Shown here piece by piece: positions 1 through 64,000 of a DNA stretch of 64,000 nucleotides. Every line of letters starts with the position of its first letter. Position 1 is the first letter of the stretch. The notes below the pieces were generated by a model that was given only the letters and a program-made list of their open reading frames with translations, did no database searches and had not been told where the DNA came from. The position numbers and the translations under genes are program-made. The DNA is taken from the NCBI RefSeq assembly GCF_011694515.1, contig NZ_CP050192.1, positions 1,975,131 to 2,039,130 on the forward strand. Reading direction: 5' to 3'. This DNA comes from Mycobacterium sp. DL592 (GTDB taxonomy: Bacteria > Actinomycetota > Actinomycetes > Mycobacteriales > Mycobacteriaceae).

Positions 1-108
1 AAACCGCGGAGTGATGGTCTCCAACTGCGGGACCGTCTTGGTGGCATTCGCAAGTTGCCGCGCGGCAAGCGCACCAAGCGCCTGGGATTCATTCTGGGCC
101 GACGTCAT
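1..108 (-). CDS. N-terminus of a probable family 2 encapsulin shell protein (partial)
   Basis: The gene runs off the left edge; only its first 36 codons are present, starting at ATG 106-108 with an AGAGGAAG ribosome binding site upstream. The segment LGALAARQLANATKTVPQLE followed by TITPRF resembles the N-terminal arm of the mycobacterial SrpI/MMPI shell proteins (LG..AARNLATTTKT.PQM..ITPRW), as I remember that family. Those proteins form nanocompartments, often with a cysteine desulfurase as cargo, and are linked to sulfur starvation. The gene is divergent from the Lrp-type regulator at 268. The identity rests on 36 residues only; the cyclic-nucleotide-like insertion and cargo gene would lie outside the window. 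Confidence 0.5.
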   Translation of the reverse strand, partial: MTSAQNESQALGALAARQLANATKTVPQLETITPRF

Positions 109-267
109 GTCGATCTTCCTCTGCTTGGTCCTGGTTGGTGTTCGATCTCGTGAGCCACCCGGATGCTTCCGTCGGCAAAAGATCTCCCGGTAATCCTATC
201 CGCCAAAGTATGAAATATGCTTCGTAAGATTCGTCAATGTTGCCCGATTGATGGGAGAATTATTCCT

Positions 268-723
268 ATGGACCGCATTGACCGGAATATTTTGTCACAG
301 CTACAAGAGGATGGCCGGATCAGCGTCACCGATCTGGCTGCAGAGGTGGGACTGAGTCTGTCGTCGTGCCATCGCCGTGTGAAGGATCTGGAGCAGTCCG
401 GCGCCATAGAGAGATACCGTGCGGTCATCTCACCGAAGGCGCTCGGACTCAACTTCGAAGCACTGGTGTTCGTCACGATGGTGCGCACCGACCAAGAGAC
501 CATCGCCGCGTTCGAGCGAGACGTCGCGGCCAACCCGCACATCGTCACCGCCGAACGTCTCTTCGGCGAACCAGACTTCACCTTGCGTGTGCTCGCCCGC
601 GACCTCGTCGCCTACCAGGACATCTACGACAATGAGCTCGGGGCGCTGCCGGGCGTCCAGCGCCTCACGTCGACACTGGTGATGAAGCGGATCGGTGCCG
701 ATCAAACCGTGCCGATCCTGTGA
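268..723 (+). CDS. Lrp/AsnC-family transcriptional regulator
   Basis: A 151-residue protein with an N-terminal helix-turn-helix (MDRIDRNILSQLQEDGRI, then TDLAAEVGLSLSSCHRRVKD) and a C-terminal AsnC/RAM ligand-binding domain (EALVFVTMVRT to the end), the usual length and layout of the family. I start it at ATG 268, which has GGGAGA about 11 bases upstream and gives the classic family start; an in-frame ATG at 217 would add 17 atypical residues. It is divergent from the encapsulin-like gene and points toward the DszC-like enzyme, so it may control either or both. The ligand is unknown; an amino acid or sulfur metabolite would fit the family and the neighbours. Confidence 0.9.
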   Translation: MDRIDRNILSQLQEDGRISVTDLAAEVGLSLSSCHRRVKDLEQSGAIERYRAVISPKALGLNFEALVFVTMVRTDQETIAAFERDVAANPHIVTAERLFGEPDFTLRVLARDLVAYQDIYDNELGALPGVQRLTSTLVMKRIGADQTVPIL

Positions 724-855
724 TCGCCGCCGGCCGTGGGCTCCCGGAAAGAATCGTATCGATTCGATAGCTCGATAACCGCGGCCCTTTCTTGCAGCGT
801 TAGTCCTCGGCTCATCGGTACTTCCCGGTCACCGGCCGAGAAAAGGCGGAACGTT

Positions 856-2109
856 GTGAGTGTGGTGGACGTCGCGGCTGTTCCCGGGTCGGGTGCAGGA
901 CCGGGAGTGGCTGACCAAGGCCTCCGATGGCGGGAGCGAGCCGAGGCGATCAAGGACAAGCTGGCCGCCACCGCTGCCGTGCGCGATCGTGCCGGACGCC
1001 CACCGCGGGAGGAGATCGGCTGGCTGAAAGACGCTGAGCTACTGGGGATTTTCATTCCGCGGCAGTACGGCGGCGGCGGTGCATCCTGGGAGCAGATCGC
1101 CGCCGTAGTGGGGCTTGTTGCGCAAGCCGACGCATCGTTGGCCCATGTGCTGCTCTACCACTACTTCGGCGGTCTGGCGGGGATCCGGGGTGAGAACGGA
1201 TTCGTCGGTTCGGACCGCGCACGGCGTATCGCCGAGGAGCAGCTGCTTCACGGCACCGTCGCCCAGGCTGCGTATCCGCCCCTGATCGTGGCGACCCAAA
1301 CCCCAGATGGATTCCGGCTCAACGGGAGTAAACCCTTTACGACCGGCGCGGCCCTGGGCGATGTGCTGTTGGCGTGGGTGGTCTTCGACTCCGGAACCAC
1401 GCTTCGTGGACAGGATGTCTCCGGTCAGATCGGGACGGTTGCCGTCGAAGGCGGCGCGGACGGCCTGACATTCGGTGACGACTGGGACAACCTGGGTCAG
1501 CGGCGCACGGCAAGTGGGCGTACCACCTTCACCGAAGTCGCGGTGCGTACCGCGGACGTAATCAGCTACGGCATTGCCGACTCCGCCCGACCCGACCAAC
1601 TCGACGTGTTGTACATGTACTCAGGATTCGCCGCGATACTGACCGGTATCGCCGTTGGCGCTCTCAGCGAGGCCGGTGAGTACATCCGCACCACGTCACG
1701 CCCCTGGGTCGAATCAGAAGACCTTCGCCCAGAAGCTGATCCGCTCATCCTCGAGCGGTACGGCCGATTGTGGGTCGACGTGCAGTCAGCGGTGACACTG
1801 ACTGCACATGCAGTATCGGCGGTTGACGAGGCGCGGCGCACAGGGGCTGAGCTCACGTGGGAAGAACGGGGTACGGCAGTCACCCTTGCCAACACCGCAC
1901 GGGTCCATGCCAGTAACGTCGCGCTCAAGGTCTCCAGCGAGGTATTCGAGATCGCCGGTGCGCGGTCGAGTTCCCTTGCGAGCGGGCTGGATCGGTTCTG
2001 GCGTGACGCCAGAACGCTCAGTTTGCACGATCCGCTGCGCAACAAGCTGGTGCAGATCGGCGACTATGCACTCAACGGTGTGAATCCTGAACCCGGCTTC
2101 TACTCCTGA
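856..2109 (+). CDS. Acyl-CoA dehydrogenase-fold flavin monooxygenase (DszC/SfnB-like)
   Basis: About 417 residues of the acyl-CoA dehydrogenase fold. The N-terminal helical part has GWLKDAELLGIFIPRQYGG, followed by a mid beta domain (FTTGAALGDVLLAWVVFD) and a C-terminal four-helix part ending ARTLSLHDPLRNKLVQIGD. This pattern is nearer the DszC/SfnB group, which uses reduced flavin and oxygen in sulfur-compound oxidation, than to true acyl-CoA dehydrogenases. I chose GTG 856 because GGCGGA lies six bases upstream; a longer reading frame from 736 has poor composition before that point. Its place after an Lrp regulator and near a likely encapsulin suggests sulfur acquisition, which is an inference. 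The stop codon lies inside a terminator hairpin. Confidence 0.8.
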   Translation: MSVVDVAAVPGSGAGPGVADQGLRWRERAEAIKDKLAATAAVRDRAGRPPREEIGWLKDAELLGIFIPRQYGGGGASWEQIAAVVGLVAQADASLAHVLLYHYFGGLAGIRGENGFVGSDRARRIAEEQLLHGTVAQAAYPPLIVATQTPDGFRLNGSKPFTTGAALGDVLLAWVVFDSGTTLRGQDVSGQIGTVAVEGGADGLTFGDDWDNLGQRRTASGRTTFTEVAVRTADVISYGIADSARPDQLDVLYMYSGFAAILTGIAVGALSEAGEYIRTTSRPWVESEDLRPEADPLILERYGRLWVDVQSAVTLTAHAVSAVDEARRTGAELTWEERGTAVTLANTARVHASNVALKVSSEVFEIAGARSSSLASGLDRFWRDARTLSLHDPLRNKLVQIGDYALNGVNPEPGFYS

Positions 2110-2141
2110 CACGCGGCCTGCCCGGTCGCGTGTCAGGAGTA
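2101..2141. terminator. Bidirectional hairpin terminator between convergent genes
   Basis: A perfect 15-bp inverted repeat: arm 2101-2115 (TACTCCTGACACGCG), 11-nt loop 2116-2126, arm 2127-2141. It covers the stop codon of the upstream + strand gene and ends five bases before the stop of the convergent protease gene, so it can serve both. There is no T-run, as is usual for mycobacterial hairpin terminators. Confidence 0.85.
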
Positions 2142-2145
2142 GACG

Positions 2146-3525
2146 CTATGACTGCTGCTGCTGGCCCAACGTCACCTGCGCGGTGTGCGACGAGCCCGCC
2201 GGGTCGTTGTAGGTCAGTGCGACGGTGTCGCCCGGTGCCTTGGAACTGATCGCCGCGACGAGCGCCTCCGGGCCGTCGATCACCTGATCGTCGACCTTGG
2301 TGACCACCGAGCCCTTCTCGAGGCCGGCGGATGCCGCCGCGCTGCCCTGCACCACGCCGGCGATGGCCGCACCGTGACCGCTGTCGTCGGCGCTGAGCTT
2401 TACGCCCAGCGAGGCGCGCTGCACGGTCCCGGTCGAGACCAGCTCATCGGCGATCCGCTTAGCCTGATCCACCGGGATCGCGAAGCCCAAACCGATCGAA
2501 CCCGCCTGTGCGCCAGGCGAATCCTGGCCGCCGCCCATGGAGGCGATCGCGGAGTTCACTCCGATCAGGTTGCCGCTCATGTCGACCAGTGCACCGCCGG
2601 AGTTACCCGGATTGATCGCCGCGTCGGTCTGAATCGCGCTCATCACCGAATGCTGGCCGGTCTGTTCATCGCCGGTGGCCACCGGCCGGTTCAGCGCGCT
2701 GATGATGCCGGTCGTCACCGTGCCCTGCAAGCCGAGGGGTGAGCCGATCGCGACGACGTTCTGGCCGACCTTGAGGTCCTTCGACGAGCCGATGCTGATC
2801 GGGGTGAGGTTGTCCAAGCCCTGGACGCGGATCACCGCGACGTCATCGGCCGGGTCGGTGCCCACGACGGCAAAGGGCGCGGTGCGGCCGTCCGACAGCG
2901 ACACGGTCGCCTTCAGGCCGCCGCCCATTGCCCCCGGTCCGCGAGGGCTGTCCGTATCGCCCGCCGCCGCGGCAACCACATGGTTGTTGGTCAGGATCAG
3001 CCCATCGGAGCTCAGGATGATCCCCGAACCTTCTTCGCGGGCCTGACCGCTGTCGATCTGGATCTTCACCACACTGGGCAGCACCTTGGCCGAGACCTCT
3101 TCGACCGAACCGGGTGCGCTCACCGCGGCCGGCTGGCCCTGGGTCGGTGCCGTAGGCGCGGGATGTGTCACGGCAAGCGGGGCACCTGCCGAAGAGTTGG
3201 ATACCGAGTGGCTGGAATTGCTGACGACGGCCGCTGTTGCGGCGGCCCCGACGGCCATGGCGACGACGGCCGTGCCGGCGACCAAGACGGCCGCGCCCAC
3301 TCCCCTTCTTTGCCCAGCCGCAGCACGGTTGAGCTGTGCGCGGGACGGATCACGTGCTTCTCGGCCTGGTCCGTAGGGCTGGTGGTATGCCGGCCCTGAT
3401 TGGGTAGATCCGTGGTTTGGATAACCGTTGGTGTACCACGGCGCCGAGTTAAATTGCTGGGCATATTCTTTGGGCTGCGCGAATTGATCGTTGCCCTGCG
3501 GCTGATATGTGTAGCGGTCGCTCAT
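2146..3525 (-). CDS. pepD: HtrA/DegP-family membrane-anchored serine protease (PepD-like)
   Basis: A 459-residue protein: a cytosolic Tyr/Gln/Pro-rich N-terminus (1-70), one transmembrane helix (about 76-101), a trypsin-like protease domain (about 140-345) and a C-terminal PDZ domain (about 355-455). The catalytic triad is intact: His182 in LTNNHVV, Asp228 in DPADDVAVI, Ser309 in INPGNSGGAL. It matches M. tuberculosis PepD (Rv0983) in layout and in stretches such as GLGFAIPVDQAKRIADEL. The start at 3525 has GGGAGAAG upstream; the open frame continues 49 codons further with unlikely sequence. It should act outside the membrane in quality control of misfolded envelope proteins. PepD usually sits beside mprAB, which is not present here, so this may be a paralogue. 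Confidence 0.92.
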   Translation of the reverse strand: MSDRYTYQPQGNDQFAQPKEYAQQFNSAPWYTNGYPNHGSTQSGPAYHQPYGPGREARDPSRAQLNRAAAGQRRGVGAAVLVAGTAVVAMAVGAAATAAVVSNSSHSVSNSSAGAPLAVTHPAPTAPTQGQPAAVSAPGSVEEVSAKVLPSVVKIQIDSGQAREEGSGIILSSDGLILTNNHVVAAAAGDTDSPRGPGAMGGGLKATVSLSDGRTAPFAVVGTDPADDVAVIRVQGLDNLTPISIGSSKDLKVGQNVVAIGSPLGLQGTVTTGIISALNRPVATGDEQTGQHSVMSAIQTDAAINPGNSGGALVDMSGNLIGVNSAIASMGGGQDSPGAQAGSIGLGFAIPVDQAKRIADELVSTGTVQRASLGVKLSADDSGHGAAIAGVVQGSAAASAGLEKGSVVTKVDDQVIDGPEALVAAISSKAPGDTVALTYNDPAGSSHTAQVTLGQQQQS

Positions 3526-3803
3526 TGCGTGTGTTCTTCTCCCTCGAGACACGGACGTACATGCGCCACAGTGACGCTCGTGTTCAGAATGCCGGGAGCG
3601 ACTGAGTCTTTGCTGAGAGTGAGTTCGGTTCCGTCGAAGACTTTTTCGGCCCGATAATGCACCCGCTCGCACCTAACATGATCCGCCCGAGTATGAAATC
3701 CGCTGTCCGGCTGCGTGATTCAGGAGCTTTTGCCACCTTGAGAGTGTCCGGTGACTCCGTTAGAGGCCTGGAATGCGGTGGTCACGGTTCGGTATCGGCG
3801 GTT
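3526..3803. other. Intergenic region upstream of the pepD-like gene
   Basis: No convincing gene. The leftmost part must hold the promoter and leader of the pepD-like gene, including its GGGAGAAG ribosome binding site. A + strand open frame that starts at 3657 lacks family features and runs antisense into the cutinase gene. I see no clear sigma-factor boxes. Confidence 0.5.
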
Positions 3804-3831
3804 GGCGACGGCCTGATCCGGCCGAGTCGCC
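3804..3831 (-). terminator. Possible terminator of the cutinase gene
   Basis: An imperfect hairpin directly after the cutinase stop codon: GGCGACGGCC (3804-3813), a 6-nt loop, and GGCCGAGTCGCC (3820-3831), pairing with a two-base bulge. There is no T-run. Confidence 0.45.
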
Positions 3832-4578
3832 TTAGTTGCCGGGTTCGACTTGGGCGGCCGTCTGCACCAGCGTTGCCGCTGCGGCAGGCCCGCCCAGCTT
3901 GCCCACCACAAAGTCGGCCGCCTGGTCTGCCATACCGTTCACCTTGTACGAGCTGTGGGCTGAGCGGTCCATCCCGCCCGGTTCGCACACCGGGTCGCCT
4001 GCTGCGCACAACTGGATCGTCTTGCTCGAGTACAGGTCGCCGATCGTGATCGGCGGCGCACTGTGGTCGGCCAGGCCGAGGAACCAGCTGTCCGGAGTGC
4101 CGAAGAGTGCAACGGCGGCCACGTGGGACGCGACGGACGCCGGCATGGGACCCGAGATGCTGGCCGGCAGCGGGTAGCCGGCCGGGACCGCACTCGCGGT
4201 GGTGTAACCGGCTACCGCGGCACCTTGCGAGTAGCCGCCGAGCACGATCTTGGTCGACGGGCACTGCGCGCTGATCGCTTGAACCTTGCCTGCGGCATCG
4301 GCGACGCCGTCGACGGCCTGTCCGAAGTTCAGTGAAGCCGGGTAGTTCACGCCGTAGGCCGGCACCGACTTGCCGGGCAAGCGTGCGCTCAGCGCATCGA
4401 CGAATGCCTGGCCGGTGTCCCCCACTCCGGGCGACTCGAAGGTTCCGCGCGCGAAGACCACCTCGACGGCGGGACAGGAGTCTTCGGCGGCCTGCGCCGT
4501 TGCGACCGGGCCGGCGATCGCGGCGGCGACGGCGATGGCGGCAAACACGGCACTGCGAGCCCGAAGCGATGCGCTCAT
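3832..4578 (-). CDS. Secreted cutinase-family esterase
   Basis: A 248-residue protein with a signal peptide (about 1-31, cleaved after TAQA) and a cutinase alpha/beta hydrolase domain. The catalytic Ser117 lies in GGYSQGAAV; Asp195 lies in AAGDPVCEPGG and His208 in RSAHSSY. The four conserved cysteines at 35, 106, 191 and 198 fit the two disulfides of cutinases. Mycobacterial members (Culp/cutinase-like proteins) hydrolyse medium- to long-chain esters or phospholipids outside the cell. It is a single-gene unit. The substrate cannot be read from sequence. Confidence 0.95.
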   Translation of the reverse strand: MSASLRARSAVFAAIAVAAAIAGPVATAQAAEDSCPAVEVVFARGTFESPGVGDTGQAFVDALSARLPGKSVPAYGVNYPASLNFGQAVDGVADAAGKVQAISAQCPSTKIVLGGYSQGAAVAGYTTASAVPAGYPLPASISGPMPASVASHVAAVALFGTPDSWFLGLADHSAPPITIGDLYSSKTIQLCAAGDPVCEPGGMDRSAHSSYKVNGMADQAADFVVGKLGGPAAAATLVQTAAQVEPGN

Positions 4579-4738
4579 GAGGGGGTTCCCCGTTCTGTTC
4601 TGGTGTCATCGCGACTGGTTTCGCAGGTGGCAACTGCTTGCTACAAGTGGGCAAGACAGGTCGAGATTCCAGGAACGGGACGTGATCTACCCCACTGGGG
4701 CAAATCCGCTGCGCCACTGATTGCGCCGCGGCGGAAAC

Positions 4739-5254
4739 TCAGGACAGCTCTGGCGGGCTCTCGTGGCGTGCGGCGGAATCGAGCGCCAGTCCCTCGACGA
4801 ACTCGAGTTGGTCCAGATCCGACAGCACCTGGCGGGCCAGGAGTCCGTGGCTGTGGGCCAGGGCCAACCAGAGGTGGTCGGGTTCGGTGGCTGCCGCCCC
4901 GGCCTGTTGTGCCTGCCGGGATGCGGTGACGATCAGCGATCGGGCGTGCGGGCTGAAGGGCAGGTGCACGAACCGCGGTGACGCCCGTTGCCGAACCCCG
5001 GAGACCTGCTCGATGCGCTCCCGGATCACCGCAGGGCTCACCCCTCGTTGTTTGAGCCCAACGGTGATCCGGTGCGAGGCGTCGGCGATGAGGCCCAGGA
5101 GTAGATGTGCCGACCCCACGAAGTTGCTGGCATACGAGTACGCCTCGTCGTGTGCTGTTCGGACAGCCGCTCGTGCCGGCTCCCCCAAGGTGGCGAGGGC
5201 GCGTGCGAGATGCTCGGCACTGATAGGACCGTCTGAAGGAGGCACACTGACCAT
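4739..5254 (-). CDS. Stand-alone Clp N-terminal domain protein
   Basis: 171 residues holding the two Clp-N repeats and nothing else: the first around AVRTAHDEAYSYASNFVGSA then HLLLGLI, the second around HARSLIVTASRQAQQAG then EPDHLWLAL. The AAA ATPase modules of ClpC/ClpB are absent. In ClpC the N domain binds substrates, phospho-arginine and adaptors, and M. tuberculosis ClpC2 is a known Clp-N-only-type protein that sequesters toxins of ClpC1, so a decoy or adaptor role is possible. The start at ATG 5254 is the only good one. It is followed downstream on the same strand by an unrelated cutinase gene. Confidence 0.85.
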   Translation of the reverse strand: MVSVPPSDGPISAEHLARALATLGEPARAAVRTAHDEAYSYASNFVGSAHLLLGLIADASHRITVGLKQRGVSPAVIRERIEQVSGVRQRASPRFVHLPFSPHARSLIVTASRQAQQAGAAATEPDHLWLALAHSHGLLARQVLSDLDQLEFVEGLALDSAARHESPPELS

Positions 5255-5309
5255 AATTTGCTGATCCTACAATATCGAAATATTGGAGGTTTGCTGAACC
5301 TGGTCTGTC

Positions 5310-5921
5310 CTACTCCGGGGGTCGCCTGATCTGGCCGCGTTCGAGCAGAGCGTTGACCGAATCCTCCCAACGCTGCAGCTGGGCCGGGGTGGTGAGCGGT
5401 TCCGGCAGGTGGCGGTCGATGTGTCGACGCATGATGACCGCACCCATCGTCAGGATGATCGGATTGAGCGCGGCCCAGACCAGATCGAGGTTTTCTGCGG
5501 TGGCACCGATGTCGTCGAGCTGACGCCAGTGCCCCATCACGATCGCCGCTGTGGCATCGAAGAACGCCGCCCCTGCGGGAGCGCCTTCGACGAGCAGCCG
5601 CGCCAGGTAGTCGACCGCGGTCAGATGCTCAGAGAGCAGGAAGATCACTCGTCTGCCGAGTTCGAGCACCGCTTCGGTCGGATCAGAGGGCAGCGGTTGC
5701 GCCATGGCGGCCCCGATCATCGACAAGGCCTGCTGGTCCACCGCCTCGATCAGCTTGTCCTTGGAACCGAAGTGATGCTGAACCAATCCAACCGACACGC
5801 CCGCCGCGTTCGCGACCATCTGCAAGGTCGAGCCCGCGGCGCCGTACTGGGCGAACACGTCGAGGGCTGCCTCGACGATTCGGTCCTGCTTCGACGTTGC
5901 GAAGCTTTCTTCCGCGGCCAC
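5310..5921 (-). CDS. TetR-family transcriptional regulator
   Basis: About 203 residues with a TetR DNA-binding domain at the N-terminus (QDRIVEAALDVFAQYGAAG, then LQMVANAAGVSVGLVQHHFG) and a helical ligand-binding domain. I chose GTG 5921, which has AGGAAAACCAG upstream; an in-frame GTG at 6008 would add 29 residues of low-quality sequence. It lies just upstream of the Clp-N gene on the same strand (55-base gap) and downstream of the beta-helix gene. The operator and ligand are not evident. Confidence 0.85.
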   Translation of the reverse strand: MAAEESFATSKQDRIVEAALDVFAQYGAAGSTLQMVANAAGVSVGLVQHHFGSKDKLIEAVDQQALSMIGAAMAQPLPSDPTEAVLELGRRVIFLLSEHLTAVDYLARLLVEGAPAGAAFFDATAAIVMGHWRQLDDIGATAENLDLVWAALNPIILTMGAVIMRRHIDRHLPEPLTTPAQLQRWEDSVNALLERGQIRRPPE

Positions 5922-6034
5922 CTGGTTTTCCTGCCCTCTGTTGCGCTGCCGGTTGTCCCACCCATGAAGATAGGTGGTCAAACGACCGATCCACACACCA
6001 AACGCCACGACATCGGTGTGAAGATCTCAGAGGT

Positions 6035-7639
6035 CTACGCGACGGTGAGGGCCGCTCCGTTCAATGTCCACCCGGACGCCGTGTAGCTGCCGGCCGGGAC
6101 GTTCGCCAGTCCGAGCGGCCAGAGGCTGGTGTTCTTCAGCGCGATGTTGGTGAATCGGATGCCGCTGACGCTGCCCGCATCGACGATGATCCCGGCATTT
6201 CGACCGGCGGTTGTCGGGGTGCTGGCGATCGTCAGTCCGGAGATGGTGACATTGCTGACACTCGTTCCGTTGTTGCCCGCGTAAATCAGAACCGCGCCCT
6301 GGATCACGCTGGTGCTGGTGTTGGCGCCGGTGACCGTGCCACCGGTGATGGTGACATTGCTGACCGAACTGGTGTACCAGGGCGCCCCTTCGGAGGCGAT
6401 GTAGATGCCGGCAGCCGAGGTGGCCGACACGGCGATGTTGTTGACGGTGATGTTGTAGCCCCCGACCACCGACAGCCCCCGACCCCAGGTGGTCCCCGCC
6501 ACCGTCGACGAGTTGATCACGATGTCGTGGGACGGCGCCGGATCGGCCCCATAGGAGACCACCGCGATGCCGTCGTCACCGGTCAGCTTGGTGGTGACGT
6601 TGGTGAGCTTGCCGAATGACGAGCCATTGGTGATGTGGACGCCGTCAGCGCGGGTGTTCTGGACGGTGACGTTGGACAGCGTGAAACCGCTTGCCCCGAA
6701 GACGAACACGCCTGCGGCCGCCGAGCCGGTGATGGTGACATTGCTGACGGTCGCGTTGTTGCCCAGGATGTTGAGGCTGTTCTGATTGAGTGAGTCGTAG
6801 CGGGTGCCGGTCAGCGGGGCGCTCAGATTCAGGTTGGTGAGCGTCACTCCGTTACCGACGATCGACAGCGACGACGTGGCGTCGTTGGTCGCCTGCAGCG
6901 TCGCACCGTTGCCGTTGATGGTCACGTTGGAGGCGTTGATCGTCAGGACACCGCTGTGCTTGTAGGTGGTTCCCGCGTTCAAGGTAAGAGTCTGACCGGA
7001 CTTCAGGTTGTCGAAGAGTGCCTGCAGCGATGCTGTGCTGTCCGTCGACGAGGCGCTCGGTACGACAGGCTTGCCTGATCCTCCGGTGCTGCGCCTCGCC
7101 GACGTCGACGCTGCGGCAGTGGTTTTCGTGGACGTCGCGGCTGCCGGCGATGCGGCGGCAGCCGGAGCAGCCGCACCCACGGCGGCGACGAGGCCGATGG
7201 CCAGGACCGCGGGTGACGTTCCGGTAGCCGCAGCCGCCGATGCCTCCTGAGGCACCGGCGGCGACGAAACCGCCGAAGGCACAGTCACGATGCTGGTTGT
7301 GCGGACCGAGGCGGGAAGGGCTTGTACCAGCGAGCGACTAGTCGCCTTCGGCACGCTCGCGGCCGATTGCACGCTCGTTCCGCTCGCCGTGCGAGCCGAT
7401 GCCGCCGACGCACTGGAAGCCGACCCTCCGCTACCTCCGGAGGAGGCGGAATGGTCTGCGGATCGGCCGCTGTCCGCGTGAGCCACCCCGCATGCGGTTG
7501 CCAACAGCGCGCTGGCGCCCAATGCGAGGACGCCTGCCGCCAATGCGGCATAAACCTCCGCAGGGCGAGGGAGTCCCTGTTTCTTAAGGGGTGTACGTAC
7601 TTTCGTGCCGACAGCGCCGACCAAGCCTGAGTTCCCCAT
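6035..7639 (-). CDS. Secreted parallel beta-helix repeat protein
   Basis: 534 residues. An N-terminal hydrophobic signal segment (about 28-55) precedes a long Ala/Ser/Thr-rich linker (55-205). The C-terminal part (about 210-534) is a right-handed parallel beta-helix in which a roughly 20-25-residue coil repeats with motifs such as SNVTITG, NNATVSNVTITG, SVSNVTISG and LTNVTTKLTG. Such folds occur in pectate-lyase-like polysaccharide enzymes and in passive surface proteins. I see no catalytic signature, so an enzymatic role is not claimed. Asn and Val recur at the turn positions. It is a single gene, transcribed toward the TetR gene. Confidence 0.8.
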   Translation of the reverse strand: MGNSGLVGAVGTKVRTPLKKQGLPRPAEVYAALAAGVLALGASALLATACGVAHADSGRSADHSASSGGSGGSASSASAASARTASGTSVQSAASVPKATSRSLVQALPASVRTTSIVTVPSAVSSPPVPQEASAAAATGTSPAVLAIGLVAAVGAAAPAAAASPAAATSTKTTAAASTSARRSTGGSGKPVVPSASSTDSTASLQALFDNLKSGQTLTLNAGTTYKHSGVLTINASNVTINGNGATLQATNDATSSLSIVGNGVTLTNLNLSAPLTGTRYDSLNQNSLNILGNNATVSNVTITGSAAAGVFVFGASGFTLSNVTVQNTRADGVHITNGSSFGKLTNVTTKLTGDDGIAVVSYGADPAPSHDIVINSSTVAGTTWGRGLSVVGGYNITVNNIAVSATSAAGIYIASEGAPWYTSSVSNVTITGGTVTGANTSTSVIQGAVLIYAGNNGTSVSNVTISGLTIASTPTTAGRNAGIIVDAGSVSGIRFTNIALKNTSLWPLGLANVPAGSYTASGWTLNGAALTVA

Positions 7640-8065
7640 TTGCGTCCCCTACCCTGCGGTTATTTCTGCCGGCAAACGCTAACGGGCGAAACTTAACTCA
7701 GTGATGTGTTGGCTGCAGCACGAATTGGTGAAAATTTTTCCGAACGGCAGACGTCAGTCCTGCGGCGTGCTGCGCGCCGGAAGGCCTTACTCATCAACTG
7801 ATTTCGGCGCCCAGACCCACGCGGCGATCGCTGAGCGCATTCACGATATTGTCGTTGGCGTCAGACGGATTATTTGCTTGATCCGCAAATTGACGTCAAA
7901 TGCGCAGTACACGATCCGAATAGTCCACCGCTGTGTCATTCGCTGTAGTTGCGTCCTTGTGTATAAGCCGATTCGGAATAACCGGCCGGGACCGGCCACG
8001 TAAGTCCCTAGGTGCGCGCTGCCCGGCCGGTCGCGCAGGCCCCGGGTGGCTGTACCGTGGCGGCC
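7640..8065. other. Divergent intergenic region, comparatively AT-rich
   Basis: About 430 bases between the beta-helix gene and the FKBP lipoprotein gene, clearly lower in GC than the flanks. It must contain both promoters. A 10-bp palindrome TTGACGTCAA lies at 7890-7899, inside ATCCGCAAATTGACGTCAAA, and could be an operator. I find no coding sequence or RNA gene in it; open frames on either strand here look random. Confidence 0.5.
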
Positions 8066-8707
8066 GTGAACATTTCTCGCTTGTCCTCTTCCGCAGTGCT
8101 CGTCATGTGCGCGGCCGCAGTCGCCACGACGCTGACCGCGTGCGGGTCGGACACCAAGGCATCGTCGACGTCCTCGACCGCGTCGACCACCTCGTCGGCC
8201 GCTGATGCGCTCTCGTCCGTGGTTCCTCAAGCGCCGCCGGCCGCGGCCGGCGGGTGCCCGTCGGTGGCACCGGGCAGTGTCGCGACCCCGGAGTGGACGC
8301 TTTCGGGCGCCACGGGAAGCGTCGCGGTGAGCGGGTCCACCGATACGACGGCCCCCTATATCAAGGTGAACGCGCCGTTCAGCGTGACCGAAACCCAGGT
8401 GCACACGCTCAAGGCGGGCGACGGGCCAGTCGTCGCACCGACCGCGACCGTGTCGGTCTGCTACATGGGTGTCAATGGCCGTGACGGTTCGGTGTTCGAC
8501 AGTGCGTACGAGCGCGGCGAGCCGGCCGACTTCCCACTCGACGGTGTGGTCAAGGGATTCCAGAAAGCAATCGCCGGCCAGAAAGTGGGTTCCACGGTTG
8601 CGGTGGCGATGACGTCGGCAGACGGCTATCCCGACGGTGAGCCGCGGGCCGGCATCGCGCCGGGCGACACCCTGATCTTCGCGATCAAGATACTCAGCGC
8701 GTCCTAG
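8066..8707 (+). CDS. FKBP-type peptidyl-prolyl isomerase lipoprotein
   Basis: 213 residues with a lipoprotein signal: hydrophobic SSAVLVMCAAAVATTLTAC with lipobox LTAC, so the mature protein is anchored by its Cys on the outer face of the membrane. A Ser/Thr/Ala linker is followed by an FKBP-like domain (about 125-213) showing VSVCYMGVNGRDGSVFDSAY, FPLDGVVKGFQKAIAGQKVG and GIAPGDTLIFAIKIL. It should help fold exported proteins. GTG 8066 is the start that places the charged n-region correctly; the frame is open further upstream, but the extra residues would spoil the signal. It is similar in design to the secreted PPIase of M. tuberculosis (Rv2582-type proteins differ in fold). Confidence 0.88.
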   Translation: MNISRLSSSAVLVMCAAAVATTLTACGSDTKASSTSSTASTTSSAADALSSVVPQAPPAAAGGCPSVAPGSVATPEWTLSGATGSVAVSGSTDTTAPYIKVNAPFSVTETQVHTLKAGDGPVVAPTATVSVCYMGVNGRDGSVFDSAYERGEPADFPLDGVVKGFQKAIAGQKVGSTVAVAMTSADGYPDGEPRAGIAPGDTLIFAIKILSAS

Positions 8708-8787
8708 CCCTGGCCGTTGGCGGCTCGTGAAATGCGTTGTAGTGCAGCGCCTTTCGGTGTTTCACCGCCCGGCGGCGTCCTCGATGC

Positions 8788-9402
8788 CTACTGGCCAGGT
8801 GTAGGTACCGCGGTCGTCGTCGGGGCGGCGGCGCCCCCGGGTCCGGGCGCGAACTCGTAACCGGGCGGCGGCGGTCCGCTCGTCGAGTAATAGCCGGGCG
8901 GAAGTGCCGGACGCCCTGCCGCGGATCCGCCGCCCTGGTTGGCGCTCGCGGGCGTCTCAGAGCCCGGCGCATTGATCGACGTGTAACCGGGCGGCAGCGC
9001 CGGCGCCGGCCCGGCTCCTGGCGGTGGGGCCACCGAACCGCCCCCACCCGCCACCTCGTTGGGCGCGTAGTAGGGGTTCTGAGCCTGGTGCCACAGGTCC
9101 CTGAGACTGCCGAGGACTCCCCCGCCCGAGCCATAGGTCGGGTTCGCGATCTCGGGAACATCCTGATGGAAGACGGGCGGCGGCGGGGCCGCCGGATCGG
9201 CCGGGGCGACCGCGGGCTGGTTCGGCGTCATCGACGACCCACCGGGCACGGGAGCCGGCGGCGGAGCCTCCGCGATAGTGGTCACCGGTGCGGGAGCCGG
9301 GTCGGCGGGTTCGGCGACGGCCGGCACGGACGCCGCTAGTGCCGCGGCCGCGACGACTGCGCCTGCCAGGGCGATGGTGACGGTTCGCTGCCGATCGGTC
9401 AT
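8788..9402 (-). CDS. Secreted proline/glycine-rich protein
   Basis: 204 residues with a Sec signal peptide (about 1-30, ASVPAVAEP), followed by a low-complexity Pro/Ala/Gly chain. Three related segments, LPPGYTSINAPG, LPPGYYSTSGP and PPPGYEFAPGPG, form a loose repeat near the C-terminus. There are no cysteines in the mature part. ATG 9402 is preferred over the upstream in-frame codon at 9438 because it gives a compact signal peptide (MTDRQRTVT...). Function unknown; it is probably a cell-wall-associated mycobacterial protein. Confidence 0.75.
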   Translation of the reverse strand: MTDRQRTVTIALAGAVVAAAALAASVPAVAEPADPAPAPVTTIAEAPPPAPVPGGSSMTPNQPAVAPADPAAPPPPVFHQDVPEIANPTYGSGGGVLGSLRDLWHQAQNPYYAPNEVAGGGGSVAPPPGAGPAPALPPGYTSINAPGSETPASANQGGGSAAGRPALPPGYYSTSGPPPPGYEFAPGPGGAAAPTTTAVPTPGQ

Positions 9403-9539
9403 GTATCCGGCGGTCCCTTCTGTTGCGCTCGCCGGCACTGCTTGTCGGGCACGAAATCAGCGAACTCTTAACGGCATCGTCGCATATATCGGCAGGGCTG
9501 TTACGCCCTGCAGGTTGTGACCCTGTGCTGAGATGATGC

Positions 9540-10454
9540 GTGGCCAACCGGATCCAAAGCCTGCTGGGTGTCACATACCCCGTCGTCCAGGCGCCGATGA
9601 CCTATATCGCCCGGGCCGAGCTTGCGGCTGCGGTGTCGCAGGCCGGCGGCCTCGGGATGATCGAGACACTCACCGAGGACGGCCGCGCTGACCTGCTGAA
9701 GGTCCGCACCCTGACCGACCGCCCGGTGGCCGCCAACCTGATGATCCAGGGCTGGAAACGGGACCCCTCCATCGTCGACGTGCTGGCACGCGCGGGCGTC
9801 CGGCACGTCTTCACCTCGGCGGGTGACCCCGGGTTGTTCACCGACCGTCTGCACGACGCCGGCATGACCGTGGTCCATGTGGTCGGGTCGCTGGCCGGCG
9901 CCCGCAAGGCCGTCGACGCCGGCGTGGACGCCCTGGTGGTCGAGGGCGTCGAGGGCGGCGGCTTCAAATCAGCTCTCGCGGCCTCCACTATGGTGCTGCT
10001 TCCGCTCGTCGCCGAGCATGTCGACCTGCCCATCATCGCGGCGGGCGGTATCTGCGATGCCCGGTCGGCTGCCGCGGCGGTCGTGCTCGGTGCCGAGGGC
10101 GTTCAGATGGGCACCCGGATGCTGGCCAGCCGCGAATCGGCGGTGCATGCCAACTTCAAGGAGGCGATCCTGGCCGCCGACGACGCCGGCACCGTGCTGC
10201 TGGACATCCCGGGCAATCCGACGATGCGGGTGCTGCGCACCGGGCTGGCCCGCCGCGCCGCGGAGCACACCGGGACTCCCCTGCTCGGCGGGATCGCCGA
10301 CCTCTACTTCGGCGGTGACATGGAGGCCAGCGTCGCCAACACCGGCCAGGTGTCCTCGCGCATCGCCGGAATCGAACCGGTCGCCGAGATCATCCGCAAC
10401 ACGTGGGACGGTGCGCAGGCAGTGCTGGCATCGGCGGCGGGGCGGCTCGGGTAA
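9540..10454 (+). CDS. FMN-dependent NPD/nitronate monooxygenase-like oxidoreductase
   Basis: 304 residues forming a TIM barrel of the nitropropane-dioxygenase family: YPVVQAPMTYIA at the N-terminus, then AGGICDARSAAAAVVLGAEG then VQMGTRML, the FMN-phosphate-binding region. The family signature EAGGH, which supplies the catalytic His in nitronate monooxygenases, reads EGGGF here (VEGVEGGGFKS), so true nitronate oxidation is doubtful; an enoyl- or quinone-reductase-type reaction is possible. It starts at GTG 9540. Only ten bases separate it from the next gene, an alpha/beta hydrolase, and an SDR follows, so the three probably form one transcription unit. Confidence 0.85.
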   Translation: MANRIQSLLGVTYPVVQAPMTYIARAELAAAVSQAGGLGMIETLTEDGRADLLKVRTLTDRPVAANLMIQGWKRDPSIVDVLARAGVRHVFTSAGDPGLFTDRLHDAGMTVVHVVGSLAGARKAVDAGVDALVVEGVEGGGFKSALAASTMVLLPLVAEHVDLPIIAAGGICDARSAAAAVVLGAEGVQMGTRMLASRESAVHANFKEAILAADDAGTVLLDIPGNPTMRVLRTGLARRAAEHTGTPLLGGIADLYFGGDMEASVANTGQVSSRIAGIEPVAEIIRNTWDGAQAVLASAAGRLG

Positions 10455-10464
10455 CGGCAGCGCC

Positions 10465-11355
10465 GTGGGCGGCAAAGTCCGGTATTCGACGAAGTCGGTG
10501 ACGTCCACGGACGGCACGACGATCGGCTTCCGCCAGCTGGGCAGCGGGCCTGCGGTGGTGATCCTGCACGGCGGTGGGCTGGCCTCCCAGCACTACATGA
10601 AACTCGGTGCCGCCCTCGGCGACCGATTCACCGTCTGCATCCCCGACCGCCGCGGCCGCGGCATGAGCGGCCCCTACGGACCCGACTACAGCATCGAGCG
10701 CGAGGACGAGGACCTGGCGGCGGTGGTCTCCGAAACCGGCGCCGAATGCGTCTTCGGGGCCGCCGACGGTGGATTGTTCGCCCTGCACGGCTCGGTGTCG
10801 ATCCCGCAGATCCGCAAGGTGGCGGTGTTCGAACCCGTCGTGTTCGTCGGGCAGCCCGGCCTCGACGAGTTCACGGCGACCATTGCGCGCGGTGATGCCC
10901 TGGTGGCCACGGGCGATATCGCCACGGCGGTCGCGCAGCTGGCCGCCGATGCGGGCAATGACCCTCGGACACAGTCGGTTTCGGCACCGTTACGGCTACT
11001 CGGGCGGGTGCTGACCACGCCGGTGGTCTGCCGGGCCCTGCTGGCGCTGGACGCGCTCACAGCGCGTGGTGACACCGTCGCACTGCGTGACCTGGTGCCT
11101 GCGCTGATCCCGGAGCTGCATGAGGTCGCCGCCACCGAGGGAACCATCGACTTCTACCGCAGCGTCGACGCGCAGTGCCTGCTGATGTGCGGCGCCGGCG
11201 CACCGCCGCTGTTCACCGGCACCCGTGATGCCCTGCTGCAGGTGCTTCCGCATGCCACATCGGTCGAGCTGCCCGCTGTCAACCACGGCGCCGCCCAGGA
11301 TCAGGGTGGCAGCCCGATGGTGATCGCCGGCCAATTGAGACAGTTCTTCACCTGA
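10465..11355 (+). CDS. Alpha/beta hydrolase-fold protein with altered nucleophile elbow
   Basis: 296 residues with the fold's hallmarks: oxyanion region VVILHGGGLASQHY, strand-loop RRGRGMSGPYGPDYSIE and a C-terminal His in PAVNHGA. The nucleophile elbow, normally G-x-S-x-G, reads G-A-A-D-G (residues 98-102, CVFGAADGG), so Ser is replaced by Ala100. Unless Asp101 takes over, the protein should not be a serine hydrolase. The start is GTG 10465; the frame is open far upstream because it overlaps the previous gene in another frame. It sits between the NMO-like and SDR genes in the same direction. Confidence 0.85.
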   Translation: MGGKVRYSTKSVTSTDGTTIGFRQLGSGPAVVILHGGGLASQHYMKLGAALGDRFTVCIPDRRGRGMSGPYGPDYSIEREDEDLAAVVSETGAECVFGAADGGLFALHGSVSIPQIRKVAVFEPVVFVGQPGLDEFTATIARGDALVATGDIATAVAQLAADAGNDPRTQSVSAPLRLLGRVLTTPVVCRALLALDALTARGDTVALRDLVPALIPELHEVAATEGTIDFYRSVDAQCLLMCGAGAPPLFTGTRDALLQVLPHATSVELPAVNHGAAQDQGGSPMVIAGQLRQFFT

Positions 11356-11422
11356 ACGGCGCAGTTCTGGCATCTTGATCGGCGGGCCCCACCCACCCTT
11401 CGGCCCGCGGAAAGGAATTGCG

Positions 11423-12220
11423 TTGAGCGCAGCGAACGGTCTCCAGGGCAAGGGAATTCTCGTCACAGGCGCCGCCTCGGGTATCGGGCTGGCGACGGTG
11501 CAGCGGCTCTTGGCCGCCGGTGCCACCGTGGTGGGTATCGACCTGGCCGCCGACGGGCCGGCTGGACTGAGCGCCTACCGGCAGGCCGATGTCCTCGACT
11601 CCGACGCGGTCGCAGCCGCTGTCGCCGACGTCGTGGCCGCCGCGGGCCGACTCGACGGTGTGGTGAACTCCGCGGGCATTGCCGGCGGCGGGCCCGTGCA
11701 CCTGCTCCCCGACGAGGAATGGGACCGGGTGCTCGGCGTCAACCTCAAAGGCACCTTCGTGGTGAATCGGGCGGCACTGATCCAGATGACCGAGCAGGAC
11801 CGGGCTGACGATGAGCGCGGCTCGATCGTCAACGTTTCCAGCATCGAAGGCCTGGAAGGCACCGCGGGCGGCAGTTCCTACAACGCCTCCAAGGGCGGCG
11901 TGGTCCTGCTGACCAAGAACATCGCAATCGACTACGGCCCCAGCGGCATTCGCGCCAATGCCATCTGCCCGGGCTTCATCGAGACCCCGCTGCTCGAGTC
12001 GGTGATCGGTCTGCCGGGCCTCGAGCACTCCCGCGAAGGACTGCGCCACGAGCACAAACTGCGCCGATTCGGCCGCGCCGACGAAGTCGCCGCGGTAGCG
12101 GCGTTCCTGTTGTCGCCGGATGCCAGCTTCGTCAGTGGTCAGGCCATCGCCGTAGACGGCGGCTACACCGCAGGCCGCGACCACCACGTCACCGAGATGA
12201 TGGGCCTCGGCGAGCAGTAG
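11423..12220 (+). CDS. Short-chain dehydrogenase/reductase
   Basis: 265 residues, a classical SDR. The cofactor motif TGAASGIG is near the N-terminus, NSAGIAGGG follows strand 4, and the catalytic set is intact: Ser in NVSSIEG, Tyr and Lys in SYNASKGG. The acidic residue after strand 2 (VVGIDLAAD) favours NAD(H). The start is TTG 11423, with GGAAAGGAA six bases upstream; the alternative ATG at 11375 lies upstream of that site. It is likely cotranscribed with the hydrolase and the NMO-like gene. The substrate is unknown. Confidence 0.9.
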   Translation: MSAANGLQGKGILVTGAASGIGLATVQRLLAAGATVVGIDLAADGPAGLSAYRQADVLDSDAVAAAVADVVAAAGRLDGVVNSAGIAGGGPVHLLPDEEWDRVLGVNLKGTFVVNRAALIQMTEQDRADDERGSIVNVSSIEGLEGTAGGSSYNASKGGVVLLTKNIAIDYGPSGIRANAICPGFIETPLLESVIGLPGLEHSREGLRHEHKLRRFGRADEVAAVAAFLLSPDASFVSGQAIAVDGGYTAGRDHHVTEMMGLGEQ

Positions 12221-12223
12221 AGC

Positions 12224-12505
12224 TCAGTTGCAGGGCGCGTCACCGGGGGTGTAGTACGGCACACCCTGCGGGGTGTAGCACGGCGGCTGCCCGGCCGCTG
12301 CCTGTGCCGCGGCGTCGTCGGCGGTCGCCGCGCCGGCCACCACGGCCCCCGCCGCGACGTCACCGGCGACATTGGTGCAACCACCGACGCTGACGTGCCT
12401 GCCGCCGACGTCCCCGCACACGTCGGCGTGTGCTGCCGGTGTGACCACCAACGGTGACGCTCCTATGATCGCCGCCGCCAACAGCGCTGCCCGAATCTTC
12501 TTCAT
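12224..12505 (-). CDS. Small secreted Cys-containing mycobacterial protein
   Basis: 93 residues with a clear signal peptide (MKKIRAALLAAAIIGASPLV, cleaved near AHA-DVC). The mature N-terminus DVCGDVGGRHVSVGGCTNVA has two cysteines spaced like those of another small secreted protein in this window (39740-40051, DVCASAGRRVTVSGCANLA), so the two are paralogues. The C-terminus QPPCYTPQGVPYYTPGDAPC has two more cysteines. Function unknown. The ribosome binding site GGGAGGA lies upstream of ATG 12505. It converges with the SDR gene, three bases apart. Confidence 0.8.
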   Translation of the reverse strand: MKKIRAALLAAAIIGASPLVVTPAAHADVCGDVGGRHVSVGGCTNVAGDVAAGAVVAGAATADDAAAQAAAGQPPCYTPQGVPYYTPGDAPCN

Positions 12506-12600
12506 GGCTGATGTCCTCCCTGCTCAACCGACTTGCGTCATTATCCCCCGGCGCGCACAGGTCAGGGCCGAATCCGAGTGTTCGTCACTAGAGTTCAGCC

Positions 12601-13374
12601 ATGTCCCTGGTCACTTACGAACTCGACGATCACGTCGCCACCATCACCCTGAATCGCCCCGAGGCGCGTAACGCCATCAACGGTGCACTGCGACAGGACC
12701 TCAACGCAGCCTGGGATCGGTTCCGCGACGACGAGGATGCCTGGGTGGGAATTCTGACCGCCAACGGCGATGTGTTCTGCGCCGGTGGCGATCTCAAGGA
12801 CAGCGAGGGTTCGGTCGGAACCTTCGGCGGCACGTTCTGGGAGAAGCCCACGATCAACTCGTTCGAGAGCGGGATGGAGCTGTTCAAGCCGACGATCGCC
12901 GCCGTCCACGGACCCTGCGTCGGGTACGGACTGACCGGAGTGTTGTTCTGCGACTTCGTGATTGCCACCACCGAGGCGTCGTTCTCCTACCCTGAGGTCC
13001 GCCTCGGAGTGCCCACCATCGTCGGCGCCATCCGGCTGCCGAACCGGGTCGGCTGGGCCAATGCCATGGAATTGCTGCTCACCGGAAAGGCGATCGGGGC
13101 TGCGCGCGCCAAGGAGATGGGTCTGGTGTGGAAGCTGGTGGAGCCCGCAGATCTGCTGGCCGAAGCGCGGTCGTGGGCCAGCGTACTCACCCAGGCCGCA
13201 CCTTTGGCGCAACGCGCCACCAAGGAAGTTGCCTGGCGAACCGCGGACATGGGCTGGATCGAGTCGGTCCGCTTCGGGGAGGCCATGCGCAAGGTCGCCG
13301 GTGCGACCGAGGACGTCGGTGAAGGTATCCAGGCTTGGCAGGAGAAGCGCACACCACAGTGGAAGGGCCGCTGA
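12601..13374 (+). CDS. Enoyl-CoA hydratase/isomerase (crotonase family)
   Basis: 257 residues of the crotonase fold: NRPEARNAINGALRQDLNAA, oxyanion segment DVFCAGGDLKDSEG, then CDFVIATTEASFSYPEVRLG. The second catalytic acid of hydratases (Glu in PE.RLG) is present. The first, normally in the GGG.EL.M.CD helix, is not obvious in GYGLTGVLFCDF. One-acid members are often isomerases or have other activities. There is a short leader and no strong ribosome binding site before ATG 12601. It stands alone, converging with a secreted-protein gene. Confidence 0.9.
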   Translation: MSLVTYELDDHVATITLNRPEARNAINGALRQDLNAAWDRFRDDEDAWVGILTANGDVFCAGGDLKDSEGSVGTFGGTFWEKPTINSFESGMELFKPTIAAVHGPCVGYGLTGVLFCDFVIATTEASFSYPEVRLGVPTIVGAIRLPNRVGWANAMELLLTGKAIGAARAKEMGLVWKLVEPADLLAEARSWASVLTQAAPLAQRATKEVAWRTADMGWIESVRFGEAMRKVAGATEDVGEGIQAWQEKRTPQWKGR

Positions 13375-13385
13375 GCGTTCCGCAG

Positions 13386-13916
13386 CTAGCCGGAGCAGCT
13401 GGCCTGCAAGCCGTTCACCAGCGCATAGACGGCGTCCTTCTTCTGGTCGGCGTAGTCGATCACCGTCCAGGTCGCCGGCTGTGGCCACGCCACCGACAGT
13501 GCCGAGCCGTAGTCGAAGCCGTAACCGAAGCCGCCCGCCGTCGGCTGGAACAGCGCATCGACGGCGGCGGTCATGTCGTCGGTGGCGCGACCCAGGGCGT
13601 CGAGCATGGGCGCCAGCCCTGGCACGTTGCTGGCGCCGTTGATGTCCTGCAGGGCGTGTACGCCATGGCTGACCAGCGCGAGGTTGGCGTCGGCGTCGCG
13701 CTTCTGCGGGCCTCCGGTGAGATACGGCGAGGTGATGACCGTCCGAACGCCGCCGATGCCCGCCGCGACGCTGTCGTCCAGCGTGTCGCGAAGCTGGTTG
13801 AGCACCCCGCAGGGCATGTGGGTGGAGTCGGCGGTCGCGTGCGGCGGCAGACCGGCAAAAGCCCAGGCCAGCAGTGCTGCGGTGCTGCCCAGGAGTCGCC
13901 GGGTGGATGGCTTCAT
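13386..13916 (-). CDS. Secreted protein of unknown function
   Basis: 176 residues with a Sec signal peptide (about 1-30, GLPPHATA-DS). The mature part is mostly helical, with one Cys near the start (HMPCGVLNQLRDTLDD) and one near the end (LVNGLQASCSG) that could form a disulfide closing the fold. I do not recognise the family; the pattern is common among mycobacterial exported helical proteins. It converges with the crotonase gene and is divergent from the glycosidase-like gene. Confidence 0.75.
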   Translation of the reverse strand: MKPSTRRLLGSTAALLAWAFAGLPPHATADSTHMPCGVLNQLRDTLDDSVAAGIGGVRTVITSPYLTGGPQKRDADANLALVSHGVHALQDINGASNVPGLAPMLDALGRATDDMTAAVDALFQPTAGGFGYGFDYGSALSVAWPQPATWTVIDYADQKKDAVYALVNGLQASCSG

Positions 13917-14003
13917 GTCTGTAGATAGCTTCGGCCCGCCGGTTCGTTACGGCTCGGTCATTCGCCGCAGCAGCCTCTCGCAAACGCCTAGGGTGACTCA
14001 GCG

Positions 14004-15071
14004 ATGAACGTTGCGCGATGGGCAGCCGTGCTGGCGGTGATTGCCGCCGTGGCGGTGACGTCACCGGCGGCCCACGCCGAGTCCGGTTCTCGGGTCAGCG
14101 TCGTCAACGGCAGGTTCACCCTCGACGGGCACCCCTGGTGGCCAGTGGGTTTCGACGCCTATCAGCTCGGCACCAGCTGGGCGGTCAACTCCGGCTGCGG
14201 TGCTCAGGTGGATCTGGACCGGTATTTCGGTTCCCTGCCGCCGAACTCGCTCACCCGTTTCAACGCGTTCGCACCGCTCGCGCGCGACCGGCGTACGGGC
14301 GCCGCCGACTTCACCGCTCTCGACGCGGTCTTCGCCGCAGCGCAACGACATGAACAGTTGCTCGTCGTGACGTTGGCTGCCGGCGAAGGTGCTTGCGACG
14401 ACGGCGGTTTCAAGGGTCACGACTGGTACGCCGGCGGTTGGGCGTCCTCGTCCTACGCCGACTGGCTCGACACCGCTGTCCGGCGCTGGGGCCACTCGAG
14501 GGCCCTGGCCGGCTGGGAACTCGTCGGTGAACCCGAACCCAGCGTGTGCGGTGACGGGCAGTGCCAGTGGCAGCAGCGGTCCTGCCCACCCGATGCCGCT
14601 GCTGCCCTGCGTGGATTCTTCGACAGCGCGGGCAGCCGGCTGCGGGCCATCGACCCCGATACCCCGATCTGGGCGGGCCTGGCCGGTGGTGGGCAGTGCG
14701 GGTCGGCCGGTGACGACTATGTGAAGGCCGCGCAATCCCCCGGTGTCGATGTGCTCGACGTCCACGACTATGGCCCACCCGGTGTCGCGCTGCCGGGCTC
14801 CGCCGCGGACGGTGTGCGACGCCGCCTTCAGCAGGCCGCATCGGTGGGCAAGCCGCTCGTGGTGGCCGAGATGGGACAGCCCGCCGGGTCCTGTCGCCCG
14901 CTGTCGGCGCGGGCCGACGATCTGGCCTACAAAGCGCGGACCCAGCGTGAAGCCGGCTCGGCCGGAGTGCTGTTCTGGGCGTTCGTTCCCGACCCCCGCG
15001 CCGACCAGTGCACCTTGGACATCGGGCCGGGCGATCCGATGTTCGCAGTGGTGAAAGCGCTTGTCGGATAG
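14004..15071 (+). CDS. Secreted glycoside hydrolase, clan A (GH5-like)
   Basis: 355 residues with a signal peptide (about 1-25, PAAHA-ES). The mature domain resembles GH5-type cellulase/mannanase TIM barrels: NGRFTLDGHPWWPVGFDAYQ at the start, the acid/base Glu176 in WELVGEPEP, and a candidate nucleophile Glu in LVVAEMGQP. Six or more cysteines suggest disulfides. In typical GH5 proteins the acid/base motif is NEP; here it is GEP, so the Asn that normally contacts the substrate 2-OH is missing. The substrate is unknown; self- or host-derived glycans are both possible. Confidence 0.75.
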   Translation: MNVARWAAVLAVIAAVAVTSPAAHAESGSRVSVVNGRFTLDGHPWWPVGFDAYQLGTSWAVNSGCGAQVDLDRYFGSLPPNSLTRFNAFAPLARDRRTGAADFTALDAVFAAAQRHEQLLVVTLAAGEGACDDGGFKGHDWYAGGWASSSYADWLDTAVRRWGHSRALAGWELVGEPEPSVCGDGQCQWQQRSCPPDAAAALRGFFDSAGSRLRAIDPDTPIWAGLAGGGQCGSAGDDYVKAAQSPGVDVLDVHDYGPPGVALPGSAADGVRRRLQQAASVGKPLVVAEMGQPAGSCRPLSARADDLAYKARTQREAGSAGVLFWAFVPDPRADQCTLDIGPGDPMFAVVKALVG

Positions 15072-15073
15072 GG

Positions 15074-15286
15074 CTACCGGGCGCGGACCGTCAGCGCGTG
15101 GCGGCGGCAGTAGCCACCCTCGACGGTCGGCAGCCAACCGAAGTCGACCAGCAGTTCGTTGAGAGCGTGCTTGGCAAGGGCAGGCGCGGGCATGCACACC
15201 AGAACCGACACGTCGATGGCGGTGGTGCACCGGTCACACTGCACGTGGAAGTCCCAGATCGCCGAGGTGGCAACGACGTCCAACAT
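15074..15286 (-). CDS. Small hypothetical protein with possible Zn-binding Cys pair
   Basis: 70 residues from ATG 15286 (an in-frame GTG at 15292 is an alternative). It contains HVQCDRCTTAIDVSVL, a CxxC pair, and a further Cys-His pair (GYCRRH) near the C-terminus, which together could bind a metal ion. It converges with the glycosidase-like gene, two bases from its stop. Small size makes this less certain than its neighbours, but composition and the Cys pattern look real. Confidence 0.5.
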   Translation of the reverse strand: MLDVVATSAIWDFHVQCDRCTTAIDVSVLVCMPAPALAKHALNELLVDFGWLPTVEGGYCRRHALTVRAR

Positions 15287-15391
15287 CGGCACACGCTAAC
15301 ACCGCAGCGGCGCTGACGCGCGCCGTGAGGCAAGCCTGTCCTGGGCTGGGCCGCTTGTCCTTTCGCGCCCGGGCGTAGACGGCCGATCCGG

Positions 15392-17248
15392 TCAGCGTGG
15401 TGTGAAAACGCCCTCGAGGTAGACGGTGCGGCACGCCCGGCGAGCCAGCTTGCCACTGGTGGTCCGCGGGATCGTCCCCGCGGCTGCCAGCTGCACTCTC
15501 GCGTCGGCGATGCCGTGGCGCTGCGCCATCGCGTCCCGAATCGCCGCGATCGCGGCCTGCGGATCAGCCCGGCTGGTACCGGCGGCCCGTTCGGCGATGA
15601 TCACCAACTGGCCGGCCCCGTCTCCCCCGGCTGGTCCGGCAACATCGTTGCCGGACAGGGCGAATGCGACGACATAGCCCCGCCGGACGACCGGCGAGGC
15701 GTCCGCGGTCGTCGCTTCGATGTCCTGCGGATAGAACCGCCTGCCGCCAACGATGACCAGGTCCGCGATGCGGCCGGTGACATAGAGCTCGCCGTCGAGG
15801 TAGAAACCCAGATCCCCGGTACGCAACCACCTCGCATCGCCGGGCACATCGCCGGCGTGACTGCCGTCGGCCAGTCGTGTGCCGAGGTGTGCGCCGAACG
15901 TCGACTCCGTCTCGGCGGGACGTCCCCAGTACCCGCGCCCGATGTTGTGCCCGTGCAACCAGATCTCGCCCACCTGCTGGTCGGGCAGCTCGTGACCCGT
16001 CTGTGGGTCCACGATCACCGCCCATAGGCTGCGTGCGACCTGACCGCACGAAACCTGCTGCACAGCAGTGGGATTGGTCGAAGATGTCGGGACTGCATGT
16101 CCGGCCGCCAACTGGTCGGCGTCCAGATGCACCACCGTCGGTGTCGCGGTAGGAGCGATAGTGGCCACGAACAGGGTGGCTTCGGCGATACCGTAGGACG
16201 GCTTGAACGCCGTGGGGGCCAACCCGTACGGGGCGAACGCCGCATCGAAAGTCCTGATGGCCTCGATGCTGACCGGTTCGGAGCCGATGATCATCGCAAC
16301 GTTGTCGAGGTCGATGTCCGCACCCGGATCAGGCAGGCCGCGTTGGGCGGTCCATTCATAGGCGAAATTCGGTGCGGCCGTGACCACATGACCGGATCGG
16401 GATTCGGCGGACAGCGCCTGGATCCAGCGCAGCGGGCGGCGGACGAAGGCTGTCGGCGACAACAGCGTGGAATGCCCGCCGTACACGGTCGGGAAGCCGA
16501 TCATCGACAGTCCCATGTCGTGGTAGAGCGGCAACCAGCTGACGCCGTGAGTGTTGCGGTCCAGCAGGTCGATGGACAAGATCATCTGGATCAGATTGGT
16601 GCCGACCGCGCGGTGGGTGATCTCGACGCCGACCGGGGCGCGAGTCGCTCCGGAGGTGTACTGCAGATGAGAGATGTCATCGACGTCAATCACTCTGGGG
16701 CGAAACGTATCTGCCGCCGAATCGGGAATGGTGTCGACGAGAATCACCCGTGGCCGGCGCGCGGGTGGCAGTTGATCGAGGAAGCCCGCCACCGCCGCAC
16801 TTGCCGCCGATGTGGTCAGCACCGTGGTCGGTCGGGCGTCGGCGAGGGCGGTGTGCAATCGCTCGGCATGTCCGGGGAGTTCGGGTGCGAACAGCGGCAC
16901 GGCGATGGTGCCCGCTTTGATCGCCGCGAAGAACCCCGCGACGTACTCCAGGCCCTGCGGGGCCAGAACTGCCACCCTGTCACCGGGGTCCGAGGTCTGC
17001 TGAATGAGGGCACCGATCGCCCGCAGCCGCCGGCCAAGCTGCGACCAGGTGAGTTCGGTGACATGTCCGTGCGCGTCGTGACCGTAGTCGATGTATCGAT
17101 AGGCAACGGCGTCACCGATATTGGCGACGTTGCGGTCGATCAACGAGATGAGCGTGACCCCGGCCGGCAGCACGACACCGCCCCGTTGGTCGAGGCAGTC
17201 CTCGATGCGCAGCAGGCCCTCCGGTACCACGTCGAGCCGCCGATCCAT
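15392..17248 (-). CDS. Fatty-acyl-AMP ligase (FadD/FAAL)
   Basis: 618 residues of the adenylate-forming superfamily. Visible are the nucleotide-binding segment LQYTSGATRAPVGVEITHRA, WLPLYHDMGL, the adenine motif KPSYGIAEATLFV, and the C-terminal TGDLGFYLDGELYVTGR and GGRRFYPQDIE, ending with a catalytic Lys in PRTTSGKLARR. The LPLYHDMGL form is typical of mycobacterial FAALs, which load fatty acids as acyl-AMP onto a polyketide synthase carrier rather than onto CoA. No PKS or carrier protein gene lies in the window. It is divergent from a TesB thioesterase, with about 100 bases of shared promoter space. Confidence 0.92.
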   Translation of the reverse strand: MDRRLDVVPEGLLRIEDCLDQRGGVVLPAGVTLISLIDRNVANIGDAVAYRYIDYGHDAHGHVTELTWSQLGRRLRAIGALIQQTSDPGDRVAVLAPQGLEYVAGFFAAIKAGTIAVPLFAPELPGHAERLHTALADARPTTVLTTSAASAAVAGFLDQLPPARRPRVILVDTIPDSAADTFRPRVIDVDDISHLQYTSGATRAPVGVEITHRAVGTNLIQMILSIDLLDRNTHGVSWLPLYHDMGLSMIGFPTVYGGHSTLLSPTAFVRRPLRWIQALSAESRSGHVVTAAPNFAYEWTAQRGLPDPGADIDLDNVAMIIGSEPVSIEAIRTFDAAFAPYGLAPTAFKPSYGIAEATLFVATIAPTATPTVVHLDADQLAAGHAVPTSSTNPTAVQQVSCGQVARSLWAVIVDPQTGHELPDQQVGEIWLHGHNIGRGYWGRPAETESTFGAHLGTRLADGSHAGDVPGDARWLRTGDLGFYLDGELYVTGRIADLVIVGGRRFYPQDIEATTADASPVVRRGYVVAFALSGNDVAGPAGGDGAGQLVIIAERAAGTSRADPQAAIAAIRDAMAQRHGIADARVQLAAAGTIPRTTSGKLARRACRTVYLEGVFTPR

Positions 17249-17350
17249 GACCGCAGTCTAAGCAGCCGTGGCTCCGGTCCAGGGCATGCCGGGCGAACGT
17301 CGCAGGCTATCGTTGGTGCGATTTTCATCACCGTCTGTCACAGGGGAACC

Positions 17351-18130
17351 ATGCCGAGTTGGATTGCCGAGTTGGTCCGGCTCGACGGCAACGGCACAAG
17401 CTTTCGCACCTCGCCGGCGGGCGGGGCCGGCCCGAGGCTGTACGGCGGCCTGATCGCGGCACAGTCACTGGCGGCCGCGGCGGCAACCGTCGACCCGTGC
17501 CGGCTGCCGCAGTCGCTGCACGCCTACTTCATCCGGGGCGGCAAGGTCGGTGTGGACGTCGAGTACACCGTCGAATGCACGCGTGACGGCCGGTCCTTCA
17601 ACACCCGCCGGATCACCGCAGCCCAGGACGGCGTGCCGATCTTCGAGATGCTCGCCTCCTTTCACCAGCCGGAGACCACCACCGACTGGCAGCACACCGA
17701 CGCCTGGCCGCTGACGTTGGCTGATGCCACGTTGGAGACCCGGCTTCCCGAGCGATGGGCGGATCACTTCGAGGTCCGGGTGGCACCGGGGAGTTCCCTC
17801 GACTGGCCCGAACAGCCATTCTGGTTCCGCACCCGGGAGCCCCTCGAGGACGACCCCCTGTTGCGGGCATGCGCGCTGACGTTCATCTCGGACATGGGCC
17901 TGGTGTCCTCGGCCCGCCCGCCCGGCCAGGTGGCTCCGGGGCCCGGCGGCGCGGCGAGCCTGGACCACGCGCTGTGGCTGCACCGTCCGACCGATCCGCA
18001 CCAGTGGCACCTGTACGATTCAGTCCCGCTGAGCCACAGCGACGCCCGCGGACTGGCCCGCGGCTCGATACACCGCCACGATGGCGTGTTGGTCGCCAGC
18101 GTCGTCCAGGAGTCACTCTGGCGCATCTGA
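17351..18130 (+). CDS. Acyl-CoA thioesterase II (TesB-like)
   Basis: 259 residues, a double-hotdog TesB protein: GGLIAAQSLAAAAATVD, SLHAYFIRGGKVGVDVEYTV and RSFNTRRITAAQDGVPIFEM in the first hotdog, and SLDHALWLHRP with a C-terminal SIHRHDGVLVASVVQE in the second. These match the arrangement of E. coli TesB, which hydrolyses medium- to long-chain acyl-CoA. The start is ATG 17351 (AGGGGAACC upstream); the open frame continues far upstream antisense to the FAAL gene. It may balance acyl-CoA with the divergent FAAL. An SDR follows 37 bases downstream. Confidence 0.9.
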   Translation: MPSWIAELVRLDGNGTSFRTSPAGGAGPRLYGGLIAAQSLAAAAATVDPCRLPQSLHAYFIRGGKVGVDVEYTVECTRDGRSFNTRRITAAQDGVPIFEMLASFHQPETTTDWQHTDAWPLTLADATLETRLPERWADHFEVRVAPGSSLDWPEQPFWFRTREPLEDDPLLRACALTFISDMGLVSSARPPGQVAPGPGGAASLDHALWLHRPTDPHQWHLYDSVPLSHSDARGLARGSIHRHDGVLVASVVQESLWRI

Positions 18131-18167
18131 GCATGGCGCCCGCAGCGGTGCGCTAGGTTTGCGCCCC

Positions 18168-19016
18168 GTGGGGACATTCGAGGGCCGCCGCGTGGTCATC
18201 ACCGGCGGGGCCAGCGGTATCGGCCTGGCCAGTGCCAGGGAATTCGCCCGACGCGGCGCGCAGGTCGTGCTCGGTGACGTCGCGCTGTCGGCGCTCGACA
18301 ACGCCGTGGCGGCGCTGCGAGCAGACGGCTACACCGCGCACGGAGTGATTTGTGATGTCACCCGGCTCGAGGATGTCGAACGTCTCGCCGACGAAGCCGA
18401 GCGACTGCTGGGCCCGGTGGACATCGTCTTCAACAATGCCGGCGTCGCGCTGGCCGGGCCGGTCGCCGAGATGTCCCACCAGGATTGGCGCTGGCTCATC
18501 GACATCGATCTGTGGGGCCCGATCCATGGTGTTGAGGTCTTCGTCCCCCGCCTGCAGCGCAATGGCGGTGGCCACATTCTGTTCACCGCGTCGTTTGCGG
18601 GTCTGGTCGCCAACGTCGGTCTGGGACCGTACTGCGTCGCCAAGTACGGCGTCGTCGCGCTGGCCGAGGTGCTTTCGCGCGAACTGCGCACCGACGGTAT
18701 CGGGGTGTCGGTGCTGTGTCCGATGCTGGTGGGCACCAACCTGGAGACCAACTCCCAGCGCAGCCACGACGGCGTTCTGGCCGACCCGGTCAGCGAAAGT
18801 CCGTCCGGCAGCGAGGAAGAACCGCCGTTCTCCGAGCACGTGACCGACGACGTCGTCCTGGACGTCGATGACGTGGCCCGCCTCACTGTTGACGCCGTTG
18901 CGGCCAACAGGCTGTATGTTCTACCGCACACCAACGCGCGGGGCTCGATCCGGCGCAGGTTCGAACGGATCGACCGCACCTTCGATGACCAGGCCGCAGA
19001 GGGCTGGACGTACTGA
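18168..19016 (+). CDS. Short-chain dehydrogenase/reductase
   Basis: 282 residues, classical SDR: TGGASGIGLA at the N-terminus, NNAGVALAGP, and a catalytic Ser/Tyr/Lys set in FTASFAGL and YCVAKYG. The aspartate after strand 2 (VLGDVAL) favours NAD(H). GTG 18168 follows the thioesterase gene by 37 bases on the same strand, so cotranscription is likely. Candidate substrates are hydroxyacyl or steroid-like alcohols, which sequence alone cannot decide. Confidence 0.88.
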   Translation: MGTFEGRRVVITGGASGIGLASAREFARRGAQVVLGDVALSALDNAVAALRADGYTAHGVICDVTRLEDVERLADEAERLLGPVDIVFNNAGVALAGPVAEMSHQDWRWLIDIDLWGPIHGVEVFVPRLQRNGGGHILFTASFAGLVANVGLGPYCVAKYGVVALAEVLSRELRTDGIGVSVLCPMLVGTNLETNSQRSHDGVLADPVSESPSGSEEEPPFSEHVTDDVVLDVDDVARLTVDAVAANRLYVLPHTNARGSIRRRFERIDRTFDDQAAEGWTY

Positions 19017-19118
19017 GCGGCAGGCCCGGTGTTTAGCAAGAGCGAAGACCGGGAACAAACCCGGATTCAGCCGCGTTGTCGCGTCGGTTGATAGAGAACG
19101 TAACGGGAAGGCACGGAA

Positions 19119-19409
19119 ATGACGGTTGACTACGACGCCCCCCGCCGCACGCAGGTTGAGCCTGAGGAGGAATCGCTCGAGGACCTTGCGGGTCGGCGCA
19201 ACGATGCGGCTACGGCGGTCATCGACGTGGACGAAGCCGACGCCGTCGACTCGTTCGAGTTGCCCGGTGCTGATCTCTCCGACGAGGAGCTGACAGTTCG
19301 GGTCATCCCGAAGCAGGCCGACGAGTTCACCTGCACCAGCTGTTTCCTGGTGCACCACCGCAGCCGGCTGGCCGACGCTACGCAACTGATCTGCACCGAC
19401 TGCGCGTAG
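19119..19409 (+). CDS. DUF4193 protein with C-terminal zinc ribbon
   Basis: 96 residues and easily recognised: MTVDYDAPRRTQVEPEEESL followed by FELPGADLSDEELTVRVIPK matches the conserved actinobacterial DUF4193 family (M. tuberculosis Rv2699c). The acidic N-terminal half is followed by a zinc-ribbon-like module with FTCTSCFLVHHRS and ICTDC, two CxxC knuckles. Function unknown; the family is small, abundant and nearly universal in mycobacteria. The start at ATG 19119 has AACGGGAAGG upstream. In M. tuberculosis the gene sits near dut; here it stands alone between an SDR and a RipD-like gene. A hairpin overlaps its stop codon. Confidence 0.93.
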   Translation: MTVDYDAPRRTQVEPEEESLEDLAGRRNDAATAVIDVDEADAVDSFELPGADLSDEELTVRVIPKQADEFTCTSCFLVHHRSRLADATQLICTDCA

Positions 19410-19424
19410 CAGCCGGTGCAGATC
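19388..19424 (+). terminator. Hairpin terminator of the DUF4193 gene
   Basis: An inverted repeat spanning the stop codon: GATCTGCACCG (19388-19398) pairs with CGGTGCAGATC (19414-19424), and after one mismatch an inner CTGC/GCAG pair closes a GCGTA loop. There is no T-run. Confidence 0.65.
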
Positions 19425-19478
19425 GGGTGCGGTTAGTTGATGTCTTTGCGGTGCAACGTAATTCGTTGGTGCTCCGGA

Positions 19479-19967
19479 TCAGGCGATGACGCGGACCAGG
19501 TAGGGGGCCATGTCCGTGGTGCGCACCGGTGACACCGCCACCGCGGTGTCGGTGACTTCCAGCATCTGACCGTTGCCGAGGAACATCGACACGCTCTGGG
19601 TGCCGTCGGGTCCGTAGAAGATCAGGTCACCCGGAAGCGCCTGGTCGGCCGTGACGTGCTGACCCACCTTGTACATGTCACCCGAAGAACGCGGCAGCTT
19701 CGCCCCGACACCGGCGTAGACGTACTGGATCAAACCCGAGGAATCGAACCCGACCGTCGTCGCGCCCGTCCCCTTGCCGAGCGTCGGACCGGTGATGTCG
19801 CCACCGGCCCACGAATACGGAACCCCGCGCTGGGCCAATCCGCGGTCGATGACGATCTTGACGTACTGATCGCGGCTCACCGGCGCGGCGCCGGCCGTTG
19901 CCGACACCAAGCCTGGGATCGCCAGCAACACGGCCAGGCTGATCGCAATGGCATATAGGCGCTTCAT
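19479..19967 (-). CDS. ripD: RipD-like NlpC/P60 protein lacking catalytic Cys and His
   Basis: 162 residues: signal peptide (1-28) and an NlpC/P60 domain. It closely resembles M. tuberculosis RipD (Rv1566c) in stretches such as RGVPYSWAGGDITGPT, LPRSSGDMYKVGQ, PGDLIFYGPDGTQSV and SPVRTTDMAPYLVRV. Active NlpC/P60 enzymes have D-C-S-G and a later H-V; here they read D-S-S-G (Ser76) and S-V (Ser125), so endopeptidase activity should be absent. RipD is a peptidoglycan-binding, non-catalytic member; there the Cys position is Ala as I recall it. The Pro/Gln-rich tail of the M. tuberculosis protein is missing. The start at ATG 19967 gives a proper signal peptide. It probably modulates cell-wall hydrolases or binds peptidoglycan. 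Confidence 0.88.
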   Translation of the reverse strand: MKRLYAIAISLAVLLAIPGLVSATAGAAPVSRDQYVKIVIDRGLAQRGVPYSWAGGDITGPTLGKGTGATTVGFDSSGLIQYVYAGVGAKLPRSSGDMYKVGQHVTADQALPGDLIFYGPDGTQSVSMFLGNGQMLEVTDTAVAVSPVRTTDMAPYLVRVIA

Positions 19968-20384
19968 CTTCTGACTCCATCTCCTCCGGGCCTGCTGCTG
20001 ATCGGCTGATGCAACAGCTGGCCCAACTTCCGTGACGTGAAGGCCTCGGGAGCAAACTCCGTCGGTGTTCACAAACTTCACTTCTGTCACTTCTACAGCA
20101 AACATTGTGGCGGCTGCTACCCGAATTTTCCGCTGAGCAGGCGTTTTGTCCGAACCGTGACGCAACGGTGTCCTGAGCGCCGTCCAATGTTGCCCAAACA
20201 GTTGCGATTTCCGGCGGCGCGCCGACTGCGCTGTTGGCGCTCAGCGTGTTTGAGAACTCCGGTCTGCCGGCGTCCTGGGCGGCAATTGCCACGAGGCCAT
20301 CGGTGTCTGGACCATCCACCCGCAGAGGACCCCGCTGGCGGTTGGACGTGTGGCCAGCAACCAACGGGAGGCGGAGAGGGACTC
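19968..20384. other. Upstream region of the ripD-like gene
   Basis: About 420 bases without a supported gene. Open frames on both strands here are of poor quality. It should hold the ripD promoter and a long leader. I looked for the c-di-AMP (ydaO-type) riboswitch that precedes some actinobacterial cell-wall hydrolase genes and do not see its conserved core. A triple direct repeat is annotated separately. Confidence 0.5.
20069..20090 (-). promoter_or_regulatory. Three TCAC (GTGA) direct repeats at 9-bp spacing upstream of ripD
   Basis: TCAC begins at 20069, 20078 and 20087, that is TCACAAACT TCACTTCTG TCAC on the + strand, or GTGA repeats reading toward ripD, about 100 bases before its start. 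Tandem repeats at a fixed short period are typical of response-regulator or activator sites. MtrA, which controls several mycobacterial cell-wall hydrolase genes, is one candidate, but the match to its motif is not established. Confidence 0.3.
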
Positions 20385-21164
20385 CTAGCGGGTCCGGTCG
20401 CGAACCCGGTAGGTCGACGGCCACGACTTTCGGGTGTCGTCGCCGGTGAGCGCCATCCCCATGCCGCCCACCTTGACGTCATAGGCCTCTTTGCCCGCAC
20501 CGACCTCGCGATTGGCATGTTCCTGCGCGAGGTAGTACAACTCATCGATCGCAGCCTCGCTGTAGGCGACAAACGAAGTCTCGCGAATCGCGTTGTCCGG
20601 CAAGGTCATTCTGTCGGGAAGCAGGCGTGACGCCAGTGCGGCCAGGCCCAGCAGCGCGAACGGGATGACCCAGTAGCAGACGAAGGACAGCGGCGTCTTG
20701 GTGTCGAGGATGGTCGCGTCGCCCTGTACGACGGGCGGGATGGCGGACGACACCGTCATCCCAGCGAAGGCGGCAACCCAGATCCAGGTCAGTCTGGTGG
20801 TGATGCGCCCGAACAACTCGCTGTTGACCACCTCGTCGCTGCGGCCGGCGGCGGCGAACTCGCGGACGAAGGGCTTGCCGATGATGACGCCGACGAGCGC
20901 CACCAGGAAGATCCCGACGTTGCTCAACGGCTGAATCCAGCGCTCCATGAACGACTGACTGACCGCGAAGGTCAGGATCGTCAGCACCGAGAACGTTGCG
21001 ACAGCACCGATTTCGAAGGTCAGCCCCGGTGCCTTCTTCGCCCGCCCGATCACCAGGCCGGCAATCGCGGTAGCCAGCGCGACCAGCACCGCGGTCTCGA
21101 AGGGAACATTGCCGACCAGGACCCAGTACACGATCCACGGCGCGAAGCCGACGAGTATGCCCAC
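20385..21164 (-). CDS. Integral membrane protein of unknown function, six predicted helices
   Basis: 259 residues. Hydrophobic helices at about 3-19, 24-40, 52-69, 81-97, 125-142 and 160-180, followed by a soluble C-terminal tail of about 75 residues containing AYDVKVGGMGMALTGDDTRK. It starts at GTG 21164. I do not recognise the family; it looks like a conserved actinobacterial membrane protein rather than a transporter with known motifs. It is divergent from the FNT transporter gene, about 70 bases apart. Confidence 0.8.
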   Translation of the reverse strand: MGILVGFAPWIVYWVLVGNVPFETAVLVALATAIAGLVIGRAKKAPGLTFEIGAVATFSVLTILTFAVSQSFMERWIQPLSNVGIFLVALVGVIIGKPFVREFAAAGRSDEVVNSELFGRITTRLTWIWVAAFAGMTVSSAIPPVVQGDATILDTKTPLSFVCYWVIPFALLGLAALASRLLPDRMTLPDNAIRETSFVAYSEAAIDELYYLAQEHANREVGAGKEAYDVKVGGMGMALTGDDTRKSWPSTYRVRDRTR

Positions 21165-21232
21165 GGCTCACAAGTGTATTGCCGTGCCGGTTGCGGGTAC
21201 CCCTAAGCACCTTCGACCCTTAAGGACCGTCC

Positions 21233-22051
21233 GTGAGCACAACCAGCCAGCGTCAACTCGGCGAGTCCGACAGTCCGATCGAGGACGAACTCGAAGAGGC
21301 CTTCGAGCGGATGGTCGACGAAGGCAGCCAACGTCTGCACCGCACCTGGCGAGAGGTGCTCGTGACCGGTTTCTTCGGTGGCACCGAGGTCGCGATGGGC
21401 GTCCTGGCGTATCTGTCGGTACTCGCGCAGACCCACAACCAGCTGCTGGCGGGCCTGGCGTTCTCGATCGGATTCCTCGCGCTGCTGCTCGGGCGCAGCG
21501 AGCTGTTCACCGAGGGTTTCCTGGTCCCGGTGACAACAGTGGCCGCCAAGCGGGCCGGCTTCCCGCAGTTGCTCAAGCTGTGGGGCGGAACGCTGGCAGC
21601 GAACCTGGTCGGCGGCTGGGTGATCATGGCGCTGATCATGGCGGCGCTGCCGACACTGCGCGAGCAGACCGTGGAGTCCGCCAAGCACTTCGCGACGGCG
21701 CCGCTGTCGGTGCAGACGGTGTCGCTGGCCTTGCTCGGCGGGATGGTCATCACGCTGATGACGCGGATGCAGCACGGCACCGATTCGGTGCCCGGCAAGA
21801 TCGCGGCTGCGGTAGCCGGGGCGTTCCTGCTCGCCGGTCTCACGCTGTTTCATTCGATCCTGGACTCGTTGCTGATCTTCGGCGCGCTGATCACCGGTGA
21901 AGCCCCCTTCGGCTACGCCGACTGGCTGGGCTGGTTCGGCTATACGGCGATCGGCAACGTCGTCGGTGGCCTGGGTCTGGTGACAGTGCTGCGGTTGCTG
22001 CGCAGTAAGGAACGGCTCAAGGATGAGCGCCGCCATGCCGAGCAGGAATGA
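21233..22051 (+). CDS. Formate/nitrite transporter (FNT) family protein, YfdC-like
   Basis: 272 residues: a charged N-terminal segment (1-45), then six helices of the FNT fold, including GFLALLLGRSELFTEGFLVP, LVGGWVIMALIMAALP and GEAPFGYADWLGWFGYTAIG then NVVGGLGLV. The FNT signature regions are recognisable, but the central His region differs from FocA/NirC, as in the YfdC branch. Transport of small monovalent anions or related acids is inferred. It starts at GTG 21233. The convergent PucR gene begins seven bases after its stop. Confidence 0.85.
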   Translation: MSTTSQRQLGESDSPIEDELEEAFERMVDEGSQRLHRTWREVLVTGFFGGTEVAMGVLAYLSVLAQTHNQLLAGLAFSIGFLALLLGRSELFTEGFLVPVTTVAAKRAGFPQLLKLWGGTLAANLVGGWVIMALIMAALPTLREQTVESAKHFATAPLSVQTVSLALLGGMVITLMTRMQHGTDSVPGKIAAAVAGAFLLAGLTLFHSILDSLLIFGALITGEAPFGYADWLGWFGYTAIGNVVGGLGLVTVLRLLRSKERLKDERRHAEQE

Positions 22052-22057
22052 CGGCGT

Positions 22058-23653
22058 CTACTCCCCTGCCGACCCGAGGATGAGCATGGCGACATGCAGC
22101 GACGCCCGCGACTCGGCGTCGTCGAGAGCCAGGCCGACGATCCGCTCGAGGGCATCGAGCCGCGAGTACAGCGTGGGCCGCGACATGTGCAGGGTGCGGG
22201 CCAGCTCGGCCTTGTTGCCGCCGGCCGTCAGGAAGCTGCGCAGCAGATCGAACATCTCGTCGCCATGGATGGCCCGGTGTGCCAGCAGCCCCGAAAGTTC
22301 GGTCTCGGCGAAGGCCTGCACCCGGGCATCGGAGCGGATCAGCGAGATCAGGCCGCGCAGCCGGACATCGGCAGATCGGTGAAAAGGCCTGTCGTGCGAC
22401 GGCATCGACATAGCAACTTCGGCCACGTGCCCGGCCTCGCGCAATCCGCCGACCGCATCGATCAGGCGGCTCGACTCGGGTCCGACGCCGATCACGCAGT
22501 CGATCACCCCATCGAGTCGCAGGACCGTGCGCCTGATCTCGGTGCACACCACGGTCAGCGCCGCCTCCAGCGAGGTGGGCTGGCCGCTGGCCCGCTGCGG
22601 TGCCAGTACCAGATCGATCTGGCCGTCGTCGCGGGTGGCGGCCAGTCCGGTATGGCCGGCCACGCGCACCGCGTGCATGATCGCGTCCAGCGTGCGCACC
22701 CGGCGCTGCTGCACCACCACCTGATCTGCGGCTGCACCTTCCCGCAGCCGCGCCGCCATCGGCACGTAGGTCAGCGCGGGGCGCAACCCCAGTGCGTGGG
22801 CCCGTGCGGTCGCCTCGGCCTCGTCGGTGACGCGTCCCCGGCGAAGGTCGTCCACCAGCCCGCTCTGCGCTCGCAGCTCCAGCGACGTCCTGTTCTGCTC
22901 GACCATGCGGTGCAGGGCCAGCGCCTGGGCCGCCCGCTCCAGCGTGGTCACCGTCCGGGAATCGGCGTCGGCGACCTCCGGTGTGATCAGCCGGCCCCAC
23001 ACCTCGCGGTACGGGCCGACCGGACGTGCGGTCCAGGACTGCGGGCCCGCCAGCCGCGACCGGCGTTCCCAGTCCGACAACAGCTGCGATGTCGGGATCT
23101 CGCGGGCGGCGAAGGAGAGCACCTGACGGTTGAGGTCCTCGAGGACCACCGGGGTCTCCAGCATCTCGGCGGTGGCCGAGACGATCTGATCGATCGAGGC
23201 TCGTCGCATGCTCAGCGCGGTGAAGGCCTCGTGCACCCGCTGGGCGTAGGCCACCTCGGCGTACTGGTCGGTGACGATCCGCCGGTGAACGTCCTCGGTG
23301 ACGTCGACGAAGCGCACCGGGCGGTGCAGCACGACGACCGGAAACGCCAGCTCCGCACCCGACCGTAGAACCGACTCCGGAATCTCCTGGACGTGCAGCC
23401 CGAGTTCGACGACCACGCCCACCGCACCGGCCTCGGCCAGGCCCGGTAGATAGTCGTCGCGCACCGCCGGGTCGGCCAGCGCTTGCCCCGTCGTCAGCAC
23501 CAACTCGCCCCCGGTCAGCAGACCGGAGAGGTCGGCGAGGTCGCTGACGTGCACCCAGCGCACCGGTACGTCCAACTGGCCGGCGCAGACCACGTCCGGC
23601 TGGCCTGCGCGAACGGTCGGGAGGTCGAGAATCTCGCGAAGTGTGGGCTGCAC
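22058..23653 (-). CDS. PucR-family transcriptional regulator
   Basis: 531 residues with the three-part PucR layout: N-terminal purine-catabolism-regulator-like domain (TLREILDLPTVRAGQPDVVC...), a middle GGDEF-like region (LRPALTYVPMAARLREG...) and a C-terminal helix-turn-helix (FLTAGGNKAELARTLHMSRP then TLYSRLDALERIVG). It is divergent from mmsA and the aminotransferase with only 80 bases between, so it most likely activates that operon in response to a pathway intermediate. Its GTG start overlaps a 15-bp palindrome carrying a good -10 element, which points to leaderless transcription and autoregulation. Confidence 0.92.
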   Translation of the reverse strand: MQPTLREILDLPTVRAGQPDVVCAGQLDVPVRWVHVSDLADLSGLLTGGELVLTTGQALADPAVRDDYLPGLAEAGAVGVVVELGLHVQEIPESVLRSGAELAFPVVVLHRPVRFVDVTEDVHRRIVTDQYAEVAYAQRVHEAFTALSMRRASIDQIVSATAEMLETPVVLEDLNRQVLSFAAREIPTSQLLSDWERRSRLAGPQSWTARPVGPYREVWGRLITPEVADADSRTVTTLERAAQALALHRMVEQNRTSLELRAQSGLVDDLRRGRVTDEAEATARAHALGLRPALTYVPMAARLREGAAADQVVVQQRRVRTLDAIMHAVRVAGHTGLAATRDDGQIDLVLAPQRASGQPTSLEAALTVVCTEIRRTVLRLDGVIDCVIGVGPESSRLIDAVGGLREAGHVAEVAMSMPSHDRPFHRSADVRLRGLISLIRSDARVQAFAETELSGLLAHRAIHGDEMFDLLRSFLTAGGNKAELARTLHMSRPTLYSRLDALERIVGLALDDAESRASLHVAMLILGSAGE

Positions 23654-23667
23654 TTACACAGTGTAAG
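23653..23667. promoter_or_regulatory. Palindrome CTTACAC-A-GTGTAAG in the pucR/mmsA divergent promoter
   Basis: A perfect 15-bp palindrome with a one-base centre. On the minus strand it contains TACACT, a good -10 hexamer, which would place the transcription start at or next to the GTG start of pucR (leaderless). It is therefore well placed to be the PucR autoregulatory operator and may also serve mmsA on the other strand. Confidence 0.55.
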
Positions 23668-23733
23668 AGCTCAGTGGAATCTCCATACATACTGTCGGCA
23701 TCGAGGTGGGGCCGGTGCGGCCAAGATAAATGC

Positions 23734-25251
<1,518 letters not shown>

Positions 25252-25274
25252 GCCCGAAAGAGGCAGACACCGCA

Positions 25275-26660
25275 ATGACCGCAACTACGTCACACCTGCT
25301 GCCCAACGGCCTGGACGCTGAGAGCGCCCGCGCCGAAGCCGCCCGCGCCTACGAGCTGGATCGCCAGCACGTCTTCCATTCCTGGTCGGCGCAGGCGCAG
25401 ATCAAGCCGATGACCGTCGTCGCCTCGGAGGGTTCCTACATCTGGGACGGCGACGGCAACAAGCTGCTCGACTTCTCCGGACAGCTGGTGTTCACCAATA
25501 TCGGCCACCAGCACCCGAAGGTCGTCGCGGCGATCGCCGACCAGGCCGCCAAGTTGTGCACCATCGCCCCGCAGCACGCCAATGCCGCGCGCTCGGAGGC
25601 CGCCCGGCTGATCGCCGAGCGCACCCCCGGTGACCTCAACCGGGTGTTCTTCACCAACGGCGGCGCCGACGCCGTCGAGCACGCGGTGCGGATGGCACGG
25701 CTGCACACCGGCCGGCGAAAGGTGCTCTCCCGCTACCGCTCGTATCACGGCGGCACCGATACGGCGATCAACCTGACCGGCGACCCGCGGCGCTACCCGA
25801 ACGACTACGCCAGCGCAGGCGTCGTGCACTTCAACGGCCCGTTCCTCTACCGCTCGTCGTTCTACGCCGAGAACGAGCAGCAGGAGTCGCAGCGTGCCCT
25901 GGAGTACCTCGAGCGTCTCATCGCCCACGAGGGTCCGGCCACCATCGCCGCGATCATCCTGGAGTCGGTCCCGGGGACCGCGGGCATCATGGTTCCGCCG
26001 CCCGGCTACATGGCCGGCGTGCGGGAGATCTGCGACCGGCACGGCATCGTGTTCATCGCCGACGAGGTGATGGCCGGCTTCGGCCGGACCGGAAAGTGGT
26101 TCGCCATCGACCATTTCGACGTCGTGCCCGACCTCATGACGTTCGCCAAGGGCGTCACCTCGGGCTACGTGCCGCTCGGTGGCGTGGCCATCAACGACGC
26201 GATCTACAACACCTTCGCCGACCGCGCCTATCCGGGCGGGCTGACCTACTCCGGTCACCCGCTGGCGTGCGCGGCCGCGGTCGCCACCATCAACGCGATG
26301 GAGGACGAGGCGATGGTGGCCAACGCCGCCCGCATCGGTGAGACCGTGCTCGGCCCCGGCCTACGCGAACTGGCCGCCCGGCATGCCTCAGTGGGCGAGG
26401 TCCGTGGACTCGGTGTGTTCTGGGCGATCGAACTCGTCGCCAACCAGGCCAGCCGGGAACCGCTGGCACCCTACGGCGGATCCAGCGACGCGATGAACGC
26501 CGTCATCGCGGCCTGCAAGTCCGGCGGGCTGCTGCCCTTCGCCAACTTCAACCGGATCCACGCCGTGCCGGCCTGCAACATCACCGATGCCGAGGTCGCC
26601 GAAGGCCTGGCCATCCTCGACAAAGCGCTCGACGTCGCCGACTCGTACATGACCCGCTGA
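25275..26660 (+). CDS. Class III (omega) aminotransferase, beta-alanine/pyruvate type
   Basis: 461 residues, PLP-dependent fold type I. Visible are HPKVVAAIADQAAKLCTIAP, FTNGGADAVEHAVRMARLHT, the SYHGGTDTA cofactor-contact region, IADEVMAGFGRTGKWFAID, and the Schiff-base Lys in MTFAKGVTSGYVPLGG. The family includes beta-alanine, taurine and putrescine transaminases. Its partner mmsA argues for beta-alanine or 3-aminoisobutyrate, with the semialdehyde product passed to MmsA. It starts at ATG 25275 with AAAGAGGC upstream; probably an operon controlled by the adjacent PucR. Confidence 0.92.
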   Translation: MTATTSHLLPNGLDAESARAEAARAYELDRQHVFHSWSAQAQIKPMTVVASEGSYIWDGDGNKLLDFSGQLVFTNIGHQHPKVVAAIADQAAKLCTIAPQHANAARSEAARLIAERTPGDLNRVFFTNGGADAVEHAVRMARLHTGRRKVLSRYRSYHGGTDTAINLTGDPRRYPNDYASAGVVHFNGPFLYRSSFYAENEQQESQRALEYLERLIAHEGPATIAAIILESVPGTAGIMVPPPGYMAGVREICDRHGIVFIADEVMAGFGRTGKWFAIDHFDVVPDLMTFAKGVTSGYVPLGGVAINDAIYNTFADRAYPGGLTYSGHPLACAAAVATINAMEDEAMVANAARIGETVLGPGLRELAARHASVGEVRGLGVFWAIELVANQASREPLAPYGGSSDAMNAVIAACKSGGLLPFANFNRIHAVPACNITDAEVAEGLAILDKALDVADSYMTR

Positions 26661-26662
26661 GG

Positions 26663-27010
26663 TCAGTACGGCGAGGTGTGCTGGGTCAGGACGAACATCA
26701 CCAGTCCCAGGCACAGCAGCAGATTGAGTGCGACCACGATCGCGCCGATCACGATCAGCGAATGCGTCCAACGGCGTTGGGCGCGGCCACGTTTGGACTG
26801 GCGCTTCTCGCCGAGCAGCTGGCTGGCGGTGAGCGCGAAGTTGACGTCGATCAACTCGGCTTCGCTGCTCGGCCGGCCCATCGCGATGTGACGCAGGCGT
26901 TCGGGACTGATGTCGACGCCCACTTCGGCGAACTGTCGACTGAGGCGTTTGGCCTGGCGGCGGCTGCAGGACCGGGCATCGAGCGTCGCCGGGGCCGACC
27001 AGGTCGTCAT
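26663..27010 (-). CDS. Small single-pass membrane protein of unknown function
   Basis: 115 residues: a basic cytosolic N-terminal part (RRQAKRLSRQFAEVGVDISP) and one C-terminal transmembrane helix (THSLIVIGAIVVALNLLLCL), ending in a short outside tail. The stop is two bases from the convergent aminotransferase stop. I do not recognise the family. The layout resembles membrane-tethered regulatory or scaffold proteins, but no domain is evident. Confidence 0.7.
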   Translation of the reverse strand: MTTWSAPATLDARSCSRRQAKRLSRQFAEVGVDISPERLRHIAMGRPSSEAELIDVNFALTASQLLGEKRQSKRGRAQRRWTHSLIVIGAIVVALNLLLCLGLVMFVLTQHTSPY

Positions 27011-27069
27011 AGCTTCCTGACTCTAGCGGCGACCGGCTCCCGACGCGCCGCTATTGCTCAGCGTGGCGC

Positions 27070-28254
27070 TTACAGGCCCGGCTGATCCTCGATGATGCCG
27101 AGCCAAATCTGGGCGGCGTCCATCGCGACCTTCTCGCTGATGAACGCGTGCTGGGTTCCGGTGTAGATGTCGCGGAAGCCTCGCTCCAGGCGGCTGCCCT
27201 CCCGGATCGCCGTAGTGCCCGCGGCCAGGTGGGCCCACTCGGCGCAGTTGCGTGCCACGTCGGTGGCGTACACGGCGGCGGCGCGCATGTCGGCGCGCAG
27301 CATCGGGGTGAGGTCTGCGCCGCCGGCGACGGCGTCCTCGGCGGCACCGAACGCATCCAGGACCAACAACCTGGCCGCCCGCCAGGCCGAGACATGGTGC
27401 GCGAGGTCCTTCTGGAAGGTCGGGCGGCTGGCCAGCGACGCCATGTCGCTCATCCGGTACTTCGTCGCTGCCAGGGCCTGGACGTCGTCGAGCATGCTCT
27501 TGGCCACGCCCAGCGCCCACGACGCGTGGCCTGCGGCGGTCACCGGCATCAGCCCCATCCGGGTGGCCGGTGAACTACCCCGGTTCGGGATCCGGGAGAA
27601 AAGCGGGAAAGTCCGGCGGGTCGGCACGAAGACATCCTCGACGCTGTAGTCGTAGGAACCGGTTGCTTTGAGCCCCTGGACATGCCAGCCGTCCTTGAAC
27701 ACGATCTCCTCGCGCGGGATCACCGCCACCTGCATGTCCGGGAGCCCGTCGGCTGCCATCCGCGGCTGGCCGTCATCGAGCGGGAAGAAACCTGCGCACA
27801 CGTACTCCGAGTGGCCGGTGCCCGACCCGAAGCTCCAGGACCCCGTCACCCGGTACCCACCATCGACCGCGGTGCCCTGGCCGTTGGGAAAGAACTGCCC
27901 GCCCATCGTCACCTTGTTGTCGTTGGCGGTGAACACCTCGGCGAACCCGTCGTCGGGCAGATATGCGGCTACCGCGAATGCCGAGGGCAGGTTCGCGATG
28001 CCGATCCAGCCGAAGGACCCGTCCTGCCAGGCCATCTCAATCCAGGTCTCGATCATCTCGGCGAAGGTCGGTTCGACACCGCCTGCCTCGACGGGGTTGA
28101 ACGACGTCATCAGGCCGCTGCCCCACATCTCCTCGACGATCGCCGGCGACATCGTGCGCAACTGCTCGGACTCGGCGGCCTGGGCGGCCACCAGATCGCG
28201 CATCCCGCGCGCGACGGTCAGAACCTGATCCCCCGCTTCGACAGTCGACGTCAC
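27070..28254 (-). CDS. Acyl-CoA dehydrogenase-fold flavin hydroxylase/dehydrogenase (HsaA-like group)
   Basis: About 394 residues of the acyl-CoA dehydrogenase fold, nearer the two-component flavin monooxygenases (HsaA/HpaB-like) than to true FadE enzymes. It has GSFGWIGIANLPSAFAVAAY, YRVTGSWSFGSGTGHSEYVC (substrate/flavin strand) and LKATGSYDYSVEDVFVPTRR. GTG 28254 is preferred, with CGGAGA upstream; an in-frame start at 28299 would add 15 residues. No flavin reductase gene is adjacent. The substrate is unknown, perhaps an aromatic or steroid-derived phenol. Confidence 0.8.
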   Translation of the reverse strand: MTSTVEAGDQVLTVARGMRDLVAAQAAESEQLRTMSPAIVEEMWGSGLMTSFNPVEAGGVEPTFAEMIETWIEMAWQDGSFGWIGIANLPSAFAVAAYLPDDGFAEVFTANDNKVTMGGQFFPNGQGTAVDGGYRVTGSWSFGSGTGHSEYVCAGFFPLDDGQPRMAADGLPDMQVAVIPREEIVFKDGWHVQGLKATGSYDYSVEDVFVPTRRTFPLFSRIPNRGSSPATRMGLMPVTAAGHASWALGVAKSMLDDVQALAATKYRMSDMASLASRPTFQKDLAHHVSAWRAARLLVLDAFGAAEDAVAGGADLTPMLRADMRAAAVYATDVARNCAEWAHLAAGTTAIREGSRLERGFRDIYTGTQHAFISEKVAMDAAQIWLGIIEDQPGL

Positions 28255-28489
28255 TGAAATCTCCGATCTTGACGCGGTGGGCTGCACGGCAGTGAACAAC
28301 CTTGAAAAACTGTATAGCCCCGAGCCGGGCGCAGGGGCAAGAAGCGGGACTCGTCAGATTTGCTCGGCCTGCGGCACGCCCGCTGATGGGCCATAGTTCA
28401 CGGGAGCGACTCGCAGACCTCGCCGTGGCGAAACATGGCGATGCCACACTGCGGTCCTCAACTAGCTGTCTAGAAGCAGGGAGCAGGCA

Positions 28490-31018
<2,529 letters not shown>

Positions 31019-31095
31019 GGGCCCCGGCCTCAGTCCTCATCTTCGGTCGATGTTCGACGGTTGAACGCGCGCTGAATCGCGAGCGGGCTGCCACA

Positions 31096-31926
31096 GTGGG
31101 TGGTGTGTACACCGAACACCGTGAGGTCAACCGCGCGATGTGGGACGAGCGCGCCCCGGCGCATGCGGCATCGCCGGACTATGCGGTTCAACAATTGATC
31201 GCCGATCCGAACCGACTCTCCGACGTCGTCCGATTCGACGTTCCCCGACTGGGTGCGTTGTCCGGACTGCGCGCGGTTCACCTGCAGTGCCATATCGGCA
31301 CGGACACGATCTCGCTGGCCCGTCTCGGGGCGCGGATGACCGGGCTGGACTTCTCCCGCGCCGCACTGGAGATCGCCCGCGGGATCGCCTCGGCGGCGGG
31401 GGTGAGCGTCGACTACGTCGAATCCGACGTCTATGCGGCACCGGAAGTGTTGTGCGGGAACGTTTTCGATCTCGTGTACACCGGAATCGGGGCGCTGGTG
31501 TGGCTGCCCGACGTCGGTCGCTGGGCCGAATCGGTCGCCCGTTTGCTGCGGCCGGGCGGCCGGCTGTTCCTGCGCGAAGGTCACCCGGTGCTGTGGTCGG
31601 TCGACGAGACCCGCACGGACGTGATCGCGCTGGCATATCCGTACTTCGAACACGAGGAGCCGTTACGGTTTGACGCCTCGGAGACTTATGTGCAGACCGA
31701 CGCGGTCTTCACCAACGCCGAGTCGCGGGAGTGGAACCACGGCATGGGTGAGATCGTCACCGCGATACTCGACGCCGGCCTGCGCCTGACCATGTTCGTC
31801 GAACACGACTCGGTGCCCTGGGATGCACTGCCCGGGCGGATGCGCGAGGACGGCGGCGAATGGCGGCTGATCGAGCACGGTGACCGGCTGCCGCTGAGCT
31901 ATACGTTGCAGGCGGTCAAACCTTGA
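31096..31926 (+). CDS. Class I SAM-dependent methyltransferase
   Basis: 276 residues (or 273 if it starts at GTG 31105). The SAM-binding core is AVHLQCHIGTDTISLARLGA, with the acidic residue of motif II in RMTGLDFSRAALEIA, and VDYVESDVYAAPEV and RLLRPGGRLFLREGHPVLW follow. In motif I the glycines are partly replaced (CHIGTDT), as in other mycobacterial relatives. The substrate is unknown. It lies between glgP and a convergent DDN-like gene. Confidence 0.85.
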   Translation: MGGVYTEHREVNRAMWDERAPAHAASPDYAVQQLIADPNRLSDVVRFDVPRLGALSGLRAVHLQCHIGTDTISLARLGARMTGLDFSRAALEIARGIASAAGVSVDYVESDVYAAPEVLCGNVFDLVYTGIGALVWLPDVGRWAESVARLLRPGGRLFLREGHPVLWSVDETRTDVIALAYPYFEHEEPLRFDASETYVQTDAVFTNAESREWNHGMGEIVTAILDAGLRLTMFVEHDSVPWDALPGRMREDGGEWRLIEHGDRLPLSYTLQAVKP

Positions 31927-31927
31927 G

Positions 31928-32404
31928 CTATCCGGTCGGTGTCAGGATCACCACGGGGATTTCCCGGCCGGTGCGCTGCTGGTACTCGGTGAAATACGGA
32001 TACATCGCCACCAACCGCTGCCACAGCTCGCCGCGCTGTTCGGCAGGAGCCAGTTCGGCGCGCACCGTAATCTCCCGATCCCGCAGCCGCGCAACGGCTT
32101 CCGGGTTCGCCTGCAGATTCAGCCACCACGTGGGGTTCGAGTCGCTACCAGCGTACGCCGCAGCGATGACCAGCCGGTCGCCGTCCTGGAGGTAGATCAG
32201 CGGCACCGTCCGCTGCTTGCCGCTCTTGCGGCCGGTCACGGTGAGCAGCATGGTCGGGTAGTTCGGGTTCTGCGCCGCGCCACCGGTCGCCCGGTACAGC
32301 GTCGCGTGCAGATCGCTGAACGTGCGCGTCACCGGCCGCATCCACGGGCGGCTCATCAGCCGTCCGGCAAGGCTGAACAGTCGCGAGCCCCGGTTCTGCG
32401 TCAT
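31928..32404 (-). CDS. Deazaflavin-dependent nitroreductase family protein (DDN-like)
   Basis: 158 residues of the split-barrel F420-binding family: LYRATGGAAQNPNYPTMLLT, TVTGRKSGKQRTVPLIYLQD then DRLVIAAAYAGSDSNPTWWL and NLQANPEAVARL. M. tuberculosis Ddn of this family reduces quinones and nitroimidazoles with F420H2. The stop lies one base after the convergent methyltransferase stop, and the CitE-like gene lies nine bases upstream on the same strand, so these two probably share an mRNA. Confidence 0.9.
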   Translation of the reverse strand: MTQNRGSRLFSLAGRLMSRPWMRPVTRTFSDLHATLYRATGGAAQNPNYPTMLLTVTGRKSGKQRTVPLIYLQDGDRLVIAAAYAGSDSNPTWWLNLQANPEAVARLRDREITVRAELAPAEQRGELWQRLVAMYPYFTEYQQRTGREIPVVILTPTG

Positions 32405-32413
32405 CGACTCGTC

Positions 32414-33334
32414 CTAGTAGTGGTAGGTGTCCGACGGCGCGCTGGCGTGGACCGCCTGATCGTCGAACTCCGAGACCTCGATGCCGTAGGCGCGGGCCAG
32501 GTCGAGGATCTTGTTGGCGCGCGCGATCCGCGGCAGATCCGAGCCGTTGCGGATCTCGCCGCCGTCGCGCTCGAACTCGGCGAAGAACTCCTTGGCCCAG
32601 GTGATCTCTTCCTGCGACGGCGCGAGCCCTTCGTTGACCGTCGGACACTGATCCGGCGTCAGGCAGATCTTGCCGGTCATGCCGAACTCGGCGGAGACCG
32701 CGGTGGCCTCGCTGAGTTTGAGTGCGCTCGAGCCCACGGTCGGGCCGTCGATCGGGCCCGGCAGGTGCGCCGCCTTGGCGGCGATGGTGAACCGCGACCG
32801 CGCATAGGCCAGCGTGGCCGGATTGTCGCCGAACCCGGTGTCGCGGCGGAAGTCGCCGATGCCGAACGCCAGCCGGAAGGTTCCCTTCGCGGACGCGATC
32901 TCGGTGATCCGCTCCAGTCCGCGCGCGGTCTCGACCAGGGCGACGATCGGGGTGTTGGGCAGCCGCTTGGCGGTCTCGGTGACATGGTCGACGGACTCGA
33001 CCATCGCCAGCATCACCCCACCGAGCGACGTGGTGGCCAACGCCTCGAGGTCATCGGCCCACCACGGCGTGCCGAAGCCGTTGATGCGCACCCAGTCGCT
33101 GTTGCCGGCCGCCAGCCATGCCACCACGTTGTCCCGCGCCGATGTCTTGTCCTTCGGTGCGACGGCGTCCTCGATGTCGAGCACGACGATGTCGGCACGC
33201 GAGCGCACCGCCGCCGCGAACTTGTCGGCGTGGGCGCCGTTGACCAGCAGCCAGCTGCGGGCCAGCACCGGGTCGATGCGGAATCCGACGTCGTGGGACT
33301 CGTTGGAATCCCAGCCGCTGCTCTGGTCGTACAT
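32414..33334 (-). CDS. CitE-like CoA ester lyase (HpcH/HpaI aldolase family)
   Basis: 306 residues of the citrate-lyase-beta TIM barrel: RSWLLVNGAHADKFAAAV, DIVVLDIEDAVAPKDKTSAR (catalytic acid region), VRINGFGTPW, IVALVETARGLERITEI and CLTPDQCPTVNEGLAPSQEE. Stand-alone members cleave or hydrolyse malyl-CoA, citramalyl-CoA or related beta-hydroxyacyl-CoA. ATG 33334 is the family-like start; the frame is open for 37 further codons upstream. A DDN-like gene follows nine bases downstream. No citrate lyase alpha or gamma subunits are nearby. Confidence 0.88.
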   Translation of the reverse strand: MYDQSSGWDSNESHDVGFRIDPVLARSWLLVNGAHADKFAAAVRSRADIVVLDIEDAVAPKDKTSARDNVVAWLAAGNSDWVRINGFGTPWWADDLEALATTSLGGVMLAMVESVDHVTETAKRLPNTPIVALVETARGLERITEIASAKGTFRLAFGIGDFRRDTGFGDNPATLAYARSRFTIAAKAAHLPGPIDGPTVGSSALKLSEATAVSAEFGMTGKICLTPDQCPTVNEGLAPSQEEITWAKEFFAEFERDGGEIRNGSDLPRIARANKILDLARAYGIEVSEFDDQAVHASAPSDTYHY

Positions 33335-33456
33335 GGTGTTGCCCTGGCGCCTTTCCTGCCGCGAATGTGCAGCACCATCCTGGCAGCAGCGGGGTGCTGC
33401 ACCGACGGCAGGTCGTTGCCCGGCCGGTGCGACTGTGGCAGGCATAAGCTGACGCC

Positions 33457-34425
33457 ATGGTCAAAGCCGGTCGCATCGTGTCGCTCTGGCGATATCCCGT
33501 GAAATCGATGGCCGGCGAGCGGATCGCCAACGCGCAGATCGGAACGCTCGGTCTGCATGCCGATCGCACCTGGGCGGTGCGCGACGTCGAACACGACACC
33601 ACGACCAGCGCCAAGAAGCTGCCGGGACTGCTGTGGTGCACGGCCCGCTACGCGCAGCCGCCGGCCGCCGACGCCGGGCCGGGGCGCGCGCCGGAAGTGA
33701 TCGTCGGGCTGCCCGACGGCCGGGAGTTCTCCAGCGCCGATCCCGGTGTGCACCGGGCGTTGTCGGAGTACGTCGACCACGACGTCGAACTGCGGCCGCT
33801 GCCACCTATTTCCGACCGTCACCAGTACCGCACCCCGATGGCCACCAAGAGCGACCTGCGGACGATCTTCGGCCTCGCCGACGACGAGCCGTTGCCGGAC
33901 CTGTCGATGTTTCCGGTGCGCAAGCTCGCCGAGATCACCCGGTATGCCACCCCGGTCGGCAGCTATGTCGATGCCTACCCGGTGCACATCCTGACCACGC
34001 AGAGCCTGGCCGCGATGGCGGCGGTGGCCCCTGATTCCGATTTCGACGTGCGGCGATTCCGGCCGACGGTCCTGGTGGATGCCGCCTCGGACTCGGCGCA
34101 TCCGGAGTGGGACTGGTGCGGTGGAGTGCTGCACGGTCCGCACGCCGACCTGGCGCCGCTGATCCCGACCATCCGCTGCGTCATGCCGTCGCACGAGCAG
34201 CCCGAGCTCAAGCAGGATCGCGACGTCACCCGGGCCATCGCTACCCACTCGAGGCGTTGTCTGGGCGCGTACGGCGACGTCGCGAAACCGGGCGTGATCG
34301 CCGAAGGCGATGTGCTGCAACTGGAACCGCCGCAGCGGGCGAATACGGAGACCGGTGCGGTGAAAGTCAAACGAATGGTGATGCGTGCCTTCTCCGCCGC
34401 CATCCCCAACGGAGGAAGGAACTGA
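33457..34425 (+). CDS. MOSC-domain protein
   Basis: 322 residues. An N-terminal beta-barrel domain (RIVSLWRYPVKSMAGERIAN) is followed by a MOSC domain (FRPTVLVDAASDSAHPEWDW, then CVMPSHEQPEL and ITRAIATHSRR-like regions). MOSC proteins bind a molybdenum-pterin cofactor and act in N-hydroxylated-compound reduction or sulfur transfer. The Cys in RCVMPS sits where many MOSC domains ligate molybdenum. It is translationally close to the next small gene: the stop is one base before that start, and a GGAGGAAGGA site lies inside this coding region. Confidence 0.88.
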   Translation: MVKAGRIVSLWRYPVKSMAGERIANAQIGTLGLHADRTWAVRDVEHDTTTSAKKLPGLLWCTARYAQPPAADAGPGRAPEVIVGLPDGREFSSADPGVHRALSEYVDHDVELRPLPPISDRHQYRTPMATKSDLRTIFGLADDEPLPDLSMFPVRKLAEITRYATPVGSYVDAYPVHILTTQSLAAMAAVAPDSDFDVRRFRPTVLVDAASDSAHPEWDWCGGVLHGPHADLAPLIPTIRCVMPSHEQPELKQDRDVTRAIATHSRRCLGAYGDVAKPGVIAEGDVLQLEPPQRANTETGAVKVKRMVMRAFSAAIPNGGRN

Positions 34426-34426
34426 C

Positions 34427-34612
34427 ATGCGCAATGTCGTCGGTGGTCTCGGTGTTCTGGTGGCGCTGTTCGGCCTGCTGTTCACCCTGCAGGGTTTCGG
34501 GGCGGTGCAGGGCAGCCCGATGAGCAATACGACGACGTGGTCGGTGCTCGGACCGCTCATCGCCCTGATCGGCGTCGGTGTCGCCATCGCGGCCTGGCGG
34601 CCGAGGCGCTAG
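34427..34612 (+). CDS. Small two-helix membrane protein
   Basis: 61 residues with two hydrophobic helices (VGGLGVLVALFGLLFTLQG and SVLGPLIALIGVGVAIAAW) joined by a short polar loop, and a basic C-terminus that should face the cytosol. It has a strong ribosome binding site, GGAGGAAGGA, and follows the MOSC gene by one base, so translation is probably coupled. Function unknown. Its TAG stop overlaps the stop of the convergent MenC-like gene in a shared CTAG. Confidence 0.75.
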   Translation: MRNVVGGLGVLVALFGLLFTLQGFGAVQGSPMSNTTTWSVLGPLIALIGVGVAIAAWRPRR

Positions 34613-35586
34613 AGCAGGTGCTGAACGGTCCGCAATCGTTCACGCCACCAGGCGACCCGCTCGGCGTCGGTGACCGCGAAGCGCTGCAGGAGATCGCGGT
34701 CCGGCGCGGCCGGCATCGGCGCGACCGGCAGGTGGCCGTCCACCGGGATCAGTGAACGGCCCGGCGAGACCAGATCGCCCGCCAGCGCCATGACGGTGGC
34801 CAGGCCACAGGCGAAGGGCAGGTCGGGCAGCACGCCCGCCACCGCAAGCCCACCGGCGAGGCCGATGCTGCTGTCCGGCGGCGAGGAGACGACGCAGGGG
34901 ATGTCGTAGGACTCGGCGACCCGCAGCGTGCGGCGAACACCCCCGAGCGGCCCGACCGTGAGGACGGCGACGTCGGCGGCGTCGGCGAGGTCGAGGCCGA
35001 ACGGGTCGGGCGCATCGCGGATCGATTCGTCGGCGGCGATGCGCACGTCGACTCGCCTGCGTACGGCGGCCAACTCCGCCAGCGTCGCGCACGGCTGCTC
35101 GACGAACTCCAGCCCGCCTGCGGCGGCGTCGAGGGCCGCGATCGCGGTGACGGCGGTGTCGACGTCCCACGCTCCCCCGGCGTCACAGCGGATGGCGGCC
35201 GCCGGTCCGAGGGCGGCGCGCACCGCTTCGAGCCGGGCGATGTCCTCCGGCAGCGAGTCCGGGTGCGCGGCCACCCGCACGTCGGCCGCCGGGCAGCCAC
35301 TCTGCGACGCCATGGCAGTGGCCTCGGCGGGGTCGACGGCCGCAACGGTGACCGCGACCGGCACCCGTCCGCGCACCGGATCCGGCCAGCCGACGGTTCC
35401 CGCTTCGACCGCCGCGGTCAGGAACCGCACCGCGTGCAGATCTGTCGCAGCGGCGGGCGGGCTGAACTCACCCCAGCCCTGCGGGCCTTCCAGAAGCATC
35501 CCCTCGCGACCGGCGAAACCGGGATAGCCATCGCGGACCGGGATCGCGAATACCGGCGCGTTGTCGAAGTCGATCAGGGTTTGCAC
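34609..35586 (-). CDS. Enolase-superfamily protein, MenC-like but without the catalytic lysines
   Basis: 325 residues clearly related to mycobacterial o-succinylbenzoate synthase (MenC): DNAPVFAIPV, GWGEFSPPAA, EQPCATLAELAAVRRRVDV then RIAADESI. The metal ligands are kept (Asp in RCDAGGAW, Glu in FVEQPC, Asp in AADES). The catalytic KxK motif reads D-V-R in PAADVRVAAHPDS, and the third catalytic Lys (VLKV in M. tuberculosis MenC as I recall it) is Thr in VLTVGPLGG. It therefore should not make o-succinylbenzoate by the normal mechanism. GTG 35586 fits the family start. It is cotranscribed with MTHFR, ten bases upstream. No other menaquinone gene is present. Confidence 0.8.
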   Translation of the reverse strand: MQTLIDFDNAPVFAIPVRDGYPGFAGREGMLLEGPQGWGEFSPPAAATDLHAVRFLTAAVEAGTVGWPDPVRGRVPVAVTVAAVDPAEATAMASQSGCPAADVRVAAHPDSLPEDIARLEAVRAALGPAAAIRCDAGGAWDVDTAVTAIAALDAAAGGLEFVEQPCATLAELAAVRRRVDVRIAADESIRDAPDPFGLDLADAADVAVLTVGPLGGVRRTLRVAESYDIPCVVSSPPDSSIGLAGGLAVAGVLPDLPFACGLATVMALAGDLVSPGRSLIPVDGHLPVAPMPAAPDRDLLQRFAVTDAERVAWWRERLRTVQHLL

Positions 35587-35596
35587 GGGCGCCGGG

Positions 35597-36490
35597 TTAC
35601 GAAGGAGACGGTGACCAGTAGGCAAGCATCTCGGCGAACGTCTCGAACGCCGCCTTCGACATGCCGTAGGTGGCCTCGAAGTGGATGCTCAGCGGGAAGC
35701 CGAGGTCGCCGACCCCGTCGATGATGCGTTTGTAGAGGTCGACGAGCATCTTGCGTTTGACGTCGGGTTCGTTGCCGGCCAGGGTCGCGACGAAGTCCTG
35801 TTCGGCGGCCACCAGCGCGTTACCGGGGTCCTGGATCAGCCAATTGATCAGTCCGACACGGGTTTCGACCTTGGGAACGAAACCGAACGAGAGCAGGATC
35901 TCCGGGCGGTGGTCGTGCTCGCGGGCGAAGTCGGTCAGGAACCCCACGATGGCATCGGAGTACAGCAGTTGGGTCATGCCGTATGTCGCGCCCTGACCGC
36001 ACTTGAAGCCGAACCGTCCTTCCTCGCCCTCGCGGGTGGGAATCAGGATGACGCCCCGGTTGGGCACCAGGTCGCGGTAGATGGTCAGCGCGTCGGTGGG
36101 AGCGACGCCGGAGCCCTCGCCGTCACTCATCGTGCGGGGAACGCCGACGAACGCGATGCCCTCCATCCCGGCGGTAAGCAGTTCGGTCAATCGGGCACGC
36201 AGCGTGGTCTCGTCCATGAAAGCGGTGACCTGGGTGCACAGTCCGCGGAAGCCGGGAAGTTCCGGCGCGATACGTGACCAGTAGTCCAGCACGTCGAGCT
36301 TGGGCTTCATCTCGACCGGACGGTCGTCGTCCTCGGCGATCATGCCGGGGATCATCACGTGCCGGATCGCCCCGTGCAGCCCTGTTTCGGCGGAGTACCG
36401 CATGACCTTGCGAGCCTCGTCCAGAATTTCCTCGGGACCGCGGTCGGTATTCGGTGGCACGAGTTCGAGCGCGACCGTGTTGAGGGGCAC
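35597..36490 (-). CDS. Non-canonical mycobacterial methylenetetrahydrofolate reductase
   Basis: About 297 residues matching the M. tuberculosis Rv2172c type: LELVPPNTDRGPEEILDEAR, HVMIPGMIAEDDDRPVEMKP, GLCTQVTAFMDE, AFVGVPRTMSDGEGSGVAPT and FGFKCGQGATYGMTQLLYSD. Homologues in M. smegmatis and M. tuberculosis are reported as MTHFRs that differ from classical FAD-dependent MetF. The product, 5-methyl-THF, feeds methionine synthesis. GTG 36490 has AGGAG seven bases upstream; TTG 36493 is the alternative. The MenC-like gene follows ten bases downstream. Confidence 0.85.
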   Translation of the reverse strand: MPLNTVALELVPPNTDRGPEEILDEARKVMRYSAETGLHGAIRHVMIPGMIAEDDDRPVEMKPKLDVLDYWSRIAPELPGFRGLCTQVTAFMDETTLRARLTELLTAGMEGIAFVGVPRTMSDGEGSGVAPTDALTIYRDLVPNRGVILIPTREGEEGRFGFKCGQGATYGMTQLLYSDAIVGFLTDFAREHDHRPEILLSFGFVPKVETRVGLINWLIQDPGNALVAAEQDFVATLAGNEPDVKRKMLVDLYKRIIDGVGDLGFPLSIHFEATYGMSKAAFETFAEMLAYWSPSPS

Positions 36491-36699
36491 CAAGCTGCTC
36501 CTGATCAGACGACAGGGAATGCATCACCATACCGACCGGACTTCAGACAGGCGTTCAGGACTGCCCACATCCCGCCTGCCAGGACATCTGCCGGTAGATG
36601 GGGCAAACTTCTGTTCGGGACTCGGCCGGGGGGTAGCTTCGGTGGGTGTCGGCGGCCCGGCTTCGGGTGCCATGGCGGAATCGTGCGGAGGGTGAGCCG

Positions 36700-36924
36700 A
36701 TGAGGCGTTCGACGGGACGGCGTTGGGCGATTCTTCTGACCGCGGCGGCCCTCATGGTCGTGGCGGCATGCGCCAAGCCCGCGGAGGCGCCGCAGCAGTC
36801 CACGACCAGTGGATCGGTCCAGCCCACCAGCAAAGCGGTCAATGGTGGTCCCAACTCGTTCAGCCCGAAACCCCTGCCGCCGCTGACACCCGTGGTACCG
36901 ACCCAAGGTGCAGCCACGCCGTGA
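36700..36924 (+). CDS. Small lipoprotein
   Basis: 74 residues with a lipoprotein signal peptide (RRSTGRRWAILLTAAALMVV then AAC, lipobox VAAC) and a short, Pro/Ser/Thr-rich mature part without evident domain. ATG 36700 is preceded by GGAGGGTGAG. It should be anchored to the outer face of the cytoplasmic membrane. Function unknown. Transcription runs toward furA, but 75 bases and the furA promoter intervene. Confidence 0.8.
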   Translation: MRRSTGRRWAILLTAAALMVVAACAKPAEAPQQSTTSGSVQPTSKAVNGGPNSFSPKPLPPLTPVVPTQGAATP

Positions 36925-36962
36925 CCGTGATCGAGGACTCACGACACGCTGGAAACTTAGTC

Positions 36963-36999
36963 TTGACTCAGTCCAGAAAACGGTGGAAGTATCTGCCGT
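36963..36999 (+). promoter_or_regulatory. furA promoter with overlapping FurA operator
   Basis: TTGACT (36963-36968) as -35 and TATCTG (36990-36995) as -10, followed at once by the GTG start of furA at 37000, so the transcript is leaderless or nearly so. The spacer begins CAGTCCAGAAAA. This reproduces the known M. tuberculosis furA promoter layout, in which FurA binds an AT-rich stretch between the two boxes and represses its own operon with katG. Confidence 0.7.
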
Positions 37000-39679
<2,680 letters not shown>

Positions 39680-39697
39680 CAGCAGTCCCTTAACAGC

Positions 39698-39729
39698 GAA
39701 ACCCCGCGGACCTCGGTCCGCGGGGTTTC
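39698..39729. terminator. Strong hairpin terminator after katG
   Basis: A perfect 15-bp inverted repeat, arms 39698-39712 (GAAACCCCGCGGACC) and 39715-39729, with a very tight loop and a TTTC/GAAA base. It separates katG from the convergent small secreted protein gene and can act in both directions. Confidence 0.9.
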
Positions 39730-39739
39730 GTCATTGTGG

Positions 39740-40051
39740 CTAGTTGCAGGCGCCGGCGTTGACCCAACGGCCGTTCCAGCCCACGCACCCGGTGACCGCC
39801 GGCGGTGGCGGCGGCGGAGGCGGCGGGTAGTCCTCGGGCAGCGGCGCGTAGTAGGCCGGCGGCGGCACATACGGGGCCACCACGTCAGCCAGGTTGGCGC
39901 AGCCGCTGACCGTGACGCGCCGGCCTGCGCTGGCGCAGACGTCGGCGTTGGCATCGCCACTGGGCTGGATGGTCGTGACCGTCAGCGGGAGGCCGGCGAG
40001 GGCGAACACCACCGCGGCGGCACCCCCCAGAGTTCGCACCGAATACTTCAT
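39740..40051 (-). CDS. Small secreted Cys-containing, Pro-rich protein
   Basis: 103 residues: signal peptide (about 1-35, GDANA-DVC), then DVCASAGRRVTVSGCANLAD, the same two-Cys module as in the protein at 12224-12505, a Pro/Tyr-rich spacer with nine consecutive prolines, and a C-terminal TGCVGWNGRWVNAGACN with two further cysteines. This is a conserved mycobacterial secreted type of unknown function. ATG 40051 has AAAGGGG upstream; the frame is open further upstream but out of character. Confidence 0.82.
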   Translation of the reverse strand: MKYSVRTLGGAAAVVFALAGLPLTVTTIQPSGDANADVCASAGRRVTVSGCANLADVVAPYVPPPAYYAPLPEDYPPPPPPPPPAVTGCVGWNGRWVNAGACN

Positions 40052-40161
40052 AGCCGGTCCCCTTTCCTCGTCGGCCGAGCCGGGTTCGGACGTGCTGGGG
40101 AGTATATCGACGCCCGCTGTGCGCACCACCGATCCGCGTATCGCCGCAGGCAGTCGGCCCG

Positions 40162-41031
40162 TCAGCCGACCGTGCTGCGACGGCGTCGGCGCCACATCAC
40201 CCCGGTGGTCACGGCCGCTGCGAGGAGCACTCCGAGCGCTAGCAGCCACGGCCAGCCGCCGTGGGTGTAGACCCAGCCCGCCACCGCTCGCTGGATTCGG
40301 CCCGCGGCGTCGATCACCGGGTCCTGGGCACTGCCGCTGCCACTGAAGAGCCGGATCTCGTAGACGCCGTAGTAGCCGACGTAGAGCCCGACGAGCACCA
40401 GGACGACACCGCTGACCCGGTTGACGTAGGGAAGCACCCGGCGCATGCGATCGACCAGAGTCGAGTTGGCGAGCGCGACCGCCACCGCGAGCACCCCGAC
40501 GACGAGGGCCAGCCCGGCCGCATAGGCCACGTAGGCGGCCAGGCCGTCGAGCAGCGGACCGCCGCGGGCCGCACTGCCGGTCACGGCGAGGAACGGGCCG
40601 ATGGTGCACGACAGGGATGCGATCGCATATCCCACGCCGTAGCCGAACATCGACCCGACCTTCGCGGTGGGCGTCCACCGGCTGCCGAGCCGGGCGGCCC
40701 CCGATCCCATGCCGCCGAGTTCGCGCCCGGCGGCAAGCCAAAGACCAAGGGCAACAAGGGAGATCCCGACGACGACGGTGAGGTACGGCGCATAGCGCTG
40801 CACCGTCGAGGCGATCGACACGGTCAGCAGGCCGAAGGATCCGAACACCACGAGGAACCCCAGTGCCATCGCGAGGGTGGCAACGAGCGCTCGCCCCACC
40901 GCCGTCAGACGGCTGGACTGCTCACCGTTGACGACCAGCGCGAGGTAGGCCGGCAGCATCGCGAAGCCGCAGGGGTTGAACGCCGCGACCATTCCGGCGG
41001 CGAACGCCAGACCGACGAGGTTCTGGTCCAC
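40162..41031 (-). CDS. CcdA/DsbD-type thiol-disulfide membrane transporter
   Basis: 289 residues with six core helices and extra C-terminal segments. The two redox cysteines of the CcdA family are present: Cys21 in AFNPCGFAMLP and Cys142 in SLSCTIGPFL. The family passes electrons from cytoplasmic thioredoxin to extracytoplasmic thiol proteins. It lies six bases downstream of the Mpt53-like thioredoxin gene, the same pairing as Rv2878c-Rv2877c in M. tuberculosis, so it should keep that thioredoxin in its proper redox state. The start is GTG 41031. Confidence 0.9.
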   Translation of the reverse strand: MDQNLVGLAFAAGMVAAFNPCGFAMLPAYLALVVNGEQSSRLTAVGRALVATLAMALGFLVVFGSFGLLTVSIASTVQRYAPYLTVVVGISLVALGLWLAAGRELGGMGSGAARLGSRWTPTAKVGSMFGYGVGYAIASLSCTIGPFLAVTGSAARGGPLLDGLAAYVAYAAGLALVVGVLAVAVALANSTLVDRMRRVLPYVNRVSGVVLVLVGLYVGYYGVYEIRLFSGSGSAQDPVIDAAGRIQRAVAGWVYTHGGWPWLLALGVLLAAAVTTGVMWRRRRRSTVG

Positions 41032-41037
41032 CTGGCG

Positions 41038-41544
41038 TCAGGACGCCAGGGCGCGCACCCGGTCGGTGAGCTCCTGCTGCGACATCGCCGAGGTCGGGTT
41101 GTTCACGAACGTCGAGGTTCCATCGGGACGGAGGAACACGTAGGCGGGCTGCCACGGAACGTTGAACCGTGCCCAGATCGATCCGTCGGCGTCGTTGAGA
41201 TTGGTGAAGTTCAGGTTGTACTTCGAGACGAAGTTCTCCATCTGACCGACGTCGGAGCGGGCGGCGACACCGACGAAGGTGACCTTCGGGTTGGCCGCGG
41301 CCACCGCGCTGACGTTGGGAGCTTCGGCGTTGCAGAACGGGCACCACGGCGTCCAGAACCACAGCACCGCGGGCTTGCCCTGCAGACTTGCCCCGTTGAA
41401 CGGGGCGCCGCTGAGGGTGGTCCCGGTGAAGTTCAGCTGGTCGTCGGCGACGGCGGCCGGCGGGTTGGCGACGCTGAACACCAGCGCGGTGCTCGCCAGA
41501 ACCAGGGCAGCCGTTCGAATGACTCGGTGCAATCGAAGCTTCAT
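41038..41544 (-). CDS. mpt53: Secreted thioredoxin-fold protein, Mpt53/DsbE-like
   Basis: 168 residues: signal peptide (about 1-33, PPAAVA-DD) and a thioredoxin fold with active site WTPWCPFCNAEAP (Cys68, Cys71). VGVAARSDVGQMENFVSKYN, LNFTNLNDADGSIWARFNVP and WQPAYVFLRPDGTS closely match M. tuberculosis Mpt53 (Rv2878c). That protein is a secreted oxidant of exported thiols. First gene of an operon with the ccdA-like gene; divergent from a TetR regulator about 210 bases away. Confidence 0.93.
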   Translation of the reverse strand: MKLRLHRVIRTAALVLASTALVFSVANPPAAVADDQLNFTGTTLSGAPFNGASLQGKPAVLWFWTPWCPFCNAEAPNVSAVAAANPKVTFVGVAARSDVGQMENFVSKYNLNFTNLNDADGSIWARFNVPWQPAYVFLRPDGTSTFVNNPTSAMSQQELTDRVRALAS

Positions 41545-41727
41545 GAGATGACCTCCCGGCCGTTGAGGGTGTCGCCGTAACGCCGGCCGGTGTCGAGCCG
41601 GCCCACTGTGGTGTCACGAACTGAACTGTTCAGAAGTTCACCGTATTGCTCTGCCCAAACCGCGGCTACGTCATCGGGGCAGGGGTCAGAATTGCGTCAT
41701 CGGGTCGGGGCGGCGACCGTTGACAAT

Positions 41728-41740
41728 TTACGTGTCGTAA
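41728..41740. promoter_or_regulatory. Probable TetR operator TTACG-TGT-CGTAA
   Basis: A 5-3-5 inverted repeat about 17 bases before the TetR gene start, lying just after a TTGACA -35 element (41720-41725) and before TATAAA (41746-41751). The position between the promoter boxes is ideal for autorepression by the TetR protein at 41757. Confidence 0.55.
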
Positions 41741-41756
41741 CGAAATATAAAGCGCC

Positions 41757-42395
41757 GTGAGCTCAACTGCTGCCCCGGAACCCGAATCCGGACGCGAGCC
41801 GGCGCGCGGGCGGCCCCGTGATCCACGCACCGATGACGCGATCATGGCGGCGACCCGGCAGCTGCTGACCGACGTCGGATACGAGCAGGTGTCGATGGAG
41901 TCGATCGCCCGCTGCGCGGGCGTCAGCCGTCCGACGATCTACCGGCGGTGGCCGTCGAAAGCCCACGTGGTGTTCGAGGCGGCGTTCGGTTCCGCCGCCG
42001 AGCCCGACATGGTGGTGCGCACCGGGGACTTCACCCGCGACCTGCACGAGTTCATTGCGCGTGCGCTCGCGTTCTGGCGCGAGCCCGTGGTGGAGGCCGC
42101 GACGATGGGCATCCTCGCCGAACGGCGCCGCGACGCCCAATTGCACATCCGCACACAGCAACTGCTCGACGACATGATCCGCGCCGAGCTGGCCGCGCTG
42201 GTGCGATCCGGTGCCGAGCAGGGCGTCGTTCGCGCCGACGTCGACACCGACACACTGTTCAACACCCTCGTCGGGGCGGCGTTCTACACCGCGCTGGTCG
42301 ACGGGCGCGACACCTCCGACCAACTCGCCGACAAGCTGAGCGCCCTGCTGATGCGAGGCGTGCAGGACGACCGACAAGACAAGGAACAACGATGA
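41757..42395 (+). CDS. TetR-family transcriptional regulator
   Basis: 212 residues with the TetR helix-turn-helix (AIMAATRQLLTDVGYEQVSM, IARCAGVSRPTIYRRWPSKA) and a C-terminal domain of the TetR_C_16-like type. It starts at GTG 41757. Its stop overlaps the next start by four bases (ATGA), so it forms an operon with the DUF1214 and sulfotransferase genes. A palindrome in its own promoter suggests autoregulation. The ligand may be a lipid or a sulfo-conjugated compound, judged only by the neighbours. Confidence 0.9.
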   Translation: MSSTAAPEPESGREPARGRPRDPRTDDAIMAATRQLLTDVGYEQVSMESIARCAGVSRPTIYRRWPSKAHVVFEAAFGSAAEPDMVVRTGDFTRDLHEFIARALAFWREPVVEAATMGILAERRRDAQLHIRTQQLLDDMIRAELAALVRSGAEQGVVRADVDTDTLFNTLVGAAFYTALVDGRDTSDQLADKLSALLMRGVQDDRQDKEQR

Positions 42396-43474
42396 CGACC
42401 GACGTTGTGGCGCAGGACCTTTCGAAGGCGTTCCGGGACCTGCTCGACGAAGTCGCGGCCATCGAGGCCAAGATTCTCGACGCCGATCCCGCACTGGACG
42501 AGTCCGACGTCATCGACGGATACCGGCTGACGTTCAGCCTGCTGCGGGTCGCCGTCGACGCCTACGTATGGGGCGACAAGGCCAACCCCCGCTTCGTCGA
42601 CGTCATCGGCCCCTATCAGCGCTGGGGCGGTGACAACTCCGACGCCTTCTATCAACTCGCACCGATCGACCCGAATCGCACCTACCGCGTCACCGGTAAC
42701 CGCGGCGACTCGGTGTATCTGTCCATCACCGTCTACGGCGGCCCCGACGACGGGCATTACAGCAACCGCATCGTCGGCACGATGAACGACCGCTCGCTGG
42801 AGTTCGACGACGAGGGCAACTTCGAGTTCACCATCAGCCCCGATCCGCAACCCGGGGCATGGCTCAAACTCGAACCCGATGCCGTCGTCGCACTCACCCG
42901 CGACTACCTGGACAACCCGGAAACCGACCGCCGCGTGCAGTGGAAGATCGAGGCCGTCGACCCGCCGGCCCGCCTCGTCGAGAGCCGCACCGATCTGATC
43001 CGTCGACTGCGGGCAGCGAAAAACTGGCTCAACGAACAGGTTTCGTTCATCCCCGTCAAAGTCGAGCCGCCGAACGAGATCGCCGAGCCCTACCCGGTTC
43101 CGCAACAGACCTACGGCTGGGCGGCCGGCGACGCGGCATATGCGATGGGCGCCTACGAGTTGGCGCCGGATCAGGCCCTGATCATCGAAGGCACCTCGCC
43201 GCCCTGCGTGTTCTGGAACCTGTGCCTGTGGAACCCGTGGTTGCACACCTACGACTACACCTACGAGCGGGTGACCATCAACGGTGCGCATATCACCTAC
43301 GAGCCGGACGGGTCGTGGCGAATCGTGGTCAGCGACACCGACCCCGGCCATCCCAACTGGGTGTCCACCGCCGGGCGCCGCACGGGCCTGATCTGGCTGC
43401 GCTGGTTCCTGCCCGAGGAAACTCCGAAACGCCCGGTGTGCCGGGTGGTCGACGTCGCGGAGGTGTCGGCGTGA
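42392..43474 (+). CDS. DUF1214-domain protein
   Basis: 360 residues. The beta-rich central region YRVTGNRGDSVYLSITVYGG and the C-terminal RIVVSDTDPGHPNWVSTAGR then RTGLIWLRWFLPEE are typical of DUF1214, a family common in mycobacteria and of unknown biochemical function, often beside sulfotransferases, P450s or TetR regulators. No signal peptide is seen. The start ATG 42392 overlaps the TetR stop, and its own stop overlaps the GTG start of the sulfotransferase (GTGA), so all three should be translated from one mRNA. Confidence 0.85.
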   Translation: MTTDVVAQDLSKAFRDLLDEVAAIEAKILDADPALDESDVIDGYRLTFSLLRVAVDAYVWGDKANPRFVDVIGPYQRWGGDNSDAFYQLAPIDPNRTYRVTGNRGDSVYLSITVYGGPDDGHYSNRIVGTMNDRSLEFDDEGNFEFTISPDPQPGAWLKLEPDAVVALTRDYLDNPETDRRVQWKIEAVDPPARLVESRTDLIRRLRAAKNWLNEQVSFIPVKVEPPNEIAEPYPVPQQTYGWAAGDAAYAMGAYELAPDQALIIEGTSPPCVFWNLCLWNPWLHTYDYTYERVTINGAHITYEPDGSWRIVVSDTDPGHPNWVSTAGRRTGLIWLRWFLPEETPKRPVCRVVDVAEVSA

Positions 43475-44718
43475 CGACCGGTGTGGCTCGGCCCAAGCCC
43501 ATCAGATTCACCGACCTGGCCGACCCGGTCTATCCGGACGCGGCGCTGCCGATGCGCGAGGCGCTGGCCGGCTACGGCGCAATCCTCGAACTCGACCCAC
43601 AGGCGCTGCTTGGCGCGGCGACCGAACGCACCGGACTCGACGACTTCGGCGACTCGGCATTCCGCGAACGCCTCGACGTGCTGTGTGCGTCGCTGCGTGA
43701 GGAAGCCGGCCTGTCCGACGTCGGCGTCGCGGTGGCCTTCGAGCAGCTGGTCGGCAATCTGGTCAACCGGCTGCGATTGGAGGCCCTGATCGCCGAGCAT
43801 CCTCAGATCGAGGACATCGAGATCGAACGGCCCATCATCATCTGTGGGCTGCCCCGCACCGGGACCACGCACCTGCACAACCTGATGGCCGCCGACCCGA
43901 ACCTGCGCTACCTGCCGTACTGGGAGAGCCTCGAGCCGTTCCCCGCCCCCGACGAGGAGGACGAGACACCGCGGCGGGAACGATGTTCGGCGGGCCTGGA
44001 TCTGGTCAACACCTCGATGCCGGAGTTTCGGCGCATGCACGACATGACGGTCGACCACGCGCACGAAGAGATTCAGCTGCTGGCCAACGACTTGTCCACG
44101 ATGCTGTTCGAAACCACCTACTATCTGCCGTCTTTCGCCGAGTACTACAAGGCCCACGATCAGGGCCCGTCGTACGCCTACCTCAAACGCAGCCTCAAGG
44201 CCCTGCAGTTCCTGCGCGGCGGCACTCGTTGGGTGCTCAAGTCGCCGCAGCATCTCGAACAGTTCCCGACGCTGTACGCGACCTTCCCCGACGCCACGTT
44301 CGTCGTCACCCATCGCGATCCGGTCGAGGTGACCCGGTCGATGTCCACCATGGTGGCCTACGCCTCCCGGATGGCCACCGCGCACCCCGATCCGGTGAAG
44401 ATCGGTCAGTACTGGCTGGGCCGCGCCGAGGATCTGTTCAACGGATGCGTGTGGGACCGTGACGTGCTGCCGGCCCACCAATCGATCGACGTGCGCTTCA
44501 CCGACTTCATGGCCGACGAGTCCGGCACCCTCGCGGCGATCTACGAGCTGGCCGACCAGCCCTACGACGACGAGGTGCGCGCGGCGATGGCCCAGTTCAT
44601 CGCCGAGCATCCCCGCGGCCGCTACGGCGAGGTGATCTACGACCTCGCCGACGTCGGACTCGATGCCGACGACGTGGCCGCCAGGCTGCGGAGCTATCGG
44701 GAGCGTTTCGTCGGCTGA
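43471..44718 (+). CDS. PAPS-dependent sulfotransferase family protein
   Basis: 415 residues of the Sulfotransfer_3 type. The PAPS 5'-phosphosulfate loop is IICGLPRTGTTHLHNLMAAD, and the 3'-phosphate-binding region is FVVTHRDPVEVTRSMSTMVA. Other landmarks are RWVLKSPQHLEQFPTLYATF and VRFTDFMADESGTL. It should transfer sulfate to a lipid or small molecule; mycobacteria have many such enzymes with unknown substrates. It is the last gene of the TetR-DUF1214 operon, and its 3' end overlaps the convergent nuclease gene by 25 bases. Confidence 0.9.
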   Translation: MTTGVARPKPIRFTDLADPVYPDAALPMREALAGYGAILELDPQALLGAATERTGLDDFGDSAFRERLDVLCASLREEAGLSDVGVAVAFEQLVGNLVNRLRLEALIAEHPQIEDIEIERPIIICGLPRTGTTHLHNLMAADPNLRYLPYWESLEPFPAPDEEDETPRRERCSAGLDLVNTSMPEFRRMHDMTVDHAHEEIQLLANDLSTMLFETTYYLPSFAEYYKAHDQGPSYAYLKRSLKALQFLRGGTRWVLKSPQHLEQFPTLYATFPDATFVVTHRDPVEVTRSMSTMVAYASRMATAHPDPVKIGQYWLGRAEDLFNGCVWDRDVLPAHQSIDVRFTDFMADESGTLAAIYELADQPYDDEVRAAMAQFIAEHPRGRYGEVIYDLADVGLDADDVAARLRSYRERFVG

Positions 44719-45287
44719 ACAGGGTTGCGTGCCAGCCGCGCGAGCCGGGTCCGGTCGACGAGCGCGCAGCCGTGCACCTCGGCCAGCTGCTCGGCCGCTC
44801 TGGTGTAGCGGTGATTGGACACCACCATCGTGGCGGTGCAGTCGTAGACCGCTGCCCCCGCGACCACCTGCTGGATCGCGGCGCCATTGACCAGCTTGGC
44901 CTGCCGCTTGCACTGCACCGCGGTGCGCACGCCGTCGCGGGTCGCGATCAGGTCGACTCCGAAATCGCCTGTGGTCCTGGTCATTTCGATGTCGTAGCCG
45001 CGCCCTCGTAGTACCGCGGCGACGTAGTGCTCGAATTCGACACCGGTCATCGCGTCGACGGCGGCCTGGCCGGAGGCGCGGTAGAGGGCGTCGAGCCGCC
45101 GGTTCTGTCGATGGTCGAGGTACGCCAGCGCGGCCCGCCACGCACTGACCACGCTGGCGACCGCGGTGAGCGCGGCCAGCACCCACACCGCGTTGTTGAG
45201 CAGGCCTGCCAGCCCCAGCAGCGCTGTCGCCCCGAGCCACAGACCCAGCCACTGCACCGCGGTGGTCAGCCTCGGGTCCTCGCGCAC
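44694..45287 (-). CDS. Membrane-anchored Mrr-type restriction endonuclease-like protein
   Basis: 197 residues: two N-terminal transmembrane helices (about 12-30 and 33-49) followed by a cytosolic PD-(D/E)xK nuclease domain of the Mrr_cat type. The motif is TTGDFGVDLIATRDG then TAVQCKRQ, giving Asp112, Gln125 and Lys127 as the catalytic set. Mrr proteins cleave modified DNA; membrane-tethered versions are widespread and not well understood. It starts at GTG 45287. No methyltransferase or other restriction partner is adjacent. It is divergent from the LLM gene. Confidence 0.82.
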   Translation of the reverse strand: MREDPRLTTAVQWLGLWLGATALLGLAGLLNNAVWVLAALTAVASVVSAWRAALAYLDHRQNRRLDALYRASGQAAVDAMTGVEFEHYVAAVLRGRGYDIEMTRTTGDFGVDLIATRDGVRTAVQCKRQAKLVNGAAIQQVVAGAAVYDCTATMVVSNHRYTRAAEQLAEVHGCALVDRTRLARLARNPVQPTKRSR

Positions 45288-45375
45288 GCAGTCACCGTAG
45301 CGGCGCCGTCCGACAGGACCGGGAACCGACGAACCAGGTCTGCCAAAACGTGACCCGTGCCCATACAGTGCTCTG

Positions 45376-46338
45376 ATGGTTCTCGCAGTGCTGCGGTTCA
45401 ATTTCGCCTCCCCCGGCGGCGACCCCAAGCTCCAGGGTGAACTGCTCTCGGCGGCACTGGAGTTGGCGCAGTTCGTCGACACCCGCGGTGTCGCCGCGGT
45501 CAGCGTCGACGAGCACCACGCGACCGGCCACGGCTGGAGCTGCAATCCGGTCATGACGGCCGGGATGCTGCTGGCCCGCACCTCCAACGTCATCGCCAGC
45601 ATCGACTGTGCCCTGGGGCCGCTGTGGAATCCCGTGCGGATGGCCGAGGACATCGCCCTTGTCGACGCGATGAGCCGCGGACGGCTGCATACCACCGTCG
45701 GCCTGGGATATCGCGAAGTCGAGTACGACACCCTCGGTGTGGACTTCGCCCGGCGCGGTGAGCTGATGGACGAGGCCCTGGAGATCATGCTCGCGGCCTG
45801 GTCGGGCACGACCGGCGTGGTGTCGGGAACGTGGTCGCGCCCGCGGCCGCCGCTGTATGTCGGTGGCGGGGTGCGTGCGACCGTGCGCCGGGCGGTCCGC
45901 TTCGGTCTGCCGTTGAGCCTGCCCGACCACCGGCCCGACCTCGCGCAGTACTACAACGAGCTGTGTGCCCAGGCCGGGATCCGGCCGTTCGTCATCATGC
46001 CTGCCGAGGTCAACCGCGGGATGATCTACTTGCACCCCGATCCCGACCGGGCCTGGGCCGAACTCGGTGAGCACATCCTGTGGGAGGCCGTGACCTACGG
46101 GCAGTGGTCGCAGGAGACCCGCTCGCTGATGCACCTACCGGGTGTGCAAACCCTCGATGAGGTGCGGGTATCGGGGCGATACCGCTTCCTGACCCCTGAG
46201 GAACTGATCGCCGAAGTGCGCGGCGCCGACGACTACGGCCCCATCACCTTGCATCCGCTCGTCGGCGGGATGCCCGTCGAGGAGGCGTGGAAGTCGGTGC
46301 AGCTGCTCACCGACCACGTCCTGCCGGCGCTGACCTGA
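45376..46338 (+). CDS. LLM-class flavin-dependent oxidoreductase
   Basis: 320 residues of the bacterial-luciferase-like TIM barrel: AVSVDEHHATGHGWSCNPVM, CALGPLWNPVRMAEDIALVD then RLHTTVGLGYREVEYDTLGV. The EHH element and the RLHTTVGLGY strand are typical of the family; members use FMN or F420. Which cofactor is used here is not clear. It is a single gene of unknown substrate, divergent from the Mrr-like gene. Confidence 0.87.
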   Translation: MVLAVLRFNFASPGGDPKLQGELLSAALELAQFVDTRGVAAVSVDEHHATGHGWSCNPVMTAGMLLARTSNVIASIDCALGPLWNPVRMAEDIALVDAMSRGRLHTTVGLGYREVEYDTLGVDFARRGELMDEALEIMLAAWSGTTGVVSGTWSRPRPPLYVGGGVRATVRRAVRFGLPLSLPDHRPDLAQYYNELCAQAGIRPFVIMPAEVNRGMIYLHPDPDRAWAELGEHILWEAVTYGQWSQETRSLMHLPGVQTLDEVRVSGRYRFLTPEELIAEVRGADDYGPITLHPLVGGMPVEEAWKSVQLLTDHVLPALT

Positions 46339-46551
46339 CAGTCCCGTCCGGCGATTACTTACTGATCGGTAGGGTCGCCTCATTGCGGCCGACGTTGCCC
46401 GTTTTCGGGGGCTCGAGCGAAAGTTGGGTTCTTAACAGAGTTTTAGGCACTGCTCCCAGCGGCCTTAGATTTGCGGCATAGCGTTTGGGTCATTGGTGGG
46501 GAGGCCGCAAGGCGTACCCGCATCCGCACACTGACCGGAATGAGGCTGCAC

Positions 46552-46986
46552 ATGACGAGTTTCACCTCGCGCTACGGCAACCCCGCTGTTGACTTCAAGG
46601 GTGCTCACGTTCGCGCCCACTTCCGGCATGTGGCGACGGTAGCCGCCATCAGTGGCCGCATCGATGCCTCCAACGTCGACCAGGTCACCGACTACGTCAC
46701 GCGGTTCGTGCTGGCCGACAAGCCGTTCGTCCTCGATCTCAGTGGGGTGGATTCCTTTACCCCGCAAGCAGTTCGGCTGCTCTTTGCTGTCGATGAGCGC
46801 TGCGGTGTGGTCGGCGTGGACTGGGCTGTCGTCGGCAGCGATGCCGTGACCCGGCGCCTGCGCATCCGCAACAACGACATCCTGTTCCCGGTCGTGGGCT
46901 CGGTGGCCGAGGCCGAGCACGAGTTCGACGACGCGATACTCAACCGCCGCCGGTTCCTGCTGCCGCTGCTGAGCAAGACGGCCTGA
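46552..46986 (+). CDS. STAS-domain anti-sigma-factor antagonist-like protein
   Basis: 144 residues, one STAS domain: VATVAAISGRIDASNVDQVT, FVLDLSGVDSFTPQAVRLLF. In classical antagonists such as SpoIIAA the phosphorylated serine lies in D-S-S-G; here the same place reads T-P-Q-A (70-73), so the phospho-switch residue is absent. M. tuberculosis proteins of the Rv2638/Rv0516c type look alike. ATG 46552 is chosen (TGAGG upstream); ATG 46540 is possible. No anti-sigma or sigma gene is adjacent. Confidence 0.8.
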   Translation: MTSFTSRYGNPAVDFKGAHVRAHFRHVATVAAISGRIDASNVDQVTDYVTRFVLADKPFVLDLSGVDSFTPQAVRLLFAVDERCGVVGVDWAVVGSDAVTRRLRIRNNDILFPVVGSVAEAEHEFDDAILNRRRFLLPLLSKTA

Positions 46987-47028
46987 GCGCGGCTCGCCGG
47001 CTTACCCGGCGCGCGTACCCTGATCAGC

Positions 47029-47583
47029 GTGGTTCGAACATCAGCAATCCTGACCGCTGCGTCGCTGGCTGCCGCCGTGGTCCTCGCCGGAGCCGGCGCC
47101 GCAGGCGCTGATCCCGCGACGCCGGATCCCTCACCTGCACCGATTCCGTCGACATCGACGGCACCGTCAGCCGCACCCGCGCTGTCACTAGCCCCGTCCA
47201 CCACGGCGCCGACGACCCCGCCCGGCGTGCCGCAAACGACGATGACTCATAACGGCACATACACGGTCGGCACCGACATCGTCGCCGGCACCTACGCCTC
47301 GGCGGGCCCCGTCGACGGCGACAGGTGCTACTGGAAGCGGATCGGCGGCCCGGACGGGGCAACCACCCTCGACAACGCGCTCAGCGGCAAGCCGCAGGTC
47401 GTCCAGATCGAACCGACGGATACCGCGTTCAAGACCAACGGGTGCCAGCCGTGGCAGCTCACCGACGCGCCGCCCCCCAACCAGAACCCGCCGTGGCTGT
47501 CCCAGCTGCAGCTCAAGCACTACCTGGACGTCATCAACGGCCTGTCCGGCGCGTCAGGAAACGGTCAGCTGCCGACGTCGTAG
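47029..47583 (+). CDS. Secreted protein with Pro/Ser/Thr-rich linker
   Basis: 184 residues: signal peptide (about 1-27, AGAAGA-DP), a low-complexity Pro/Ala/Ser/Thr linker (28-72) and a compact C-terminal domain with NGTYTVGTDIVAGTYASAGP, RCYWKRIGGPDGA and NGCQPWQL, in which two cysteines probably pair. The YTVGTDI.AGTY element is shared by many small actinobacterial extracytoplasmic proteins. Function unknown. The start is GTG 47029. It converges with the YeiH-type exporter gene. Confidence 0.8.
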   Translation: MVRTSAILTAASLAAAVVLAGAGAAGADPATPDPSPAPIPSTSTAPSAAPALSLAPSTTAPTTPPGVPQTTMTHNGTYTVGTDIVAGTYASAGPVDGDRCYWKRIGGPDGATTLDNALSGKPQVVQIEPTDTAFKTNGCQPWQLTDAPPPNQNPPWLSQLQLKHYLDVINGLSGASGNGQLPTS

Positions 47584-47589
47584 ACCTGT

Positions 47590-48705
47590 TCAATGAGCGC
47601 CGACACCCCAGTGCAGCACCCGCGAGGTGACCAGCACCAGGGCCAGTGACACCGCGGCTACCACGACAAGCCCGATGACGGCCACAACCAGTGGACGCCA
47701 CCCGGTGCGGGCCAGTTCTCGGAAGTTGGTGTTCAGGCCGACCCCGGCAAACGTGAGCAGGAACGCCCACTTCGATACGTTCGCAAGGTTCGTGCTCTGG
47801 CCTTTGGTCAGCAAGCCCGCGGTCGCGATGGCCGATACCGCCAAAAAGCCCAGCACGAACTTCGGGAACTTCTCCCAGATGAATCGCGCCTTCGCGGCGA
47901 ATCCCGGAGCGATCTGGTCGGCCTCACCGCGGGATGCCCAGTAGAGCGCGAAGCCCAAGACGACGAATCCGATCAGTGAGTTGCGGACCGACTTGACGAG
48001 AACGGCCAGCTTCCCGGCTTGTTCCGAAAACAAATAGCCGGTGGCGGTGGTCTCCGCGGTGTTGTCCACCGCGAGCCCGGCCCACAATCCGAACTCGTGG
48101 TCACTGAGACCCAGCAGGTGCCCAAGCACCGGCAGCGTGAACAGGGCCACCGCACCGAGGGCCAGGATGGCCGCGATGGCATAGCTCACATCGGAGTTGC
48201 GGGCGCGGATCGCCCCCTTGGATGCAACGATCGCCGACACCCCGCAGATCGACGTGCCGATCGCCAGCAGCGAACCGAGCTTGCCCGACAGCCCGAAGAG
48301 GCGCGCCGCGGCCAGGATGATCGCGCCGGCAATCGTCATGTCCAGAAGGATCTGAACGAGTGAGATCCCTCCGAGCTTGACGATGTCGCCCAGGACGAAC
48401 CTCGCCCCCAGCGCGACGATGCCGATCTTGAGCCAGAACTCGTAGGTCTGGACACCGGGTCGAAAGATGCGGTGCACGCCGACGGTGTTGGCGACCAGTA
48501 GTCCGAACACGATTGCCCACAGCACATACTCGATGTCTGGGACTGTCCAATGTTGGTGCTTGGCAAGCGAATTCCACCACACCTGGGCGTACTTGCCCAA
48601 GAGTCCGATCCCGACCAGAAGCAGCACGCCAGGGATGTAGTCGAGCAGGTTGCGACTGGTGAAGATCGGTTCGTCGGTGTCGGAGGCGACCTCTACTGTG
48701 CTCAT
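47590..48705 (-). CDS. YeiH-type putative sulfate exporter (PSE family)
   Basis: 371 residues with about ten transmembrane helices: [60 protein letters not shown] (the family signature) and [19 protein letters not shown]. The family is annotated as putative sulfate exporters but transport has been little tested. It starts at ATG 48705. A 46-residue membrane microprotein is encoded four bases upstream on the same strand, so both should be translated from one mRNA. Confidence 0.9.
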
Positions 48706-48709
48706 GGCC

Positions 48710-48850
48710 TCACCAGGGAATCTTGGGAAGGACGTTGAGGACCGCCAGCACGACGACGACGCCGGCGACGATCGTCGCCCACCAGTCGACGCTGAGATGG
48801 AGCCGCTGCGGGCTGCCGTCGACCCCGCTGGGCCGGTCAGGTTCGGTCAC
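48710..48850 (-). CDS. 46-residue single-pass membrane microprotein upstream of the YeiH-type exporter
   Basis: A short gene read directly from the sequence: GTG 48850 to TGA 48710-48712. The protein has a polar N-terminus ([20 protein letters not shown]), one hydrophobic helix ([19 protein letters not shown]) and the end LPKIPW. The ribosome binding site GAGGTGA lies just before the start. The stop is four bases from the exporter start, so the two are probably translationally coupled. Size and layout recall small accessory subunits of transporters such as KdpF, but no family is recognised. Inferred role: stabilising or regulating the exporter. Confidence 0.75.
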
Positions 48851-48961
48851 GTGATCACCTCATGGTCGCCGTGGTGCAGTTACGGCATCGATGTTCGAGA
48901 GGTCGGCGAACAATGGCCAGCAATCGGATCGCCCTGATTCGAGCGCTGCGGGCAGTTCGGG

Positions 48962-49756
48962 CTACTTGCCCGTCGAACCGGTCGCGGGAATCGGCGGCGG
49001 GCAGTAATCGTGGTCCTGGAGCTGCTCTCCCCCAGCGATGTCGCCGGTCACGCTGTCCGCACGGTCGGCCAACACCACGAATCCCGGACGCCCACCCACG
49101 TCCTCGGCGCCGACCACGACCAGGGTGTAGAGCCCCATCTCGGCGCGAGCCCCGTCGATCCCGTCGGCCAGCAGCGTGAACGGGTTGGCGGCCAAGTCGA
49201 CGCCCGGCACCGCGATCGCCCAGTACGAGTGCCCGGTGAGCGGTATCGGGAACGGTGCCCACGTCGGCCCGATCAGGGCGGCGTCGGCGCGCAACGCGTC
49301 GCGGACATCGGTGCGCACACAATCGAGGTGGATGTGCAGCTGGTTCTGGGACCGCGCCACCGCCGAATTGATGGCCAGGCTCATCCAGTCGCGCGGCAGC
49401 GTCCCGCCGGCCCGCTGCTCGACGAATGCCCGGGCCTGCCAGGCTTCGGCGAAGTAGTTCGTGGCATCAGGTGCGAGCAGCTCGGGGCTCTCGATACCGG
49501 CCATCCGCGCGGTGGGAAGAAGCAGGTATTGCCGGGCCCCGTCGATGTCCTTCATGACGGCATAGCCACGCTGCTCGCCGGCGCTGAGATCGACCCGGGA
49601 ACACGGTGCCGGATCGTGGTGCGCACCTTCGTCGGCGACACACTGGTCGTGCACGATCGTCCACAGCGCATTGGGGTCGGCCTGGGCGCCGACCGGACCG
49701 GCGAGCCAGCCCAGCACGACCATCCCGACCAGCACGACGAGGCATCTGCTGCGCAT
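48962..49756 (-). CDS. cdh: Exported CDP-diacylglycerol pyrophosphatase
   Basis: About 264 residues: signal peptide (about 1-26, VGAQA-DP) and a HIT-like Cdh domain with the nucleophilic-His motif NQLHIHLDCVR, plus GYAVMKDIDGARQYLLLPT and LTGHSYWAIAVPG typical of bacterial Cdh (M. tuberculosis Rv2289). The enzyme hydrolyses CDP-diacylglycerol to phosphatidate and CMP. It starts at ATG 49756 (GTG 49762 is also in frame). A small gap separates it from the histidine-kinase gene upstream on the same strand. Confidence 0.9.
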   Translation of the reverse strand: MRSRCLVVLVGMVVLGWLAGPVGAQADPNALWTIVHDQCVADEGAHHDPAPCSRVDLSAGEQRGYAVMKDIDGARQYLLLPTARMAGIESPELLAPDATNYFAEAWQARAFVEQRAGGTLPRDWMSLAINSAVARSQNQLHIHLDCVRTDVRDALRADAALIGPTWAPFPIPLTGHSYWAIAVPGVDLAANPFTLLADGIDGARAEMGLYTLVVVGAEDVGGRPGFVVLADRADSVTGDIAGGEQLQDHDYCPPPIPATGSTGK

Positions 49757-49797
49757 TGTCACACCCTAAGGTCGGCGACGGCCGTCCGGCCGAGTTG

Positions 49798-51456
49798 TCA
49801 GGCCGCCGAGGTCGATTTCAGGCTCGGGCCGGCTGCCTGCTGGCCGCGCGGGAGCGGTACCTCGACCCGGACGTGGGTGCCCACCGCAACCGGGATGAAT
49901 TCGAACACCCCGTTGGAGGCTTCGACTCGGGCGCGGTGTGAGGCCAGTCCGATATGTCCCCGGGCGACCTTCTCCTGTGCGGCAGCTGGATCCACGCCCA
50001 CGCCGTCGTCCTGGACGTCGAGACGGTAGCTGTCCCCGACGAGGGCCAGGTGCACCGAAGCGGAGGTCGCCCCGGAGTGACGGACGACGTTGGACAACAG
50101 TTCGCGCACCACCCCGAAGACGATCCCGTCGACCGCCGTGGGACCAGTCTGATCGACGAATGTCGCGATCTCGATGTCTGAGCGGCGAGCGGTGTCGTCG
50201 GCGAGCTTCTCGACGGCGGGTCCGAGCCCGAGCTGTTCGACGACCACCGGGTGCAGTTCGAATACCGCCTCGCGCAGCCTTGCGGTGGCGTCTTCGAGGC
50301 TGCGCAACGCGCGGTCGATGCGCGGGTCGGGCGATGCCGACGCCAGTTCCATCAGGTCCTGCCGTGCCACGACGATATCTTGCAGCGCGCCGTCATGGAT
50401 GGCCTCGGCCACTTCGCGCTGCAGCTTGTCGGTCGCCGTCATGGTCGACGCCAAGAGTGCCTCTCGAGATCCGATGAGCTCGGCGATCTCGCCGAAATGG
50501 TTCTCGGCGAGGTAGGCAGCCACGAATCCGATGAAGCAGAACGCGGTGTAGACACTGATGACCAGTGCGGTCTGCAGCGGCCCGAGGGCTTCGGTGACAG
50601 ATCCTTCCCGCAGCAGCGCGACGACGAATGCGGCATTGACGATGACCAGTACCACCGCGGCTCCACGCCACGACACCTCCGGCACCACGATGAACGGAGC
50701 GAGCGCCAGCACCAGAAGTGGAAGCGGGCCTCCTGCCGATACCAACTGAAAGCCGAAGACAACCGACACATCGGCCAACGCGAACACCAGCAGTCGCTCG
50801 GGTGTCAGCGTCGCAGGTCCGCCGGGGTGGAAGGCCACCACAAACGCTGAAATCGCCGCAGCGGCATAGCAACCCAGCAGCACCTTCTGTGCGAGCGGGT
50901 GAGCTGAGGGGGCCTGCAGCAGCGCTGTCGATATCAGAATCGCCACTGTGCCGACACGGAAGATCGACGCAACGCGCAGTCGGCGGATCTGGTGCTGGCG
51001 TGCGACATTACCCAAACTCGACCAACGTTGCTCAGCGGCAGCGTCTTTGATCTCCCAGCTCTGCCGGCCGACGACTTTCGAGGTCACCACGGCCACCACC
51101 GCGAAGAACACAAACACCAACAGGGCGTTCATGCGTTGCACACTTTGCGTGTCAGCCAGATCGGAGAGGAGAATGTTCAGCGCCATTGCACTGGCTGCCG
51201 CGGCGAACAAGCCCAGACCGATCCCCCACAGCGCGGCGGTCACCACCACACCGACCAGGAACAGTGCGGCAAACGCTTCGGCATACTGGCTCTTGAAGAG
51301 AACCAGGGCGAACGTCTCGACAACGATGAGGCCCGCCGCGATCGCGAATCCCAGTGCAGCAGAGGGCGGCCGGCCGCGCAGGAAAGCCGATCTCAATGCT
51401 GCCCTGATCCCAAACGGGTTGTCGTCCGTCGTGGGCGAGGCGGGAACGGCACTCAT
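49798..51456 (-). CDS. Membrane histidine kinase, NarL/UhpB type
   Basis: 552 residues. The N-terminal half has two groups of transmembrane helices (about 34-125 and 165-316) with a short soluble segment between them. The HisKA_3 dimerisation helix carries the phospho-acceptor His354 in EAIHDGALQDIVVARQDL. The ATPase domain has the N-box RELLSNVVRHSG (Asn456) and G-box QDDGVGVDP. No periplasmic sensor domain is apparent, so sensing may occur in the membrane. The partner is presumably the NarL regulator at 52772. A soluble degenerate paralogue is encoded at 54172. Confidence 0.92.
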   Translation of the reverse strand: MSAVPASPTTDDNPFGIRAALRSAFLRGRPPSAALGFAIAAGLIVVETFALVLFKSQYAEAFAALFLVGVVVTAALWGIGLGLFAAAASAMALNILLSDLADTQSVQRMNALLVFVFFAVVAVVTSKVVGRQSWEIKDAAAEQRWSSLGNVARQHQIRRLRVASIFRVGTVAILISTALLQAPSAHPLAQKVLLGCYAAAAISAFVVAFHPGGPATLTPERLLVFALADVSVVFGFQLVSAGGPLPLLVLALAPFIVVPEVSWRGAAVVLVIVNAAFVVALLREGSVTEALGPLQTALVISVYTAFCFIGFVAAYLAENHFGEIAELIGSREALLASTMTATDKLQREVAEAIHDGALQDIVVARQDLMELASASPDPRIDRALRSLEDATARLREAVFELHPVVVEQLGLGPAVEKLADDTARRSDIEIATFVDQTGPTAVDGIVFGVVRELLSNVVRHSGATSASVHLALVGDSYRLDVQDDGVGVDPAAAQEKVARGHIGLASHRARVEASNGVFEFIPVAVGTHVRVEVPLPRGQQAAGPSLKSTSAA

Positions 51457-51576
51457 GTATTGGGCTCCGGGGACGGAAATCGATCTGACAATGCGAATTG
51501 TCTTAGCACTGGGGCCGTCGGCATATGCCGATTTTGCGAGAACTCGGCGGGCAGTGCCGACGTTTGGCCGGCACTG

Positions 51577-52500
51577 TCACCGCTTGTGTCCGCGGTACCG
51601 GGCGCTGCCCACTGAAGCGGACGTCCCCGGCTTGGTGTCGGCGGCCGGCGTGCCGCGCCGCGCGACAGTCGCCGCGGGCGAGGCGGTGGCGGAATGGTTG
51701 ATGTTCACTCCGGGTGCCGACTGGGAGACGACGGCCGAGTTCTGGTTGATCGACCCGGCGAGCGCGACCGGACCCTGGCCAGATCTGACGACGTTGTTGG
51801 AGCCGAATGCGCTGAATGCCAGACCTGCGTAAGCGGTGGTGCGTGCTCCCCCGGCTGCGACGTCGTTGTTGGTGCCGGCGACATTGACCGCAACCTCACC
51901 GACTCCATAGGCGGCGACGTGTTGAACGGTCTGCGCGGTGCGATCGCCGAACACGTTGACGGCCAGGCTGAACGCCCCGTCGGCCGTCACCGCGTTGTTG
52001 GTCAGTGTGCTGTTGGCCAGGTTGAGGGCAATGTTGCCGACAGGTGTGCCTGTGCTGAGCTTGCCCGCGCGAGCTGAGACGTTCTCGCCCCAGGCGGCGG
52101 CCAGGCTGAAGTAGCCCGCTGCGGTCGCCCCACCGGCGTTGCCCAGTCGTGAGGCCACATCGAAGGCGCCGGTTCGAACGTCGGCGTGGGTGTCGTCGCC
52201 GATCGCCGCGGCACTGCTGAACAAGGCGCCGGTATCGACTGTTGCCGAGGTGCTGATGCCCGCCGCAATGGCCACTGCGAACAGTCCGTTGGCCTGTGCG
52301 CTGGCGCCGGTACCGATGGCGATCGCAATGCCGGTGGGCCCGCTGGTGCACTCGGCGCTCGTGCTCATCCCGAAGAAGGAGGCACAGCTGGCGTTGGCTG
52401 CGGGTGCGACGGTCAGTGCGCCGAATGCGCCGGCGACGACCGCTGCCGCCATGAGGCTGCTTGCGAACGAGGGCACTGAAGGCTTTGGGAGCGTGGTCAT
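51577..52500 (-). CDS. Secreted Ala/Gly-rich repeat protein with YadA-head-like pattern
   Basis: 307 residues: signal peptide (about 1-38, APAANA-SC) and a long Ala/Gly/Asn-rich region with an approximate 14-16-residue periodicity, for example GTGASAQANGLFAVAIAAG, AAAIGDDTHADVRTGAFDVA, TAAGYFSLAAAWGENVSARA. The A.AIG....A....S.A pattern recalls the left-handed beta-roll (Hep_Hag) repeats of trimeric autotransporter heads. Two Cys near the mature start may pair. There is no anchor or translocator domain; the C-terminus is basic (SARYRGHKR). It lies between the kinase and the regulator, divergent from the latter, and shares a promoter region with it. Confidence 0.72.
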   Translation of the reverse strand: MTTLPKPSVPSFASSLMAAAVVAGAFGALTVAPAANASCASFFGMSTSAECTSGPTGIAIAIGTGASAQANGLFAVAIAAGISTSATVDTGALFSSAAAIGDDTHADVRTGAFDVASRLGNAGGATAAGYFSLAAAWGENVSARAGKLSTGTPVGNIALNLANSTLTNNAVTADGAFSLAVNVFGDRTAQTVQHVAAYGVGEVAVNVAGTNNDVAAGGARTTAYAGLAFSAFGSNNVVRSGQGPVALAGSINQNSAVVSQSAPGVNINHSATASPAATVARRGTPAADTKPGTSASVGSARYRGHKR

Positions 52501-52571
52501 GGCTGCCAGCGTGGCAGTCGCGGAGCGGGGAGTTCTATCGGGAAGACGGGCCTCGAAAGTGGGGACAGCTG

Positions 52572-52591
52572 TGTCCGTAAAACGACGGACA
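52572..52591. promoter_or_regulatory. Palindrome TGTCC-N10-GGACA (copy 1)
   Basis: TGTCC at 52572-52576 and GGACA at 52587-52591 with exactly ten bases between; the flanks extend to GTGTCCGT...ACGGACAC. It lies in the divergent promoter between the secreted repeat protein gene and the response regulator gene. An additional GGACA half-site is at 52563-52567. The same 5-10-5 element occurs at 53997. Candidate site for the NarL-type regulator. Confidence 0.5.
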
Positions 52592-52771
52592 CGATTCGCT
52601 CTGCGTTCGTGCCGACGCGTTCCTATTTGCAATATGAACCTATTGCATGTTTTCCGGCTCTCAGTTCTGTACCGCCCCAGCGAGTTTGCCCAAGTGGCAT
52701 ATCCGGCCACCGAAGTAGCGAACGCCGAATCCCCACCCCAAAATCGGTGCCGTTATGCGAAGCTGCCAATC

Positions 52772-53419
52772 ATGAACAGCGCGGCACCGGTACAGGTAAT
52801 CGTCGCCGATGACCATCCCGTATATCGGGAGGGCCTGGTGCGGGCATTGCAGGAATGCGACCACACCACCGTCGTGGCAGAGGCCGACACTGGCGATGCG
52901 GCGCTGGCCCTCATTCGTGAGCACCAACCCGACGTGGCGCTGCTGGACTATCAGATGCCGGGCCTGAATGGGTCGGAGATCGCCGCCGCGGTACGGCAGG
53001 AGGGTCTGCCGACGAGAGTTCTTCTGGTGTCGGCGAATAGAGATTCGACACTGGTGTACCACGCGTTGCAGCGGGGCGCGGCTGGATTCTTGCCGAAGGA
53101 ATCGGCGCGCTCTGAGATCGTTGCCGCAGTGCTGCAGTGCGCCGACGGACAGGAGGTGCTCTCGCCTGCGCTGGCGGCCGGACTTGCCCTCGAGGTCCGG
53201 CGTCGCGGGGAAAGGCCGCCCACCGCAACGCTGAGTGCTCGGGAACTCGAGGTGCTCAAGCGAATTGCCAAGGGACAGACCGTTGTCGTGATTGCCGACG
53301 AGTTGTTCCTGGCTCCCTCGACAGTCAAGACTCACGTTCAGCGCCTGTACGACAAGCTCGGAGTCAGCGATCGCGCCTCGGCGGTGGCCGAAGCCATGCG
53401 CCAGGGTCTCGTGGAGTAG
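52772..53419 (+). CDS. NarL/LuxR-family response regulator
   Basis: 215 residues: receiver domain (about 6-122) with the acidic pocket VADDHP, phospho-acceptor Asp59 in DVALLDYQMPG and a conserved Lys in GFLPKESARSE, then a LuxR-type helix-turn-helix (LSARELEVLKRIAKGQTVVV, PSTVKTHVQRLYDKLGVSDR). It should be phosphorylated by the kinase encoded at 49798-51456. The start is ATG 52772. The two flanking intergenic regions share a TGTCC-N10-GGACA palindrome that could be its binding site. Confidence 0.93.
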   Translation: MNSAAPVQVIVADDHPVYREGLVRALQECDHTTVVAEADTGDAALALIREHQPDVALLDYQMPGLNGSEIAAAVRQEGLPTRVLLVSANRDSTLVYHALQRGAAGFLPKESARSEIVAAVLQCADGQEVLSPALAAGLALEVRRRGERPPTATLSARELEVLKRIAKGQTVVVIADELFLAPSTVKTHVQRLYDKLGVSDRASAVAEAMRQGLVE

Positions 53420-53434
53420 CCGTCGCGCAACTGC

Positions 53435-53482
53435 CAACAGTGGTGTGGCCTACCCCGATCGGGATACGTCACACCACTGTTG
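53435..53482. terminator. Hairpin terminator between the regulator and a convergent secreted-protein gene
   Basis: A 13-bp perfect inverted repeat: CAACAGTGGTGTG (53435-53447) pairs with CACACCACTGTTG (53470-53482). The 22-nt loop holds a second small palindrome, CCCGATCGGG. Confidence 0.8.
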
Positions 53483-53505
53483 TTGTCGGACTGCAGGGTC
53501 CGCGT

Positions 53506-53754
53506 TCAGGGGGCGGTCGGCGGGGCCGGGTTCGCGCCGGTGCTGGTGGGCGCCTTGGGCACGGACGGAACCCGCGGCTTCGGCGGCGTGCGGTTCACAA
53601 CGTTGGCAGTGATGGTGTCGACAGCGCCGGCCGAGGTCAGGCCGCTGAGGTCGCCGATGGTGGCGTTGGCGATGCCGGTCGCTGCGCCGAGCAGGCCGAG
53701 GGCCATGACCGAGCCGGCGAGATAGGTGGTGAGTTTCTGGGTCGCTGCGTTCAT
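53506..53754 (-). CDS. Small secreted protein with Pro-rich tail
   Basis: 82 residues: signal peptide (about 1-31, TGIANA-TI), a short middle (GDLSGLTSAGAVDTITANVV) and a Pro/Ser/Thr/Lys-rich tail. There is no Cys. ATG 53754 has an AGGAGAAT ribosome binding site. Function unknown. It is convergent with the response regulator, and its own upstream region is shared with the divergent pseudo-kinase gene, where a second TGTCC-N10-GGACA palindrome lies. Confidence 0.75.
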   Translation of the reverse strand: MNAATQKLTTYLAGSVMALGLLGAATGIANATIGDLSGLTSAGAVDTITANVVNRTPPKPRVPSVPKAPTSTGANPAPPTAP

Positions 53755-54171
53755 GAGATTCTCCTGGGTAAGGGCGATGCCGGTTTTTGTTCTGTTGGCC
53801 GGGTGTTCCTGGCCTGAAATGAACTATTGCAGCGGGATTGGTTGGGCTGTATCGGCAAAAGGGATCTCGAAGTTGATGACACCATCTTCCCCAATTTGGA
53901 GGACAGTCACACCGAAATGCGCTGTTCCGCAATTTATTCAGCGTTCCGCGCCAGTCGGCACGAGAATGGCCGGGCACCGCCACCGGGGCAGGCCGGTGTC
54001 CCCCATTCGGTGGACAGAAGTTCCGGACATTTGACCGATACCGCGGCATACGCCACCGTGGAAAAGTTCTTCTGTGTTTCGACTGGGAGTCGGCGATCCT
54101 GACTGCCCGGCATCGATGCTTGGATGCGCAGCATCCCAGTGGTCCAAGAGACCTAGAAGGTGGGCAGACAC
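53755..54171. other. Divergent intergenic region in the two-component island
   Basis: About 417 bases between the small secreted protein gene (minus) and the pseudo-kinase gene (plus). It must contain both promoters. GGACA half-sites occur at 53901, 54012 and 54025, and one complete TGTCC-N10-GGACA palindrome is annotated separately. A + strand open frame covering 53726-54034 runs antisense through the start and ribosome binding site of the secreted-protein gene and is not accepted. Confidence 0.5.
53997..54016. promoter_or_regulatory. Palindrome TGTCC-N10-GGACA (copy 2)
   Basis: TGTCC at 53997-54001 and GGACA at 54012-54016, again with ten bases between and a 5' G and 3' purine flank, as at 52572. 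It lies about 155 bases upstream of the pseudo-kinase gene and 240 bases upstream of the secreted-protein gene. A further GGACA follows at 54025. Confidence 0.5.
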
Positions 54172-54852
54172 ATGGCTGCGGGGCCGCAGATCGAGGTATG
54201 TCAGCACCAGAGTGACGCTCCCCCCGGTTCGTATCCGGCGAACGAACTACTGGCCGCGGTGCTGCAGCGTGCCGACAGCCTCAGACAACATGTCGCCCGC
54301 CGGATCCAGGACGGTGCGCTGCAGGACCTCCTGGTCGCTCGACAGGAACTGGTCGAGCTTTCGGGAAGCTCGGACCGCGCCGGAATCGATCGTGCCGTAG
54401 CGAGTCTGGACGTGGCGTCGACGCAACTGCGTGAGGCGGTGTTCGACCTGAATCCCGTTGTGATCGAGAGGATCGGCCTCGCCGACGCGATCGAACTGAT
54501 AGCGCGACAGACGGAGCTGCGATCCGGAATCGCCATTGTGACCGACGTTGACGATGCCGGAGCGCGAAGCTCTGCCCAACCGATCGTGCTGGGTGCCGTG
54601 CGTGAAGTGCTCTGCAGCGTGGTTCCCTCTGCGCAGGCAACGCAGGCCGACATCACGCTCCGGGTGGTCGATGACGGCATTTCCCTCGACATAACCTTCG
54701 ACTGCCCGCGGGCAGGGTCGGCGGCGGAGGACGCCGGACTCGCAGCGCAACGGGCACGGATCGAAGTCAGTGGCGGGCAGCTGGCGGCCGCTGAGGCGCA
54801 GGGCACCGCCCGCATACACATCGAGATGCCGATCCGCGATCAACCCGCATAA
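54172..54852 (+). CDS. Soluble degenerate histidine kinase (pseudo-kinase)
   Basis: 226 residues, no transmembrane segment. It aligns over its whole length with the C-terminal half of the kinase at 49798-51456: RRIQDGALQDLLVARQELVE against EAIHDGALQDIVVARQDLME, and TQLREAVFDLNPVVIERIGL against ARLREAVFELHPVVVEQLGL. The phospho-acceptor His is Gln46, the N-box Asn is Ser149 (REVLCSVVPSA) and the G-box DDGVGVD is lost (TFDCPRAGS). It should neither bind ATP normally nor be phosphorylated, yet the frame is intact. It could pair with the real kinase or titrate the regulator. ATG 54172 is chosen. Confidence 0.82.
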   Translation: MAAGPQIEVCQHQSDAPPGSYPANELLAAVLQRADSLRQHVARRIQDGALQDLLVARQELVELSGSSDRAGIDRAVASLDVASTQLREAVFDLNPVVIERIGLADAIELIARQTELRSGIAIVTDVDDAGARSSAQPIVLGAVREVLCSVVPSAQATQADITLRVVDDGISLDITFDCPRAGSAAEDAGLAAQRARIEVSGGQLAAAEAQGTARIHIEMPIRDQPA

Positions 54853-54887
54853 GCGGACTAGTAATCGCTATCTATCCGCATATGCGG
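54845..54887 (+). promoter_or_regulatory. Two CCGCATA(A/T)GCGG sites upstream of the mop-modA operon
   Basis: CCGCATAAGCGG at 54845-54856 and the perfect palindrome CCGCATATGCGG at 54876-54887, 31 bp apart (about three helical turns, same face). They lie just before the helix-turn-helix plus Mop-domain regulator gene at 54910, the first overlapping the end of the pseudo-kinase gene. Likely operators for molybdate-responsive autoregulation. Confidence 0.55.
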
Positions 54888-54909
54888 CTAGATCGGATAC
54901 TCTGCGGGC

Positions 54910-55317
54910 ATGCCCACCATCAGAGTCCGCGAGGCCGCCGAACTGCTCGGCGTCAGCGACGACACCGTTCGGCGATGGATCGACGACGGCGCCCTGCCGG
55001 TCAGCAACGACGCGGCCGGGCGCAAAACCATCGACGGTGCCGCGCTGGCCGCCTATGCCCGAGACCACGCCGCAACCGCACCGAAAGACCCACTGGCGGT
55101 CGCCAGCTCGGCGCGCAACCGGTTCGCCGGTCTGGTGACCCGAGTGGTCACCGACACTGTGATGGCCCAAGTCGAGATGCAGTGCGGCCCGTTCACCGTG
55201 GTCTCGCTGATGAGCAGTGAGGCCGTGCGCGAGCTCCAGCTCGAGCCGGGCAGCATCGCCGTCGCGGTGGTCAAGGCGACCACGGTCATCGTCGAGACCC
55301 CGGGCGGTCAGTCGTGA
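54910..55317 (+). CDS. Molybdate-responsive regulator: excisionase-type HTH plus Mop/TOBE domain
   Basis: 135 residues. The N-terminal MerR/excisionase-like helix-turn-helix is IRVREAAELLGVSDDTVRRW then IDDGALPVS. The C-terminal Mop (TOBE) domain begins SARNRFAGLVTRVVTDTVMA and contains LMSSEAVRELQLEPGSIAVA and VKATTVIVE, the molybdate-binding type. It is thus a compact ModE analogue found in actinobacteria. The start is ATG 54910. Its stop overlaps the GTG start of modA by four bases (GTGA). The paired palindromes upstream suggest it controls its own operon. Confidence 0.9.
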   Translation: MPTIRVREAAELLGVSDDTVRRWIDDGALPVSNDAAGRKTIDGAALAAYARDHAATAPKDPLAVASSARNRFAGLVTRVVTDTVMAQVEMQCGPFTVVSLMSSEAVRELQLEPGSIAVAVVKATTVIVETPGGQS

Positions 55318-56078
55318 CCCGGCGGTGGCCCGCACTGGCCACGGCGCTGCTGCTGGCCACCCTCCCCGCCTGCGGGTCGGGACAGAACTCGTCGGCGCCC
55401 GCCGGTGAGAAGATCGTGGTGTTCGCCGCGGCGTCGTTGAAGAAGACCTTCACCGCGATCGGTGACCAGTTCAGCAAGGACAATCCCGGATCGTCGGTCG
55501 AGTTCTCCTTCGCGGGGTCCTCCGATCTCGTCACCCAGCTGACCCAGGGCGCCCACGCCGACGTCTTCGCGTCCGCCGACACCAAGAACATGGACAAGGC
55601 TGCGGCGGCCGGCCTGCTTGGCGGTGCTCCCGTCAACTTCGCATCCAACACCCTGACGATCGCGGTGGCGCCGGGAAACCCCAAGCAGATCAGCACTTTT
55701 CGGGATCTTGCCAAGCCCGGGATCAGCGTCGTCGTCTGCGCGCCACAGGTGCCGTGCGGCTCGGCGGCCCAGAAGGTCGAGACCGCCACCGGCGTCGAGC
55801 TCACCCCGGCGAGCGAGGAGTCGTCGGTGACCGACGTGTTGGGCAAGGTGACCAGCGGGCAGGCTGACGCCGGCCTCGTCTACGTCACTGACGCCGCCGC
55901 GGCCGGCGACAAGGTCACCGCGGTACCGTTCCCAGAAGCTTCCGGGGCGGTCAACACCTATCCGATCGCGACCCTCAAGCAGGCCCAAAAGCCGGACCTG
56001 GCAAAGAAATTCGTCGATCTGGTCACCGGCCCGGCTGGTCAGCAGATCCTCGCCAAGGCGGGTTTCGGGACCCCCTGA
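55314..56078 (+). CDS. modA: Molybdate-binding lipoprotein ModA
   Basis: 254 residues: lipoprotein signal with lipobox LPAC, then a ModA periplasmic-binding-protein fold with VVFAAASLKKTFTAIGDQFS, FSFAGSSDLVTQLTQGAHAD and VFASADTKNMDKAAAAGLLG. These supply the Ser/Ala/Tyr oxyanion contacts typical of ModA. It delivers molybdate to a ModBC ABC transporter, but no modB or modC follows; the next gene is an unrelated phosphodiesterase. The transporter must be encoded elsewhere or have been lost. Translationally coupled to the regulator. Confidence 0.94.
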   Translation: MTRRWPALATALLLATLPACGSGQNSSAPAGEKIVVFAAASLKKTFTAIGDQFSKDNPGSSVEFSFAGSSDLVTQLTQGAHADVFASADTKNMDKAAAAGLLGGAPVNFASNTLTIAVAPGNPKQISTFRDLAKPGISVVVCAPQVPCGSAAQKVETATGVELTPASEESSVTDVLGKVTSGQADAGLVYVTDAAAAGDKVTAVPFPEASGAVNTYPIATLKQAQKPDLAKKFVDLVTGPAGQQILAKAGFGTP

Positions 56079-56118
56079 CACCGTCCCGGTCGGCAGGCGA
56101 TGTGGCAGGCTCTCGAGA

Positions 56119-57255
56119 GTGGACCTGCCCCGCCCCGACCCGGCCGCGCCGCACCTCGCCGACGTGGTGCCCGCCGTGCTGGCGGCGATGGGGGTGGCGG
56201 GCTTCGAGGGTCGACTGGCACTGCCGGGCCCGGTCCGCGGCGCCTGCGTACTGCTCATCGACGGACTCGGCGCTGAGCTCCTCGACACCTACCGCGCCGA
56301 TGCCCCGGTCATGGCTGAACTGCGCGGGCTGACGGTGGACGTGGGATTCCCGTCCACCACCGCTGCGGGGCTCGCGGCCATCGGTACAGGTTGCACGTCC
56401 GGTGCGCACGGGATGGTCGGCTACTCCTTCCTTCTGCCCGACGTCGGGGTGATCAACGCGTTGCGCTGGCGTCCGCACCCCTGGGGTGATGACCTGCGCG
56501 AGGTCGCGGTTCCCGAGACAGTGCAGCCGATGCCGACGACGTTCGAGCGGGCGCACTCTGCGGGCGTCGCCGTCAGTGTGGTGTCCGGTGCGGAGTTCAC
56601 CGGCTCCGGCCTGACCCGTGCGGTGCTGCGGGGTGGGCGCTACATCGGCGTACATGCGCTGGGTGACTTGGCCGCCCACGTGAATTCCGCGGTCGCCTCG
56701 GGTGGTTTCTGCTACGGCTACCACAGCGAGTTGGACCTACTGGGCCACCTGTACGGGCCGGGCTCGGCGGCCTGGCGGATGCAGCTGCAACAGGTCGACC
56801 GGCTGGTGGAATCGGTGGTCGAAGGTCTCGCCCCCGGCGGGCTGCTCGCCGTGGTGGCCGACCACGGGATGGTGAGCGTCGACAGCTCGGAATCGATCGA
56901 TATCGACAGCACCCCAACACTTCTCGAGGGGGTCACCGCACTGGGCGGTGAGCCGCGGGCCCGCCATGTCTACACCGCAGTCGGTGCGACGGCAGACGTT
57001 CGCACCGCCTGGAGTGAGACGCTCGGTTCCCGGGCGTGGGTGGCGACCAGGGATGATGCGATCGACGCGGGCTGGTTCGGGGCGGCGGTGGCCGACCATG
57101 TCCGACCGCGTATCGGCGATGTTGTCGCGGCGGCGCGAGGAGACGCCGCGATGCTGCGCCGCACGGTCGAACCCGGTGAGTCGGCCCTTGTCGGCCATCA
57201 CGGATCGCTGACCATTGCCGAGCAGCGGGTGCCGTTGCTGTTGGCTTATCGCTGA
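56119..57255 (+). CDS. Alkaline-phosphatase-superfamily nucleotide pyrophosphatase/phosphodiesterase
   Basis: 378 residues of the type I phosphodiesterase/nucleotide pyrophosphatase family. The metal-binding Asp lies in VLLIDGLGAELL, the nucleophile in GFPSTTAAGLAAIGTG and further ligands in HSELDLLGHLYGPGS and VVADHGMVS. It has no signal peptide, so it is probably cytosolic. The start is GTG 56119, 40 bases after modA, and yaaA follows after 32 bases. The substrate is unknown. Confidence 0.88.
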   Translation: MDLPRPDPAAPHLADVVPAVLAAMGVAGFEGRLALPGPVRGACVLLIDGLGAELLDTYRADAPVMAELRGLTVDVGFPSTTAAGLAAIGTGCTSGAHGMVGYSFLLPDVGVINALRWRPHPWGDDLREVAVPETVQPMPTTFERAHSAGVAVSVVSGAEFTGSGLTRAVLRGGRYIGVHALGDLAAHVNSAVASGGFCYGYHSELDLLGHLYGPGSAAWRMQLQQVDRLVESVVEGLAPGGLLAVVADHGMVSVDSSESIDIDSTPTLLEGVTALGGEPRARHVYTAVGATADVRTAWSETLGSRAWVATRDDAIDAGWFGAAVADHVRPRIGDVVAAARGDAAMLRRTVEPGESALVGHHGSLTIAEQRVPLLLAYR

Positions 57256-57287
57256 GTGCTCCCGCGCCGGCGGTTAAGGTCTGCGTC

Positions 57288-58034
57288 GTGATCGTGCTGC
57301 TGCCGCCCTCGGAGACCAAACAAGTCGGAGGTAACGGACCTGCGCTGCGCCTGGACGCCCTGAGTTCGCCGGACCTCACGCCGCTGCGCACAACGCTCGT
57401 CGACGAACTGGTCGAGCTGGCCTCGGACGTCGAGGCCAGCCGGCGCGCCCTGGGACTGTCGGCTGCCCAGGACGCCGAGGTCGAACGCAACGCCGCACTG
57501 TTGAGCTCTCCCACCCTGCCTGCCGTCGCGCGCTACACCGGCGTGCTCTACGACGCGCTCGACGTCGGTTCGCTGCGTGCCGCCGAGTCCACGCGGGCCC
57601 GGGCCCGGCTCGCCGTGGGCTCAGCGCTGTTCGGTCTACTGCGGGCCGACGACCTAGTGCCGGCCTACCGGCTGTCGGCCTCGTCGAAACTTCCCGGTCG
57701 CCCGACGCTGGCCGCGAGGTGGCGGCCGGTCCTGGAACCGGTGCTCGCCGAGGTGGCCGCGGCCGAGCTCGTCGTCGACCTGCGATCGGGGTCCTACGCC
57801 GGGCTCGGCAAGGTGCCGGGCGCGGTTCGCGTCGACGTTCTGGCCGAACACCCCGACGGCCGGCGCACTGTCGTCACCCACTTCAACAAAGCCCACAAAG
57901 GGCGACTGGCCCGTGTCCTGGCCGCCACCAGATCCGAGCCGGACGACGCCGCGGCGGTGGCCGCGGTGGCCAGGCGGGCCAAGATGAGGGTCGAGCGCGA
58001 CGGCAATGAGCTCACCATCGTGGTGCCGGCCTGA
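57288..58034 (+). CDS. yaaA: YaaA-family peroxide stress protein
   Basis: 248 residues of the DUF328/YaaA family: start MIVLLPPSETKQVGGNGPAL, then TGVLYDALDVGSLRAAESTR, DLRSGSYAGLGKVPGAVRVD and THFNKAHKGRLARVLAATRS, all family hallmarks. In E. coli YaaA lowers free iron and DNA damage during peroxide stress and binds DNA. The start is GTG 57288. It is likely part of a run of same-strand genes with a methyltransferase 26 bases downstream. Confidence 0.93.
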   Translation: MIVLLPPSETKQVGGNGPALRLDALSSPDLTPLRTTLVDELVELASDVEASRRALGLSAAQDAEVERNAALLSSPTLPAVARYTGVLYDALDVGSLRAAESTRARARLAVGSALFGLLRADDLVPAYRLSASSKLPGRPTLAARWRPVLEPVLAEVAAAELVVDLRSGSYAGLGKVPGAVRVDVLAEHPDGRRTVVTHFNKAHKGRLARVLAATRSEPDDAAAVAAVARRAKMRVERDGNELTIVVPA

Positions 58035-58060
58035 TCCCGCGGTTCTGCGACGATGGTGTG

Positions 58061-58663
58061 ATGAGCAACCGGTGGCAGAAATCCACGGCGCCGCGTGGAG
58101 CGGACTATGACGCACGATGGCAATCGCTGGCCGCTGCCGGGCACAACATCCACGGTGAGGCCGATTTCGTCGAGGGGCTGCTGCGCGAATCGGGCGGCCG
58201 GTCGATACTGGACGCCGGCTGCGGAACGGGTCGGGTAGCGATCGAGCTCGCCCACCGCGGCCTGTCGGTCACCGGCGTCGACGCCGATGCGCCAATGCTG
58301 TCGGCGGCGCGCCGGAAAGCTCCCGACCTGCCGTGGGTCCAGGGCGATCTCGCTGACCTGGGGTCCGCTGTCGGCGGCCCGTTCGACCTGGTCCTGCTCG
58401 CCGGCAACGTGATGATCTTCCTCGAGCCGGGCACCGAGGAACAGGTGCTGGCCGGGCTGGTCGCGCGGCTGGCGCCGGGCGGTTTACTGGTGGCAGGGTT
58501 CAGCCTGCGACCCGACCGGCTGCCGATCGAACAGTACGACCGGCTCACCGAGCAGGCGGGGCTGACGCCGGTGTCGCGGTGGGCCACCTGGGACGGCCAG
58601 CCATTCAGCGGTGGTGACTACGCGGTGTCGGTACACCGCGGCCCCGGCTCACCTCACGCCTGA
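58061..58663 (+). CDS. Class I SAM-dependent methyltransferase
   Basis: 200 residues. SAM motif I is ILDAGCGTGRVAIELAHRGL, followed by the acidic ribose contact in VTGVDADAPML and later FDLVLLAGNVMIFL and RLAPGGLLVAGF. The small size and missing extra domain suggest a small-molecule methylase, but the substrate is not evident. It starts at ATG 58061 (a GTG precedes it directly). Confidence 0.88.
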   Translation: MSNRWQKSTAPRGADYDARWQSLAAAGHNIHGEADFVEGLLRESGGRSILDAGCGTGRVAIELAHRGLSVTGVDADAPMLSAARRKAPDLPWVQGDLADLGSAVGGPFDLVLLAGNVMIFLEPGTEEQVLAGLVARLAPGGLLVAGFSLRPDRLPIEQYDRLTEQAGLTPVSRWATWDGQPFSGGDYAVSVHRGPGSPHA

Positions 58664-58815
58664 GCAGGACTTCGTCCCGGCACCGGGATTTCGCCATTGG
58701 AGGGTGGCCAGCATCGCGAGTGTTTGCTAGGCTCGGTTTCCGGCCAAGGCTGACAGGGTGTTCGGGATTGCTGGGCACACCGACGAGCCGACGTGATCAT
58801 CGAGGGGAATGGTGC

Positions 58816-59937
58816 ATGAGGTTGCCGTGGGCGGGTCGCAGCCTCAACCAGTACTACACGCTCACCGCGATGCTCGCCGCTCGCGGAGCGCAGACGTTCA
58901 CCTCGCGCGTCATCGCATCCTTTCTGTTCACATTGGGTCTCTTGCTGCTGTTGCTGCTGATCAGCCCGCTGCCGTTGCGGCACCCGGGCGGCGCCGGCCT
59001 GTTGGCTGCCGTCGTGGTCTCCTGCTTCGCCACCGCCGCGATTTGGTTGCGGCACCGCTGGCCGACCCGCACCGAATCGGCCTTGCTGGCCATCGGGTCG
59101 ATGGTCGCAGTGCCCATTGCCTGCCTCGTCCCGGTCGACCCCGCGTACGGCCTTGTCGGCGCCACGTCGTTTGCCCTGATGATCGGATACGTCGCTCTCC
59201 TGCACGGGATGCGGCTGCTGAGCGCCATCATCACGGTGGCCGTCGCGACGGTGATCTTCCTGGCGGTGTCACTCGCCGGCCGCGCGCCGCTACTGGCCGT
59301 GGTGTCCGCCACGATGCTGCTGCTGCTGTTCGCCTTCGCCGCGTTCTCGTGCCGCCTCGTGGTCAGGCTGACCGGGACCGCCGTCGGCCCTGACGGTTTC
59401 GAGCCGCTGACGGGCCTGCTGAACCGGGAGGCGTTCGACGAGCAGACCGCCACGCTGATGGCCTCCCGCAACCGCGACGACGACCGCTACCTGGTGGTCG
59501 CCGTCGTCACCATCGACAGTTTCGCGGCGATGGTCAGTGTGCTCGGCAACCGCGGCGGTAACCGGGCCCGGATCGCGGCGGGCCAGGCCCTGCGCGAGAC
59601 GGTGCGCCGCAACGCGATCGTCGCCCACATCGGCGACGCCGAATACCTCATCGCCGACACATTCACCACTACCGACCCGTCACCACTGGTCGAGCGGGTG
59701 CGTGGCGCCATCGCCGCCACCCCGACCGGAATGACGGCGAGCATCGGCGTGGTCAGCACGCCCCTTCGGCCGCTGGCCGAGCATCCGCCGCACGAGGTCC
59801 TCGACGAGATCGTCGCGCTGGCGACGACGGCGATGTACGAGGCGCGCCGCGCCGGCGGCAACCAGGCCCGCTACGTGGTACGCCCGACGCTCAGCGTCCT
59901 CGACGACGACGACGAGCCCGAAACTCCCCTGTTCTGA
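58816..59937 (+). CDS. Membrane protein with degenerate GGDEF domain
   Basis: 373 residues. Five or six transmembrane helices (about 30-51, 59-78, 88-105, 112-130, 134-155, 158-180) precede a GGDEF-fold domain beginning FEPLTGLLNREAFDEQTA. The signature site reads G-D-A-E-Y (273-277, in IVAHIGDAEYLIAD) instead of G-G-D-E-F, so the metal- and substrate-binding residues are altered and c-di-GMP synthesis is unlikely. An N-terminal QYYTLTAMLAARG precedes the first helix. ATG 58816 has GAGGGGAA upstream. It may act as a sensor or scaffold. Confidence 0.85.
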   Translation: MRLPWAGRSLNQYYTLTAMLAARGAQTFTSRVIASFLFTLGLLLLLLLISPLPLRHPGGAGLLAAVVVSCFATAAIWLRHRWPTRTESALLAIGSMVAVPIACLVPVDPAYGLVGATSFALMIGYVALLHGMRLLSAIITVAVATVIFLAVSLAGRAPLLAVVSATMLLLLFAFAAFSCRLVVRLTGTAVGPDGFEPLTGLLNREAFDEQTATLMASRNRDDDRYLVVAVVTIDSFAAMVSVLGNRGGNRARIAAGQALRETVRRNAIVAHIGDAEYLIADTFTTTDPSPLVERVRGAIAATPTGMTASIGVVSTPLRPLAEHPPHEVLDEIVALATTAMYEARRAGGNQARYVVRPTLSVLDDDDEPETPLF

Positions 59938-59944
59938 CCGGATT

Positions 59945-60337
59945 TCAGCGCTGGATCGCGTTGGGTGGTGAGCCCACCGACTCGGGGTCGACCTCAACCG
60001 CGTACGACGTGATGGCGGCGATGCGGTCATCGGTGAACGTATACAGATAGCAGGTGGCCACTGACGTCACCGTCTGCTGCCCGGTGTAGCGGCCGTGTAC
60101 CTCGACCACCACGGTGTCGCCCTGCTCGACGACCAGGCAGTGGTCCCAGTCGGCGACGGTCTCACCGAGGCTTCCCGCGGTATCCCGGCACGTTCGGGCC
60201 ACCGCGTCGGCGCCTTCGAGCACGGAGTAACCCACGATCGTCCAGCGCACGTCGGCGGCCAGATGGGGCAGGGCGTCCTGGAAACGGTGCTGGGAGAAGG
60301 CGCGCGCGATCTCGACACGATCGAAAGATCCGCTCAT
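59945..60337 (-). CDS. NTF2/SnoaL-like fold protein
   Basis: 130 residues from ATG 60337 (GAGAGGCAGC upstream); an in-frame start nine codons earlier is less likely. Sequence pattern: FSQHRFQDALPHLAADVRWT, YSVLEGADAVARTCRDTAGS, VEVHGRYTGQQTV, TFTDDRIAAITSYAVEVDP, typical of cone-shaped NTF2-like proteins that act as small isomerases, hydrolases or binding proteins. Function not determinable. It converges with the GGDEF gene, seven bases apart. Confidence 0.82.
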   Translation of the reverse strand: MSGSFDRVEIARAFSQHRFQDALPHLAADVRWTIVGYSVLEGADAVARTCRDTAGSLGETVADWDHCLVVEQGDTVVVEVHGRYTGQQTVTSVATCYLYTFTDDRIAAITSYAVEVDPESVGSPPNAIQR

Positions 60338-60402
60338 CTGCTGCCTCTCGCCAGGGGGCGCCACGGCGCGCCGCTACGACCGTAGCGCGCCGGTACCCGG
60401 CC

Positions 60403-60735
60403 TCATGGCGCGGCCGTGACTTCCACCGACAGGTTCTCGGCAATGGCGTGCGCGGCGGCCCAGTCGCCACCGCGTAGCGCCGAGGCGAGATCATCAGCCA
60501 GCGGGCTGTGCACCCCGAGTTCGGACAGCCAGCCCGACAGTGTCGCGGAGATCTCGTTGACCGTCACAGTGACTGTGCGCCCCTCATGGAGCCGATCGGT
60601 GAGCCGAAAGGCCGGCGCTGGGTCGTGGTGGTGGTGGCCCCGTGGGGGCCGCGGAGACAATCGAAAGGTGCTGTGCAGCAGCTTCATTCGCTGTGTCGGT
60701 AGCCGAGTGCGGGCACGCCTGCGTATGAAGAACAT
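60403..60735 (-). CDS. Hypothetical protein, basic N-terminus
   Basis: 110 residues from ATG 60735, which has a very strong ribosome binding site (GGGGGAGGAAACGAT). The N-terminus is very basic (MFFIRRRARTRLPTQRMKLL), then a His-rich patch (GHHHHDPAP) and an acidic helical C-terminus (LADDLASALRGGDWAAAHAI). No domain recognised. The strong ribosome binding site and clean C-terminal half support a real gene. It is divergent from the agmatinase gene, so the two share a 134-base promoter region with an inverted repeat. Confidence 0.65.
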   Translation of the reverse strand: MFFIRRRARTRLPTQRMKLLHSTFRLSPRPPRGHHHHDPAPAFRLTDRLHEGRTVTVTVNEISATLSGWLSELGVHSPLADDLASALRGGDWAAAHAIAENLSVEVTAAP

Positions 60736-60819
60736 ATCGTTTCCTCCCCCTTGCGCCCGCCCTCTTCCACTGTCCCGCTCCCTGCGCCGCAGGCCAAGGG
60801 CACTAGGTCCTGTACCCGA

Positions 60820-60869
60820 TGGGGCAAACGGCACCGCTGATCGCAGCGCCCAGCGGTATTGTCTGCCCA
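60820..60869 (+). promoter_or_regulatory. Imperfect inverted repeat immediately upstream of the agmatinase start
   Basis: TGGGGCAAACGGCACCGCT (60820-60838) is the imperfect reverse complement of AGCGGTATTGTCTGCCCA (60852-60869), with 13 bases between. The right arm ends directly at the ATG start at 60870, so it overlaps any leader. It could be a repressor operator or a structured leader controlling translation of agmatinase. Confidence 0.4.
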
Positions 60870-61916
60870 ATGAGTTCCGGCCATGACCACAAGCCCAACC
60901 GTGAGCTGCCCCCCGGCATGGCAGAGCAGCTGGATCTGCCGTACGCCGGCGTGGCCTCATTCGGCAACCGTCCGTTCCTCACCGAACCCGAGCAACTCGA
61001 CTCGTGGCAGCCGGATGTCGCGATCGTCGGCGCGCCGTTCGACGTGGCCACCACCAACCGGCCCGGAGCCCGCTTCGGGCCGCGCGCCATCCGCTCCACC
61101 GCCTATGAGCCCGGCACCTACCACATGGATCTCGGGCTGGAGATCTTCGACTGGCTCGAGGTCGTCGACTTCGGCGATGCCTGGTGTCCGCACGGATTGA
61201 CCGAGCAGTCGCATGCCAACATCCGCGAGCGGGTGCACACCGTGGCCTCGCGCGGCATCGTCCCGGTGATTCTCGGCGGTGACCACTCCATCACTTGGCC
61301 GGCAGCTACCGCCGTCGCCGACGTGCACGGCTACGGCAACGTCGGGATCGTGCACTTCGACGCCCACGCCGACACCGCCGACATCATCGACGGGAACCTG
61401 GCCAGCCACGGCACACCCATGCGCCGGCTCATCGAATCGGGTGCGGTGCCGGGAACCCATTTCGTGCAGGTCGGTCTGCGGGGGTACTGGCCGCCGCAGG
61501 ACACCTTCGAGTGGATGCAGGAACAGGGCATGGTTTGGCACACCATGCAGGAGATCTGGGATCACGGTTTCAAGTCGGTGATGGCCAAAGCGGTGAGCGA
61601 AGCTCTCGCGAAGGCCGAAAAGCTTTACGTCTCAGTCGATATCGATGTCCTGGACCCGGCTCACGCTCCCGGTACCGGGACTCCGGAGCCGGGTGGCATC
61701 ACCAGCGCCGACCTGCTGCGAATGGTGCGCCAGTTGTGCTACGAGCACGACGTGGTCGGGGTGGACGTCGTCGAGGTGGCGCCGGCCTACGATCACGCCG
61801 AACTGACGGTCAACGCCGCCCACCGGGTGGTGTTCGAGGCGCTCGCCGGGATGGCGGCCCGCCGCCGCGACGCCGCCAACGCCAAGCCTGGCCCGCCGTC
61901 CCCACTGGCCACCTAG
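60870..61916 (+). CDS. speB: Agmatinase/ureohydrolase family enzyme
   Basis: 348 residues of the arginase/agmatinase family. The Mn-binding motifs are complete: GGDHSITWPA, IVHFDAHADTAD and VSVDIDVLDPAHAPGTGTPE. It should hydrolyse a guanidino compound to an amine and urea; agmatine to putrescine is the usual reaction, but several guanidinase paralogues exist, so the substrate is not certain. ATG 60870 is chosen; ATG 60819 is also in frame but would translate through the inverted repeat. The stop overlaps that of the convergent gene in CTAG. Confidence 0.9.
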   Translation: MSSGHDHKPNRELPPGMAEQLDLPYAGVASFGNRPFLTEPEQLDSWQPDVAIVGAPFDVATTNRPGARFGPRAIRSTAYEPGTYHMDLGLEIFDWLEVVDFGDAWCPHGLTEQSHANIRERVHTVASRGIVPVILGGDHSITWPAATAVADVHGYGNVGIVHFDAHADTADIIDGNLASHGTPMRRLIESGAVPGTHFVQVGLRGYWPPQDTFEWMQEQGMVWHTMQEIWDHGFKSVMAKAVSEALAKAEKLYVSVDIDVLDPAHAPGTGTPEPGGITSADLLRMVRQLCYEHDVVGVDVVEVAPAYDHAELTVNAAHRVVFEALAGMAARRRDAANAKPGPPSPLAT

Positions 61917-63040
61917 TAGTCGGACTCCGCGGCCAGGATTTCGGCCAGGAACGCGTCCGGCTGGGACTGGGCCAACCGCTGCCTGGCGAACCGCCGGACG
62001 CGGTCGCGCACCTGGGCCGGTTCGTCGACAGCGACGCCGATCGTCACCGACGTCGCCGACCAGTCGGTGTCCCAGGCTTGGGCAGCCGTGACGGGCTCGT
62101 CGCGATCCCCGAGTAGGTCCAGGCTCGCCCGGCCGTCGGCATCGAGCACCCCGTTGGCGCGGAACATGTTGCAGTGCAAGTCAACCGGGATCCCGGCCGG
62201 CGACCCGGACCCGAGGGTCGTGGTGGTGATCGTCGCGACGGCCTGCCCGCCTTCGGCGGCGACGATCCATTCGACGGTGTCGTCGGCGGCGTCGAAGACC
62301 GAGCCGGGAACCGCGGTCCAGGCCATCGACGTCACTCCTCTGGCGATCACCGTGGCCGGTTCGGATCCGGCACCACGGCCGGCGGCCAGCGCGTAGTCGT
62401 CCCGGGTGCCCGCCGGCGTCCCGGCGAGTTCGTCGAGAGCGTCGGCGACCTCCAGCCAGCCCGGCGCCTCCAGTCCCAGGTCGTCGACGAGATCCACACA
62501 GCGGCGGACCAATTCCACAACCCGCGGGTCCCCGGCGGTCACGTGACGTCGCAGCGCCTCGGCGTGCGGGGCCAGAAGGGCTGCGACATCGGAATCCAGC
62601 GTCGCGTCACCGAAGAAGTCGTCGGCCTCGGCGGTGGCCACCGCGATCTCGGCGTCGAGGACGGCGGCGTCCAGACCGGCGATCGCGTCCGGCACACTGG
62701 CCGGCCAGAACCTGCGCAGCCAGTGCCCCAGCGCCAGACGGCGCAGCTGGTCCACCGACCCTGGCACCAACTCCAGGCCGGCCAGCTCGACTTCGGTTGT
62801 ATGCCCCGGCGGGGGGCTCTGGGTTGCTGCGGCGAGAACACGGTGCCCGGCTTCGCCGACGATGCGCCACAACCAGTCCGCGCGCGCCGGATCGGTGAGG
62901 GTGATCTGCGGCGGGCTGTCGCGAGACTCGTCCACCGTCCACGACAGCACCGCACCGTCGAGTTCGACCACTGCGGCCAGCGGCACCGGCGCCGGTGCCG
63001 GACCGGTGCTCCACAGTCCCTCGTCGACGACCAATCTCAT
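61913..63040 (-). CDS. Unrecognised protein, downstream partner of the right-edge gene
   Basis: 375 residues, no signal peptide or transmembrane helix. An N-terminal beta-rich part (MRLVVDEGLWSTGPAPAPVP, VVELDGAVLSWTVDESRDSP) is followed by a helical middle with many acidic residues (AGLDAAVLDAEIAVATAEAD) and a C-terminal beta domain (SVTIGVAVDEPAQVRDRVRR). I do not recognise the family. The start overlaps the stop of the gene upstream by four bases (ATGA), so the two products are probably made together and may form a complex. Confidence 0.75.
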   Translation of the reverse strand: MRLVVDEGLWSTGPAPAPVPLAAVVELDGAVLSWTVDESRDSPPQITLTDPARADWLWRIVGEAGHRVLAAATQSPPPGHTTEVELAGLELVPGSVDQLRRLALGHWLRRFWPASVPDAIAGLDAAVLDAEIAVATAEADDFFGDATLDSDVAALLAPHAEALRRHVTAGDPRVVELVRRCVDLVDDLGLEAPGWLEVADALDELAGTPAGTRDDYALAAGRGAGSEPATVIARGVTSMAWTAVPGSVFDAADDTVEWIVAAEGGQAVATITTTTLGSGSPAGIPVDLHCNMFRANGVLDADGRASLDLLGDRDEPVTAAQAWDTDWSATSVTIGVAVDEPAQVRDRVRRFARQRLAQSQPDAFLAEILAAESDY

Positions 63041-64000
63041 TGGGCGACCTGCACTTCCAGCATCGCTTTGATGCGCTGCCGGTGATCGAGGCTCACTGAG
63101 CGCGCCACACCGTCGAGCAGCGCCCTGATGTCCTCGACGTCGTCGCAGGGCTCCTGCCACACGTCCCGGCCGTGCAGCCGGGCCCACAGCCGGCTCAGGT
63201 AGGGGCGCGCGAACACGGCAAGGTCGTCGACGACGTGGCGCTGGCGCGGATGGATGGCTTCCCCCGCCGCCAGCGCGCGCCGCGCATGCAGCACGTAGGC
63301 CTCCTTGCGGAGGCGGGCCTGGATGGTGGCGGCCAGCTGATAGCGGGCCACGGCGTGTTCGTCGAGCGGTGCCAGTTCGCCGGCGACCTTGATGCCGGCG
63401 ACCAGGGTGGCCTGCTTGTCCTCGCCGAGGAATCCCCACGGCGCGCAGGCCCGGTCCACCTCTTCGGCGCACAGCAGCGGAACGTCGGGCAACTCGTCGC
63501 GGTCCAGCGCGCGGCGCAAGGTGGCTCGCACCCGGTCGACGACCCCGCGGTCCAGGGGGCGGTCGCCGTCGGTGTCGGCAACTACCGGCGGCGGCCGTAA
63601 CGGAAGCTGCGAGGTGAGTCCCAGCGCGACGATCGACCACGGCAGCCGCGCGCCGGCGATACGTGCCGACGCGCCCAGGTTGTACGGTGTGGCATCGGCG
63701 ATCAGAGCAGACCAAACACGTTGTCGGGCAACCGTTTCACGGTGCGAATCAGCCGGGCCGAGCACCGTGGTGAGGCCGGCGAAGAACGGGCCGGAGATGG
63801 TGTCGCCCGGCCGGACGTCTGCCCAGCTCCCCTGCAACTGGCGGGACAGCCTGGTCAGGACCTGCGGGTTGGACAGGTGGCGGTTGAGTACCTCGACGTC
63901 GGTGCGGTCGCGGTCGTCGTGGACGGCCCGAAGTGTCGCTGCAGCCACGTCCGCGCCGTCGCGCGCCGGACCGCCCTTGGTCACCGCCAGTTCGAAGCAC
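63037..64000 (-). CDS. Unrecognised protein, continues past the right edge (partial)
   Basis: At least 320 codons; the frame stays open to the window edge (residues before GTG 63984 read CFELA), so the true start is outside. The visible part is helical, with PFFAGLTTVLGPADSHRETV, QRVWSALIADATPYNLGASA, DVPLLCAEEVDRACAPWGFL and HARRALAAGEAIHPRQRHVV. No family recognised and no signal peptide can be judged. It is coupled by an ATGA overlap to the downstream gene. Confidence 0.7.
   Translation of the reverse strand, partial: CFELAVTKGGPARDGADVAAATLRAVHDDRDRTDVEVLNRHLSNPQVLTRLSRQLQGSWADVRPGDTISGPFFAGLTTVLGPADSHRETVARQRVWSALIADATPYNLGASARIAGARLPWSIVALGLTSQLPLRPPPVVADTDGDRPLDRGVVDRVRATLRRALDRDELPDVPLLCAEEVDRACAPWGFLGEDKQATLVAGIKVAGELAPLDEHAVARYQLAATIQARLRKEAYVLHARRALAAGEAIHPRQRHVVDDLAVFARPYLSRLWARLHGRDVWQEPCDDVEDIRALLDGVARSVSLDHRQRIKAMLEVQVAQ

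Follow-up and report, generated by a model that had tools for sequence, protein, structure and literature searches.

An inserted five-gene two-component cluster separates a CDP-diglyceride hydrolase gene from mop

Within the 64,000-nucleotide stretch of Mycobacterium sp. DL592 DNA analysed here (the window), a ~5-kb island contains five genes. The first encodes a 552-amino-acid membrane sensor histidine kinase (49798..51456, minus strand) with a DUF4118 module, membrane segments, a NarL-type (HisKA_3-like) DHp domain and a HATPase domain, in which the phospho-His, N-box and DxGxG elements of a kinase are intact (H354, D355, Q359, N456 and DxGxG). It is followed by genes for a 307-aa predicted exported protein (51577..52500, minus strand), a NarL/FixJ-type response regulator (52772..53419, plus strand), an 82-aa predicted exported protein (53506..53754, minus strand) and a soluble pseudo-histidine kinase (pseudokinase; 54160..54852, plus strand). 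All five genes are real, as a sequence-only reading of the locus had proposed, and the two divergent promoter regions that it described were confirmed at 52501-52771 and 53755-54159. Ungapped words common to these promoter regions were no commoner than in shuffled sequence. Between the convergent regulator and 82-aa genes lies an inverted repeat (53435..53482) with 24-nt arms that are 88% complementary, which appears terminator-like from its position.

To the left of the island is the CDP-diglyceride hydrolase (CDP-diacylglycerol pyrophosphatase) gene (48962..49762, minus strand), which lies 35 bp downstream of the kinase gene on the same strand. To the right is mop (54910..55317, plus strand), identified by domain search as an HTH and TOBE molybdenum-binding regulator and followed by a gene named by eye as modA-like (55314-56078, plus strand). 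The hydrolase gene directly adjoins mop in 8 of the 10 regions fetched from relatives; thus, we conclude that the cluster is a physical insertion. Its right edge is marked by the distal palindrome of the mop promoter (54845..54856), which overlaps the pseudokinase stop codon; a second palindrome of this promoter is at 54876-54887. The GC3 values of the kinase (0.77), regulator (0.75) and pseudokinase (0.73) genes fall below those of seven flanking genes (0.82-0.87), whereas the genes for the exported proteins (0.80 and 0.89) are not set apart in this way.

The sequence-only reading had named co-occurrence of the five genes in relatives as its test, and the outcome counts against it: the full set was found nowhere else among the relatives searched, no orthologous kinase or pseudokinase was detected in 395 other genomes of the genus, and the 82-aa protein had no homologue in 197 other genomes. 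A plasmid origin was considered and rejected: the 471 plasmid records that matched the kinase were all below 60% identity and none covered 80% of it, and the pseudokinase had a single plasmid match at 27%. Export of the two small proteins was judged by eye from their N-termini and, for the 82-aa protein, also by a scripted rule. The 307-aa protein is a member of a mycobacterial family, dispersed and multicopy, with a CASFFG..STSAEC motif. A match of the 82-aa protein to microcin E492 was rejected, its 25 bits falling short of the cut-off of 50.

The island regulator is of class A and lies beside a NarS-like kinase

The regulator has receiver (E 3.9e-26) and GerE (E 1.8e-17) domains and the residues D13, D14 and D59, which place it in the NarL/FixJ type. 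Its homologues were collected at 47 loci, from which L224, an own-genome stretch without a regulator, was dropped, leaving 33 + 12 + 1. At 12 positions diagnostic of the two regulator classes, the island regulator agrees with class A at nine, with class B at two and with neither at one, and it is 65-69% identical to class A. The tree placed it within a clade holding 24 class-A rows (97/99) and outside the class-B clade (99/99), on a long branch (0.99) and in a topology where class A is not monophyletic, class B being nested inside it. These comparisons indicate that the regulator is of class A. No further class-A regulator was detected in the host genome, where the next regulator is 53% identical and falls outside the clade.

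The mycobacterial NarS/NarL system is Rv0845/Rv0844c. That the island pair is this system together with passenger genes is suggested by the solved receiver nearest in sequence, M. tuberculosis NarL (3eul), and by the kinase core, which shares 54-57% identity with the kinases beside NarL-like regulators. NarS/NarL and the kinase-regulator-kinase loci L145, L146, L149 and L150 resemble the island in having a NarL-type regulator beside a NarS-like kinase, and in these four loci, as in the island, two kinase-family genes surround one regulator. However, the regulator groups with class A rather than with NarL-like class B, and the dyad described below is absent from class-B promoters. The island differs further from NarS/NarL and these loci in that its second kinase is a sensor-less pseudokinase, its kinase carries the DUF4118 module and exported proteins lie between its genes. 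We rejected the NarS/NarL identity on the diagnostic positions and the tree, and regard it as very improbable.

The island shares with class-A regulator-kinase operons the regulator class, the dyad and a link to small exported proteins, but the usual kinase in those operons is a different one (36-41% identical to the island kinase core), encoded downstream on the regulator's strand, and no pseudokinase was seen there. This usual class-A kinase is absent downstream of the island regulator, whose neighbouring kinase comes from the NarS-like/DUF4118 lineage. Because the two kinases differ, a pairing of the island kinase with the island regulator can only be a guess. A profile search of the genome contigs with the long-kinase alignment returned 7 loci at 33-37% identity and was uninformative.

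A dyad of class-A promoters recurs between the 82-aa and pseudokinase genes

Of 33 class-A regulator promoters, 26 carry the dyad TGTCCMCCNATYGGNGGAC and 7 are without it, and none of 13 class-B promoters has it; the promoters from which the pattern was derived include some of those counted here. Across 13 chosen genomes, the pattern gave 49 forward matches compared to 0 for the reversed pattern. Small exported frames follow 22 of 48 dyad sites, at 20-143 bp from dyad to start, compared to 27 of 288 positions in the shifted control. The Fisher test gives 8e-9 when the sites are treated as independent, although many of them are orthologous to each other; 9 of the 48 sites were flagged within long frames. 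Six of the dyad-linked small exported proteins were compared with Pfam and NCBIfam, with no match above cut-off.

In the island, the putative operator TGTCCCCCATTCGGTGGACA (53997..54016) lies between the divergent 82-aa and pseudokinase genes and has one mismatch to the pattern. With a matrix built solely from the regulator promoters of other genomes, it is the top match in the window at 25.1 bits, compared to 7.8 bits for the next. Its distance to the 82-aa start, 252 bp, exceeds that at every one of the 22 counted sites. A weak operator-like site lies at 53886..53905 (rank 3 in the window, 7.6 bits). Binding of the dyad by the island regulator is what we infer from these matches, and the position of the best site in the window makes putative joint control of the 82-aa and pseudokinase genes by the regulator well supported. 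This class-A dyad in front of the pseudokinase gene likewise supports the proposal that the pseudokinase forms part of the unit's control circuit.

Evidence for control of the 307-aa gene is weak. The regulator's own promoter, which this gene faces, has a dyad limited to a TGTCC-N10-GGACA site at 52572..52591 (rank 5, 5.9 bits), 190 bp from the regulator start, and we take this site to be weak because the bare dyad shows no clear enrichment in the host genome (8 matches compared to 6 for the reversed control). In addition, the dyad was found near 0 of 29 loci of other 307-aa family members at three mismatches. The earlier suggestion that the output of the unit includes its secreted proteins therefore gains support for the 82-aa protein and is weakly supported for the 307-aa protein. 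The description of the unit as self-contained proved too strong, since the dyad pattern recurs at three further places in the host genome.

An alternative is that the dyad serves a different regulator of the genus, that the site by the pseudokinase gene is unrelated, and that the island regulator controls something else. Many dyad sites are far from any class-A regulator gene; the sole site of genome G316 lies outside the regulator's promoter; the island regulator has diverged from class A; the scan was confined to genomes with class A; and the dyad was assigned to the island regulator by sequence. On the other hand, the class-A-like sequence of this regulator, the split of the dyad between class-A and class-B promoters, and two of the 13 genomes (G225 and G361) in which the sole site lies in the regulator's own promoter all argue that the dyad is a class-A operator. 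We consider assignment to another regulator distinctly unlikely.

Read as a class-A operator, the dyad is a concrete candidate for what would link several families of small exported proteins to a two-component system that is widespread in mycobacteria. We know of no name for this widespread system or for the class-A regulator-kinase operons of the genus, and a literature search, made by terms other than motif letters and mostly outside subscription papers, found no description of the class-A system and its operator. The class-A dyad regulon thus appears not to have been described before. MnoSR of M. smegmatis is another mycobacterial two-component system whose binding site is palindromic, as is the putative site of the island; compared by description alone, the MnoR consensus is reported to occur once in its genome whereas the island dyad recurs (PMC11303327).

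The pseudokinase has lost phosphorylation and ATP-binding residues and retains DxxxQ

The pseudokinase is 230 aa long from a GTG start, with an alternative ATG at 54172; its database protein is 197 aa long and that of its relative 207 aa. It has no match in Pfam at E 1. Within the host genome, it is closest to the neighbouring kinase (43% identity, 2.1e-36), with higher identity in the DHp (53%) than in the ATPase (34%) domain. Alignment with 16 kinases showed losses (in kinase numbering) of H354 to Q, H402 to N, N456 to S, D483 to F, G500 to E and H501 to D; H460 is S (C in the second known copy), and G485 and G487 are deleted. By contrast, D355 and Q359, which form DxxxQ after the H-box position, are retained as D51 and Q55 (Q50-D51...Q55). 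The DHp domain keeps 11 of its 14 columns that are invariant in the 16 kinases, the lost ones being two histidines and one Ala, but the ATPase domain keeps only 11 of its 23. Thus, by alignment, the pseudokinase is a kinase homologue stripped of phospho-His and ATP-binding residues, as the sequence-only reading had recognised.

Predicted structure (pLDDT 79, pTM 0.72) gave DHp and ATPase folds whose best matches were DesK, including its phosphatase-state complex, and placed DivL at rank 26. NarX (through DxxxQ) and DesK (through the predicted fold) resemble the pseudokinase in the phosphatase state, but are full nucleotide-binding sensor kinases. Judged by its domains and relatives, the pseudokinase falls outside the DivL family: it has no Pfam domain, and the proteins closest to it are NarL-type kinases.

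We also considered whether the pseudokinase is a functionless, decaying copy carried along in the insertion. Its lack of an orthologue in the 395 other genomes of the genus, its very long stem branch (1.64), its lowered GC3 and the absence of a sensor would fit decay. A search of the genome contigs with the pseudokinase as query found nothing. However, the second copy, which is 87-89% identical, preserves an open frame and the same phospho-His and ATP-motif losses; GC by codon position (0.77/0.48/0.73) has the pattern of a coding gene; and it is catalytic residues that have been lost, with the DHp core preserved. Decay is therefore improbable, and a retained function is the reading that we develop below.

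The pseudokinase may act as a feedback modulator of the regulator

We propose, with middling confidence, that the inserted module works as follows. The regulator, the sole class-A NarL-type regulator detected in the genome, would be served by the adjacent long NarS-like DUF4118 kinase and, when phosphorylated, would act at 53997-54016 to control the 82-aa and pseudokinase genes, as well as at the other dyad copies of the genome; the direction of this control and the expression of the genes are likewise what we infer. The pseudokinase, under the same control, would dock the phosphorylated regulator, or pair with the kinase, through its retained dimerisation and docking domain and would damp the signal, most simply as a His- and ATP-independent phosphatase using DxxxQ, or else as a decoy. 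Tuning of the unit by the pseudokinase would thus most likely take the form of feedback modulation of the regulator. The available text of PMC3510030 names DxxxQ as the NarX phosphatase motif, and that of PMC11502775 gives it the same role for the HisKA_3 family.

Damping by a phosphatase is not assured, as judged from two characterised proteins in the portions available of the reports on them. Laboratory-evolved ChrS of C. glutamicum with a ruined ATPase domain is phosphatase-defective and raises output by way of another kinase (PMC9491836), and DivL of Caulobacter is neither kinase nor phosphatase yet binds its regulator (PMC4211667). In the same manner, the pseudokinase might read or recruit the phosphorylated regulator, or pair with the kinase, and so raise output, and DivL is among its fold matches. 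Against this, DivL is described as retaining the ATP motifs that the pseudokinase has lost (PMC4211667), and DxxxQ, needless for a mere scaffold, is kept in both copies. We therefore judge an output-raising role rather unlikely and favour damping.

More tentatively, and on balance doubtfully, the pseudokinase could be a free-standing off-switch: a sensor-less former NarL-type kinase that has lost its His and ATP binding, has kept DxxxQ and stands under the operator of its own regulator. The insertion that contains it would then have captured a regulon, spread across the genus, whose small exported proteins are partly histidine-rich. If so, a spent kinase copy would have been kept as a regulator of its parent system, and a pseudokinase case would exist outside the alphaproteobacterial cell-cycle example. 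As far as the accessible text of PMC4211667 goes, DivL is similar in its replaced phospho-His, its lack of an expected kinase role and its DHp-ATPase fold, but has PAS domains and ATP motifs, whereas the island pseudokinase has neither sensor nor ATP motifs. Like the island, the ChrS case, as partly seen in PMC9491836, combines a ruined ATPase domain with an intact paralogous kinase; that protein, however, is a laboratory mutant and membrane sensor with its His intact, whereas the island pseudokinase is natural, soluble and His-less.

Gene content and insertion of the island

The sequence-only reading gave the coordinates and gene types of all five island genes (49798-54852) correctly. They are, in order, a minus-strand gene for a membrane-bound histidine kinase, a minus-strand gene for a 307-aa protein (51577-52500), a plus-strand gene for a NarL/FixJ-type regulator, a minus-strand gene for an 82-aa protein, and a plus-strand gene, ending at 54852, for a 230-aa degenerate kinase (the pseudokinase). 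The 307-aa and 82-aa proteins are predicted to be exported, based on their signal-like N-termini. GC3 is 0.73-0.77 for the kinase, regulator, and pseudokinase genes compared to 0.82-0.87 in seven flanking genes; the exported-protein genes have values of 0.80 and 0.89.

The five-gene stretch is an insertion. Among 16-kb stretches around mop from ten genus members, picked among the best mop matches, the CDP-diglyceride hydrolase gene (CDH) and mop are directly adjacent and divergent in eight (L135, L138-L144); the stretches of L136 and L137 contain no hydrolase gene. The window has the five island genes exactly between CDH and mop. The mop promoters of the same eight relatives contain paired CCGCATATGCGG-type palindromes, recognized by eye, and the window also has two (54845-54887); these may act as operator for the HTH-TOBE protein that mop encodes. 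The distal palindrome (54845-54856) overlaps the stop codon of the pseudokinase gene, and the C-terminal residues of P0007, the second known pseudokinase copy, differ from those of the pseudokinase at this overlap, as expected if the insertion junction is the end of the pseudokinase gene. The kinase gene ends 35 bp from CDH on the same strand (gap 49763-49797), and transcription running through the kinase gene may therefore extend into CDH as a result of the insertion. To the left of CDH, a YeiH-type transporter gene (47590-48705) is also present in L135, L142, and L144, and is a short remnant in L138; none was found in the L139-L141 and L143 stretches.

Occurrence of the five genes in relatives

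The five genes had been proposed to form one signaling unit, a proposal to be given up if the five did not co-occur in relatives and the flanking genes did not depend on the regulator; on the first of these two counts, the set is not conserved in the genomes and proteins searched. The pseudokinase has a match at 1e-30 in 77 of 396 genus genomes, its own included (best seven candidates per genome scored). Those listed outside its own genome do not exceed 42% identity and are all part of frames of 347 aa or longer, which implies that they are kinases. Among 5.8 billion proteins, its close relatives are only itself and P0007 (89% identity by BLAST; 207 aa; contig of 1,343 bases). The island kinase has a match at 1e-90 in 39 of the 396 genomes, again including its own (three candidates per genome scored), and among the matches listed, none but its own starts before residue 124 or exceeds 47% identity. 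Its closest full-length relatives (P0016-P0029; 8000 candidates scored) share 43-56% identity with it, and the DUF4118 module of the island kinase recurs in 12 of the 14. The 82-aa protein had no match outside its own genome in 198 genomes (own included). The 307-aa protein, for which no Pfam family was found, belongs to a dispersed family present in 39 of the 198 genomes when its own is counted, and its own genome contributes eight matching rows; a protein search returned only one relative, at 39%. Members of this family (51577-52500 in the window; L157-L185 elsewhere) share CASFFG..STSAEC at the start, followed by a body rich in Gly, Ala, and Asn, and some genomes contain several copies.

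A dyad shared with class-A promoters

Each divergent region of the island contains one copy of TGTCC-N10-GGACA, and there are no others in the window. In a test devised after the dyad was noticed, 4 of 2000 shuffle pairs shared a dyad with five-base arms. We then considered 33 class-A loci, in which a regulator homologue is followed by a same-strand kinase, chosen by regulator similarity and not by site. Class-A promoters contain a fuller dyad, about TGTCCCCCGATCGGTGGACC, 34-60 bp upstream of the start. At two or fewer mismatches, this pattern, itself derived from some of these promoters, was found in 26 of the 33 loci, and across 20 shuffles just one of the 33 ever matched. The dyad was absent from promoters of the other 13 regulators, all class B in the regulator tree. 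An independent test was provided by 13 chosen genomes, where TGTCCMCCNATYGGNGGAC with one mismatch allowed matched 49 times forward and 48 times reverse, and the pattern read backwards gave 0 matches in either orientation.

A symmetrised operator matrix built from class-A promoters of other genomes gave 53997-54016, between the 82-aa protein and pseudokinase genes, a score of 25.1 bits, compared to 7.8 for the runner-up in the window. Positions 53886 and 52572 ranked third and fifth, so that three of the five best window positions fall within the two divergent regions of the island.

Of 12 positions diagnostic for class A or B, nine agree with class A in the island regulator, two agree with class B, and one fits neither class. 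The regulator tree puts it on a long branch (0.99) in a clade that holds 24 class-A rows (97/99); in this tree, class A is not one clade and class B is nested within it. Class B looks like NarL, since the N-terminus of M. tuberculosis NarL reads almost like class-B sequences; the solved receiver nearest to the island regulator is also M. tuberculosis NarL. The next regulator in the genome is 53% identical to that of the island and falls outside both classes in the tree. Taken with the class-A features, this makes the island regulator the only visible putative dyad reader in its own genome. The adjoining island kinase and the usual class-A kinase belong to different lineages. The 53% regulator lies with an adjoining kinase some 16 kb to the left of the window (G000:C1:1958000-1959288; L318, L003). 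Loci L145, L146, L149, and L150 encode two related kinases with a NarL-like regulator in the middle, and the neighbors of such loci in L148 and L150 resemble, by eye, ketosteroid or aromatic catabolism genes.

Small exported proteins beside dyad sites

In 48 three-kilobase stretches around dyad sites, with class-A promoters and the window left out, we counted open frames that code for 45-120 aa, including an export signal, and lie 20-260 bp from the site. Such frames lie beside 22 of 48 sites compared to 27 of 288 shifted positions (Fisher 8e-9, with sites treated as independent although many represent one gene across related species). The corresponding counts were 203 for 2400 random positions and 2 for 29 mop promoters. 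By a mechanical check, nine of the 48 sites are inside long frames, and one or more of the counted frames, that of L275 among them, may be spurious. The exported proteins are of recurring types, including those with an HHHHQW... end, DLGHNDWVNN, or a YVPWGAWINGSY end; six that were tested had no Pfam or NCBIfam match above cut-off. At the centers of L280, L294, L298, and L307 and at 6188-6571 of L224, the dyad separates or precedes genes for small exported proteins. These genes often form a divergent pair, in which one product has the histidine-rich HHHHQW-type tail and the other DLGHNDWVNN. Proteins of these two types are possibly metal-binding.

The pseudokinase and its possible role

Aligned with 16 kinases, the pseudokinase keeps 11 of 14 invariant DHp columns, having lost the phospho-histidine (to Gln), the LHP-motif histidine (to Asn), and one Ala. 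It keeps 11 of 23 invariant ATPase-domain columns; among the missing residues are Asn and His of the N-box, those of DxGxG, and the lid's GHI. The losses in P0007 affect the same columns, one of which carries a different residue from that in the pseudokinase. When 84 DHp-ATPase regions were placed in a tree, the two copies grouped with the island kinase in the long DUF4118 clade (98/92), apart from kinases of kinase-regulator-kinase loci; their position inside the clade is uncertain (83/36) and their stem is long (1.64). AlphaFold2 predicts a DHp plus ATPase fold (pLDDT 79, pTM 0.72, 19 sequences). Foldseek matched the model best to DesK structures, including phosphatase-state complex 7ssj (rank 13); DivL was ranked 26th. 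TM-scores over the whole model are 0.4-0.5, low values that we attribute to the hinge joining the two domains.

In the simplest model, the kinase-regulator pair would control the divergent 82-aa exported protein and pseudokinase genes through 53997-54016, wiring that we consider probable. The pseudokinase would close a feedback loop by removing phosphate, sequestering the regulator, or stimulating the kinase; given the wiring, the chances that it damps the signal are about even. In favor of phosphate removal, the pseudokinase and P0007 keep DxxxQ (D355 and Q359, corresponding to D51 and Q55 of the pseudokinase), described as the phosphatase motif of NarX (PMC3510030) and in HisKA_3 (PMC11502775). 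Against it are an evolved C. glutamicum ChrS, described as losing phosphatase function along with its ATPase domain and as raising output (PMC9491836), and DivL, reported to be neither kinase nor phosphatase (PMC4211667). Overall, we regard phosphatase action as doubtful. A literature search of limited coverage, not by motif letters and including few subscription papers, found no description of the dyad, the class-A regulon, or such a pseudokinase, a weak indication that these are new to the literature. Besides the island genes, the regulator would control genes at own-genome dyads 1072045, 3223973, and 5078187/5078212, the last pair preceding a gene for a 94-aa predicted exported protein.
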